Positions 1-43,359 of a DNA stretch of 43,359 bases are shown here, piece by piece. The stretch lies in NCBI GenBank assembly GCA_024277705.1, contig JAJRUQ010000186.1, positions 1-43,359 of the forward strand, given 5' to 3'. The position numbers and the translations under genes are program-made. The first letter of the stretch is position 1. Every line of letters starts with the position of its first letter. Origin of the DNA: Gammaproteobacteria bacterium (GTDB lineage: Bacteria > Pseudomonadota > Gammaproteobacteria > SZUA-229). The notes under the pieces were generated by a model. It was not told the origin of the DNA and did no database searches. It worked only from the letters and a program-made list of their open reading frames with translations.

Positions 1-293
1 AAGAAAAGTATCTGGGGCAGATTGATAATCGGCTAAGGTGTATCTTTCAGGCGTCAAAGGATGGATATAAGGTTTCACCAACAGAGCGGCATCGTTTAGA
101 GGGATTTATGCATGCGGGTGTGGTTATGGGTCTGGTTTCTAATGTTGAATTGGCCACTTTTATGGATGAGATACATTTGAAGATATTTGGTAAAACAATC
201 CGGCAACGAAAAGAAGATCGCCCAGCTCATTTTGATGATGAGGTGATTGACTATAGTGGCTATGATCAACCAACTTTCGAGCGCAAAGACTAG
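1..293 (+). CDS. C-terminal part of an unrecognised protein (5' end outside window)
   Basis: An open frame enters from the left edge (first full codon at base 3) and runs without a stop to TAG at 291-293, giving about 96 residues. An internal ATG at 108 would leave only 61 residues, but the frame is open upstream of it, so this is more likely the tail of a longer gene. The sequence is soluble and charged, with a methionine-rich segment (MHAGVVMGLV) and an acidic C-terminus ending FERKD. I see no signal peptide, membrane segment or familiar motif. I do not recognise the family and assign no function. It lies upstream of the tRNA and apparently outside the exopolysaccharide locus. Confidence 0.6.
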   Translation, partial: EKYLGQIDNRLRCIFQASKDGYKVSPTERHRLEGFMHAGVVMGLVSNVELATFMDEIHLKIFGKTIRQRKEDRPAHFDDEVIDYSGYDQPTFERKD

Positions 294-308
294 GTAATAG
301 TAAGTTTG

Positions 309-464
309 AGCCTACACTCAAATTTCGACCTCTTTTAGAAGATTTATCTCTCCTTAAAAAGCCCGTGGGCACCATATGGGCACAGCCTATTTCCACCCCT
401 GTTTTTGGGCGCTGAGCCTGTACTCATATTGTATTGAATGCTTATGAAAAAGTGAGTGTAGGCT
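309..464. repeat. 12-bp perfect inverted repeat about 130 bp apart
   Basis: AGCCTACACTCA at 309-320 is the exact reverse complement of TGAGTGTAGGCT at 453-464. The interior holds no convincing gene. It could be a small non-autonomous repeat element or a chance pairing. No target-site duplication is evident. Confidence 0.35.
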
Positions 465-538
465 TCAGGCTGAGTTTGAGAGAAAAAGCTGCGTTGAATT
501 AGCTTTTCCAGGCTCTAAATAATTGATTTTATGAAAGA

Positions 539-615
539 TGGTGCGCCCGACTGGAATCGAACCAGCGACCTTTGGCTTCGGAGGCCAACACTCTATCCAG
601 CTGAGCTACGGGCGC
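539..615 (-). tRNA. tRNA-Arg (anticodon CCG)
   Basis: Read on the minus strand, this is a complete 77-nt cloverleaf. The 5' acceptor arm GCGCCCG (615-609) pairs with CGGGCGC near the 3' end, followed by discriminator A and an encoded CCA (541-539). The D-arm contains AGCTCAGCTGGATAGAG. The anticodon stem TTGGC/GCCAA encloses the 7-nt loop CTCCGAA, so the anticodon is CCG (arginine, CGG codons). The T-arm has the conserved GGTTCGATTCC. It is not a suppressor tRNA. Confidence 0.97.
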
Positions 616-904
616 AGATGTTAAAAAGACAGGTTTAACTAAAGCGTTTATTCTAGCATGAGATCAGGCGGTAGTTTATCAGGCAAGGCGTTATTTATTT
701 GCGATAAATTGTTTATTCAAACAAAAAATATTAATCGTTCAAGAGTTAAGTCAGCTTAACAAGCGTTAGAGCCGGTCTCTTCGATTTATTGTCGGTATTT
801 TTTACGATTTACTGGATAATAGTGAATATATTGCTCGAAAATCGATCAAAAACGCTAAAAGCTCATGCGATTCACTCATTTTGTGTAAAAAACGCCTTAA
901 ACGC

Positions 905-921
905 TGTCGGCAAATATTACA
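905..921 (+). promoter_or_regulatory. Candidate PrsR enhancer site
   Basis: TGTCGGCAAATATTACA matches 12 of 17 positions of the site upstream of the second PEP-CTERM gene (TGTCACAATACATTACA, minus strand 16011-15995) and 11 of 17 of the one upstream of the first. Its centre is about 110 bp before the expected start site of the promoter at 997-1012, a normal distance for an NtrC-type activator. The outer TGT/ACA is palindromic. Assignment to PrsR is inference. Confidence 0.4.
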
Positions 922-996
922 GTTTTGTCTGTTTTTTGGTGTGTATATATGAGGTGATTTTGAATTTATTAAAGGATAACAAGCATTTAAAATAAT

Positions 997-1012
997 TGGC
1001 ATGGATAGTGCT
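997..1012 (+). promoter_or_regulatory. Sigma-54-like (-24/-12) promoter
   Basis: TGGCAT-GGATA-GTGCT has the invariant GG and GC at the correct 12-bp offset. It differs from the consensus TGGCAC-N5-TTGCW at two positions. The expected start site is near 1023, leaving a leader of about 140 nt before the small membrane protein gene at 1162. Confidence 0.5.
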
Positions 1013-1161
1013 ATTAACAGTTACCACAAAAGTTTATTGAAGCATTAAAAGTGTGATGTAGTGCAGAGATTAATTTTTACGGGAGGGTAGAATTTACGAT
1101 TGTGATTTAGTCGTAGCTGAAATTTTATTTTTAATTTTATGGTTGACCGGAGGGGTCTGAT

Positions 1162-1278
1162 ATGGAACAAAATTCAAATAAAATTGAAAAACATGAGGAT
1201 ACGAAAAAGTTATCCATGGTTGTTTTATTTTTATCAATATTTGTTATTGCGCTGTTTAGTCTGGCGCCAATGGCTTAA
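1162..1278 (+). CDS. Small single-pass membrane protein (38 aa)
   Basis: The ATG at 1162 opens a 38-codon frame ending in TAA at 1276-1278. A GGAGGGG sequence (1149-1155) lies 6-9 bases upstream, one of the best ribosome binding sites in the window, which is the main argument that it is translated. The first 17 residues are hydrophilic and charged (MEQNSNKIEKHEDTKK). They are followed by one hydrophobic helix, VVLFLSIFVIALFSLAP, reaching almost to the C-terminus, so an N-in or tail-anchored inner-membrane topology is likely. It lies 157 bp before the XrtA-type ATPase, downstream of a sigma-54-like promoter, and is probably the first gene of that operon. I know no family for it. It could be a membrane partner of the ATPase or a small regulator, but this is speculation. 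Confidence 0.55.
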   Translation: MEQNSNKIEKHEDTKKLSMVVLFLSIFVIALFSLAPMA

Positions 1279-1435
1279 GAAAAAGCCGCATGGCAATAAA
1301 TATATTTATGGTAAAATTCGCTGCTGTTGGCAGTGAGGCAGTAGTCTCTATGGCATTTGTATATATGTTTGCCAAATGTTTTAACATATATAACTGGGGT
1401 TCGCTGTCTCGGGCATTGGCCGAGAGGTATAAACA

Positions 1436-2314
1436 ATGCTGGATATTTACAAATCAGTTTACAATCTTGAAGGGCAGCCATTCCGGTTAAGTCCTGATTA
1501 TCGATTTTCATTTGGTCATCAAACTTATGATGATGCCAAGTCTTATTTAAAATACGCGATTAATGAAGGTGAAGGCATTGTTGCCATAACGGGTGCGCCC
1601 GGTACCGGTAAGACAACCTTGATCGCATCACTTATTTCTGAAATAGATCAGGATTACGTGCGTGTCGGCGTAGTAACAAATGTGCAGATTGATTCCGGTT
1701 GTCTGGTCGAAATGGTTGTGGATGCTTTTTCACTGTCGCCATCGAATGATGCAACGCTCGAACTTAAATCTTTTTTGCGAAAGCAGTCAGAGGAAGGGCG
1801 TCGTGTCATTCTGATTGTTGATGAGGCACAGGGCTTGTCGGCTGATTCGCTGGAAGAGTTGCGATTATTGTCTAATTTACAACACAACACTAAATTGATG
1901 TTGCAGGTTTTTCTGGTGGGGCAGGAGCCGCTAATGGATATTGTCAGGACGCCGGGAATGGAACAGTTGCATCAACGCCTGATTGCGGCCGCTCAGTTGA
2001 AGCCGTTAACTCCGGAGCAGACTGTCGATTATATTAAACACCGCTTGCATTGTGTCGGCTGGAGCAATGATCCTGAGATTTCAGAAGAAGCCTATAGCCT
2101 GATTTATAAATTCAGTGCGGGGATTCCGCGTCGAATTAACCTGATCTGTCATCGCCTGTTTCTGCAGGCGGGTTTGAAAAATAAACATAAACTTCTTGGC
2201 GGTGATGCTTTGCACGTTATTGTGGAGCTGCATAAAGAAGGCTTGTTAACCCCCGTGGCAAGGCGTGCGCTTGGCGAGTATGTTGGTGGTATCAAAAATA
2301 TAATGGCCGTTTAA
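1436..2314 (+). CDS. XrtA/PEP-CTERM-associated AAA ATPase (ExeA/GspA-like)
   Basis: A 292-residue cytoplasmic P-loop ATPase of the ExeA/GspA type, matching the subgroup known from XrtA exopolysaccharide loci (TIGR03015-type 'putative secretion ATPase'). Walker A GAPGTGKT is at residues 53-60. Walker B VILIVDEAQ is at 124-132. A sensor-like LVGQEP follows, and the C-terminal lid carries GIPRRINLICHR. The N-terminus (YKSVYNLEGQPFRLSPDYRF) is typical of the family. There is no signal peptide or membrane helix, and unlike ExeA no peptidoglycan-binding domain is evident. GAGAGG about 8 bases upstream supports the ATG. In these loci the protein is thought to power or regulate assembly of the polysaccharide machinery, but its exact role is not established. 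It ends 100 bp before the VanZ-like gene. Confidence 0.9.
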   Translation: MLDIYKSVYNLEGQPFRLSPDYRFSFGHQTYDDAKSYLKYAINEGEGIVAITGAPGTGKTTLIASLISEIDQDYVRVGVVTNVQIDSGCLVEMVVDAFSLSPSNDATLELKSFLRKQSEEGRRVILIVDEAQGLSADSLEELRLLSNLQHNTKLMLQVFLVGQEPLMDIVRTPGMEQLHQRLIAAAQLKPLTPEQTVDYIKHRLHCVGWSNDPEISEEAYSLIYKFSAGIPRRINLICHRLFLQAGLKNKHKLLGGDALHVIVELHKEGLLTPVARRALGEYVGGIKNIMAV

Positions 2315-2324
2315 CAGTGACCTT

Positions 2325-2350
2325 AATAGCGATCAATAACGCTATTTGTT
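2325..2350 (+). terminator. Weak hairpin after the ATPase gene
   Basis: AATAGCG (2325-2331) pairs with CGCTATT (2340-2346) around an 8-nt loop and is followed by TGTT. The stem is AT-rich and the T-run poor, so at most a weak attenuator. Confidence 0.25.
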
Positions 2351-2414
2351 AATGCTCAAGGTGGATGTTATTGCTGTTCTGTTAACTTTTCTCTGGCGAG
2401 TATAAGCCCTTATT

Positions 2415-3341
2415 GTGTCTGCGGTGAGCAAAAACATACTGTTTTTTCTGCTTATTGCGCTGATGTTTATGCCTGTGTCGGTCAGCAGCCTGTGGTGGTA
2501 CGAGGCACTTAATAGTGCGCATGCTCTCGTTTTTATCTATATTTCCATCTTTGTTTTTTCGCGGTTAAGCATTAGCCTGCCTGCGTTGCACCGGTATCGG
2601 TTGTATATAATAACAATTGTTAGCGGTTTGTTTATTGGCTTGTCAGTAGAGGTTCTGCAGTTTTTTGTTGGCAGGGAAATGAGTCTGCAGGATTGGTCTA
2701 AAGATTTTTTTGGCCTGTTGTCCGGTATTGCTCTGCTTGAATTCAGGCGGCAGATTAAAAGCTCATCCTTCAATAAGGCTGCAGCAATTTCGCTTCTGTT
2801 TGCTGCCGGTTTTTTATTCTTCGGGGTGCATTCGTTGTTGCAGTTAAGCTGGCATTATTATCAGCGAAACAATGCGTTTCCTGTGCTGCTTGAATTCGAC
2901 AAAAGCTGGTCTGACAGTTTTTTGTTTTTTAATAAAGCCGAAGTAACAGGCGGTGCTGCAGTTTTTCATGGCGGGGCGGATAAGTTTTACCGGATTGTAT
3001 TTGAATCTGGACGCTATCCCGGGTTCGGTCTTGTTGAGACTGCGGGCGACTGGTCAAATTACCGGTATTTATGTTTTTCGTTGTTTTCTTCACAGCATGA
3101 TGATGTGGATGTTGTGCTGAGAGTAAATGATTCGGCTCACAACCAGGAGTATACCGACCGTTACAATAAACGTATTTCTGTTCATTATGGTGTTAATAAA
3201 ATAAAAGTGGCGCTGATAGATATAAAGAATGCTGCAGAAAAACGAAATATAAATTTATCTGAAATTGCCGAGATGAAATTGTTTGCTGTTAATCTAGAAA
3301 AAGCAGTGGAATTTGAAATCAGTAACATTGAATTACAATAA
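2415..3341 (+). CDS. VanZ-like membrane protein with C-terminal extracytoplasmic domain
   Basis: A 308-residue protein with about five hydrophobic helices in its first 150 residues. These include the VanZ-family pattern of a membrane pair around LSVEVLQFFVGREMSLQDW, which resembles the conserved E-x-x-Q-x-F...D-x-x-N/D-x-x-G signature. After the last helix (about residues 118-136) comes a 160-residue soluble region rich in beta-type sequence (FDKSWSDSF, YRYLCFSLFSS, VVLRVNDSAHN). This resembles a carbohydrate-binding or CIA30-like sandwich and would face the periplasm. VanZ-like proteins occur often in XrtA loci, but their biochemical role is unknown. The start is uncertain: GTG at 2415 is used here, GTG at 2424 is an alternative, and no strong ribosome binding site is visible. 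Confidence 0.75.
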   Translation: MSAVSKNILFFLLIALMFMPVSVSSLWWYEALNSAHALVFIYISIFVFSRLSISLPALHRYRLYIITIVSGLFIGLSVEVLQFFVGREMSLQDWSKDFFGLLSGIALLEFRRQIKSSSFNKAAAISLLFAAGFLFFGVHSLLQLSWHYYQRNNAFPVLLEFDKSWSDSFLFFNKAEVTGGAAVFHGGADKFYRIVFESGRYPGFGLVETAGDWSNYRYLCFSLFSSQHDDVDVVLRVNDSAHNQEYTDRYNKRISVHYGVNKIKVALIDIKNAAEKRNINLSEIAEMKLFAVNLEKAVEFEISNIELQ

Positions 3342-3407
3342 CTTTAATGTGAGTGATGCTGGTTAAATTTTCTCCAAGTGCTAGAATTAACTGTATTACT
3401 ACTGTTT

Positions 3408-3444
3408 AGCCGTAAACATAAAGTTTTACGGCTTTTTATTTTTT
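3408..3444 (+). terminator. Rho-independent terminator between VanZ-like and sugar transferase genes
   Basis: AGCCGTAAA (3408-3416) pairs perfectly with TTTACGGCT (3425-3433), followed by a T-rich run to 3444. It lies 67 bp after the VanZ-like stop and just ahead of the sugar transferase. The latter may therefore depend on readthrough or on its own weak promoter. Confidence 0.7.
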
Positions 3445-3466
3445 CGGGATATGTTTGTTTTCCACT

Positions 3467-4885
3467 ATGAGTACCGTTAGTTTTTTTCGACATTCAGCAA
3501 AGTTGTCACGATATTATATTCCTACTGAGTTTTTGTCTCTGGCGGTGATAGAGTTTCTGGTGCTGATACTGTCTTTGTATCTGTCTCTGGAAGTTCGATT
3601 CTGGATGGAAGACTGGCATCGGGATTTTGGTGAGTTTCTGCCAAAAGCTGTTTTATTTGCCGTGATAATGCAGTTCAGTCTGATTGCTTTTGGTGTATAC
3701 CAGCGCCAGAGTGGGCGTTTTATTAATATGCTGGTGCTGAGGATAGCCAGTGGTTTATTGCTGGGACTGATACCACTGGGCGTTGGCTTTTATTTTGTGC
3801 CGCTGTTTTTTATGGGGCGTGGTGTTCTTTTTCTGGCGGTTTTATTCAGTTTTCTGTTAATTTCAGTTGTTCGTCTGCTTTTCAGAAAAGTGGTTAAAGA
3901 GCGTGATATGTGGTCACGCATACTGGTGCTTGGTGCTGGCGAAAAAGCGGATTTAATTCGTGAGGCAATAAAAACGGGTGAGTTGTCGGGGTTAAATATT
4001 GTGACTTATGTGGCAACGGGCAGTGATAAAAATCACCCGAATGAGGATTCGCTGGTTTTGGACAAGCCATTGATTCGTTATGTTGAAGACCTGGATATTG
4101 ATGAGATTGTGATTGCTGTTGATGACCGTCGCTCTGGTGGCTTTCCTACAAAAGAGCTTATCGATTGTAAAATGAGCGGTGTCAATATTGTTGATCTGGT
4201 TACTTTTTTTGAGCGCCGGGCGGGAAAAATCAGGCTGGATATATTGAATCCCAGCTGGTTGTATCTATCTGAGGGCTTTCAGGCGGGTGCGCTCGGGCGA
4301 ATCGTCAAACGTATAGTTGATCTGCTTGTGGTTCTGGTTTTATTGCCGGTGGCGTTGCCGTTATCGGTACTGGTTAGCTTGGCAATATTTGTTGAAAGTG
4401 GCTTTCGTGGTGGTGTTTTATATCACCAGACGCGTGTTAAACAGGATGGTCAGCCCTTTGAGATATACAAATTTCGCAGTATGGTGATTAATGCTGAGGT
4501 TGACGGTGTAGCCCGTTGGGCTTCGAAGAATGACTCACGTATTACCCGGGTTGGCAGAATCATTCGTAAGGGACGTCTTGATGAATTACCGCAGTTATTT
4601 AATGTGCTGAAAGGTGATATGAGTTTTGTCGGGCCGCGACCTGAGCGACCTGAATTTGTTGGCAAGCTGGCAAAAGCGATTCCATATTATGATGAGCGCC
4701 ACCGGGTTAAGCCGGGTCTGACCGGTTGGGCGCAGGTGTGTTACTCCTACGGAGATACGGTCGAAGACAGCATTGAAAAATTACAATATGACCTGTATTA
4801 CGTAAAAAATTACAGTGTTCTGCTCGATTTGCTCATACTGTTACAGACTGCGGAAGTGGTTATGCTGGGCAAGGGTGCGCAATAA
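3467..4885 (+). CDS. Priming sugar-1-phosphate transferase (EpsB-like, polyprenyl glycosylphosphotransferase)
   Basis: An inner-membrane enzyme that starts repeat-unit synthesis by moving a sugar phosphate from a nucleotide sugar to undecaprenyl phosphate. The N-terminal half has four to five membrane helices, then a Rossmann-like CoA-binding domain (RILVLGAGEKADLI, about residues 140-155). After another helix comes the bacterial sugar transferase domain, with YKFRSM, RLDELPQLFNVLKGDMSFVG, GPRPERPEFV and KPGLTGWAQV. Length (472 residues) and architecture fit the XrtA-linked TIGR03013 group. The ATG at 3467 is preferred on codon grounds. A TTG at 3455, six bases after GGGA, would add four residues. 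The donor sugar cannot be read from the sequence. Confidence 0.92.
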   Translation: MSTVSFFRHSAKLSRYYIPTEFLSLAVIEFLVLILSLYLSLEVRFWMEDWHRDFGEFLPKAVLFAVIMQFSLIAFGVYQRQSGRFINMLVLRIASGLLLGLIPLGVGFYFVPLFFMGRGVLFLAVLFSFLLISVVRLLFRKVVKERDMWSRILVLGAGEKADLIREAIKTGELSGLNIVTYVATGSDKNHPNEDSLVLDKPLIRYVEDLDIDEIVIAVDDRRSGGFPTKELIDCKMSGVNIVDLVTFFERRAGKIRLDILNPSWLYLSEGFQAGALGRIVKRIVDLLVVLVLLPVALPLSVLVSLAIFVESGFRGGVLYHQTRVKQDGQPFEIYKFRSMVINAEVDGVARWASKNDSRITRVGRIIRKGRLDELPQLFNVLKGDMSFVGPRPERPEFVGKLAKAIPYYDERHRVKPGLTGWAQVCYSYGDTVEDSIEKLQYDLYYVKNYSVLLDLLILLQTAEVVMLGKGAQ

Positions 4886-5163
4886 ATACTGGTTGTGCTG
4901 ACTATACGTTCAATATTGGCGCGCTACGGTTAATGCTTGTCGCAAATAGATAAACAATATAGCTGTTTAACAAATAGTATTAACAGTAATGTCGTATCAG
5001 TTGGAATTGAGGATTTTGGGCGGTATTTAACATTATTTACTCCATAATGTCTTTATTATGCTTATAATCAGGGTATGTGATTATTGGCTTAAATACTGAT
5101 TTGCGTTCTTGTGATTTAATGATGAGGTTAGTGATGACTGCTCGAGACATGAAAGTAATAAAC

Positions 5164-5520
5164 ATGAAAATATTGCCAGCCATTCTTCTGAGTCTGTCGT
5201 TGATTGGTTGCAGTAGCGGCGGTGATACTGCTGCAACGCCTCTTCCGGATCCAGTGTCGGGATAGATAAGCTGGTTGGCCCCCTCTCTCAGGGAAGATGG
5301 TACAGGTTTATCATTGTCAGACATCGCTGCTTATCGTGTTTATTACGGAACGGTTGCGGGTGACTATCAAACCCGGGTGGATATTGATCCAGTCGATCCG
5401 GCAAAAGGAAAATTTGTCTTTGATGGCTTTGCCTCAGGTAGGTATTATTCTGTGGTAACGACGGTTGATACTGAAGGGCGTGAAAGCTTGTATTCCAAAG
5501 AAGTGATCACAGAGTTTTAA
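5164..5520 (+). pseudogene. Fibronectin-III-type lipoprotein interrupted by one in-frame TAG
   Basis: The frame from ATG 5164 (or in-frame ATG 5149) starts with a lipoprotein signal MKILPAILLSLSLIGCSSGG, with LIGC as the lipobox. It reaches TAG at 5263-5265 (codon 34). The same frame then continues without another stop to TAA at 5518-5520. It encodes ISWLAPSLREDGTGLSLSDI, AAYRVYYGT, FASGRYYSVVTTVDTEGR and SLYSKEV, which is one complete fibronectin type III domain. Only the codon before ISW is abnormal: homologous domains have an ordinary residue before the W-x-A-P strand. The whole would be a surface lipoprotein of about 118 residues, a type often found near XrtA clusters. Either this is a recent nonsense mutation, a sequencing error or readthrough. 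A shared bidirectional terminator follows. Confidence 0.75.
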
Positions 5521-5583
5521 CGGCTGGCAGTTTCCAGTTCTTTAGTTTGTAGCTGTTTCTATGATCAAAGCAATGATTAAACT

Positions 5584-5613
5584 AAAAAGCCCCTCATCAG
5601 GAGGGGCTTTTTT
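5584..5613. terminator. Bidirectional Rho-independent terminator
   Basis: AAGCCCCTC (5587-5595) and GAGGGGCTT (5601-5609) form a 9-bp stem with loop ATCAG. T6 follows on the plus strand, and A5 precedes it (T5 on the minus strand). It lies between the convergent fibronectin lipoprotein and the PEP-CTERM gene and can serve both. Confidence 0.92.
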
Positions 5614-5638
5614 AATGTGCTTGATTTAAGTGTTTCGA

Positions 5639-6427
5639 TCAGGCTTTTTTGCGTCTGCTGATACCTATGCCAACCAGGCCAAGAGCAAGAAGACCAAGCA
5701 TGGCAGGTTCGGGGACGCTATACTGACCTTCGATAACATCATTGGCGCAGGTCATGCCCCAGCTCAAAGCAATGGTGCTGCTTCCGGCCAGTGCGGTGCC
5801 GGTTAAATCGATTTCGAAGTTAACTTTGTTGGCAGTGGTATCCCAGGTGCCACTACCAACACTGGTAACATCACCGGAACCGGTGTTAACCGCAATTTCC
5901 TGGCCATTACGGTAACTACCTGTGCCGCTGGAAAGGAAGTCATCGGATAAATAGGTATCGATTAGATTGTTGCCTGAATTCAGGCTGTACAATGTACCAT
6001 TATTGGTTTGATTTTCTACGGCCCAGCGGTCATCCAGAGAAAAGCCATACGTCCATGTGGTGCCATTACTGGCATCGTCATTGGCATAGGGTGCTGTACC
6101 ATAAGGATTCCAGCTGCTGCTTAAGAACAGGTCGCCGTAGCCAATGCCTTTGCTGCCGCTTAGTGGGGTGTTCGTATATGAGGCAAACAAACCGTCATCA
6201 CCTTTGCCACCAAAAGTGGTGTCAATGCTGACGGATAAAATATTGCCGCTGATGGAAACATCCATATAGTTGATCTGGAAGTTATTTACGTTACCTACAA
6301 CGTCGCCGTATGAGCCGCCATCAGCGCCTACATAGTTGTCATTAATAATAACGGCTGAAGCTGTTTGTGCAAAGCAGATGCCTGCAATGGCAGCGGCTAA
6401 GTATAGTTTTCTTGAGTGTAATTTCAT
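5639..6427 (-). CDS. PEP-CTERM sorting-signal protein (262 aa)
   Basis: A secreted XrtA substrate. The N-terminus has a Sec signal peptide (basic MKLHSRKLY, hydrophobic core, cleavage near AQTASA). The middle is a Gly/Ser/Asn-rich extracellular domain resembling other PEP-CTERM beta-rich proteins (for example GDLFLSSSWNPYG). The C-terminus is a textbook PEP-CTERM signal: VPEPAMLG, a hydrophobic helix, then RRKKA. XrtA is expected to cleave near the PEP motif. AGGAG (spaced 8) precedes the ATG at 6427. A sigma-54-like promoter lies 40-55 bp upstream, so expression is probably under PrsK/PrsR control. Two cysteines at most are present and no enzymatic motif is seen. The likely role is matrix or surface-layer component, by family analogy. 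Confidence 0.92.
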   Translation of the reverse strand: MKLHSRKLYLAAAIAGICFAQTASAVIINDNYVGADGGSYGDVVGNVNNFQINYMDVSISGNILSVSIDTTFGGKGDDGLFASYTNTPLSGSKGIGYGDLFLSSSWNPYGTAPYANDDASNGTTWTYGFSLDDRWAVENQTNNGTLYSLNSGNNLIDTYLSDDFLSSGTGSYRNGQEIAVNTGSGDVTSVGSGTWDTTANKVNFEIDLTGTALAGSSTIALSWGMTCANDVIEGQYSVPEPAMLGLLALGLVGIGISRRKKA

Positions 6428-6466
6428 GGTGATGACTCCTGTTTGTAATCGTTATGCTTTACTATA

Positions 6467-6482
6467 TACAAGTAATGTGCCA
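6467..6482 (-). promoter_or_regulatory. Sigma-54-like promoter of PEP-CTERM gene 1
   Basis: The minus strand reads TGGCAC-ATTAC-TTGTA. The -24 half is perfect and the spacing correct; the -12 half has TTGT instead of TTGC. The expected start site is near 6456, about 28 nt before the ATG at 6427. Confidence 0.65.
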
Positions 6483-6576
6483 TATTTTTAATAACTATAT
6501 TAATCAATAGTTTATGTTTTCCAAGTGAGTTCGGTGCTGCAAATTAGCAGGTAAAATATTCAAAAGTGAGCCAGAG

Positions 6577-6593
6577 TGTAAATTATTCTGACT
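6577..6593 (-). promoter_or_regulatory. Candidate PrsR enhancer site upstream of PEP-CTERM gene 1
   Basis: On the minus strand this reads AGTCAGAATAATTTACA, identical at 13 of 17 positions to the site upstream of PEP-CTERM gene 2. It is centred about 130 bp before the expected start site, in the same orientation relative to transcription as the other two sites. Confidence 0.45.
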
Positions 6594-6881
6594 TTATAAT
6601 GCTTTGTTTTGTCCGTAACATGGTGAGCGATGATAACGGCCAGGCAAACTTAGAACAAGAATAAGTTGTTTGATATATAAACAATGACTTATAAGTGTTT
6701 TCATGGAATTCAGCTGCTTTATCTAAAATGTATTTGTAATATTTTATGACAGTTGTTACCGTCTGTTTAAATGATGGTTGAAGTTTTAGTGGCTTGTTAT
6801 CTGGCGATGAAAGTATCGGGTAAAAATTAATGAAAATGTCATTTACATGTTAAAAGGGTTTAAAACGACAGGATGCCGTCG

Positions 6882-8960
6882 ATGAATTTGGGCTTTTATG
6901 GTTATACGGCGGCAACTATCGCCTATGGTTTTTTTGCTGTTTTGCTGTTGTTCAGCTGGCGTGAAAGTCTGCAGGGAAAGCTGCTGTTCATTACCATTGC
7001 TGTTAGCGCGGTCTGGTCAATTATTGCGGTACAAATTTCACTTCATGATGAATCGTATTTGCTGCTATACCAGGTATTTGAAATTATTCGCTATATCGCC
7101 TGGTATGTTTTTTTACTGAAACTGTTTGATGTTGCTTTACCTGACGTAAAGCAAAGCCGTAGTTTTCAACGGTTCTCGCGTAATGCACTGTTTTTAAGTG
7201 TGGGCCTGGCCAGTTTGTTTTTAATCAATGAACTGCTGGCAAAGGTATTTTCTTTGCCGGGCCAGTTTGTATTGGGGATAACCGGCAATGTTTTATTAGC
7301 ATTGGCTGGCCTGGCAATCATCGAGCAATTGTATCGTAATACCTCCGCCCGCTTTCGCTGGGCGACCAAATATCTGTTTTTAGGCGTTGGCGGCATCTTT
7401 GCCTTTGATTTTTATTTGTATTCAGACGCCTTGCTGTTTCGCAATATTGACCAGAGTTTGTGGGATGCACGTGGCATCGTGCATTTTGTTGCCGTACCTC
7501 TACTGGTTATTTCCTCTGCCCGAAATAAAAACTGGTCATTGAATGTTTTTGTTTCCAGGGAGATTGTTTTAAATACAACGGCTATTTTTGCCGGTGGCTT
7601 GTATTTGCTGGCGATGGCCGGTGCCGGTTATTACATCCGTGAGTTCGGCGGTAGCTGGGGTCAGTTTGGCCAGGTCATGTTTATTTCTCTAGCGGTGGTG
7701 TTTTTATTTGTATTGGTCTCATCAGTAAGATTGCGGGCGCAGATAAAAGTCTTTCTCGGCAAGCATTTTTATAAGAACAAATACGATTACCGGCTTGAAT
7801 GGCTACGTTTGACGGAAGATCTGGTGGAGAGTGGCGATGCCAACAGCCATTATCGTACCGCCATTGAAGCGATGGCAGATATTGTTGATGCGCGTGCCGG
7901 TTCGCTCTGGTTGTGTGATGACAAGCAGCAGTATCGAAATATCGGGGTCTGGCATAGCAGGCATTATGAAGAAGTTTTAGCGGCGGATGAGTCGCTCATA
8001 CTTTTTCTTTCGAAAAAGGGATTTGTTATTAATTTACATGAGATGGAAAGTCACGTGGAGGAGTATGAAGGTTTAAGCCTGCCACAGTGGCTAACGGAAA
8101 TGGAGCACCCCTGGCTGATTGTGCCGTTACAGGGCGCCGATAAACTGCTTGGTTTTGTGGTGCTGGCAAACCCGTTATTGCTACGCACGATTAACTGGGA
8201 GGATCGTGATCTGTTAAAAACAGCGGCAAAACAGATATCCAGTTATTTAATGGTGTGGATGACCTCGGCGCAACTTGCGGAATCCAAGCAGTTTGAGGTG
8301 TTTACCCGACTTTCAGCTTATATGGTTCATGATTTGAAAAATATAGCTGCAGAGTTAAACCTGGTCGCTTTAAACGCTAAAAAATTCAGTAGCAACCCGG
8401 AATTTGTGATGGATGCTTTTGAAACGGTTGAACATGCGGCCGGTGATATTAATCGTTTACTGGAGCAGTTACGGAACAAAAGAGCACTGGGTGAAAAGAG
8501 GGTCGACGTCAATTTAAGCGAAATTATTCAACAGGTTATTGCAGCAAAACAACAGAGCCTGCCTGTGCCGCAGTATGAGTCAGGGTTAAGCGCAGCGATT
8601 GTCTCACTTGATAAATCGCGTTTAAGTAATGTGCTGGCGCATTTAATTGATAATGCACAGCAGGCAACCGATGATACAGGTGAAATTATTATAAGCCTGT
8701 CTGAAAGTGCCGGTTTTTACCTGATTGAAATAAAAGACAGTGGTCACGGTATGGATGAGGGTTTCATCCGTCATCGTTTGTTTAAAGCCTTTGATACCAC
8801 CAAGGGTAATGCAGGCATGGGTATCGGCATGTATGAAAGCCGTGAATTTATGCGCCAGCTGGGTGGTGATATTTTAGTGCTAAGTAAAGTTGGAAAAGGG
8901 TCTATAATTACATTACACATTCCATTGAATAAATCTGTCGATGAAAGTGGTGATAAATAA
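6882..8960 (+). CDS. prsK: PEP-CTERM system histidine kinase PrsK
   Basis: A membrane sensor kinase of about 692 residues. The N-terminal third contains roughly eight to ten hydrophobic helices with short loops (a 7TM-like sensor region). It is followed by a GAF-type domain (about residues 310-460; VDARAGSLWLCDD...PLQGADKLLGFVVLANP). The kinase core has an unusual H-box, MVHDLKN, with His483 as the phosphorylation site. The ATPase domain has an N-box (HLIDNAQQATDD), a G1 motif (DSGHGMDE) and a G2 motif (TTKGNAGMGIGM). This layout matches TIGR02916 kinases. ATG 6882 is preferred because AGG at 6870-6872 is 9 bases upstream of it but directly abuts the alternative ATG at 6873. It is 29 bp ahead of prsR. 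The signal it senses is unknown. Confidence 0.93.
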   Translation: MNLGFYGYTAATIAYGFFAVLLLFSWRESLQGKLLFITIAVSAVWSIIAVQISLHDESYLLLYQVFEIIRYIAWYVFLLKLFDVALPDVKQSRSFQRFSRNALFLSVGLASLFLINELLAKVFSLPGQFVLGITGNVLLALAGLAIIEQLYRNTSARFRWATKYLFLGVGGIFAFDFYLYSDALLFRNIDQSLWDARGIVHFVAVPLLVISSARNKNWSLNVFVSREIVLNTTAIFAGGLYLLAMAGAGYYIREFGGSWGQFGQVMFISLAVVFLFVLVSSVRLRAQIKVFLGKHFYKNKYDYRLEWLRLTEDLVESGDANSHYRTAIEAMADIVDARAGSLWLCDDKQQYRNIGVWHSRHYEEVLAADESLILFLSKKGFVINLHEMESHVEEYEGLSLPQWLTEMEHPWLIVPLQGADKLLGFVVLANPLLLRTINWEDRDLLKTAAKQISSYLMVWMTSAQLAESKQFEVFTRLSAYMVHDLKNIAAELNLVALNAKKFSSNPEFVMDAFETVEHAAGDINRLLEQLRNKRALGEKRVDVNLSEIIQQVIAAKQQSLPVPQYESGLSAAIVSLDKSRLSNVLAHLIDNAQQATDDTGEIIISLSESAGFYLIEIKDSGHGMDEGFIRHRLFKAFDTTKGNAGMGIGMYESREFMRQLGGDILVLSKVGKGSIITLHIPLNKSVDESGDK

Positions 8961-8989
8961 TAAAAAACGAAGTAATTTACAAAGGAACT

Positions 8990-10372
8990 ATGAATAAGCT
9001 TATGGTTGATCATACATTAAAGCCACTGCTGGTTATAGAGGACAATCCGGGAATTCAAAAACAGCTTAAATGGTCATTCGATGGCTATCAGGTGCTGCTT
9101 GCCGGAGACAGAGTTAGCGCACTTGAGCAGCTGAAAAAAAACAAAGCACCGGTGGTAACACTGGATCTTGGTTTGCCGCCGGATCCGGCAAATGCCAGCG
9201 AAGGTTTTGCCGCCTTGCAGGATATTTTAAAACTGGCACCGCACACCAAAGTTATTGTGGTGACCGGTAACGATGATCGTGAAAGTGCGCTGCGGGCTAT
9301 ATCACTGGGCGCTTATGATTTTTACCAGAAACCGATAGAACCCGAGGTGCTGTCTTTGATTGTGGATCGCGCCTATCAGCTGTATGAAATAGAGGAAGAG
9401 AACAGGCAGCTGGTCGCGAATGGCAATAACTCAGTGCTGGATGGGGTTATCGGTGCCAGCCAGCAGATACTGGCGGTGTGCCGGCTGGTTGAAAGAGTGG
9501 GGCCATCGGAAGCTACCTCTCTGGTATTAGGTGAAAGTGGTACCGGTAAGGAGTTAATTGCACGCGCATTACATAATTTAAGTCCAAGAAAAAAGAAACC
9601 TTTCGTGGCTTTAAACTGTGCCGCAATACCCGATAATCTGCTTGAGAGTGAGCTCTTTGGCTATGAAAAAGGGGCTTTTACCGGCGCGGTCAGCCAGACC
9701 AAGGGTAAAATTGAGACCGCCAGTGGCGGTACGCTTTTTCTTGATGAGATTGGTGATATGCCGATGCCGTTGCAGGCAAAAATGTTGCGCTTCCTGCAGG
9801 AAAGAGTGGTTGAGCGTCTTGGTGGACGAAGTTCAATCGAGGTGGACGTTCGTATTGTCTGTGCCACGCACCGCAAACTGGACCAGTTAATTCAGACCGG
9901 TGAATTTCGTGAAGATCTGTTTTACCGAATCAGTGAAATTGTTATTGATATCCCTGCGTTACGCGAGCGTGAGGGGGATGCCATACTGCTGGCACAAACT
10001 TTTCTGGACAGCTTCAGTGAAAAGAATGGCCGCAATTTTCGAGGGTTTAGCGAGTCTGCACGGATTAAACTGGATTCTTATGACTGGCCGGGCAATGTAC
10101 GTGAGCTGGAGAACCGGATTAAACGTGCGGTTGTGCTGGCTGACGGTAATCGCATAACACCCGTAGATATGGGTTTCGATGAAAATATGGAGTCAATGCA
10201 GCTGCTTGATTTGCGTGAGGCAAGAGAGCAGGTCGAACGGGACGTTATCCAGCGGGCGCTGGCCATCTATGACAACAATGTAACGCATGCAGCCGAAGCC
10301 ATGGGTATCAGCCGTCCTTCATTGTATCAACTGGTCAAAAAACTGGGTCTGCCGGATCCGGGTAAAGCATGA
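8990..10372 (+). CDS. prsR: PEP-CTERM system sigma-54-dependent response regulator PrsR
   Basis: A 460-residue NtrC-family activator. The receiver domain (about 12-130) has acidic pair E17-D18, phospho-acceptor D59 in TLDLGLPP, and the conserved K-P of YQKPIEPE. The central AAA+ domain has Walker A GESGTGKE at 181-188 and an intact GAFTGA loop at 228-233, which contacts RNA polymerase-sigma-54. It also carries the GGTLFLDEIGDMP Walker B segment and the later WPGNVRELEN. The C-terminus is a Fis-type helix-turn-helix (HAAEAMGISRPSLYQLVKKL). AAGGA precedes the ATG by 6 bases. It should be phosphorylated by PrsK and activate -24/-12 promoters. Candidates occur in front of both PEP-CTERM genes and of the miniprotein-ATPase operon. 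Confidence 0.95.
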   Translation: MNKLMVDHTLKPLLVIEDNPGIQKQLKWSFDGYQVLLAGDRVSALEQLKKNKAPVVTLDLGLPPDPANASEGFAALQDILKLAPHTKVIVVTGNDDRESALRAISLGAYDFYQKPIEPEVLSLIVDRAYQLYEIEEENRQLVANGNNSVLDGVIGASQQILAVCRLVERVGPSEATSLVLGESGTGKELIARALHNLSPRKKKPFVALNCAAIPDNLLESELFGYEKGAFTGAVSQTKGKIETASGGTLFLDEIGDMPMPLQAKMLRFLQERVVERLGGRSSIEVDVRIVCATHRKLDQLIQTGEFREDLFYRISEIVIDIPALREREGDAILLAQTFLDSFSEKNGRNFRGFSESARIKLDSYDWPGNVRELENRIKRAVVLADGNRITPVDMGFDENMESMQLLDLREAREQVERDVIQRALAIYDNNVTHAAEAMGISRPSLYQLVKKLGLPDPGKA

Positions 10373-10384
10373 CAGGGTTAGCTG

Positions 10385-11917
10385 TTGATTAATACATTGA
10401 GCGTAAAAAATTTATCGAGCTCCTCCCTGGCTTATGTAATTGTTGGTACCCTGGTTCTGTTGACCCTGGTTTTGTATCAGCAGACCGTTGTGTATCTTAA
10501 TGATATATGGAGTGAAATAAGTGTTGGTGAATATGCACACGGTTATCTGGTGTTTGCCATCAGTCTTTATTTGATTTTTATTAATCGACACAAACTGAAA
10601 AAAATTACTCCCTGCCCGACTTATGCGGCACTGCCGTTATTGCTTATATCGGTATTGATCTGGCTGATTGCCACACTGGTTGATGTTGAGGTGGTGCAGG
10701 CGGCAGCTCTGCTGTTAATTCTGTTGACGCTGGTCTGGTCGGTGCTGGGCCACGAAATGATCAAGTTGCTGGCATTTCCCATTTTATTTCTTGGTTTTGC
10801 TGTACCGGTATGGTTTCCATTGTCACCGTTGTTACAGAGTATCACCGCTGACGTGGTTTTCTGGGGGGCACGTTTGATTAATATGCCAGCGCACCAGGAA
10901 GGAAGCCTGATTATCGTGCCTGGTGGCGTGTTTTCTATTGAGGAGGCATGCAGCGGCTTGCGTTATTTACTGGCGGCATTAACCCTTGGCTCGCTGTATG
11001 CCTATATGAACTACATCAGCTTTGGCGCCAGGATTGCGGTGGTTGCTGCTGCTGCTGCTGCTGCCATACTAACGAATTTTTTGCGGGTGTTTATTGTTGT
11101 TTACCTGGGTTACGCTACCGAGATGCAGCACCCACTGGTGGCGGATCATTTAATGCTGGGCTGGTATTTATTTGGCGGCCTGATGGCCATTATGCTATTG
11201 CTTGATGTGCGCTACTATAAACCGGGTGGTCTTGCTGCTACAGATATGCAGGCCAATATGGTTAATTCTGTTGCCGCATGCAAAGCGGGTAGTTTGCGTT
11301 ATTTCTATGTGTCTGCCTTATGTCTGTTGATATTGTTCATGGGGCCTGCTGTGATTTATCAGCAAAATATTCAACAAACTTCAGTAGGTAGCATTAATCT
11401 TGTTTTGCCGGATAACACGAAGGGCTGGTCAGAATCGCTGGCCATAGTTGATGACTGGCAACCACACTATCCTGGTGCGATATATAAAAAGTCTGTTCAC
11501 CGGGTGCATGGCGATAATGTCAGTCTGTTCATGGCTTATTATCCGGTGCAGAAACAAGGTGTGGAAGTAATCAATGAGCTGAACCGTATTAGCAATGCAA
11601 AAAGATGGAAGCCGCGTTATGCGCACCCTGAAGTACGACAGTCGGCTCGCCATCCTGTGCTGGAGCAGGTGCTGGATAACCGCCAGAATCAGAAGCGTTT
11701 AATCTGGTACTGGTACAATGTGGGCGGGCAGGTGACAATCAATAAATATGAAGCTAAAGTGTTGCAATTAAAAGGTATACTGAAGGCACAGCCGCAGGCC
11801 TATATGATTGCAGTTTCGATCGATATAAAGAATGATATCTATCAGGCGAGACAGGCGATGGCAGATGTTATCAGTGATATACAAACGCCACTGGCAACAA
11901 TGAGCGTTATCCAATGA
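10385..11917 (+). CDS. xrtA: Exosortase A fused to EpsI domain (XrtA)
   Basis: A polytopic inner-membrane transpeptidase-like protease of 510 residues that processes PEP-CTERM proteins. The first 290 residues are the exosortase core with about eight helices. The proposed catalytic triad is visible: Cys189 in EEACSGLRYL, Arg234 in NFLRVF and His255 in ADHLMLGW. After a further helix (about residues 309-328) the last 180 residues form an EpsI-type periplasmic domain (GWSESLAIVDDWQPHY, LIWYWYNVGG), the fusion characteristic of the XrtA subgroup. The start is TTG at 10385, chosen because AGGG lies 7 bases upstream and no ATG occurs nearby in frame. It follows prsR by 12 bp. A run of six GCT codons precedes Arg234. 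Confidence 0.95.
   Translation: MINTLSVKNLSSSSLAYVIVGTLVLLTLVLYQQTVVYLNDIWSEISVGEYAHGYLVFAISLYLIFINRHKLKKITPCPTYAALPLLLISVLIWLIATLVDVEVVQAAALLLILLTLVWSVLGHEMIKLLAFPILFLGFAVPVWFPLSPLLQSITADVVFWGARLINMPAHQEGSLIIVPGGVFSIEEACSGLRYLLAALTLGSLYAYMNYISFGARIAVVAAAAAAAILTNFLRVFIVVYLGYATEMQHPLVADHLMLGWYLFGGLMAIMLLLDVRYYKPGGLAATDMQANMVNSVAACKAGSLRYFYVSALCLLILFMGPAVIYQQNIQQTSVGSINLVLPDNTKGWSESLAIVDDWQPHYPGAIYKKSVHRVHGDNVSLFMAYYPVQKQGVEVINELNRISNAKRWKPRYAHPEVRQSARHPVLEQVLDNRQNQKRLIWYWYNVGGQVTINKYEAKVLQLKGILKAQPQAYMIAVSIDIKNDIYQARQAMADVISDIQTPLATMSVIQ
11045..11065 (+). repeat. (GCT)6-GCC trinucleotide repeat inside xrtA
   Basis: Six GCT units (11045-11062) followed by GCC encode seven consecutive alanines, residues 221-227, in the membrane helix just before catalytic Arg234. 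Slippage would change helix length without shifting the frame. Confidence 0.85.
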
Positions 11918-12003
11918 GAAGGTAAAGAACAGCATAAAACACCGGTTGTGGTACAGTTTTTTTGCTAAAACAACTAATTTTATAAAATGAAAAGTCGAAG
12001 TAT

Positions 12004-14784
12004 ATGAATAATATAATAAAGCGAAAAGTAATTTTTATTTTTTCAGTGTTGTTACTGGTAGCCTGCAGTGGCGAAGTTAATGATCAGGAATCGGTTCAAG
12101 CTGCGACTCAATATATTGCAGCCCAGCAGCTAAGAGCCGCCAGTCTGGAATTAAAAAATGCACTGCAGGCTAATCCGAAAAATGCCGAGGCCAGATATTT
12201 GTTAGGCCAGCTCTATCTTACTATTGGTGATATGGATTTTGCAGCAAAAGAATTCAGAAAGGCCGAAGAGGCGGGCTGGGATGAAGGCAAATCCAGAGTT
12301 GGCTTAATGAGTGCCTTGATTTATGGTCGTCAGTTTCAAAAAGTACTGGATGGCATAGAAATTAAAGACAGTTACAGTAAAAACGTACAGGCCGACCTGT
12401 ATGGCTTGAGGGCATTTGCTGAAGCCGCTTCAGGTTATGCCGGCCTGGCAAAGACCTCGATTAAAAGGGCTAAAGAGTTAGATGCCAAAGCTTTTCATGT
12501 GTTAAAAACCGATGTTCAGCTTGAGCTGTCACAGGGTAATACCGAGGCTGTTGTCTCCCAGTTAAAAAAAGCATTTTCACTATACGAGAATAATGCAGAG
12601 TTTTTAATATTGCGCGCAGTGTATTTTTTGCAAAATAAAAAATATGATGAGGCAAGATCAGATTTCAATAACATAATATCGCAAGAGCCTGAAAAGCTGG
12701 TTACCTTTAATGGTAGACAGGCAAGAATCGGACTTGCCAGAGTAGAAATCATCGTCAGGAATATGGACATGGCAGATAAAATCCTGGCGCCTTTGTTTAA
12801 GCAGAACCCAAATGATCCTGAAGTCAATTACCTTGGCGCTATGCTTGATTTTGAGACAAAGAATTATGAGCGTGCGGAAAAGCGACTATTGAGTGTTCTG
12901 AAAGTGGCTCCTGATCATGCACGTACCCAGTTATTGTTTGGTACCGTTAATTTTGCGCAAAAAGATTATGAGCAGGCGGCATATTATATTGCTAAATATC
13001 TGCAGCAGAGCCCTGATAATACAGGTGCGCGTAAATTGCTTGGCCGAACTTATATGTTGCTTGGCCAATACGATGATGCACAATCGACATTAAGCTCGGG
13101 TTTGCTGGCTGATGGCACGGATGCTGAATTACTGGCATTGGTCAGTCTTTCACAGCTACAGGCTGGTGATACAGAATCAGGAATAGCCGGCTTGAAAAAA
13201 GCCTTACAGGTAGAGCCAGAAAGTCAGGCGATAAAAAATGAACTGGCGAAAGCGTATATTTCAGCGGGCGAAACCGAAAAAGCCATTAAACGGCTTAATG
13301 CAACGATAGAAGAGGGTGGCAATAAAAATCAGGCGGAAATGTTACTGGTGACGGCTTACCTGAGAGCAAAACGCTTTGATGAAGCGATTAATGTGGCGTT
13401 AAATATTTTATCTCGATCGCCGCAGAACGTGGCTGTGCTGTCAATGACGGGTAATGTTTTTGCGGCCAGTGGTGATAGTGTGGAAGCCAGAAAATATTTC
13501 AATAAAGCGTTGGAGATAGCGCCGAGTGACCCACTGGCAACAATGTTATTGGCTGCACTGGAGGAGGCCGGTGGCAATATAGCAACAGCTGAAAAACTGT
13601 ATAAAAGTTTGATAAAAAATGATACGGCTGCTATTGATCCGCTACTGGCGCTTGCACGTTTGTCTGAACAGAAAAAAGATTTTGAGTCCATGGTGAGGTG
13701 GCTGGAGAAAGCTAACCAGATGGCACCGGCGGAATTGCGTTCCAGAAAGGTGCTTGCTGAATATTATTTGCGAGAAAGCAAGTTCGATAAAGTTGAGTCA
13801 CTGCTCAAAGAGGCTACAGCAATCGCGGCAAACGATACCGGACTGTTGTTCCTCAAGAGTAAAATGCTGATACGCCAGGAGCGATACAATGAAGCGGTTT
13901 CACCATTAATCGAGTTGGTAACACGTATGCCTGAATCGGTGCTTGCTCGAACTTTGCTGGGTGAAACGTATTTAAACCTTCAGCAACCGGATGATGCGCG
14001 TCGTCAACTTGACCTGGCATTAGTAAAAGAACCGTATTACGTGCCTGCGCTGCTGGTGCTTGCCAGTGTTGATCTAATGACAAAAAGCTATACTCAGGCG
14101 CTACAGCATATTGAAAAAGTGATAAAAATGCAGCCGGAGCTGTTTATGGCTTATGATCTGGGTGGCGATATTGCCATCTCCGCAAAAAAATATGCACAGG
14201 CCAGTGACTATTATCAAAAAGCACTATCCATTAAGCCAGATTCTGAGACAGCGATTAAATCTTCGGTAGCTTTCACTCAATTATCTAAAAACCAGCAGGC
14301 AATCAATGTGCTCAAGCAGTGGTTAAGTAACAATGCCGGAGATATTCGTGCACGTCAGTTTTTGGGTAATGCCTATTTAACCAATGGTGATAATAAAGAA
14401 GCCATTCAGGCGTTTGAATCGGTCTATGCAAAACAGCCGGAGAATATCATTGCTATTAACAATCTTGCCTGGTTGTATTCATTAGAAAATGATGCCCGTG
14501 CGATTTCTTTTGCTGAGAAAGCTTATAAAGCAAAACCGGAAGACAGCGGTGTTCAGGACACTTATGGCTGGATACTGGTGCAACAGGGGCAGGCAGAAAA
14601 AGGCCTGCGTATATTGCAAAAGGTAATGAAAAGTCTGCCAAAGGTGCCGGCCGTTCGTTACCACTATGCTGTAGCTTTAATGAAGACCGGTGAAGATAAA
14701 AAAGGACGAGAGATTCTTGCCGAGCTGCTTAATAGTAAACAGTCCTTTGAAGGTCGTGAACAGGCTGAGCAATTAATGAAATAA
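12004..14784 (+). CDS. prsT: PEP-CTERM system TPR lipoprotein PrsT
   Basis: A 926-residue protein made almost wholly of tetratricopeptide repeats, matching the TIGR02917 PrsT group. The N-terminus is a lipoprotein signal (basic MNNIIKRK, hydrophobic core, lipobox LVAC, Cys about residue 21), so it is expected to be anchored to a membrane and to act in the periplasm. About twenty or more TPR units follow (for example NPKNAEARYLLGQLYLTIGD, KPEDSGVQDTYGWILVQQGQ). It probably scaffolds export or sorting of the polysaccharide and PEP-CTERM proteins; its partners are unknown. It lies 86 bp after xrtA, with a modest GAAG ribosome binding site. The T-rich spacer has a TGG-N-GC pattern, but at the wrong spacing for sigma-54. 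Confidence 0.92.
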   Translation: MNNIIKRKVIFIFSVLLLVACSGEVNDQESVQAATQYIAAQQLRAASLELKNALQANPKNAEARYLLGQLYLTIGDMDFAAKEFRKAEEAGWDEGKSRVGLMSALIYGRQFQKVLDGIEIKDSYSKNVQADLYGLRAFAEAASGYAGLAKTSIKRAKELDAKAFHVLKTDVQLELSQGNTEAVVSQLKKAFSLYENNAEFLILRAVYFLQNKKYDEARSDFNNIISQEPEKLVTFNGRQARIGLARVEIIVRNMDMADKILAPLFKQNPNDPEVNYLGAMLDFETKNYERAEKRLLSVLKVAPDHARTQLLFGTVNFAQKDYEQAAYYIAKYLQQSPDNTGARKLLGRTYMLLGQYDDAQSTLSSGLLADGTDAELLALVSLSQLQAGDTESGIAGLKKALQVEPESQAIKNELAKAYISAGETEKAIKRLNATIEEGGNKNQAEMLLVTAYLRAKRFDEAINVALNILSRSPQNVAVLSMTGNVFAASGDSVEARKYFNKALEIAPSDPLATMLLAALEEAGGNIATAEKLYKSLIKNDTAAIDPLLALARLSEQKKDFESMVRWLEKANQMAPAELRSRKVLAEYYLRESKFDKVESLLKEATAIAANDTGLLFLKSKMLIRQERYNEAVSPLIELVTRMPESVLARTLLGETYLNLQQPDDARRQLDLALVKEPYYVPALLVLASVDLMTKSYTQALQHIEKVIKMQPELFMAYDLGGDIAISAKKYAQASDYYQKALSIKPDSETAIKSSVAFTQLSKNQQAINVLKQWLSNNAGDIRARQFLGNAYLTNGDNKEAIQAFESVYAKQPENIIAINNLAWLYSLENDARAISFAEKAYKAKPEDSGVQDTYGWILVQQGQAEKGLRILQKVMKSLPKVPAVRYHYAVALMKTGEDKKGREILAELLNSKQSFEGREQAEQLMK

Positions 14785-15204
14785 GTTTTAATGCCCACTG
14801 CCCCGTTGCGGTTAGCGTTGAAGTCACAACGCTATTTGAGAGGCTTCTTCAAATAACGTCCCGAGCGAAGCGACAAATGTTCCTGGTGTGAAAATAGGCG
14901 TAAATTAAAAACCAGCTAAATTTGTTATTGACGTTTATTCGCGTTTATTTACGGAAGGCCTTTTCCTGTACCCGTGCTTCTTCGCGGTAATGCCTGTCTC
15001 ACTTAAATAATACAGCACAAGCTGAAAAATCACGGATATCGGCTAACCAGCTTCAAGAGCAATGCCCATCTAAAGCATGGGTTCCTGCTAAGCATACCGG
15101 AAAAAGAGATAGTATTTATTAGGTTTTATTTGCATTCATTTTGTCTATCTGCTTTCAGTGGGTCATGAGCTGTTTATCTTTAGAGTAAATTTTTTACAGG
15201 CGAA
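14785..15204. other. Non-coding region with hairpins and repeat-like sequence
   Basis: No credible gene in 420 bases. After the prsT stop there is a hairpin AGCGTTG (14814-14820)/CAACGCT (14827-14833) without a T-run. A second possible hairpin, ATTTGA/TTCAAAT, follows. Around 14935-14955 the octamer CGTTTATT occurs twice in tandem around CG, a pattern that looks like a degenerate dispersed repeat. Function unknown. Confidence 0.35.
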
Positions 15205-15234
15205 AAAAAACCGCACTATTGAGTGCGGTTTTTT
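15205..15234. terminator. Bidirectional Rho-independent terminator after PEP-CTERM gene 2
   Basis: AAAAAACCGCACT (15205-15217) pairs with AGTGCGGTTTTTT (15222-15234) around loop ATTG. T-runs exist on both strands. It lies 20 bp after the stop of the minus-strand PEP-CTERM gene. Confidence 0.93.
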
Positions 15235-15253
15235 AATTAACCGAGAAGATTAA

Positions 15254-15820
15254 TTAAGCAGACTTACGAGCTCTGCGAGCAAAACCAAAACCTAATAAAC
15301 CAGTGCCAAGCAACAGTGCAATGGCAGGCTCAGGAACACTTTCGCTTGAGAAGCTGGCGCCACTTTGGCTAAAGCCCCATTTACCGTATGTTTTCTCGCC
15401 ATCTATATCTGTAAAGTAGCCGGTACCAGACAGTGTCAGTAAAGAGAAGCCAGATGAGTCACCACTTACAATAGCTACACTGGTTAGGGTAAAGCTGTAA
15501 TCAATCGTGCTGTCATTGCCTACGTCAATAGACCAGATGGTTTTTTCCGGGATATCAGTGTACAGAAAGCTTGTTAAAGCCAATTGGCCACCACCGTTGC
15601 CCGCGGTGTCGATGCCGCCAAGACCGGCGAAATCACCTGTTGGTGCAGGGAAACTATTGACAGAACCGCCAGTAAAGGTGATACCGGTTGAGTTAATACC
15701 ATCATTTTCAACTATGCTTGAACCGCCAATATTGATAGTGCCAATAAGAGGAGAAGCTGAAGCAACACTGGTTAAGGCGCATAAAGCAGTGGTAAGTAGT
15801 AATTTTTTAAGGTTGTTCAT
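15254..15820 (-). CDS. PEP-CTERM sorting-signal protein (188 aa)
   Basis: A second XrtA substrate. The start at 15820 (MNNLKKLLLTTALCALTSVA) gives a canonical signal peptide with cleavage near ASA and has AAGGAAC upstream. The frame could extend to 15883, but that would bury the signal peptide behind a basic leader. The mature part is small, Gly/Ser/Thr-rich and lacks cysteine, resembling a beta-rich secreted matrix protein. The C-terminus is VPEPAIALLLG, a helix, then RRARKSA, a clear PEP-CTERM signal. The nearly perfect sigma-54 promoter about 97-112 bp upstream of the start makes it the best candidate in the window for strong PrsR control. It shares no obvious domain with the first PEP-CTERM protein apart from the signals. 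Confidence 0.93.
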   Translation of the reverse strand: MNNLKKLLLTTALCALTSVASASPLIGTINIGGSSIVENDGINSTGITFTGGSVNSFPAPTGDFAGLGGIDTAGNGGGQLALTSFLYTDIPEKTIWSIDVGNDSTIDYSFTLTSVAIVSGDSSGFSLLTLSGTGYFTDIDGEKTYGKWGFSQSGASFSSESVPEPAIALLLGTGLLGFGFARRARKSA

Positions 15821-15916
15821 GGTTGTGTTCCTTGATTTGTTAAATAATCGTTTAGTCAATTTGTATTTCAGTTTTTCTTTCATTTTTTTATCAATGAAGG
15901 GTCTTGACTGTGATAA

Positions 15917-15932
15917 TGCAATCCGTGTGCCA
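15917..15932 (-). promoter_or_regulatory. Sigma-54 promoter of PEP-CTERM gene 2 (perfect consensus)
   Basis: The minus strand reads TGGCAC-ACGGA-TTGCA, an exact match to TGGCAC-N5-TTGCW. The predicted start site is near 15905, giving a leader of about 85 nt to the ATG at 15820. Confidence 0.88.
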
Positions 15933-15964
15933 ATATTGTAAGATGTTGTTTTTATTGAGCTTGC

Positions 15965-15982
15965 ATGTAATATTATTTACAT
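15965..15982. promoter_or_regulatory. 18-bp palindrome, possible second activator site
   Basis: ATGTAATATTATTTACAT has 6-bp perfect arms (ATGTAA/TTACAT). It is centred about 68 bp before the expected start of PEP-CTERM gene 2, and about 30 bp from the site at 15995-16011, roughly three helical turns. Confidence 0.4.
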
Positions 15983-15994
15983 TACGCTTGTGAT

Positions 15995-16011
15995 TGTAAT
16001 GTATTGTGACA
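15995..16011 (-). promoter_or_regulatory. Candidate PrsR enhancer site upstream of PEP-CTERM gene 2
   Basis: The minus strand reads TGTCACAATACATTACA. It shares 13/17 positions with the site at 6577-6593 and 12/17 with that at 905-921, and is centred about 98 bp before the expected start site. Confidence 0.45.
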
Positions 16012-16297
16012 GTTAAAAGATGGTTGCTGTTGTAATTATGACAAAAATTTCATGTTTTGAAAGTGAAATCTATATAAATCAACGCTTTACAGGCTCATTG
16101 TGAGTGTAAAAAAAAGCGACGGACAAAGTTGTGTGCTGTTATTGTTGTATTCTGTGACCGTGATAACAGTGTTTTATGGTAGAGATGAACTATAATTCAA
16201 CACAAATTATGTATGTTTAGTGTCATGTTAAGTTAAGTCTCAATGTGTTCTTTGTGCTTGCCTTTGATAGTGTACTTTTACTCGGATTTAAATTTTA

Positions 16298-17869
16298 ATG
16301 AATGAACAATTAACCCAGATTTATGGGTATTTGCACGGTATGTGGCGTTATCGCTGGTCTGCTCTTGTTGTCACCTGGTTGGCAGCCATTGCTGGCTGGT
16401 CATTTGTCTTTTCTATGCCTGACCAGTTTAGCGCCAATGCCGTGGTTTATATAGATACCTCCTCTGTGCTGAAGCCGTTATTAAAAGGCCTGGCACCGGA
16501 AACGGATACTAATGATGAACTGCAGGTGATGACGCGTTTTTTACTGAGCCGGGATAATTTAATGTCAGTGGTAAGAGAAACCGATATGGATCTGGAGGCT
16601 AAAACAGCGGCAGACAGAGAAGACATTGTCGAGCGCCTGGCCAGTGCCATTACTATAACCGGTGGTGGTAGCGGTAAGCGTTGGGAAGCTAAAAGTAATG
16701 TTTATGAATTAAGCTATCAGAGTCACTCGGCCAATCGCACTTATCAGGTGGTCTCAAATCTGCTCAATACCATGATTGAAGATACCTTGAATTCAACCAG
16801 AACGGATACCGCAGCGGCACAAAAATTTCTGGATTCACAGATTCGTATTTATGAAGAGCGATTATCGAAGTCGGAGCAGAAACTGGCCGAGTTTAAAAAA
16901 GAAAATGTCGGTTTTATGCCTGATGAGCGTGGTGGCTATTATATGCGCCTGCAGCGGGCAAAAGACTCTGTTGAAGAAACATCATCCGCCTTACGCCTGG
17001 CAGAACGCCGTTATGCTGAGTTATCAAGGCAGCTTAAAGGTGAAAACCCGATATTAAGCAGTGATGGTTACCTTTCAGCGAATGCAAAAAAAATAAAGCA
17101 ATATCAGGCCGAGCTTGATACATTGCTAAACCAATATACAGATCGTCACCCGGACGTACGAGCTTTGAAGGAAATTATCGAAGAGTTAAAAAGGGCGCCT
17201 GATAACAACGACAAATTATCAATGGATACTGCTGAAGACGATACTGCGAAAGAATTTAATCCTGTCTATCAGGAAGTGAAAGTTGGTTTAAGCAAGGCCA
17301 GTGTTGAAGTTGAAATATTAAAAATTCAGTTGAAAGAACAAAATGATTATGTAAACAAGCTGCGCGAATCCATTGACATAATACCGGAAGTGGAAGCCAA
17401 ACTGGCAAAACTTAACCGTGGTTATGAAGTCACCAGAGAGCGATATCTTGATCTTGTTGAGCGTAGAGAGTCGGCACAGCTGGCGCAGAATGCGGGTCAA
17501 AGTTCAAGTGATATTACCTTCCGCGTCATTGAGCCGCCGATCGTGCCGTTTAAACCCTCCGGTCCAAATCGAGAAATGTTTTTATTGGTTGCGCTGGTTG
17601 CAGCACTGGGTGCAGGGCTGGCGTGGAGTTTGCTTCGATATTTGTTACAGCCGACTTTTATTGATTTAACACAGCTGGCTACTGCTACCGGTTTACCGGT
17701 GCTGGGTTCGGTCAGTTTGTATTTATCACCGGAACATAGAAAAAGGCGGCGTTTGCAGTTATTTTCTTTTGTCTCGGCAACTTTTTTACTGGTGGTTGCA
17801 TTTGGCATGGTTTTTGTGTTGCGTGACACGGGCACGGCCATTTTTGCGTCGCTCATCGCGGGAAAATAA
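16298..17869 (+). CDS. XrtA-system polysaccharide chain-length determinant (Wzz/GumC-like)
   Basis: A 523-residue inner-membrane polysaccharide co-polymerase. A short cytoplasmic N-terminus is followed by a first helix (WSALVVTWLAAIAGWSFVF). Then comes a large periplasmic domain with long coiled-coil stretches (about residues 170-400; EERLSKSEQKLAEFKKEN, DTLLNQYTDRHPDVRALK). The family's Pro-rich segment (VIEPPIVPFKPSGPNRE) leads into a second helix, and a third helix lies near the C-terminus (about 485-505). There is no kinase domain, which is supplied by the next gene 3 bp downstream, as in the TIGR03007/TIGR03018 pairs of XrtA loci. It sets chain length and bridges to export. It is first in an operon running to 22441. 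The ribosome binding site is weak. Confidence 0.93.
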   Translation: MNEQLTQIYGYLHGMWRYRWSALVVTWLAAIAGWSFVFSMPDQFSANAVVYIDTSSVLKPLLKGLAPETDTNDELQVMTRFLLSRDNLMSVVRETDMDLEAKTAADREDIVERLASAITITGGGSGKRWEAKSNVYELSYQSHSANRTYQVVSNLLNTMIEDTLNSTRTDTAAAQKFLDSQIRIYEERLSKSEQKLAEFKKENVGFMPDERGGYYMRLQRAKDSVEETSSALRLAERRYAELSRQLKGENPILSSDGYLSANAKKIKQYQAELDTLLNQYTDRHPDVRALKEIIEELKRAPDNNDKLSMDTAEDDTAKEFNPVYQEVKVGLSKASVEVEILKIQLKEQNDYVNKLRESIDIIPEVEAKLAKLNRGYEVTRERYLDLVERRESAQLAQNAGQSSSDITFRVIEPPIVPFKPSGPNREMFLLVALVAALGAGLAWSLLRYLLQPTFIDLTQLATATGLPVLGSVSLYLSPEHRKRRRLQLFSFVSATFLLVVAFGMVFVLRDTGTAIFASLIAGK

Positions 17870-17872
17870 AAT

Positions 17873-18766
17873 ATGAATCAAAAAATGGAAAAAGAAAGTA
17901 CTGGCGCGACGATTACAGAGTTAGTTGCTAAGACGGAGCGTGAAGGTAGCCAGTTTTTCAAACCGAGGGAGGATAATGCTCATCCACAAACTTCGGTTCA
18001 TCAAACAGCCAGCCCGCGACCGCCGTTTCAGGAACCGGGCAAGGTTTATATCGAAGACTTGTTGCGAAAAAACAACATGCTGGTGCGTGGCTCAAATCTG
18101 GGGATCCATTTTGCAGATGAATATCGCCGTATTAAACGACCATTATTGTCGAATGCATTTGGTAAATCAGCCTCTTTACTGGAAAAAGGAAATTTGATTC
18201 TGGTGACCAGTTCGATTCCAGGCGAGGGTAAAACACATACCGCTATTAATCTGGCTTTGTCGATTGCCCATGAGCGCGACCATACGGTATTACTGGTCGA
18301 TTGTGATGTAACACGTCATGGGGCAAGCCGCGCGCTGAATATTACCGACCGACCGGGTCTGGTTGATATCCTGGAAAACGATAATTTTTCTGTTGGCGAT
18401 GCGATATTAAGAACCGATATTCCTGAGTTATGTTTGATCTCGTCCGGTAAACCGCATGATTTTGTTACTGAGCTGCTTGCCAGTCAGAAAATGTCTCAAC
18501 TGGTCTCTGAGATTGGTGAGCGTTATGATGACCGTGTTATTATTTTCGATGGCCCACCATTATTGCCAACACCGCAAACACAGGTCATAGCCAGCCTGGT
18601 TGGCCAGGTGGTGTTTATTATTGAGGCGGGTAAAACACCGCAGATCCTGGTTGAGGAAGCGCTGAGCTTAATTCCTGAGGAGCAGGCGACGGGGCTGGTA
18701 ATGAATAAGAGTGAGGGAATGACTGGTCGCGGTGGTTATTATTATGGATATTACGGCGAAAAATAA
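17873..18766 (+). CDS. XrtA-associated tyrosine autokinase (BY-kinase)
   Basis: A cytoplasmic bacterial tyrosine kinase of 297 residues, the Wzc/CapB-type ATPase partner of the preceding co-polymerase. Walker A SSIPGEGKTH has Lys120. Walker A' is VLLVDCDV and Walker B VIIFDGPP. The C-terminus is a tyrosine cluster (GGYYYGYYGEK) that would be autophosphorylated in trans. The first 60 residues are hydrophilic and lack structure, and EYRRIKRPLL resembles the subunit-contact motif of these kinases. It is separated from the co-polymerase gene by 3 bp, implying coupled translation. Dephosphorylation is probably by the low-molecular-weight phosphatase encoded at 28641. Confidence 0.94.
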   Translation: MNQKMEKESTGATITELVAKTEREGSQFFKPREDNAHPQTSVHQTASPRPPFQEPGKVYIEDLLRKNNMLVRGSNLGIHFADEYRRIKRPLLSNAFGKSASLLEKGNLILVTSSIPGEGKTHTAINLALSIAHERDHTVLLVDCDVTRHGASRALNITDRPGLVDILENDNFSVGDAILRTDIPELCLISSGKPHDFVTELLASQKMSQLVSEIGERYDDRVIIFDGPPLLPTPQTQVIASLVGQVVFIIEAGKTPQILVEEALSLIPEEQATGLVMNKSEGMTGRGGYYYGYYGEK

Positions 18767-18790
18767 AAAATTGATTGTGAACGAAAACTT

Positions 18791-19645
18791 ATGGCTATTC
18801 AGAATGCCTTAACCGTTGATGTTGAAGATTATTTTCAGGTATCAGCTTTTGCTAAAAGCATAAAACAAAATTACTGGGACAATCATCCGTCACGGGTCGA
18901 AAAAAACACCCGGCGGTTGATGGATATGTTCGATGAAGCACAGGTGAAAGCAACATTTTTTGTTTTAGGCTGGGTTGCGGATAGAAATAGAAGGCTCATT
19001 GAAGACATCGCGCAACGCGGACATGAAGTTGCCAGCCATGGTTACAGCCATCAGCTGATTTACAATCAAACCCCCGAAGTCTTTCGTGAAGAAACGATTC
19101 GCTCAAAACGGCTGCTTGAAGACATTGTGCAAATGCCGGTCAGAGGTTACCGGGCCGCCAGTTATTCAATAACAAAAAAATCTTTGTGGGCGTTGGATAT
19201 ACTGGCGGAGGCCGGTTTTGAATACGATTCGAGTATTTTCCCGGTGCGGCATGACCGTTATGGTATTGCTGATGCGATAGAAGTACCGCATTTGCTGAAA
19301 ACGCCGCAGGGACATTCGCTGGTTGAGTTTCCACTGTCGACGGCCAAACTACTTAATTATAAGCTGCCAATAGCTGGCGGTGGGTATTTTCGCCTGTATC
19401 CCTATGCCTTAAGTCGAGCCGGGCTTGCGCAGGTTAACCGCAGGGCGCAGCCATTTATTTTTTATCTGCATCCCTGGGAGATTGATCCTGAGCAGCCCAG
19501 AATAGAAGCCGGGCTCTTTTCACGTTTCCGTCATTATAATAATCTTTCACGTTGCGAAGAGCGTTTGCAGCAGTTGTTAAATGATTTTGAGTTTACCACT
19601 GCGGCAAAGGTGCTGGCGGGGCTGGATTTACTGGATGCTGCTTGA
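18791..19645 (+). CDS. XrtA-system polysaccharide deacetylase (NodB-like, CE4)
   Basis: A 284-residue carbohydrate esterase family 4 protein. The metal and catalytic motifs are LTVDVEDYF (residues 7-15, the DVED variant of TFDDG) and ASHGYSHQ (the H-x3-H metal site). Later motifs are GYRAASYSI and PFIFYLHPWEID. It has no signal peptide, so it may act on the cytoplasmic or lipid-linked glycan. Length and motif variants fit the TIGR03006 group, always found with XrtA exopolysaccharide genes. It is the third gene of the operon and overlaps the next gene by one base (TGATG). It would remove N-acetyl groups from hexosamine in the repeat unit; the substrate is inferred. Confidence 0.93.
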   Translation: MAIQNALTVDVEDYFQVSAFAKSIKQNYWDNHPSRVEKNTRRLMDMFDEAQVKATFFVLGWVADRNRRLIEDIAQRGHEVASHGYSHQLIYNQTPEVFREETIRSKRLLEDIVQMPVRGYRAASYSITKKSLWALDILAEAGFEYDSSIFPVRHDRYGIADAIEVPHLLKTPQGHSLVEFPLSTAKLLNYKLPIAGGGYFRLYPYALSRAGLAQVNRRAQPFIFYLHPWEIDPEQPRIEAGLFSRFRHYNNLSRCEERLQQLLNDFEFTTAAKVLAGLDLLDAA

Positions 19646-21612
19646 TGAGTTATTACATTGAGCTGACCACCGTTGAAGATCTGGAGCCGTTGCAGGCAGA
19701 CTGGACCACGCTTGAAGCGTGTACAGATTGTTCCTATTTTCAGTCCTGGGGCTGGATTGGTACCTGGTTAAAAGAAGTGGTATCCGATATGCAGCCACAG
19801 GTAATCCGTGTCTGGGAACGTGAAGAACTGGTAGCTATCGGTATTCTTGTCAATACTTCGGTTACACGCCGCGGCATCCTGTCATCAAGAAAGCTGTTTC
19901 TCAATGAGGCACCGGTGGCCAACCGTAATATGGTCATTGAATACAATGGTTTGCTGCTAAAAAGAGGGCATGAGGAAGGTGTGTACAAGGCGGCGATCTA
20001 CTACCTGCGTTATGCCGATGCCAATTGGGACGAGCTTTGTCTGGGACTGTTGCGCAAATCAATAACGGATACCTTTATCAACGAACTGCATAATGAATTT
20101 TATATGACTATCGAGAAGCAGGTCTCATCATGGCAGTTTGATAGTAATCATATTGAGCAAGGCATGGCTGGGATCATCGGTAGCCTGAGCAGAAACCGGC
20201 GTTATCAAATTAATAAAGCTTTAAAGTTGTACCGGGAAGATGGTGAGCTGGTACTGACAGAGGCAAATACAGCAGAACAGGCACTGGAATATTTTGATGG
20301 TTTAAAACAACTGCACACGATTCGCTGGCAAGCTAAAGGTAAAACCGGTTCTTTTGTTAATGGTCTATGGGAAAAATTTCATTGCCAGTTGATTAAAACA
20401 AGATTTTCGGCAGGCGAAATCCAGCTGATTAAAATTGAAACGCCGAAAAGAAAAATCGGTTATGTTTACAGCTTTTTGTGGCGTCATCGTGTTTATGTAT
20501 TGCAAACCGGTTTTAATATAGATCTGCCTAAAACTGGTCAGCCCGGCTATATTTCACATATCATGGGCATTCAGCATAACCAGAAAAAAGGTTATAAGAT
20601 TTATGATCTTCTGTCGGAAGATTCCGGTTATAAGAAAATTCTTTGCAACCGTTCAGAGGAGCTGGTTACTGTTTCATTTCAGCGTATCTCAGTTAAATCC
20701 ATGCTGCACCAGGTGTCTTTTTCTGCGATAAAGAGCGGATATATCAGCACGGTCGTTAAAAATTCAATTGCCGACAAAATCAATGTATACGGTACCGGTG
20801 CCGTGGATATGCTGCGTGAAAAATGGATACACCTGGTTAAGAAATGGCCCTCACAGGATAAAAAGTTTTTGCTTGTAGGCTCTGAAAGTTCCGGAACAAC
20901 CGCGGTGTCAGATTTGTTGTTTAAAGAGGTAAATAACCTGCGTTATCTTGAAGAGGGGGAGCAGCAATGGGTCTGGGATGCTTACAGGAGTATCTATCAA
21001 AAACAAAAGAAGGTCAGGGATTACCCGCGTCTGCAGCTGTTTGATGCTATCAAGGTGCCGGGATTTTCTATGATTATCAATGAGTTTCTGGAAGAATTTC
21101 CCAATACGACTATCGTTTATCTGGTGCGAGATCCGCGGGATTTTGCCAGTTCAGCAATAAAAACCTGGAAGATAGGGCATATGAAAGATTTTCATAAAGT
21201 ACCCTGGACGAAAATTGAATGGTTGGGTATTGGCTGCCGGCAACCGGTCGAGTGTCTTGCACTTAGATGGAAAGCCTATATTAATGCAGCGAAAAAAATA
21301 GATAATATTGTTTTTGTAAAGTATGAAGATTTTTGCCGGGATAAAGTTGGCGTAATAGAAGGTATTTGTAAAAAACTTGATTTACCCTTTGACAGGAGCC
21401 GTGTATCACAATTGTGTGATACCCAACTTAGTCATGCCAGCGTGCGGGCTTATCGCCCAAGTGGTCCCGGCGGCTGGCGTAACAGCATCCTTGAAGAAAA
21501 GCATATTAAGTCGATAGAAAAAATATGTGATAAAGAAATGAAAGATTGGGGATATGAGTTTTCTCAGACCAGTGATTTTCTGACGATAAAAGACGAGGTG
21601 CCTGGTGGTTAA
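19645..21612 (+). CDS. FemAB/BioF2-like acyltransferase fused to sulfotransferase
   Basis: A two-domain protein of 655 residues. Residues 1-400 are a GNAT/FemAB-like module of the 'CelD/BioF2' type: SYFQSWGWIGTWLKE near the N-terminus, the conserved RRYQINKALKLYREDG about residue 190, and GYKIYDLLSEDSGYKKI about 315-330. From about residue 405 a PAPS-dependent sulfotransferase begins. Its 5'-phosphosulfate loop is LLVGSESSGTTAVSDLL and its 3'-phosphate motif is VYLVRDPRDFASS. The tail GPGGWRNSI resembles the cofactor-binding RxGxxGxWK-type loop. The start at ATG 19645 overlaps the previous stop (TGATG), so translation is coupled. A TTG one codon earlier is less likely. The fusion suggests that one polypeptide both acylates and sulfates the glycan. 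I know of no described protein with this pairing. Confidence 0.85.
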   Translation: MSYYIELTTVEDLEPLQADWTTLEACTDCSYFQSWGWIGTWLKEVVSDMQPQVIRVWEREELVAIGILVNTSVTRRGILSSRKLFLNEAPVANRNMVIEYNGLLLKRGHEEGVYKAAIYYLRYADANWDELCLGLLRKSITDTFINELHNEFYMTIEKQVSSWQFDSNHIEQGMAGIIGSLSRNRRYQINKALKLYREDGELVLTEANTAEQALEYFDGLKQLHTIRWQAKGKTGSFVNGLWEKFHCQLIKTRFSAGEIQLIKIETPKRKIGYVYSFLWRHRVYVLQTGFNIDLPKTGQPGYISHIMGIQHNQKKGYKIYDLLSEDSGYKKILCNRSEELVTVSFQRISVKSMLHQVSFSAIKSGYISTVVKNSIADKINVYGTGAVDMLREKWIHLVKKWPSQDKKFLLVGSESSGTTAVSDLLFKEVNNLRYLEEGEQQWVWDAYRSIYQKQKKVRDYPRLQLFDAIKVPGFSMIINEFLEEFPNTTIVYLVRDPRDFASSAIKTWKIGHMKDFHKVPWTKIEWLGIGCRQPVECLALRWKAYINAAKKIDNIVFVKYEDFCRDKVGVIEGICKKLDLPFDRSRVSQLCDTQLSHASVRAYRPSGPGGWRNSILEEKHIKSIEKICDKEMKDWGYEFSQTSDFLTIKDEVPGG

Positions 21613-22441
21613 TATTATTGACCGATATCGAGAGGTGGAAAAATATTTTGTTTTAAACAAAATACGTGGTAAATCCTATGTGATTTCATTTTTCTGTGTT
21701 TCTGGGTTTTTACTCAATCGTCTTCTTGGCGTCAATAGTAATGTGTTAAATACGGGCAGTGTGCTTGAAGGGTTTCAGTTGTACACGCGACCACTGTTAA
21801 TATCATATTCAAGAAGTGGAACGAACTGGGTTCGTTATATTATTGAATATCTTTCGCAGCAGCCTACGCCGGGTTATGTGCGCTCAAAAAGCGGGGTAAA
21901 TTTTGTTATTGACCGGGCGCATGCCGGCTATAAAAATATACATAATTATAACAAAGTGATGTTGGTGATAAGGAATTATAAAGAATGTCTGGTGCGCCAT
22001 GACAGCATTGAATTCGTCAACAGCTTTGCAACAATTTCTGATTATCTTGAATCAGACCGGCGCTTGCAGCAGCCACGGTGGTACATAGAAAATATTAAAG
22101 CGTTTGATGATTTCGAAGGTAAAAAGATGCTCCTTTATTATGAGGATTTGCTCACCGATTCGGTAACCTGTGCGAAAAAGATAGCTAACTTTCTCGGGCT
22201 TGATAATGAGCGTCTGGCAGGCTTGATCGATAATATTGATGAGCATAAAAAACGATCCGTTGAACTCTATAAAAATGATCATGACAGCGTTACGTGTGGC
22301 GACGTAAACAAGCTTGATTACCATTCTAAACATGGACTGTCGGAAGAAGCTCGACAGGCATTTGATCAATACTATCGGGAAAATTATCCCCGACTGTTTA
22401 CAAAGTATCTGGCGCGATATCAGGAAGAGTTACCGGTTTGA
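21605..22441 (+). CDS. Sulfotransferase family protein (278 aa)
   Basis: A PAPS-dependent sulfotransferase. The 5'-phosphosulfate binding loop is LLISYSRSGTNWVRYII (about residues 64-80). The 3'-phosphate motif is VMLVIRNYKECLVRH (about 118-132), followed by MLLYYEDLL. It has no signal peptide, although residues 24-42 are fairly hydrophobic. It starts with GTG at 21605, eight bases inside the end of the preceding fusion gene, with GAGG six bases upstream, so the two sulfotransferases are translationally coupled. Likely role: sulfation of the exopolysaccharide repeat unit. It is the last gene of the plus-strand operon, and a terminator overlaps its stop codon. Confidence 0.88.
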   Translation: MVNIIDRYREVEKYFVLNKIRGKSYVISFFCVSGFLLNRLLGVNSNVLNTGSVLEGFQLYTRPLLISYSRSGTNWVRYIIEYLSQQPTPGYVRSKSGVNFVIDRAHAGYKNIHNYNKVMLVIRNYKECLVRHDSIEFVNSFATISDYLESDRRLQQPRWYIENIKAFDDFEGKKMLLYYEDLLTDSVTCAKKIANFLGLDNERLAGLIDNIDEHKKRSVELYKNDHDSVTCGDVNKLDYHSKHGLSEEARQAFDQYYRENYPRLFTKYLARYQEELPV

Positions 22442-23455
22442 GAACCGGTTTTTTGCACGTTCGATCCAGCTGCTGTACTGAATAAAATCGGTCATTGTAT
22501 CTGGAAAACCATAACGTGGTAGTTGATATAAATAATTTTTTTCGTCACTGTCTAGGTCGATAAATGTTGCTTCGGTTGATACCGCTCCCGCTAAACCGAG
22601 CTGTTTGATGTTTTCTATCTCACGTTCGGAAAAATCTTGTGCTCTGCCCGTGGGGTAGCAGAAAACGGGTGAGGGTGAGGCCAGTTCTTCACCAAGTCTT
22701 TTCCATGAGTGTGTTATTTCAAATGACGAGCCTGTATCATTCAGCTTTGAAAGGATGCGGTGACTATTGGTATGCGGTGCAAAGTTTATTCCCTGTTTCT
22801 CCAGTTCTCTGGCGATGTCCCAGGTCATCGCCTGATAGTTTTGCGGGGCATTGAACGGTAGCTTTGTACCAGTTGCAAGTGATATTTGCCTGAGGTAATG
22901 ATCGACATGGTCGGCACTCAGTGTTTTTACCCAGTTTTGTATCTGCTGAACGGCAGATTTTTTTGCTGTAGTATTCTGCAATGGAAATGTTTTTTTCTGA
23001 CCGGCTAATTCAAGCGAGATGTTGCGCTGATGTGTGTTATTGATTAAAAATGATATCTTATCGTCCCATGGCCAAAGTTCTTTATCCAGCATGCCGGAGA
23101 TTAAAAAAATAGTGACAGGGCATTTGTATTTGATAAATATAGGCGCAGCAACCGTCGCCTGGTCAAGAAAGCCATCGTCCATAGTGAAGGCAATGGATCG
23201 TTTTGGCAGTGGCTCACCGTTATGCATGGCGTTTATTATCTGTTCTAGCGAGATAAAATGATAATTTCTATAGCTTAGATATTGCAGGCATTTATCTAAA
23301 AATGCCGGCTCGTGACCTTTGACATAATTTTCAGTTGAAGAAAATCGATGGAGCATAAAAACAGGAATGCCTGTAGTGAGCATGTTTTCTGCGAGTGCGC
23401 TGACGGGGCGACTGGCAAGAGCCGGTACGATCAAGTTCTTTATTAATGTTTTCAC
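22430..23455 (-). CDS. Polysaccharide deacetylase family protein (341 aa)
   Basis: A CE4/NodB-type deacetylase: VFMLHRFSS near the N-terminus, IAFTMDDGFLDQATVAAPI (motif 1, TMDDGF variant), CPVTIFLISGMLD, and FAPHTNSHRIL (motif 2, H-x3-H). PVFCYPTGRAQDFS is motif 3. The start is GTG at 23455; no strong ribosome binding site is visible. There is no convincing signal peptide. It is the last of three minus-strand genes (25995 to 22430) and overlaps the convergent sulfotransferase by 12 bases, so its stop lies under the opposing terminator. The substrate is presumably N-acetylated sugar of the exopolysaccharide, distinct from that of the XrtA-type deacetylase at 18791. Confidence 0.87.
   Translation of the reverse strand: MKTLIKNLIVPALASRPVSALAENMLTTGIPVFMLHRFSSTENYVKGHEPAFLDKCLQYLSYRNYHFISLEQIINAMHNGEPLPKRSIAFTMDDGFLDQATVAAPIFIKYKCPVTIFLISGMLDKELWPWDDKISFLINNTHQRNISLELAGQKKTFPLQNTTAKKSAVQQIQNWVKTLSADHVDHYLRQISLATGTKLPFNAPQNYQAMTWDIARELEKQGINFAPHTNSHRILSKLNDTGSSFEITHSWKRLGEELASPSPVFCYPTGRAQDFSEREIENIKQLGLAGAVSTEATFIDLDSDEKNYLYQLPRYGFPDTMTDFIQYSSWIERAKNRFSNR
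22432..22454 (+). terminator. Rho-independent terminator overlapping the stop codon
   Basis: ACCGGTT (22432-22438) and AACCGGT (22443-22449) form a perfect 7-bp stem with tetraloop TGAG, followed by T6. It lies within the last codons and stop of both convergent genes and closes the 16298-22441 operon. Confidence 0.9.
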
Positions 23456-23474
23456 AAGTAGGGTAGTGTCGGTT

Positions 23475-24941
23475 TCACGGTATGTTTTTTATAATGTGTG
23501 GCCCTAGCCATTTGCTGATGATAACCGGTAAGCGCTTCCACAGGAAGATAACAAGTGCGAACTTTGGGTTGTCAGGATTTAACCCGGGTAGTTCATTGCT
23601 ATCGTTCAGCCAGTAGTGCCAGTACAGGGGTTTGGCGATTGCCCCCCATTGTTTTTTGAAGTTGTAGGTTCCGGCATTTTTGGTTGAACGACCAAAATCA
23701 AATTTCTGGTAACCCTTTGCAATGGCTAATTGTAATATCTGCCAGTACATCAGCATATTTATGCTTAGATGGTTTACATCACGGATGGTCGAAGCCAGCG
23801 GAATTTCCATGGTGTTGCCATAGCCGAGTAAAAGGCCTGCGGAAACAGGTTTGCCCTTCAACCTGAGGACGACCAGCCAGCTGTTGTCAGGAAATTGATC
23901 AAGAATATTGGCAATGAATTTTTTGCTGTGTAAAGGCGAACCCAGGTCGCGCATATTTCTGGCGTAGACAGCATAAAAGTCATTTAATAATTCCTTGTGT
24001 CCGGTTTTTATTTCAGGGCGCTCGCGTTGTGGACGTTTGATCTGTGCACGTAGTTTTGAGCTGAAACTCTGCCATAATGTCTCGCTGCAGCCAGGCAAAG
24101 TTAACACCATGTTGACTTTGTGTGTCTGCGCCGGCATACCATCACGGCAAATGTCGTCACGGTATTCGATATGTTTAACCCCCAGACGGGCGGCAGCCCG
24201 GTTAGCATGTGCGATGAGTTTCTGTTCGATTGAAGGCTGGTCGGCGATGGCGCCGGCATGTTGAAAGAAAGGCATGGAGACCAGCAGGTCGCCAAATAAA
24301 ACACTCTTTAAGCGTATCAGCGGCAGGATGCCAACAATCCGGTTGTTTTTATCGTGGGCAAAATAATAGTGGTACTCATGGCCGTAACTTTGCTGGAACA
24401 GACCGGTCCATTCGCTGAGGTGATGGATGCAGCCATCTGGGTGCTGGTTGACATAATTGTTCCATTCCCTGTGTTCTACCGTCAGTCTTTTGATGTTTAT
24501 GCTATCAATGTCATGGAATGGTTCTGCTGTTTTACATTGCGATCGAGGGTTCTTTTTATTATGGATGATGTGTTCAGGGGTATTAATCTCTTGATGGCCT
24601 TCAGTGTTTTCAGTGAGCCCGGTAAAAAAAGACAAAACCTTCTGTTCGTGATCAGCATAATGTTGTTTGATCGATTTCAGCTGTTGACCTAGTGATTGCA
24701 TCTGCTGTTTCAGCGGGGCAATATCCTGATTGTTGCGTTTTGCCTCGCCGATTTTTCTGGAGAGTTTTTTACTCTGTAGTTGTATTTCGTTTAAATTTTT
24801 TTTCAGCGCTGACATTTGTGAGCTGAGAGTTGCTAGTTGTTGTTGCTTGTCTAACGGTGCTTCAGGAGACAGCCTAGAATAAGCTAGCACGGGGTCAGCG
24901 AGTATCTGTTTTGATGTCATGGTGAGCGCGGTATTCATCAT
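23475..24941 (-). CDS. XrtA-associated FemAB-like protein with N-terminal coiled coil
   Basis: A 488-residue protein in two parts. The C-terminal 330 residues are a FemAB/GNAT-like transferase of the TIGR03019 type: GCIHHLSEWTGLFQQSYGHE, FFQHAGAIADQPSIEQKLI, SKLRAQIKRPQRERPEI, FDFGRSTKNAGTYNFKKQWG. The N-terminal 110 residues are predicted coiled coil (LATLSSQMSALKKNLNEIQ, LKQQMQSLGQQLKSIKQ), looking much like the tRNA-binding arm of seryl-tRNA synthetase. The frame extends to 25010. I prefer the ATGATG at 24941/24938 because it lies 4 bases after the stop of the upstream gene, fitting translational coupling. By analogy with FemAB enzymes it may transfer an amino-acyl or acyl group to the glycan; the donor is unknown. 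Confidence 0.85.
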   Translation of the reverse strand: MMNTALTMTSKQILADPVLAYSRLSPEAPLDKQQQLATLSSQMSALKKNLNEIQLQSKKLSRKIGEAKRNNQDIAPLKQQMQSLGQQLKSIKQHYADHEQKVLSFFTGLTENTEGHQEINTPEHIIHNKKNPRSQCKTAEPFHDIDSINIKRLTVEHREWNNYVNQHPDGCIHHLSEWTGLFQQSYGHEYHYYFAHDKNNRIVGILPLIRLKSVLFGDLLVSMPFFQHAGAIADQPSIEQKLIAHANRAAARLGVKHIEYRDDICRDGMPAQTHKVNMVLTLPGCSETLWQSFSSKLRAQIKRPQRERPEIKTGHKELLNDFYAVYARNMRDLGSPLHSKKFIANILDQFPDNSWLVVLRLKGKPVSAGLLLGYGNTMEIPLASTIRDVNHLSINMLMYWQILQLAIAKGYQKFDFGRSTKNAGTYNFKKQWGAIAKPLYWHYWLNDSNELPGLNPDNPKFALVIFLWKRLPVIISKWLGPHIIKNIP

Positions 24942-24945
24942 TGAT

Positions 24946-25995
24946 TTATAGCCAGCCAGAGATACATGACAGGAAGCTGGTTCTGTCATTAGAGATGTCT
25001 TCATGTACACCGATGCGCTGCAATAAATAATGGTCGCTGGTTAGCGTATTCCAGCCACGGCGGGTGGTTACCGAGCCGGAATAATGTTGTTTTACCAGGG
25101 ATAATGCAGCGTCAGAGTAATCACCGTTAGGAAAGCAGAACGTTTTCACTGCGGCGCCGGTTTTATTTTCAATGACTATTTTGCTGTTGATAATCTCATC
25201 TTGCAATACCGCTGCGGGTTTCTCTTCAGTAAGGCGAATATGATGGCAGGTATGGCTTCCTGCTTCGATCAGTCCTGTGTCAGACATGGTTTTGAGCTGT
25301 TGCCAGTTAAGCAAAGAGGCCTTGTCGACAGTCATGTTAAGGTCAAGTTGTTGTTCTATTTCATCAAGCCGCTGATTGATTTCATCGTCACTCAATGATT
25401 TTACGCCAGTAATAATTTCACTGAGCTGTTCGGATGTTGGTACTGACCGGTTAAAAGTATAGCTGCCAGCGCAGGTTTTAAGCCAGTCGAGTGAGGCATG
25501 TGACCACTGTGCAGCATGCTGGCTGGCGATCACGGCCAGGGTTTTTGCCAGACGTTCGGGCCAGAATGGCTGTTGCCTGCCGACCATGTCCGAGACCAGA
25601 AAAATGGTGGCGGGAATGTCGAGCTGCTGCAGAACAGGAAAAGCAAACTCATAGTTATCGGCCCAGCCGTCATCAAAGGTAATGGCGCAGCATCGATCGG
25701 GCAAGGTTTCCCCTTTGTCTTTTTTTTCCAGCCAACGGGACAGGTGTGTGGTTTCAAACATGGATTTGACCAGCGTCATGTGCATGTGGAAGGTCTCGGG
25801 CGTTACCATCATGCCGGGTTCTTCCAGTTGGCTGCGCGGGTCATCGGCAGGCAGGATGCGGTGGTACATCAGCAATAACAGTTCTGGTTTTTTGGCATGG
25901 CGCGTATGACGGCCAAAACGGGCAGCGGTCTTCTGCAGTCCACGTTTTATCAACTTTTTAATATAAGATCCAGGGGCGCGTGTTTTGCTTGTCAT
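24946..25995 (-). CDS. Polysaccharide deacetylase family protein (349 aa)
   Basis: A CE4 deacetylase with LLLLMYHRILPADD near the N-terminus and CAITFDDGWADNYEFAFPV (motif 1). These are followed by IPATIFLVSDMVGRQQPFW, EAGSHTCHHIRL (motif 2) and TFCFPNGDYSD (motif 3). The N-terminal 25 residues are strongly basic with no signal peptide. It is the first gene of the minus-strand trio that continues into the FemAB-like gene with a 4-base gap. A 15-bp palindrome lies in the divergent region upstream. Deacetylase plus FemAB-like protein in one operon suggests exposing an amino group and then acylating it; this is inference. Confidence 0.88.
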   Translation of the reverse strand: MTSKTRAPGSYIKKLIKRGLQKTAARFGRHTRHAKKPELLLLMYHRILPADDPRSQLEEPGMMVTPETFHMHMTLVKSMFETTHLSRWLEKKDKGETLPDRCCAITFDDGWADNYEFAFPVLQQLDIPATIFLVSDMVGRQQPFWPERLAKTLAVIASQHAAQWSHASLDWLKTCAGSYTFNRSVPTSEQLSEIITGVKSLSDDEINQRLDEIEQQLDLNMTVDKASLLNWQQLKTMSDTGLIEAGSHTCHHIRLTEEKPAAVLQDEIINSKIVIENKTGAAVKTFCFPNGDYSDAALSLVKQHYSGSVTTRRGWNTLTSDHYLLQRIGVHEDISNDRTSFLSCISGWL

Positions 25996-26022
25996 TTGTG
26001 TTTGGTCAGGGGTTAATGCTGT

Positions 26023-26037
26023 TTAAAGGACCTTTAA
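26023..26037. promoter_or_regulatory. 15-bp palindrome in a divergent intergenic region
   Basis: TTAAAGG-A-CCTTTAA has perfect 7-bp arms. It lies in the 119 bp between the minus-strand deacetylase operon and the plus-strand glycosyltransferase, 28 bp from the former's start. Possible operator; regulator unknown. Confidence 0.35.
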
Positions 26038-26114
26038 TCAGGTCTGGTTAGTTATTGGTGTCTAGTGTAATGTGTCCATCTTTTGAAAAAAACGTTATCG
26101 TCATGTATTGATTC

Positions 26115-27218
26115 ATGAAAACACTTCTACATATTATAGACACTACCGGGCCGGGTGGTGCTGAAACCGTTTTTATTGATCTGGTTTCGCACCTGCCAGA
26201 GCAGGATTACCGTTCCATCGTTGTTATTCGTGGCAAAGGCTGGGTCTATGAAGAACTAAACCGGCGTAATATTAAACCAATAATACTGGATGCCAAAGGC
26301 TCATTTAACTGGCGCTATTTAAAAAAACTGGTGGGCCTGATTCGCCGAGAGAAAGTGGACCTTATACAGTCTCATTTGCTGGGATCCAATATCTACAGTG
26401 CGCTGGCCGGATTGCTGTCCGGGCGGCCGGTGGTTGCTACCTTTCATGGGGCTGTTGATGTGTCTGAGCAGGAGCGGCTGTTATCTCTGAAGTTTGCGGT
26501 GATAAATGCTGGTGCTTCAGCTATCGTTGCGGTATCGGAAAGTTTGCGTGACAATATTGTAAGTCGAACCACCTTGCAGGTAAAAAAAACCCGGGTTATT
26601 TATAACGGTATAGATACCGCCGATTTTCAACGGCCCGGAAAAAATGTTTTGCGTGAGCGGTTTTCATGGGCCAATGATGCTGTCATCATTGGCTGTTTGG
26701 GTAATGTGCGTCCGGCAAAGGCCTATGATGTACTGTTACGCGCAGCTGCATTTGTAAAAAATGCAAATAATCATTTTCGTTTTGTCATTGCGGGTGATTA
26801 TAAAGGCAAGCTGTATCAGCGCTTACTGAAATTAAGAGCCGAACTGGAACTGGATGATGAGGTTTGTTTTTTAGGGTTTATTGATGATCCGGCAGATTTT
26901 TTAAGCAATATCGACCTGTTTGTATTAAGTTCGAGTTCTGAAGGCTTTTCTATTGCAACCATTCAGGCCATGGCAGCAGGCTTGCCGGTGATAGCTACCC
27001 GCAGTGGTGGCCCGCAGGAAATTATCACGGATGAAAAAAATGGTTGTCTGGTAGATCCGGGCAATCCACAACAACTGGCGGATGCAATAGTGAAGCTGGC
27101 CAGTAATTCCACGTTAAGCCGGCAGTTGGCATCAGCCGGTCAGCGGCACGCTACGGATACGTTTGATGTGAAGAGCATGGTTCGCAGTTACGAAAAAGTT
27201 TATAACGATTTATTGTAA
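26115..27218 (+). CDS. Glycosyltransferase family 4 (367 aa)
   Basis: A GT-B fold retaining glycosyltransferase. The N-terminal domain begins LLHIIDTTGPGGAETVFIDL, the acceptor-side signature. The C-terminal domain has VIYNGIDTADF, IIGCLGNVRPAKAYDVLLRA and, as the donor site, LSSSSEGFSIATIQAMAAGLP (E-x7-E). There are no membrane helices; it is a peripheral enzyme at the cytoplasmic face. It resembles the XrtA-associated TIGR03088-type transferases, though not decisively. It is transcribed alone, convergent with the ATP-grasp gene 5 bp away. It adds one sugar of the repeat unit; donor unknown. Confidence 0.9.
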   Translation: MKTLLHIIDTTGPGGAETVFIDLVSHLPEQDYRSIVVIRGKGWVYEELNRRNIKPIILDAKGSFNWRYLKKLVGLIRREKVDLIQSHLLGSNIYSALAGLLSGRPVVATFHGAVDVSEQERLLSLKFAVINAGASAIVAVSESLRDNIVSRTTLQVKKTRVIYNGIDTADFQRPGKNVLRERFSWANDAVIIGCLGNVRPAKAYDVLLRAAAFVKNANNHFRFVIAGDYKGKLYQRLLKLRAELELDDEVCFLGFIDDPADFLSNIDLFVLSSSSEGFSIATIQAMAAGLPVIATRSGGPQEIITDEKNGCLVDPGNPQQLADAIVKLASNSTLSRQLASAGQRHATDTFDVKSMVRSYEKVYNDLL

Positions 27219-27223
27219 ACCGG

Positions 27224-28396
27224 CTAACCGCGCAAGTCTTTGATGTAATTTTTTAACTCCCAGTAGAACGGTTTCAGGTCGTGCAGGCGAAAAACTTCTA
27301 ACCGTGTTTTGAATAATGATGGCGTGATAAATGACAGCGCGGCATATATTTTTTCTTTTGTGGAAAAATGGTTATCACGAAGTATCAGATATAACCAGTC
27401 GACATTGCCGAGCAGCCAACGAAGGCGGGTTCCGGTTTTGTATTTAGTTACCGGTCTGGTGCTGATGCCGCAGCTGGTCTGGTAGAGTAGCCATGGAAAA
27501 TCGACGCCAGCATCGATAGCGAGTTGCAGTGAGCCCCAGAAGCGGGTATTAATTTCCATGAGGCAGGCATTGCCGTGGTCATCGACCCTGAACTCTACCA
27601 TGGCGATGCCATGCCAGTTAACATGTTCCAGCAATTTTCGAGAATAGGATTCAAGCCTTTTGTCCACTGATGTACTTTCTGATAATACACTGACGCCTCC
27701 CTGTGGCGGTTTCTCGCGTAATCTTTTGTGGGCGAAGAACGTTAGCGGTTGGCCTTCATTATAAAGCGCAAAGACACCTTCACCTTTGCCGGGAACAAAT
27801 GCCTGCAACATGAAGGCTGCTGAATGAAAGGCGGCATCAGATGTGATGATTTCTGCAGCCTGTTCCCGGTTGTGGGCAATTTTTACGCTGGTATGCAGCC
27901 ATTCTCCTTTATATTGCAGCCAGGATCTTGCCGGTTTCATCACCAGTGGGTATGACATGTCCGCGAGTTTATCCGGCAGATTTTCCGCATTTTCGAAATA
28001 TTGCGTTGCCGGGATGGGGATATCCAGTGATCCAGCAAGTTTCATCAGACTGCATTTGTTGGCAAGTGTATCAATGCTGTCACCGTCAGCCAGTGGCAGC
28101 TTGATGCCGGGTATTCTGTCACGGTGCTTAAGTAATAAGGTGGTGGTCAGTTCAGTCATCGGAAAGATAATATCGATTTCTTCCTTATCGCAGGTCATGG
28201 CAATGGACGAGATAAATCGTTCCGCATCCAAACGTGGTGACGGGTAGCTAAGATATTGCAAGGAGTAACGTGATTGCCCGGCTAAGGCGGTCGCCGTTTC
28301 ATCGCCGGTGACCAGCGCTACCCCCTGTTTTCCCAGCGAACGGGTAACGGCCAGCGCACTGCGTTGGTTTGCGTCCAGGACAAGTACTTTTTTCAT
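27224..28396 (-). CDS. ATP-grasp domain protein (carboxylate-amine ligase-like)
   Basis: A 390-residue cytoplasmic ATP-grasp enzyme. The N-terminal pre-ATP-grasp domain starts KKVLVLDANQRSALAVTRSL. The ATP-grasp domain includes YPLVMKPARSWLQYKG, FMLQAFVPGKGEGVF and MVEFRVDDHGNACLMEINTRFW, with the Mg-binding E and N of MEIN. Such enzymes join a carboxylate to an amine or thiol through an acyl-phosphate. In polysaccharide loci they may add amino-acid or similar amide substituents. Substrates cannot be predicted. It is monocistronic and divergent from the phosphatase-ligase pair. A true TAG stop is used, with only a short open extension beyond it. Confidence 0.85.
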   Translation of the reverse strand: MKKVLVLDANQRSALAVTRSLGKQGVALVTGDETATALAGQSRYSLQYLSYPSPRLDAERFISSIAMTCDKEEIDIIFPMTELTTTLLLKHRDRIPGIKLPLADGDSIDTLANKCSLMKLAGSLDIPIPATQYFENAENLPDKLADMSYPLVMKPARSWLQYKGEWLHTSVKIAHNREQAAEIITSDAAFHSAAFMLQAFVPGKGEGVFALYNEGQPLTFFAHKRLREKPPQGGVSVLSESTSVDKRLESYSRKLLEHVNWHGIAMVEFRVDDHGNACLMEINTRFWGSLQLAIDAGVDFPWLLYQTSCGISTRPVTKYKTGTRLRWLLGNVDWLYLILRDNHFSTKEKIYAALSFITPSLFKTRLEVFRLHDLKPFYWELKNYIKDLRG

Positions 28397-28640
28397 AACG
28401 GAATGATTGTTGAGACGTTTTAAGATGAGACAAATTATAAGTGAATTATAGCCGGTGTTTGCTGCCGGGTGTAATCAGTGGTGATATCTTTGTAATAACC
28501 GGGAGATATGGTCTATCCTTCAAATATAAATTCTGTTGGGGAACCTCTGTTTTACTGTTTTGAGTTAAAATGCTGTTTCTTTTCTAGAGCAGGTAATCTA
28601 AAGCTTGTGTTTGCACCTACGGGTATATGATATCAAAACC

Positions 28641-29198
28641 ATGACTGATAAAGAAAGCTGGCTGACAAAAAACCATGGTTCGCGTAGTGGTTTTTTAAAA
28701 GCACAGGTTTACCGGTTGTTCTATTTATCGGGTGTTTATAATAAATATAAAACCATTGACTGGGCAAATGTAAGCAGGCTGGTTTTCGTTTGTAAAGGCA
28801 ATATCTGTCGCAGTGCTTATGCTGAAGAACTGGCACGAACGCTGGGTATTGAAGCAATATCCTTTGGTCTGGATACGGTAGATGGTGCACCTGCTAATGA
28901 CAGGGCGGTTAAAACAGCGCTAAGCTGTGGTTCTGATCTGCAGGCTCATAAAACCACCTGTCTGCAAAGCGTTGAGCTGAAAAGCGGTGATCTGCTGGTT
29001 GCCATGGAGCCATGGCAGTGTAAAAAACTGACTGAAGTATACGGTGGTAAGTATCCATGTACTTTACTTGGCCTGTGGTTGCGACCGGTTCTTCCTTACA
29101 TTCATGATCCCTATGGTATGCGTCCGGCTTATTTCAAGCAGTGTTTTGTTCGAATCAGGCGTGCGGTGCAGTTTATGGCGGGAAAATTGCAGACATGA
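28641..29198 (+). CDS. Low-molecular-weight protein tyrosine phosphatase (Wzb-like)
   Basis: A 185-residue phosphatase. The signature C-x5-R is VCKGNICRSA, with catalytic Cys51. The general acid Asp is in IHDPYG near the C-terminus. An N-terminal extension of about 45 residues (MTDKESWLTKNHGSRSGF...) precedes the domain, longer than in E. coli Wzb. ATG 28641 is preferred over TTG 28605; no strong ribosome binding site is seen. It overlaps the ligase gene by 4 bases (ATGA), so they are coupled. The likely partner is the BY-kinase at 17873: cycling of its tyrosine cluster controls polymer length and export. Confidence 0.9.
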   Translation: MTDKESWLTKNHGSRSGFLKAQVYRLFYLSGVYNKYKTIDWANVSRLVFVCKGNICRSAYAEELARTLGIEAISFGLDTVDGAPANDRAVKTALSCGSDLQAHKTTCLQSVELKSGDLLVAMEPWQCKKLTEVYGGKYPCTLLGLWLRPVLPYIHDPYGMRPAYFKQCFVRIRRAVQFMAGKLQT

Positions 29199-30526
29199 GA
29201 ACGCGCGGCCGATTCAAAAAAGACCAGCAGATTGGTATTGCTGAACTGTATAAATTTAACCCCGGAACTTTATGGGCAGCGTTTAAACAGCAGCCGGTAT
29301 CGTTATGGATGCTCTGTATCTACTTCTTTTTTGAATATGTCCGGCCACAGAATATTTATCCTGTTCTGGCTTTTTTACCGTGGGGGCAAATATCTTTACT
29401 GGCAGCCATTATTACCGCTTTTACTGATCCAAGGGCGCGCTGGGTCAGAAATGTACAGAGCCGTTGGTTAATCGCTTTTTCTCTGGTGATTATCATTTCA
29501 GGCATGGCTGCCTTTCGACCATTGATATCACTGGGTTACTGGGAGGTAATGCTGGGCTGGGTAATTATTTATTTTGTTGGCACCAGTGTTGTTAATGATG
29601 AGAAACGATTACTGCTGTTTTTACTGGCTTATACAGTTATTAATCTCAAGATGTCGGTGTTCGGGACAATATCCTGGGGTATGCGTGGTTTTACTTTTCG
29701 TGATTTTGGCCTGATTGGTTCACCGGGCTGGTTTAAGAATTCCGGTGAATATGCCATCCAGATGCTGATCTTTGGTTCACTGGCGATTTCACTGGTTTAT
29801 TCTTTTCAGCGCTATTGGTCACGACGCAAAAAGTGGTTTATCAACTTTCTGGCAGTAACTGGCTATCTAGTTGTCCTTGGTGCCAGCTCACGAGGCTCTC
29901 AGTTGGCGCTGGTCATGATTGCAGTCTGGTTGTTACTGAAACAGAAAGATGGTTTAAAAGGGCTGCTGGTAATTGTTATTCTTTCGGTGCTTCTGTTTTA
30001 TTTTTTACCGGATCAGCAACTGGAACGTTTCCGGCAGATGGGTGACGACAGTGATTCACTGCAACGTCTGGCCTACTGGACCTATGGTTTGAACGAGGTT
30101 ATTCCCAATCATCTTTTCTTGGGTATTGGGTATCATAACTGGCTGACATATCTGAATTACATGGTGCCGTCGGGAATGGGGCCATACAGTATTAATCAGG
30201 AATCGCATAATATTTATATTCAGGCAACCTCGGAATTGGGTCTGGCCGGTTTATTTTGCTTTTTAATGCTTGTTTATTATGCTTTTAAAAATAATAGAAG
30301 CACCCGGCGAATGGCGAAAAAAATTGATAAACTCTGGCTGTTTAATCTGAGTTACGGGCTTGATGCCGGCCTTATCGGTTATCTTATCGCGGGCAGTTTT
30401 GTCACGGTGCTGTATTACCCGTATTTCTGGATTCAGATCATGATGATAGTGATGTTAAACAACGTCACCGGAAAGTTGCATACACAGTTAACGGAAAAGA
30501 AACCGGCTTCCAGATTTCGGCAATAA
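29195..30526 (+). CDS. O-antigen ligase/polymerase-like membrane protein, XrtA-associated
   Basis: A polytopic inner-membrane protein of 443 residues with about ten to twelve helices. It resembles the Wzy/WaaL superfamily and, by its N-terminus (FFFEYVRPQNIYPVLAFLPW) and overall pattern, the TIGR03097 'O-glycosylation ligase, exosortase A system' group. A large periplasmic loop carries the usual arginine- and histidine-bearing segment (QRLAYWTYGLNEVIPNHLFLGIGYHNW and ESHNIYIQ), the catalytic loop of this superfamily. The frame is open to 29141, but ATG 29195 overlaps the phosphatase stop as ATGA and has GGGA upstream. It would polymerise the repeat unit or transfer glycan to protein; the two cannot be told apart here. 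Confidence 0.88.
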   Translation: MRTRGRFKKDQQIGIAELYKFNPGTLWAAFKQQPVSLWMLCIYFFFEYVRPQNIYPVLAFLPWGQISLLAAIITAFTDPRARWVRNVQSRWLIAFSLVIIISGMAAFRPLISLGYWEVMLGWVIIYFVGTSVVNDEKRLLLFLLAYTVINLKMSVFGTISWGMRGFTFRDFGLIGSPGWFKNSGEYAIQMLIFGSLAISLVYSFQRYWSRRKKWFINFLAVTGYLVVLGASSRGSQLALVMIAVWLLLKQKDGLKGLLVIVILSVLLFYFLPDQQLERFRQMGDDSDSLQRLAYWTYGLNEVIPNHLFLGIGYHNWLTYLNYMVPSGMGPYSINQESHNIYIQATSELGLAGLFCFLMLVYYAFKNNRSTRRMAKKIDKLWLFNLSYGLDAGLIGYLIAGSFVTVLYYPYFWIQIMMIVMLNNVTGKLHTQLTEKKPASRFRQ

Positions 30527-30555
30527 ATTATCGTTTGTTGTCAGGAGCCAGGAAT

Positions 30556-30590
30556 CAGGCGGCTGTCAGCAATACCGCCCGCCTGTTATT
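30556..30590. terminator. Possible terminator between convergent genes
   Basis: CAGGCGG (30556-30562) can pair with CCGCCTG (30579-30585), or GGCGG with CCGCC (30575-30579), followed by TTATTTA. The loop is long and the T-run weak. Confidence 0.4.
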
Positions 30591-31825
30591 TAGTTGGTGT
30601 TTGGAGATGAAGGCGGTGCAATATCCGTGTTGCCGCCAGTAGCCTTGCCGATTTTGGCGTTGGAGATAACATAGTCATCCAGATACCAACTGCCTCTGGT
30701 GTGTACCCAGTGTTGAATATTTCCCCAAAAACTCATGTGCAGTCCGCCACCACCGCGGATGGGTGGCATGGTGATGTTGGTTAATTCGATAATGGGGGTG
30801 GCACCGACTGTATCTTCTTCGCCGGATTTTGATATCCACATTCTGTATTCGCCATCAGTATTATAAGTATTTCCGGTTGGGTCGGTGACCAGGTCCTGGG
30901 TGGCGGCTTTATACTGCTCCTCAATGTAATACCAGACACCTCTTTCAAGCGTCAGGGATGCAGGTACACCGTTGCGCCCCGGTTCGTACAGACTTTTAGC
31001 GCCGTATTTATCCAGTCCGGTCAGTACCGGAATCAGTTCGCTGGTATTCAGTGAGTCGGCAAACATAATTACGTTTTTGGTATTGGGGCCACCGTGATCC
31101 GGTTTGAAATAATGCAGTTTTTGATGAATGAGCGGGCTGGTCACTTCAGCTTTCAGATATTGCCGGCGAAAAATCGAGTCACCGGGATTTTGTACGCCAA
31201 CGGGAATATTTTCAAACCAGTGTATGACGATATTGCAATCAGAGCGACGATTATTGTCTTTGCCGCCGATGGTGCCGTCTACACCGCACTGTCTTGCAAT
31301 TTGCACATCGTCGTTGCCGTTAAATTCAGCTGTCGCATTGGTGATGCCTGCGCTAAGTGGTTTTAACATTAGTTTGTCGTTGGTTGCTACTTCATTACCA
31401 ATCGAAACTATTTCCCAGGTGGAAAAACCGTTCGTTTTATTGTACACAATCCTGCCAACTGCGGCTGCTGCACCATCAGCCAATGTTAGATCCTGCCCGG
31501 TATCAGCAACAAAATAGTTGACATTGTTCAGATCAGATTTATGCGCGAGCGTTGTTACCCCGCAGGTATTGCATTGACCGTTTCGTGCCTCGTAAGTGAA
31601 ACGCAGGCTGTAAGAGCCACTATGTGCCGTACTGTTAGTTACATTAAAAAAATTACCTGGTCCATAGGTTTCTGCAAAGTTTGCCGGTAAAGACCAGGAC
31701 GGACTGGGTGTGCTTACGGGCTGCTTGCCATCCTCAAAATCCATGACAAAATAATCGATCGCACTGGCATTCCCTGTATACTGTATAAGCAAAAGCGTGG
31801 TTATGAGTAGATAACTTTTTTTCAT
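30590..31825 (-). CDS. Secreted protein of unknown function, possible glycan-binding or lyase fold (411 aa)
   Basis: The start at 31825 (MKKSYLLITTLLLIQYTGNASA) gives a Sec signal peptide cleaved near ASA; AGGAG lies 7 bases upstream. The frame could start at 31846, but that is unsupported. There is no lipobox and no PEP-CTERM tail: it ends in Pro/Ser/Asn (IAPPSSPNTN). The mature protein is beta-rich, with paired cysteines (GQCNTCG), and segments such as GVWYYIEEQYKAA, DGEYRMWISKSGEED and RGSWYLDDYVIS. These suggest a jelly-roll/LamG-like fold of the kind found in polysaccharide lyases and glucanases. I cannot identify catalytic residues. Lying within the locus, it may bind or trim the secreted polysaccharide. 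It is convergent with the ligase gene. Confidence 0.7.
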   Translation of the reverse strand: MKKSYLLITTLLLIQYTGNASAIDYFVMDFEDGKQPVSTPSPSWSLPANFAETYGPGNFFNVTNSTAHSGSYSLRFTYEARNGQCNTCGVTTLAHKSDLNNVNYFVADTGQDLTLADGAAAAVGRIVYNKTNGFSTWEIVSIGNEVATNDKLMLKPLSAGITNATAEFNGNDDVQIARQCGVDGTIGGKDNNRRSDCNIVIHWFENIPVGVQNPGDSIFRRQYLKAEVTSPLIHQKLHYFKPDHGGPNTKNVIMFADSLNTSELIPVLTGLDKYGAKSLYEPGRNGVPASLTLERGVWYYIEEQYKAATQDLVTDPTGNTYNTDGEYRMWISKSGEEDTVGATPIIELTNITMPPIRGGGGLHMSFWGNIQHWVHTRGSWYLDDYVISNAKIGKATGGNTDIAPPSSPNTN

Positions 31826-32300
31826 TGGAAAACTCCTGTGCAGCAAGCGCCATTAAGCGTGATTTAAGTAAAGTAATATAATGACAAATAGCCCGCATGT
31901 AAATATACAGCGATAAAAATATAGACTGAGTCCATACGTGGTGTTATTTTATTTGTTCACGGTGTAACTGATTGTAGTTGACTAATCTGTTTTAGGTGAA
32001 AATTACCATTTGTTGGCAGCTTATTTCGGGTCGCAACCTGGTTTGTGTAATGCTGCCAGTAAAATACTGCGGTAATTTAGATAAATAAATATAAACTCCC
32101 TGGTATCTTAGTATTTCCCCGCCGTTTTTACAAAATCCCGGGTTTATTTATGTGTCACCATAGCGGTTTTTACCGGTGATGTGGTTTTTTCTGGCTATAC
32201 TACTGAAGACTTAACTTTACTGGTATCTCAAAGAGTAGTTGTTATTTATATGAATAGATAAATTTAAAATATCAGCTACCGGTGTTAAAAATTTTTAAAT
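31826..32300. other. Divergent non-coding region
   Basis: 475 AT-rich bases between the secreted-protein gene and the glycosyltransferase. I see no credible coding frame. A weak GG/GC-spaced element, TGGTTT-GTGTA-ATGCT (in 32039-32056), departs from the sigma-54 consensus at four positions. The nonamer CTGGTATCT occurs twice, near 32100 and 32220. No promoter can be assigned confidently. Confidence 0.35.
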
Positions 32301-33572
32301 ATGAAAATATTATGGCTTTCACATCTGGTTCCCTATCCGCCTAAAGGAGGTATTCTGCAACGAGCATATCACCTGCTTCATGAAGTTTCTAAAAGCCATG
32401 ATGTTGATTTACTCGCTTTTAATCAGCCGAATTTGATACGCCCCTTATTCTCAGGCATCGATGAAGGACTGCGGGAAGCAGCAGAAGTTTTATCAACATT
32501 CTGTCATAGAGTTGAGTTTGTTCAAATTGAATCGGATCAACAGAGATTCGGGCAATATCGTCTGGCTCTCAAAAGCCTGCTGACCAGCGATCCCTACAAT
32601 ATTAACTGGTTAAAGTCGTCTGAGTATGCAGCAAAACTGCAGATGATGCTGTTGACCGGGAATTATGACCTGGTGCATCTTGATACCATAAGTCTGCAAC
32701 CTTACTTTAAGTATGTCAGCCACCTGCCGACGGTACTGGATCATCACAATATTGAATCACACATGCTGCTGCGCCGTGCGCAAAAGGAGGGTAGTTTATT
32801 CAAGAAGTGGTATTTTCGACAGGAAGGCCTGCGTTTGGTGCGATATGAAAAATCCCTGTGTCCACAGGTCGCCTATAACATTACCTGCTCAGAAACAGAC
32901 CGGCAACGACTGCTGGCAATTGTGCCGGAATGTCGGGTTGAGGCCATTGCTAATGGCGTTGATATTGATTATTTTAAAAGAGATGGTAGCGTCAAACAGC
33001 AGAGCAGCCTTATTTTTATCGGTACACTCGACTGGTATCCGAATGTCGAAGCGGTCAGATTTATTGCTGATGAAATATGGCCGTTATTGAAACAAAAAGT
33101 GCCAGGTGTTTAGATCAATATTATAGGGGCGAATCCACCGCAGGATATTGTTGAATTAAGCCGGCAGGATGCAGATTTCAATGTTCATGGTTTTGTTGAC
33201 GACATTCTGCCCTACTTAAACAGGGCCGCTGTTTATGTTTGTCCTATTATGGATGGTGGTGGTACCAAGTTAAAAATTCTTGATGCACTGGCAATGGAAA
33301 AAGCGATTGTTGCACATGAAATCGCCTGTGAAGGGATTAATGTGAGCGATGGTGTGGATGTTATTTTTGCTGAGACGGCCGAAGCTTATGTTTCTGCAAT
33401 TTCTGGGCTTATTGCTGATCAGGACTTGCGAAACAAAATGGGGCTGGCGGCAAGAAAATTAATCGTCGATCACTATGCCTATGAGGAAATAGGTAGAAAG
33501 TTAGCCCGCTTGTACAAAAAGAGCCAGTCGTTGCTGTTGCACAATTCGGCAATTAATCAGGATCATTGCTAG
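32301..33572 (+). pseudogene. GT4 sugar transferase (XrtA-associated) interrupted by one in-frame TAG
   Basis: The frame starts MKILWLSHLVPYPPKGGILQ, typical of TIGR03087-type sugar transferases of XrtA loci, and runs 270 codons to TAG at 33111-33113. The identical frame continues from codon 272 with no further stop to TAG at 33570-33572. It encodes INIIGANPPQDI, FNVHGFVDDILPYLNRAAVY and MDGGGTKLKILDALAMEKAI, the missing half of the donor domain. The two parts join at exactly the right place (VPGV-x-INIIGANPP), so only one codon is wrong. Without readthrough, the truncated product lacks the nucleotide-sugar site and would be inactive. The rest shows no decay. Either this is a recent mutation, a sequencing error or suppression. 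The final TAG overlaps the GTG of the next gene. Confidence 0.8.
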
Positions 33573-35551
33573 TGTGTGGTATTGCCGGTTTGTTGGCGCC
33601 TGAAATTTCCTCAGAGCATGCGGAAAATACCGTAGCAACAATGATTGCCGCGTTAGTTCATCGTGGTCCTGACGATGGCGGTCTATGGCGCAGTCAAAAT
33701 GAAAATCTTGTGCTTGGCCACCGCCGACTGTCTATTCAGGATCTGTCTGTTTCCGGCCAGCAGCCGATGATGTCACTTTCAAAAAGATACACGGTGGTGT
33801 TTAATGGAGAAATCTATAATTTTAAGGAGATAGCGGCCACCCTGGTTAAATGTGGTTATCATTTTTACGGGCACTCCGATACTGAGGTTTTGCTTGCAGC
33901 CATTGAGAAATGGGGGCTGGAAGCGGCCGTTACCCGGTTTGTTGGCATGTTTGCTTTTGCTTTGTGGGACGGTGAAAAGAAAGTTTTGCATTTATGCAGG
34001 GATCGCTTGGGAGAAAAACCATTATATTATGGCTGGGTAGCAGGCAGTTTTTATTTTTCATCAGAACTGAAAGCTATCGAAAGCGTGGTAAGCCGCGACC
34101 AGCTAACCACTGAATTTGCCGGGTTGTCCTGTTTTTTGCAGTATGGTTATGTTTCAGCACCTTATTCAATCTACCAGTCTATTTATAAATTAATGCCGGG
34201 TACAATCCTTTCTATACCGGTAACAAAGCGTGCTGATACGCTTGATTTCTCCCCGTTTGCAGACCGTACAACGGTAAGCCCGAAAACCTACTGGAGTATT
34301 TTGACTGCGGCTAATCATGGTCTGTCTGATTTAATACAAAGCGAGCAGGAGGTCGTGGAGGCGTTGGATCAGGCGATACATAAGTCTGTGCGGCGACAAA
34401 TGATTGCCGATGTTGAACTGGGTACGTTTTTATCCGGTGGCATTGATTCCACCGTGGTTTCAGCAATTGCGCAAAGTGAAAGTAGTGAGCGTATAAAAAC
34501 CTATACTATTGGCTTCAGCGAGAAAGAATACGATGAGTCGCTGTATGCTGAAAGAATAGCCGGGCATCTTGGTACCGATCATTTAACCATGCAGGTGACA
34601 CCCGCTGACATATTAAATGTTGTTCCAGGAATAGCGTCTATATATGATGAGCCGTTTGCTGATTCATCACAAATGCCTTCTTATCTGGTTTCGAAACTGG
34701 CAAAAGAACATGTTACGGTGTGCCTGTCAGGTGATGGTGGTGACGAGCTGTTTGCCGGATACAATCGTTATCTCTGGACGCAGTCACTGTGGAACAGAAT
34801 GTCAATGATACCGCTGCCGGTAAAACAGCTGGCAGGTAAAGCACTGGCGCAGCCGTCACCGGCATTCTGGGATGGCTTGTATGGCATCATCGCTGGCCTG
34901 AAATCAAACAAGCAGGAAAAACAGAAGTTAGTGGGTTTGAAAGTTCAGAAACTGGCAGGTTTTTTTCAGCAAAATGATATATATGCCGCTTATGATTATC
35001 TTATGTCCTACTGGCATGAACCTGCCGCCATACTTGAGCCGCACACGTCAAACAATACCAGTTTAAAATATCCGTTCCCTGATACGGAAAGTTTTATTAA
35101 TCAGGCAATGTACATGGATCAGCTTGGTTATTTACCCGGTGATAATCTGGCTAAGGTCGACCGTGCAAGCATGGCGGTTAGTTTAGAAACCCGTTTGCCA
35201 TTGCTAAGTCATGAGCTGGTGGAACTTGCTTGGCGAATTCCGGTGGCGATGAAAGTAAAAAATAATGTATCGAAATGGGCATTAAGAGAAGTGTTATATA
35301 AGTACGTGCCCCGGGAAATGATTGAACGGCCCAAAATGGGGTTTTCTGTACCGGTAGCACAGTGGTTGCGCAGTGACTTAAAAGACTGGGCCGGTGACCT
35401 GCTGTCAGGGCTTGACTCGGTTGGCAGTGTTTTGCAGAAAAAGGAAATCACCAGAGTCTGGCAAGAGCATGTCAGTGGACAATATGATCATTCGCATCGT
35501 TTATGGTCGGTACTAATGTATCTGTCATGGTCGGAAAATAGACCTGAGTAA
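33572..35551 (+). CDS. Glutamine-dependent amidotransferase (asparagine synthetase type), XrtA-associated
   Basis: A 659-residue AsnB-like enzyme. The GTG at 33572 (TAGTG overlap with the previous stop) gives M-C-G-I-A-G, placing the nucleophile Cys at position 2 as required after Met removal. The longer TTG start would bury it, so GTG is certain on functional grounds. The glutaminase domain has HRGPDDGGLW, LGHRRLSIQD and VVFNGEIYNF. The synthetase domain has the PP-loop FLSGGIDSTVV (about residue 288) and LSGDGGDELFAGYNRY, then LAKVDRASMAVSLETRLPLL. In polysaccharide loci such enzymes amidate carboxyl groups of sugars, for example uronamides. It fits the XrtA 'amidotransferase 1' group or general O-antigen AsnB homologues. 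Confidence 0.92.
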   Translation: MCGIAGLLAPEISSEHAENTVATMIAALVHRGPDDGGLWRSQNENLVLGHRRLSIQDLSVSGQQPMMSLSKRYTVVFNGEIYNFKEIAATLVKCGYHFYGHSDTEVLLAAIEKWGLEAAVTRFVGMFAFALWDGEKKVLHLCRDRLGEKPLYYGWVAGSFYFSSELKAIESVVSRDQLTTEFAGLSCFLQYGYVSAPYSIYQSIYKLMPGTILSIPVTKRADTLDFSPFADRTTVSPKTYWSILTAANHGLSDLIQSEQEVVEALDQAIHKSVRRQMIADVELGTFLSGGIDSTVVSAIAQSESSERIKTYTIGFSEKEYDESLYAERIAGHLGTDHLTMQVTPADILNVVPGIASIYDEPFADSSQMPSYLVSKLAKEHVTVCLSGDGGDELFAGYNRYLWTQSLWNRMSMIPLPVKQLAGKALAQPSPAFWDGLYGIIAGLKSNKQEKQKLVGLKVQKLAGFFQQNDIYAAYDYLMSYWHEPAAILEPHTSNNTSLKYPFPDTESFINQAMYMDQLGYLPGDNLAKVDRASMAVSLETRLPLLSHELVELAWRIPVAMKVKNNVSKWALREVLYKYVPREMIERPKMGFSVPVAQWLRSDLKDWAGDLLSGLDSVGSVLQKKEITRVWQEHVSGQYDHSHRLWSVLMYLSWSENRPE

Positions 35552-35569
35552 TTTATAAAAAATAATTTC

Positions 35570-37048
35570 ATGAGTAAACAGACCGGACAGCTTGGTAAAA
35601 CAGCGCAGCATTCTGCAATCTATGCGATTGGTACCATGGTAAGTCGTCTTACCGGCCTGGTTATGCTGCCGATTTATACCCGTTATTTAACGCCCGCAGA
35701 CTATGGTGCGCTTACCCTGTTTACCATTGCTATTGAGTTAATGGGGATCCTTGTTGGTTTACGGATAAGCCAGGCAATGTTTCGTTACTACATTCTCGAA
35801 GAGAGTGAAGATCAAAAGAAAGTTATTGTATCTACCGTTCTGGTAACAGTATTCATATCAAGTTTGTTTGGTGCAATGCTTTTATTTCTGTCATCAAGCC
35901 CATTGTCAGTCATATTGTTTGGTAGTAATGAATATGAATTTGAATTTCAGTTATTTGCCTTTACTCTGGTAACCAATGCACTTTCTGCCGTAGGTCTGAG
36001 TTTTATTCGTGCGCGAAGGAAGCCGGTGTTTTTTGTTAATGTTAGCATCGCAACCTTGATATTGCAGGTCAGCTTGAATGTGTATTTTATCGTGATGTTG
36101 GATATGCATGTAAAAGGGGTGGTTTTTAGCTCACTCATCAGTGGCTCAATAGTGGCCGTTTTACTGTCAGTTTATGTATTCTGGCTGGTCGGTTTTCATT
36201 ATTCAAAATCCATGGCGTGGAAACTTGTACAGTATGTTGCGCCATTAATTCTGGCATCGTTGGGTACGTTTTTTGTTGCTTATGCGGACAAATACTTTAT
36301 TCGTATATACAGCAACCTGGCAGAAGTAGGTCTGTACGCCCTGGCTGCAAGAGTCAGCTCAATTCTGGGAACAATTAATTTATCCTTTAATATGTCATGG
36401 ATGGCGGACAGGTTTGAGGTAGTAAAAAAAGATAATGCTCGTGAAATTTATGGTCAGGTATTCAGGTTTATGAGTACCGTATTAATCGTAACAGGTGTGG
36501 GCCTGGCTATTTTTGCAAATGATTTTTTCCGGGTGATGACCGATCCTGAGTTTTATTCAGCAGGAAATGTTGTGTCATTGCTGGCGTTGTCAACCATCTT
36601 CCAGAGTTATGCAACATTTTGTAATTTTGGAATAATGCTGGAGAAGAAAACCAGATATATGGCCGAAGCATCCTGGTATAAAGCAATACTTTCATTGTTG
36701 GGATATATGCTGTTAATTCCCTTCATCGGCTTATACGGTGCAGCATTGACGCTGGTAATAAGTAATTTGTTTGAGCTGTACTGGACAAATATGCGTGCAA
36801 AAAAACTGTACGATATGCAGCTTGAGTGGATGCCGGTTTTCTGGATGATGGTACTTGCATCGCTGTGTACTGTATTGGCATTGGTGTTGCCATTAGACAG
36901 TATTTATTACTTTGGCCTTAGAGTGTTATTATTTGTACTGTTTCTAGTGGCCATTTATATAATGCCTTTCTGGCGAAATGAAGATAAAGTGTTGATGAAA
37001 TCGATAGCAAGGAAAGTACTGCGATTTAAAGCTCCGGGTTTTAGCTAG
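35570..37048 (+). CDS. Polysaccharide flippase (Wzx/MVF-like)
   Basis: A 492-residue polytopic membrane protein with about 12-14 helices. The N-terminus AIYAIGTMVSRLTGLVMLPI, then YTRYLTPADYGALTLF, is characteristic of Wzx/RfbX flippases of the MATE/MVF superfamily. Further supports are a central RARRKPVFF loop and ADKYFIRIYSNLAEVGLYAL. It would flip the undecaprenyl-linked repeat unit across the inner membrane. With the polymerase-like protein (29195) and the chain-length protein (16298) it implies a Wzx/Wzy-type assembly route. It follows the amidotransferase by 18 bp. The ribosome binding site is weak. Confidence 0.9.
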   Translation: MSKQTGQLGKTAQHSAIYAIGTMVSRLTGLVMLPIYTRYLTPADYGALTLFTIAIELMGILVGLRISQAMFRYYILEESEDQKKVIVSTVLVTVFISSLFGAMLLFLSSSPLSVILFGSNEYEFEFQLFAFTLVTNALSAVGLSFIRARRKPVFFVNVSIATLILQVSLNVYFIVMLDMHVKGVVFSSLISGSIVAVLLSVYVFWLVGFHYSKSMAWKLVQYVAPLILASLGTFFVAYADKYFIRIYSNLAEVGLYALAARVSSILGTINLSFNMSWMADRFEVVKKDNAREIYGQVFRFMSTVLIVTGVGLAIFANDFFRVMTDPEFYSAGNVVSLLALSTIFQSYATFCNFGIMLEKKTRYMAEASWYKAILSLLGYMLLIPFIGLYGAALTLVISNLFELYWTNMRAKKLYDMQLEWMPVFWMMVLASLCTVLALVLPLDSIYYFGLRVLLFVLFLVAIYIMPFWRNEDKVLMKSIARKVLRFKAPGFS

Positions 37049-37111
37049 CTGCCCCAGTGCAATAGTGATATTTCATTAGTGAGTTACTAAAAATTATTTT
37101 TAGGTTGAACG

Positions 37112-37723
37112 ATGTTTAATAAAATATATAATCGGTTTTTTGGCAAAGAAAAATTCCACGAGTTTTCAAGGCATAATATTTTCATACATCCACAGTCAGA
37201 ACTGGGAGAATATACCAGCATAGGAAAAGGCACTAACATTAATGGCCCGGCATATATAAGCTGTGATAAAAACGCACCGGTTGTTATTGGTAAATTTTGC
37301 GCAATTGCATTTAACCTGAGAATAAGGGCGAAGAATCATTATCTTGGCTACGCAAATCTACAGGGTAAATTCCAGCAAGCAAACAGCTTGCCATCGCTTG
37401 AATTGAATAAAGGCCCGGTTATCATTGGCAACAATGTCTGGATTGGTGATAATGTCATTATCCTGCCGGGCGTTAATGTCGGTGATGGTGCTGTCATCGG
37501 TGCGGGTTCGATAGTAACTAAAAATGTTGAGTGTTATTCAATTGTTGCCGGTAATCCGGCGCAGCTGATTAAAAAACGGTTTTCTGATAATGTGATTAAT
37601 CAATTAAAGTTAATTGCATGGTGGGACTGGTCCGAGGAAAAGATTGCTCGAAATAAAGCTTTTTTTACCATAGACTTTTTTGAAGAGCCTGATGTCATGC
37701 TTGATCAATATATAAATAAGTGA
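37112..37723 (+). CDS. Hexapeptide-repeat acetyltransferase (203 aa)
   Basis: A left-handed beta-helix O-acyltransferase of the CatB/VatD/NodL kind. Hexapeptide repeats are evident: [34 protein letters not shown], and the long run [37 protein letters not shown]. The family ending [12 protein letters not shown] follows, and NHY near residue 73 provides a candidate catalytic histidine. The protein is cytoplasmic. AGG lies about 9 bases before the ATG. It is the last gene of the 32301-37723 run and would O-acetylate a sugar of the repeat unit. The next gene is convergent, five bases away. Confidence 0.9.
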
Positions 37724-37728
37724 AATGT

Positions 37729-38955
37729 CTATTTTCGGTGGATAAGGTCGGTGTATATGGAAATGAGCTCGTCGCATATTATGTTTATATCAAACCGCTG
37801 TTCAACATCACATCTTCCCTGAACTGTCAGTTTTTCATATAAGTCCGGTTTTAAGATAAGACTTTTTATTTTCTTAGCTAGCTCGTTTTCTTTCCCGGTA
37901 TCGAAGAGCAGTCCTGTTTCGTTTTCAATAATAACCTCGGGTATGCCTCCCGCTTTGCTACCAATAACCGCCAGACCCGATGCCTGCGCCTCCTGTAAAA
38001 CGGTTCCCTGTGTTTCTTTAAAACTGGGCAGTATAAGGATGTGACATGATCTGTAATACTGGCTGACCCGGTCAGGTGTGAGAAAACCATGAAAGATAAT
38101 GTTATTTGATAATTGAAGTTGTTTGGCAAGTAGCTCGAGACTCGATCGTTCCGGGCCGTCACCAATAATATGGTATTTAATGTCAGGATATTGCCTGACT
38201 AGCAGTGCGATGGTTTTTATCGCTGTTTTATGGCCTTTTTCTAAAGACAGGCGGCCGACAGACAGTAATTTTATTTTATCTGTATGATGAATATTGCGCT
38301 TTATGTGCGGGTACTGATCCAGGTTTGTACCCTGGGGAATAATCTTTATTTTATATTTCGGGCAGCCGAGTGTCAGTAAATCGTCTCTGGCCGATTGTGT
38401 GTTGACCAGAAAAATATCACCGGTTTCAAATACAAGTTTTGTTTTGGATTTTGCCAGGGTCGGCACGCCTGGGGGGGTAACACCGTGGTAGGTGGTAACG
38501 AGTGGAATTGAAAAGTTCTGGCGTAAAAAGAGATATTCGAAACAACTGAGCAGGGTATGAGTATGTAACACGTCTATTTTTTTGCACAGCAGAATTCTGG
38601 CCAGGATTATATTTCGAACCAGGTGCTTGATGCCATGCTGTTGCCAGTGAGATGATCTGATAATAGCGATAACTGCTTTTATATAGGTACTATTAAATAA
38701 AGGCAGTGAAAACAAATTGCCTAAAAGATTATCAGGGTTTGCATTGATATAGATGGGGGCTGATTTAAGCTTTACAGGTTTTGTTTCCGGCTGTAGCGTG
38801 TTGCTGGTGCTTGTTTGCCGCGAAAAGAGTTGCACGTTTATGTTGGCGCGTTCCAGCGAATGCAACTGGTTGGCTATATAAGGCTGAACAATGTTTGGAA
38901 ACTGGTCGACAAGCAGACCTATGTGCAGATTGTTCACAGCCTTTTTATCGGGCAT
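37729..38955 (-). CDS. Glycosyltransferase family 4 (408 aa)
   Basis: A GT-B glycosyltransferase. The N-terminal domain has IGLLVDQFPNIVQPYIANQL and VLHTHTLLSCFEYLFLR; the C-terminal domain has IIPQGTNLDQYP, KLLSVGRLSLEKGHKTAI and YHIIGDGPERSSL. The donor site E-x7-E is in LPSFKETQGTVLQEAQASGL. It has no membrane helix. It is last in a four-gene minus-strand operon and overlaps the sulfotransferase gene by 11 bases. The sugar donor is unknown. Confidence 0.91.
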   Translation of the reverse strand: MPDKKAVNNLHIGLLVDQFPNIVQPYIANQLHSLERANINVQLFSRQTSTSNTLQPETKPVKLKSAPIYINANPDNLLGNLFSLPLFNSTYIKAVIAIIRSSHWQQHGIKHLVRNIILARILLCKKIDVLHTHTLLSCFEYLFLRQNFSIPLVTTYHGVTPPGVPTLAKSKTKLVFETGDIFLVNTQSARDDLLTLGCPKYKIKIIPQGTNLDQYPHIKRNIHHTDKIKLLSVGRLSLEKGHKTAIKTIALLVRQYPDIKYHIIGDGPERSSLELLAKQLQLSNNIIFHGFLTPDRVSQYYRSCHILILPSFKETQGTVLQEAQASGLAVIGSKAGGIPEVIIENETGLLFDTGKENELAKKIKSLILKPDLYEKLTVQGRCDVEQRFDINIICDELISIYTDLIHRK

Positions 38956-39778
38956 GGGTGTTTTCCTGATAATAGCCGAAGTGTTTAAGGGGTGATAACG
39001 CTTCTTTATTGATTACATCAACATCATCGGCAGACAGCCGTGATATTGATACCGGGTTCATGTTTTTTATATGGCTGCTAATGCCATGAATTAGCCAGTC
39101 TTTGCTGTTGATATCACCCTTGATAAAGGTGTTTTCTATGCCGATAAAGTCGGCAATCGTTTGTAGGATTTTTTGTGGGTTATCAGTGAAATCTTCATAG
39201 CTCAGTAATAACTTTTTTGGCACTGTTTCCAGGTCGGAAAACATAATCTCGTTTGATAATGACCATTGTCTGGCAGCAAGGGACAGACTGTGGCCGGTTT
39301 TTCTATGAATGCCTTCTGCGACAGCATAGCCATTACGGATAATGGAGATAAAGTGCGCATTTTCAAAATGCTGGTTCAGCCATTGTACTCTGGCGGCATT
39401 GGTGATGGATTTTTCAAGTAACACCGGGCGATGAATATCATTAAAGTAATAACCCCATTGTCGTTTTACCCTGGTTGCAACTGAAGCGGGAGTGTCATTT
39501 GTCAACAGATGGAAACGTTCTTTTTTTATCGCCCACAAACGGGGTATGTTTAATTCCTGCGGGGTAACAAACTGATTGGTGCATATCTGACCCTCGACCG
39601 GCAGACTGCCGATGGATGAGTGACTAGCAAGAATTTGATGCAAAAGTGTTGTGCCTGAATTATAGCAACCAATTAAAAACACCCATTTTTCCGGAGCCGG
39701 GTAAGGGCCGGTATAACCCCGGTATGAAAGCGAAAGATTTTTTAATGCTTTACTTATAAAGCTATTTTCACTGCTCAT
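38945..39778 (-). CDS. Sulfotransferase family protein (277 aa)
   Basis: A PAPS-dependent sulfotransferase. The 5'-phosphosulfate loop is FLIGCYNSGTTLLHQILASH (about residues 33-52). The 3'-phosphate motif is FISIIRNGYAVAEGIHRKTG (about 141-160). LLLSYEDFTDNPQKIL is the usual downstream motif. It has no signal peptide. The ATG at 39778 shares a base with the stop of the deacetylase gene upstream in the operon, and its end overlaps the glycosyltransferase, so the operon is tightly coupled. Its motifs differ from those of the two sulfotransferases at 19645 and 21605, so it probably acts on a different position or sugar. Confidence 0.89.
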   Translation of the reverse strand: MSSENSFISKALKNLSLSYRGYTGPYPAPEKWVFLIGCYNSGTTLLHQILASHSSIGSLPVEGQICTNQFVTPQELNIPRLWAIKKERFHLLTNDTPASVATRVKRQWGYYFNDIHRPVLLEKSITNAARVQWLNQHFENAHFISIIRNGYAVAEGIHRKTGHSLSLAARQWSLSNEIMFSDLETVPKKLLLSYEDFTDNPQKILQTIADFIGIENTFIKGDINSKDWLIHGISSHIKNMNPVSISRLSADDVDVINKEALSPLKHFGYYQENTHAR

Positions 39779-40707
39779 TAAATTATGCCTGACGTTTCAG
39801 CTGAAATCAGATCATCAATTTCACAGCCATCAGCGAAAACCCTGCGATATTCAATGCTCCTGGTATAATTTATACCACCGGTACAGGTGAGAAAGGCGAC
39901 ATCATGTTCCAGGCATGCTTTAATCGTGTCAACATTCCAGTCTCTTGAAGAGCCGAAGGGCAAGGCAAAAATAGCTCGGTAGTTTTCCAGCTCGGATAAG
40001 GCTTCTATATTTTTCCGGATAGATTCACTTTGCCAGTGAGCATCCATCATGGAATGGCGCTGATGTTCGTGACCATGCAAGCCAATGCTGAAAATTGCAG
40101 GGTTTAGTGACTTAAGTTCGGCCTTTGTTAAAAAAAGATGCTGTAAGCCGGTGAGCTGGTTTGACAGGTCCTCTAAGAAAGGACGTTGCTTATTGTATTC
40201 GGCCGGGTTATTGGTTTTGCGTAATTGCAGTAGAATTTCCCGGTGCTGTTCGGTGATTAAATGCCGCTTCTCCGGTTCGGGGTGATTTATAAGATAACGG
40301 TATATAAAAGGAAAGTGTAAATACTGACAGTCCAGATAGGCTGATGTAATAAAAATGGTGGCGGGGCAGTTATATTTTTCTAAAATGGGCGCAATATGTG
40401 TTTTAACCGAGCTGTCGCCATCGTCTATGGTTATGGCAATACAGTGGCCGCTGAGGGTGCCATGGTGCAGGTGTTGAAGTGCATCATGTAAGGGCAGTAC
40501 CTTGTATTTATTTGTCAGTAACTTTATCTGGTTTTCAAAATCCTGCGTCTGGTTCCAGCCTCCCGGCAGGTGAATCTGCGGGTCAAAATGATCACTGACG
40601 CGATGATAGGTGAGAATCAGGAGCCAGTCCGGATGGTTTTTGTTCCACACACGTTGAATAGATGCGCGTATCGGCTTTTTGATGATCTGCTTCAGTTTTT
40701 TTATCAT
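39778..40707 (-). CDS. Polysaccharide deacetylase family protein (309 aa)
   Basis: A CE4 deacetylase with WLLILTYHRVSDHFDP near the N-terminus, CIAITIDDGDSSVKTHIAPI (motif 1, TIDDG) and CPATIFITSAYLDC. SIGLHGHEHQRHS is motif 2 and IFALPFGSSRDW motif 3. The start is ambiguous: ATG 40707 gives a basic N-terminus (MIKKLKQIIKKPIR), and GTG 40731 adds eight residues. Neither has a clear ribosome binding site. It is second in the minus-strand operon after the glycosyltransferase and overlaps the sulfotransferase start by one base. Deacetylation next to sulfation suggests N-sulfation of an exposed amino sugar, but this is only inference. Confidence 0.87.
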   Translation of the reverse strand: MIKKLKQIIKKPIRASIQRVWNKNHPDWLLILTYHRVSDHFDPQIHLPGGWNQTQDFENQIKLLTNKYKVLPLHDALQHLHHGTLSGHCIAITIDDGDSSVKTHIAPILEKYNCPATIFITSAYLDCQYLHFPFIYRYLINHPEPEKRHLITEQHREILLQLRKTNNPAEYNKQRPFLEDLSNQLTGLQHLFLTKAELKSLNPAIFSIGLHGHEHQRHSMMDAHWQSESIRKNIEALSELENYRAIFALPFGSSRDWNVDTIKACLEHDVAFLTCTGGINYTRSIEYRRVFADGCEIDDLISAETSGII

Positions 40708-40743
40708 CGTAATAATCTGTTGAAAATACACACAGGAGTCTGT

Positions 40744-41895
40744 TTAGCTACCGGAAAAAACCGGATCAAGGATTTTGATAAGACGCTGGTTTGTTGATTG
40801 AATATTATAGTTTTCCTGAACGGCCAGTATTGCATTGTCGCTAATTTTTTTAACTTTAGTGGAATCCTGCATGCTGTATTTTATGGCATCACAGGCCGAT
40901 TGAATATCCTTGTGTTTGTAGATAATACCATTTTCCATATGATTGATAGACAGTGATGTCGACGGGTTGTCGGGTACCAGGGTTACCAGACCGCTGCTCA
41001 TATACTCAAGTATTGACAGTGAATAACCGACTTCACCGGTGGCGGCATGAAAGCCGGTGTGACAGCAGGGCAGGATCTGTTTGATATCCTGCCGTTTACC
41101 GGCAAAGGTAAAATGTTGTTCAACATTCAGTTGTTTGGCCAGTGTGCGAAAATCGTTCAGATTGGGGCCGTCGCCACAAAAAAGGAAATGCAGGTTTTGT
41201 GTTTTTTGTTGCTGAATGAGTTCGGCGGCACATTGAATGAGAAAGTCGATGCCCTTGTAATAGGAGGCGCGCCCGGTGCTGACAACGATGTGGTAATCAT
41301 CCGGGATATTGAAAATGCTCTGCGCATAATGGCGGTCACAGGTCGTCAGATCAATGGGTTGTATGCCATTGCTGGCAACCGAGCATTTATGCGCAGGAAT
41401 ACAGTTGACCTTGATGTGGCGTTGGTAAATATAGCTGGTAACGGCAACAAAATGATCGGCAGTAAACCAGGGCGTTTTTTGTATCAGGGTTTTAATGACT
41501 CGCGTTAGTCCGGCAGGCTGTGTGCGTTCACCGGGCGTATGGTCATGGACAACAATTTTCCTGATTCCCCACAGTTTCAATAGAATATAGAAAAAGCTGT
41601 ATGAGGGGTAATCCGAAAAATAGATATAGTTAATATTGTTCTGTTTGATCAATTTACGTAGGCTGAGAAGGTTGCGGATTGAGCGATGTTTTACGTTCAG
41701 TTGTTTTACGCTAATGCTGGATTCAGATATGGCGGCCGGCAGGCCGGTTATTTCAGGGTAGACAAGTATACAGTGCTGGTTTTTGCGGTTGAAGTGCTGG
41801 TTAATACAGACCCAGAAGTTTTCCATCAGCCACCAGGCATAACCCACACCTGACTCCCAGTTGGCAACGAGTAATATATTTTTCTGGTTCTGCAT
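40744..41895 (-). CDS. Glycosyltransferase family 4 (383 aa)
   Basis: A GT-B glycosyltransferase. The N-terminus is ILLVANWESGVGYAWWLMEN. Further segments are KIVVHDHTPGERTQPAG, VTSYIYQRHI, CSVASNGIQPIDL, VVSTGRASYYKGIDFLIQ and LHFLFCGDGPNLNDFRTL. The donor site is in GEVGYSLSILEYMSSGLVTL (E-x7-E). It is the first gene of the minus-strand operon 41895-37729. A 14-bp palindrome lies 46 bases upstream in the divergent promoter region. Donor and acceptor are unknown. Confidence 0.9.
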   Translation of the reverse strand: MQNQKNILLVANWESGVGYAWWLMENFWVCINQHFNRKNQHCILVYPEITGLPAAISESSISVKQLNVKHRSIRNLLSLRKLIKQNNINYIYFSDYPSYSFFYILLKLWGIRKIVVHDHTPGERTQPAGLTRVIKTLIQKTPWFTADHFVAVTSYIYQRHIKVNCIPAHKCSVASNGIQPIDLTTCDRHYAQSIFNIPDDYHIVVSTGRASYYKGIDFLIQCAAELIQQQKTQNLHFLFCGDGPNLNDFRTLAKQLNVEQHFTFAGKRQDIKQILPCCHTGFHAATGEVGYSLSILEYMSSGLVTLVPDNPSTSLSINHMENGIIYKHKDIQSACDAIKYSMQDSTKVKKISDNAILAVQENYNIQSTNQRLIKILDPVFSGS

Positions 41896-41940
41896 GATTA
41901 AATAAGGGAGTAACAGTGGTTTGTATTAAAATTAGGGTTC

Positions 41941-41954
41941 CCTAGTATACTAGG
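41941..41954. promoter_or_regulatory. 14-bp perfect palindrome between divergent operons
   Basis: CCTAGTATACTAGG is its own reverse complement. It overlaps another inverted repeat, TAGGG-TT-CCCTA (41933-41944). It sits midway between the divergent glycosyltransferase operon and the sulfotransferase, so it is a good operator candidate. The regulator is unknown. Confidence 0.45.
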
Positions 41955-42023
41955 CTGACTCTAAACTATTAAGTCTTTCCTTGTAACAGTGTTAAATTTA
42001 CAGTAATTTGGCTTTTTTTAAGC

Positions 42024-42953
42024 GTGTCATTGCCAATCTGTGTTTTGATACAGGTTGTTTGCAAGCATTTTATTCTGGATGATGGTTTGATTATTTCAAA
42101 AAAACATACTTTGTTGCCGGCGTTTGTCAGGTTTCCGGTGCGTATGCTTGCGCATGGTTTCTGGCGAATAAGGTTTGTTATTGACCGCCTGCGATCACGA
42201 TATTATAAACAGATAGTCATATGCGGTTATCCAAGAGGAGGGACCTCCCTGTTATATAATATGGTCAGTGCCTCGCTACCAGGGTTTTATTTCGATGAAT
42301 TTGAGTCCAGGGCTGCGGAACGGATACATCGTTATGGAAACTATGCGACCAAGGCACCGACCGATATTTTTGAACTGAATAAACTGCCGGCCTTGAATAT
42401 ATATAAAAAAGAAATATTTGTACTGGTCGTGGTACGTGATATCCGCGATGTGATTACTTCAAAACATCCGAATATTCCTGATGAGTTTTTTATCGGTTAT
42501 GACCACAGCTGGTGGCCGCGTAAAGACAGCCATGCTGCGTGGCAATATGACGGTAGTGGTGTACTGGAAATTCATGCAGCTATTGAACAAAGTGCCGCTA
42601 TCGAAGGTATAACGGTGATTAAAGTAAGCTATGAAGAAATGATCAATGATCCTGACGGCTTACAGAAAAAGCTGGAAAAAAACATGGGTATTAATTTTGA
42701 TTATCCAATCAGGGATTTTCATCGTAACAAAGCAAAACTTGCCTATAAATATGATGATTATCAGCAACGTAAAAGTTCACTGGTGTTTGAAGACAAGCCG
42801 ATAACCGGTAGTCGGGCAGGCAAATGGCGCAAGCCGGAATTCAGGGCAAGAATACAGCAGCAGTTCGGCTCTTGTCCATCGCTGTTTGAGATATTGATTA
42901 AAGATGGTTATGAAACTGAGCGGTCGTGGTTTGATGGCTATAAACAGGACTAG
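42024..42953 (+). CDS. Sulfotransferase family protein (309 aa)
   Basis: A PAPS-dependent sulfotransferase. The 5'-phosphosulfate loop is IVICGYPRGGTSLLYNMV (about residues 64-81) and the 3'-phosphate motif VLVVVRDIRDVITSKHP. VIKVSYEEMINDPDGL and SRAGKWRKPE follow, the latter fitting the family's C-terminal cofactor loop. The first 60 residues are basic and hydrophobic and may contact the membrane. The start is GTG at 42024 and is uncertain, without an obvious ribosome binding site. The stop is TAG. Twenty-eight in-frame sense codons follow it and lead straight into the membrane protein at 43038. Confidence 0.87.
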   Translation: MSLPICVLIQVVCKHFILDDGLIISKKHTLLPAFVRFPVRMLAHGFWRIRFVIDRLRSRYYKQIVICGYPRGGTSLLYNMVSASLPGFYFDEFESRAAERIHRYGNYATKAPTDIFELNKLPALNIYKKEIFVLVVVRDIRDVITSKHPNIPDEFFIGYDHSWWPRKDSHAAWQYDGSGVLEIHAAIEQSAAIEGITVIKVSYEEMINDPDGLQKKLEKNMGINFDYPIRDFHRNKAKLAYKYDDYQQRKSSLVFEDKPITGSRAGKWRKPEFRARIQQQFGSCPSLFEILIKDGYETERSWFDGYKQD

Positions 42954-43037
42954 CTGGAACGGGTATGCACAAAAGACAATATTATAAAAAATAAAGCGGT
43001 TGAGCAGTTTAAGTCAATCTTGTGCAAGGACGCTGGT

Positions 43038-43359
43038 ATGGTGAAATTACCGCTGGTCGGGTTTGTGTCAGGGCAGTGGAGTCGAATAGCATTTTACATG
43101 GTGTTGTTGATCTTTATTGCATATCGGGCGTATTTTGTTGCATTTATTTCTGTCGATACATCGGGTTACTCGTTTGCTGAAATGTTGTTCGAAACACTGT
43201 CGAATGACGTATATGTTATTGCCTTTATTGTTTCCCTTGAGATATTGATTGCCAGCCTGAGAATCAGGTTGTTTTCGATAATAATTAAAAGCCTTATTGT
43301 GCTTCTGGTTTTCGGTGTGATTACCGATGTGCTTGTTTTCAAGTATATGGCCAATAGAA
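43038..43359 (+). CDS. N-terminal part of a polytopic membrane protein (runs off the window)
   Basis: ATG 43038 has AAGGA seven bases upstream (43026-43030), and the frame is open to the last base, giving at least 107 residues. It contains about three hydrophobic helices: IAFYMVLLIFIAYRAYFVAF, VYVIAFIVSLEILIASL, and IIKSLIVLLVFGVITDVLVF. This spacing resembles the N-terminal membrane part of LTA-synthase/phosphoglycerol-transferase or membrane sulfatase proteins of the alkaline phosphatase superfamily, but no catalytic motif lies inside the window, so the identity is tentative. It follows the sulfotransferase by 84 bp in the same frame and is probably co-transcribed. Confidence 0.65.
   Translation, partial: MVKLPLVGFVSGQWSRIAFYMVLLIFIAYRAYFVAFISVDTSGYSFAEMLFETLSNDVYVIAFIVSLEILIASLRIRLFSIIIKSLIVLLVFGVITDVLVFKYMANR

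Follow-up and report, generated by a model that had tools for sequence, protein, structure and literature searches.

Small membrane proteins such as CydH/YnhF of E. coli are regulated by FNR, and the canonical place of ATPases of the TIGR03015 type is among chain-length and deacetylase genes. In the assembly of type II secretion systems, the ATPase domain of ExeA (GspA) works together with ExeB (GspB), an inner-membrane partner with a single transmembrane (TM) segment (PMC4098917). For PEP-CTERM genes, Haft et al. (PMC1569441) described a motif of 17 nt that ends in TTTACA and in some cases occurs more than once; a spacer of 32-92 nt and then a sigma-54 site follow it; according to this description, the motif pair is tied to PrsR by phylogenetic profile, and a few further sites are located upstream of other genes. 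The dependence of one PEP-CTERM gene on RpoN was shown in Aquincola (PMC9850573).

The window analyzed here, by which we mean the whole stretch of 43,359 nt, is an XrtA/PEP-CTERM locus with genes for EpsB_2, PEP-CTERM, PrsK, PrsR, XrtA, PrsT, PEP-CTERM, a chain-length determinant, a tyrosine kinase, a deacetylase, FemAB, and glycosyltransferases (Table 1). Near its beginning, a short frame, named smA in this work, precedes an ATPase gene. The locus resembles the PrsK-PrsR-sigma-54 regulon, as described in PMC1569441, in that a box ending in TTACA, often repeated, lies 62-96 nt before a -24 (GG)/-12 (GC) site. In addition, PrsK and PrsR are encoded 5.6-9 kb downstream of the smA promoter, and two PEP-CTERM genes of the window show the identical arrangement. 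It differs in what is controlled, namely a 38-aa membrane protein together with an ATPase instead of a PEP-CTERM protein. Motif 1 of PMC1569441 entered this comparison through its published description and not through its logo. The ATPase matches TIGR03015 over the full length and belongs to an XrtA locus, but it scores below the cut-off, adjoins EpsB2-PrsK, and has smA upstream. ExeA carries a TM segment of its own and a peptidoglycan-binding domain, while ExeB (approximately 25 kDa) has a large periplasmic domain, of which smA has almost none; homology between smA and ExeB was not found (no PDB match and no significant Pfam match). CydH/YnhF is similar to the smA family in size, in the single TM segment, and, as regards a group of orphan homologues of smA, in the apparent control of the FNR type. 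The smA family has neither a PDB profile match nor a Pfam match above the gathering cut-off.

Table 1. Positions of the features discussed in the text, numbered from the first nucleotide of the window.
Feature	Position	Strand	Basis or remark
Distal PrsR-type box TGTCGGTATTTTTTACGA	790..807	+	one mismatch to GTCR-N7-TTACA
Proximal PrsR-type box TGTCGGCAAATATTACAG	905..922	+	ends TATTACA; 75 nt upstream of -24 element
Sigma-54 -24/-12 promoter of smA, TGGCATGGATAGTGCT	997..1012	+	GG-N10-GC spacing
Shine-Dalgarno GGAGGGG of smA	1149..1155	+	6-nt spacer to ATG
smA (name used here), 38-aa single-TM miniprotein	1162..1278	+	frame, conservation, pN/pS, hydropathy, AF2
TCTCGGGCATTG-CCGGGAG element, ATPase translation start	1406..1426	+	conserved in genus
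Soluble AAA_22/TIGR03015-like ATPase, 292 aa	1436..2314	+	profile, hydropathy, model
VanZ-domain protein, final gene of apparent operon	2415..3341	+	profile match
Intrinsic-terminator-like hairpin and T-run after VanZ gene	3408..3433	+	terminator search
EpsB_2 XrtA-system glycosyltransferase	3455..4885	+	profile; within conserved neighbourhood
Sigma-54-like promoter (one mismatch) of PEP-CTERM gene 5639-6427	6467..6482	-	boxes 6577-6592, 6735-6750 (-)
PrsK histidine kinase	6873..8960	+	profile
PrsR sigma-54-dependent response regulator, presumed activator of smA promoter	8990..10372	+	profile
Sigma-54 promoter of PEP-CTERM gene 15254-15883	15917..15932	-	boxes 15995-16010, 16105-16120 (-)

The smA frame starts with an ATG at 1162 and comprises 38 codons, with a TAA ending at 1278. 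Its translation, MEQNSNKIEKHEDTKKLSMVVLFLSIFVIALFSLAPMA, reaches a Kyte-Doolittle peak of 2.74 at residues 17-35, and the TM segment spans approximately residues 17-36, with K15-K16 before the membrane helix. The AF2 model is a single helix from residue 4 to residue 34 (mean pLDDT of 79.7). The frame is as described in the original prediction, which had pointed out a charged N-terminus, the strong GGAGGGG site and one C-terminal membrane helix. Judged by the positive-inside rule, the N-terminus would be cytoplasmic. Since the minimum length in common gene callers is 90 nt and the frame measures 117 nt, smA would be easily overlooked rather than strictly under the limit. The NCBIfam search gave no match to the small protein, the PDB profile search gave none to its family, and no Pfam match of the family exceeded the gathering cut-off, the best matches of single members being weak (e.g., SecE, E 0.0043). 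Rfam returned no element at the smA site; its matches elsewhere in the window were a tRNA at 542-615 and weak ones under the threshold. Among the open-licence papers searched, none was found that reports such a protein.

Relatives of the ATPase with at least 59% identity were present in 20 genomes, all from one bacterial family and this genome included. For 16 of them, sufficient sequence before the ATPase was available, on the contig itself or, in the case of G006, on a second one. All 16 informative loci had a homologous short frame upstream of the ATPase, separated from it by 136-285 nt. Within the genus, the core codons of smA gave a pN of 0.129 and a pS of 0.635, i.e., a ratio of 0.20, compared to 0.84 and 2.94 for the other two frames, both of which also contain stops; this difference demonstrates in-frame selection on the protein. 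The claim of an overlooked real gene heading the ATPase operon is supported, and neither of the two observations that had been named as refuting it, the lack of a conserved short frame in relatives and equal rates of synonymous and non-synonymous change, was made. At 117 nt, and with no NCBIfam match and none above the Pfam gathering cut-off, the frame could have been taken for a chance open reading frame, but its conservation, the codon evidence, its constant pairing with the ATPase, and the existence of homologues rule this out. It is nearly certain that smA is a genuine gene. Its product is a predicted single-pass inner-membrane miniprotein, and smA heads an apparent operon in which the ATPase and VanZ genes follow.

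The distribution of smA is narrow. Across 370 genomes of the class, full-length matches to the family were restricted to the same bacterial family and to G230, and the order-level search yielded the identical 54 genomes as the family-level one. Among 397 genomes across the phylum, the sole other match at E <= 0.001 covered 18 positions with a stop in frame. Weak matches at the class level (L097-L099) and at the phylum level (L111) spanned just 18-23 profile positions and were set aside, L098 and L099 being judged as chance upon inspection. Consequently, smA is confined to one family of uncultured gammaproteobacteria and almost absent from approximately 750 other genomes. Those relatives that have a name are gammaproteobacteria assembled from metagenomes. 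G230 is listed under another family, and its smA-ATPase locus (L095, G230:C79) is very similar; this locus is probably a misbinned contig. The expectation that smA would precede TIGR03015-type ATPases elsewhere found no support, as no family member was found before the more distant ones from other families (loci L023-L028).

With regards to the control of the operon, TGGCAYRNNNNNYGCW is matched exactly at just two places of the 43-kb window, namely at the smA promoter and before a PEP-CTERM gene. When the 250 nt upstream of the short frame were scored for sigma-54 sites, the best score exceeded all 100 shuffles per locus at 15 of 16 loci, and the sigma-54-like promoter of the original prediction is therefore real. 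A search for shared spaced words upstream of the smA loci returned GTCG-N7-TTACA. In the form GTCR-N7-TTACA, this box ends 73-96 nt upstream of TGGCA at 13 of 15 smA promoters, and the spacing of the proximal box is 73-75 nt in nearly all congeners. Several smA promoters carry a second copy approximately 190-210 nt upstream of TGGCA. If the two PEP-CTERM promoters are counted as well, 15 of 17 sigma-54 promoters have a box no more than 130 nt away from the -24 element, while shuffled sequences averaged 0.02 and never exceeded 1. The window itself holds six exact matches to the box, five of which precede its three sigma-54 promoters. Three loci are exceptions: L020 (G025) has three boxes without a recognized -24/-12 site, and at L015 and L086 the -24/-12 site is present and the exact box absent. 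Because the -24/-12 site and the boxes match the motif pair as described in PMC1569441, the smA-ATPase operon can be assigned to the PrsR regulon on sequence evidence. Control of smA by PrsR and sigma-54 is very probable, and we infer that PrsR itself would bind at the boxes.

The second gene of the operon encodes an ATPase without a TM segment according to its hydropathy (maximum KD19 of 1.36). Its AAA+ model is confident (pLDDT 87.2), and the best structural matches of the model are ORC/Cdc6, RuvB, TnsC, and MuB, the latter also being the only sequence match in the PDB; relatives of the ATPase were not found in viral contigs. The TIGR03015 match extends over positions 1-269 of 269 (E 2.1e-76), but its 256.9 bits are less than the curated cut-off of 324.5, and none of the genomes in this bacterial family has a match above this cut-off. 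The earlier designation as an XrtA-type ATPase is hence a loose one. No terminator-like site was found in the interval between smA and the ATPase gene.

The location of smA at the head of the operon, with 136-285 nt up to the ATPase gene, would also suit a leader peptide or regulatory upstream open reading frame whose translation controls the ATPase. So would the TCTCGGGCATTG-CCGGGAG element, which is conserved where translation of the ATPase starts and for which a role in translational control is possible. However, no Rfam leader was matched at smA, and selection purifies the amino-acid sequence itself. Furthermore, the product forms a hydrophobic helix, shows a conserved motif, and has homologues that head no operon. 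All this makes a leader function improbable.

The order smA-ATPase-(VanZ)-EpsB2-(PEP-CTERM)-PrsK-PrsR is repeated in those relatives whose contigs are long enough, with the exception of G025, where EpsB2 and PrsK were not seen in the 5-6 kb read past the ATPase. Across the 20 genomes bearing the smA-ATPase pair, PrsR was found in 16, the remaining four being 75-86% complete, whereas an exosortase A-type match was found in 10. G005, G011, and G025, all of which are at least 98% complete, keep the pair with no XrtA detected. This comparison ties the pair more firmly to PrsR than to XrtA. The suggestion that smA might be a general component of XrtA systems cannot be maintained, given these three genomes and the confinement of the family member to one bacterial family.

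Some further observations on the locus and its genome are worth recording. The smA genome encodes a second PrsR (G000:C117:2763-4097) and a second exosortase, below the cut-off (G000:C81:5041-5817). Proteins with sulfotransferase domains are encoded in or near the XrtA locus (19642-22441 and 42024-42953), one of them fused to a GNAT-type acetyltransferase domain, and their presence suggests that the polysaccharide is sulfated. The TIGR03087 glycosyltransferase gene at 32301-33572 is seemingly split into the frames 32301-33113 and 33249-33572, by a frameshift, decay, or an assembly error.

The profile of the small protein also recovered further copies within the same bacterial family, which establish that smA belongs to a real, previously unnamed, lineage-restricted family of small proteins. 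These orphan homologues are solitary, each has a promoter of its own, their contexts vary, and they show no ATPase partner. With starts set by hand from the frame and the Shine-Dalgarno sequence, most of them measure 31-38 aa, and three are longer. One orphan is located in the smA genome itself (G000:C119:31605-31709, L002:1495-1602, minus strand, MSKKMPLEEETKKLTYTVIYMSMFVIVLFSVASLV) behind a strong Shine-Dalgarno sequence. Both groups share a core of [KR][KR]L and, after it, a TM helix with V and LFGL positions; in the orphans, this helix typically ends in LFGLxP. The pN/pS of the orphan group (0.33) is a rough value because L069 was anchored on the wrong KKL, which leaves the ATPase-linked value unaffected. 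In a tree of 25 columns, most ATPase-linked copies cluster, with weak resolution, and an alignment this short puts the date of recruitment out of reach.

The sigma-54 arrangement of the ATPase-linked group was not present upstream of the orphans. Instead, TTGAY-N4-RTCAA, matched at 10/10 or 9/10 positions, starts at -94 to -97 relative to the start codon in 11 of 27 orphans, with more nearby. The mean best score of this FNR-like box was 8.37 out of 10, compared to at most 7.56 among 200 sets of shuffles, while the box was not found in the ATPase-linked group, whose mean best score of 7.38 was within its shuffle range. Where a TACAAT-like hexamer is clear, the box lies approximately 36 nt upstream of it, which fits a class II site of the FNR/CRP type; the copy on G000:C119 has only a degenerate box, TTGACAATAAGCTG, and its sister copies in related genomes have the box at about -95. 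Judging from these boxes, the orphans appear to be controlled by a regulator that responds to oxygen or NO, perhaps FNR, ANR, or DNR. Two orphans, L075 and L076, have an additional hydrophilic C-terminal tail of approximately 30 residues and no FNR-like box at -95. As a group, the orphan 5' leaders before the Shine-Dalgarno sequence (e.g., L077, L063, and L062) had a mean MFE of -6.6, compared to -3.2 for shuffles, and RNAalifold on a MAFFT alignment of these leaders gave no common structure.

Considering that the orphans have no ATPase neighbor and are regulated differently, anchoring or binding an ATPase cannot be the whole or the common function of the family. It is conceivable that smA, although controlled by PrsR, acts on another membrane component, such as the exosortase, the polysaccharide export complex, a respiratory or stress complex, or the bilayer, with the ATPase merely on the shared transcript and the family function being a general one. 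The varied contexts of the orphans, their own promoters without an ATPase, the core motif with its V and LFGL positions common to both groups, and the FNR-like boxes, which many orphans carry at -95 +/- 2 and which the ATPase-linked group lacks, all agree with this explanation. However, the ATPase-linked copy was present at 16/16 informative loci, and most of these copies cluster, if weakly, in the tree, which fits a specific setting. We regard an action on another component as nearly as likely as a partnership with the ATPase. Small hydrophobic toxins resembling type I toxins (TisB/Ldr-like) were considered as well, as a multi-copy and lineage-restricted family, since its members have mostly 27-40 residues and one TM segment, with several copies in some genomes. 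With the apparent co-transcription with the ATPase under PrsR/sigma-54, the strong Shine-Dalgarno sequence, and the fixed activator boxes, a toxin family is very improbable.

A role of smA as a membrane partner of the ATPase, either as an anchor or as a regulator, is plausible, and the following course of events would be in line with it. PrsK would signal to PrsR, which would bind the distal and the proximal box and activate sigma-54 RNA polymerase at the smA promoter, so that smA and the ATPase would be made alongside the PEP-CTERM proteins during exopolysaccharide production. At the inner membrane, the charged, cytoplasmic N-terminal part of smA might then, as a less certain step, hold or regulate the soluble AAA+ ATPase. 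In this role, smA would correspond, in a minimal form, to the single-TM protein with which ATPases of the ExeA type work, and it seems that one member of the family was recruited into the PrsR regulon. The 136-285 nt that separate smA from the ATPase gene count against a tight translational coupling of the two. For this entire chain, including smA as the partner of the ATPase, we estimate a probability of about 0.4. A wider proposal is doubtful, according to which smA is the founding member of a new family of tiny membrane subunits and acts in a PrsR-controlled envelope program by recruiting or gating an ExeA-like AAA+ ATPase at the inner membrane, with sister proteins fulfilling a similar task for another machine under oxygen- or NO-responsive control.

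For the biology of these bacteria, the PrsK/PrsR-sigma-54 regulon would gain a gene that is absent from the searched family libraries, and the ATPase of the XrtA locus gains a candidate partner that can be tested. The example also illustrates that a short frame unnamed by profile libraries can be validated by the conservation of its promoter and enhancer in combination with codon evidence. Lastly, it defines a lineage-specific family of miniproteins, the members of which are apparently under two unrelated regulators.
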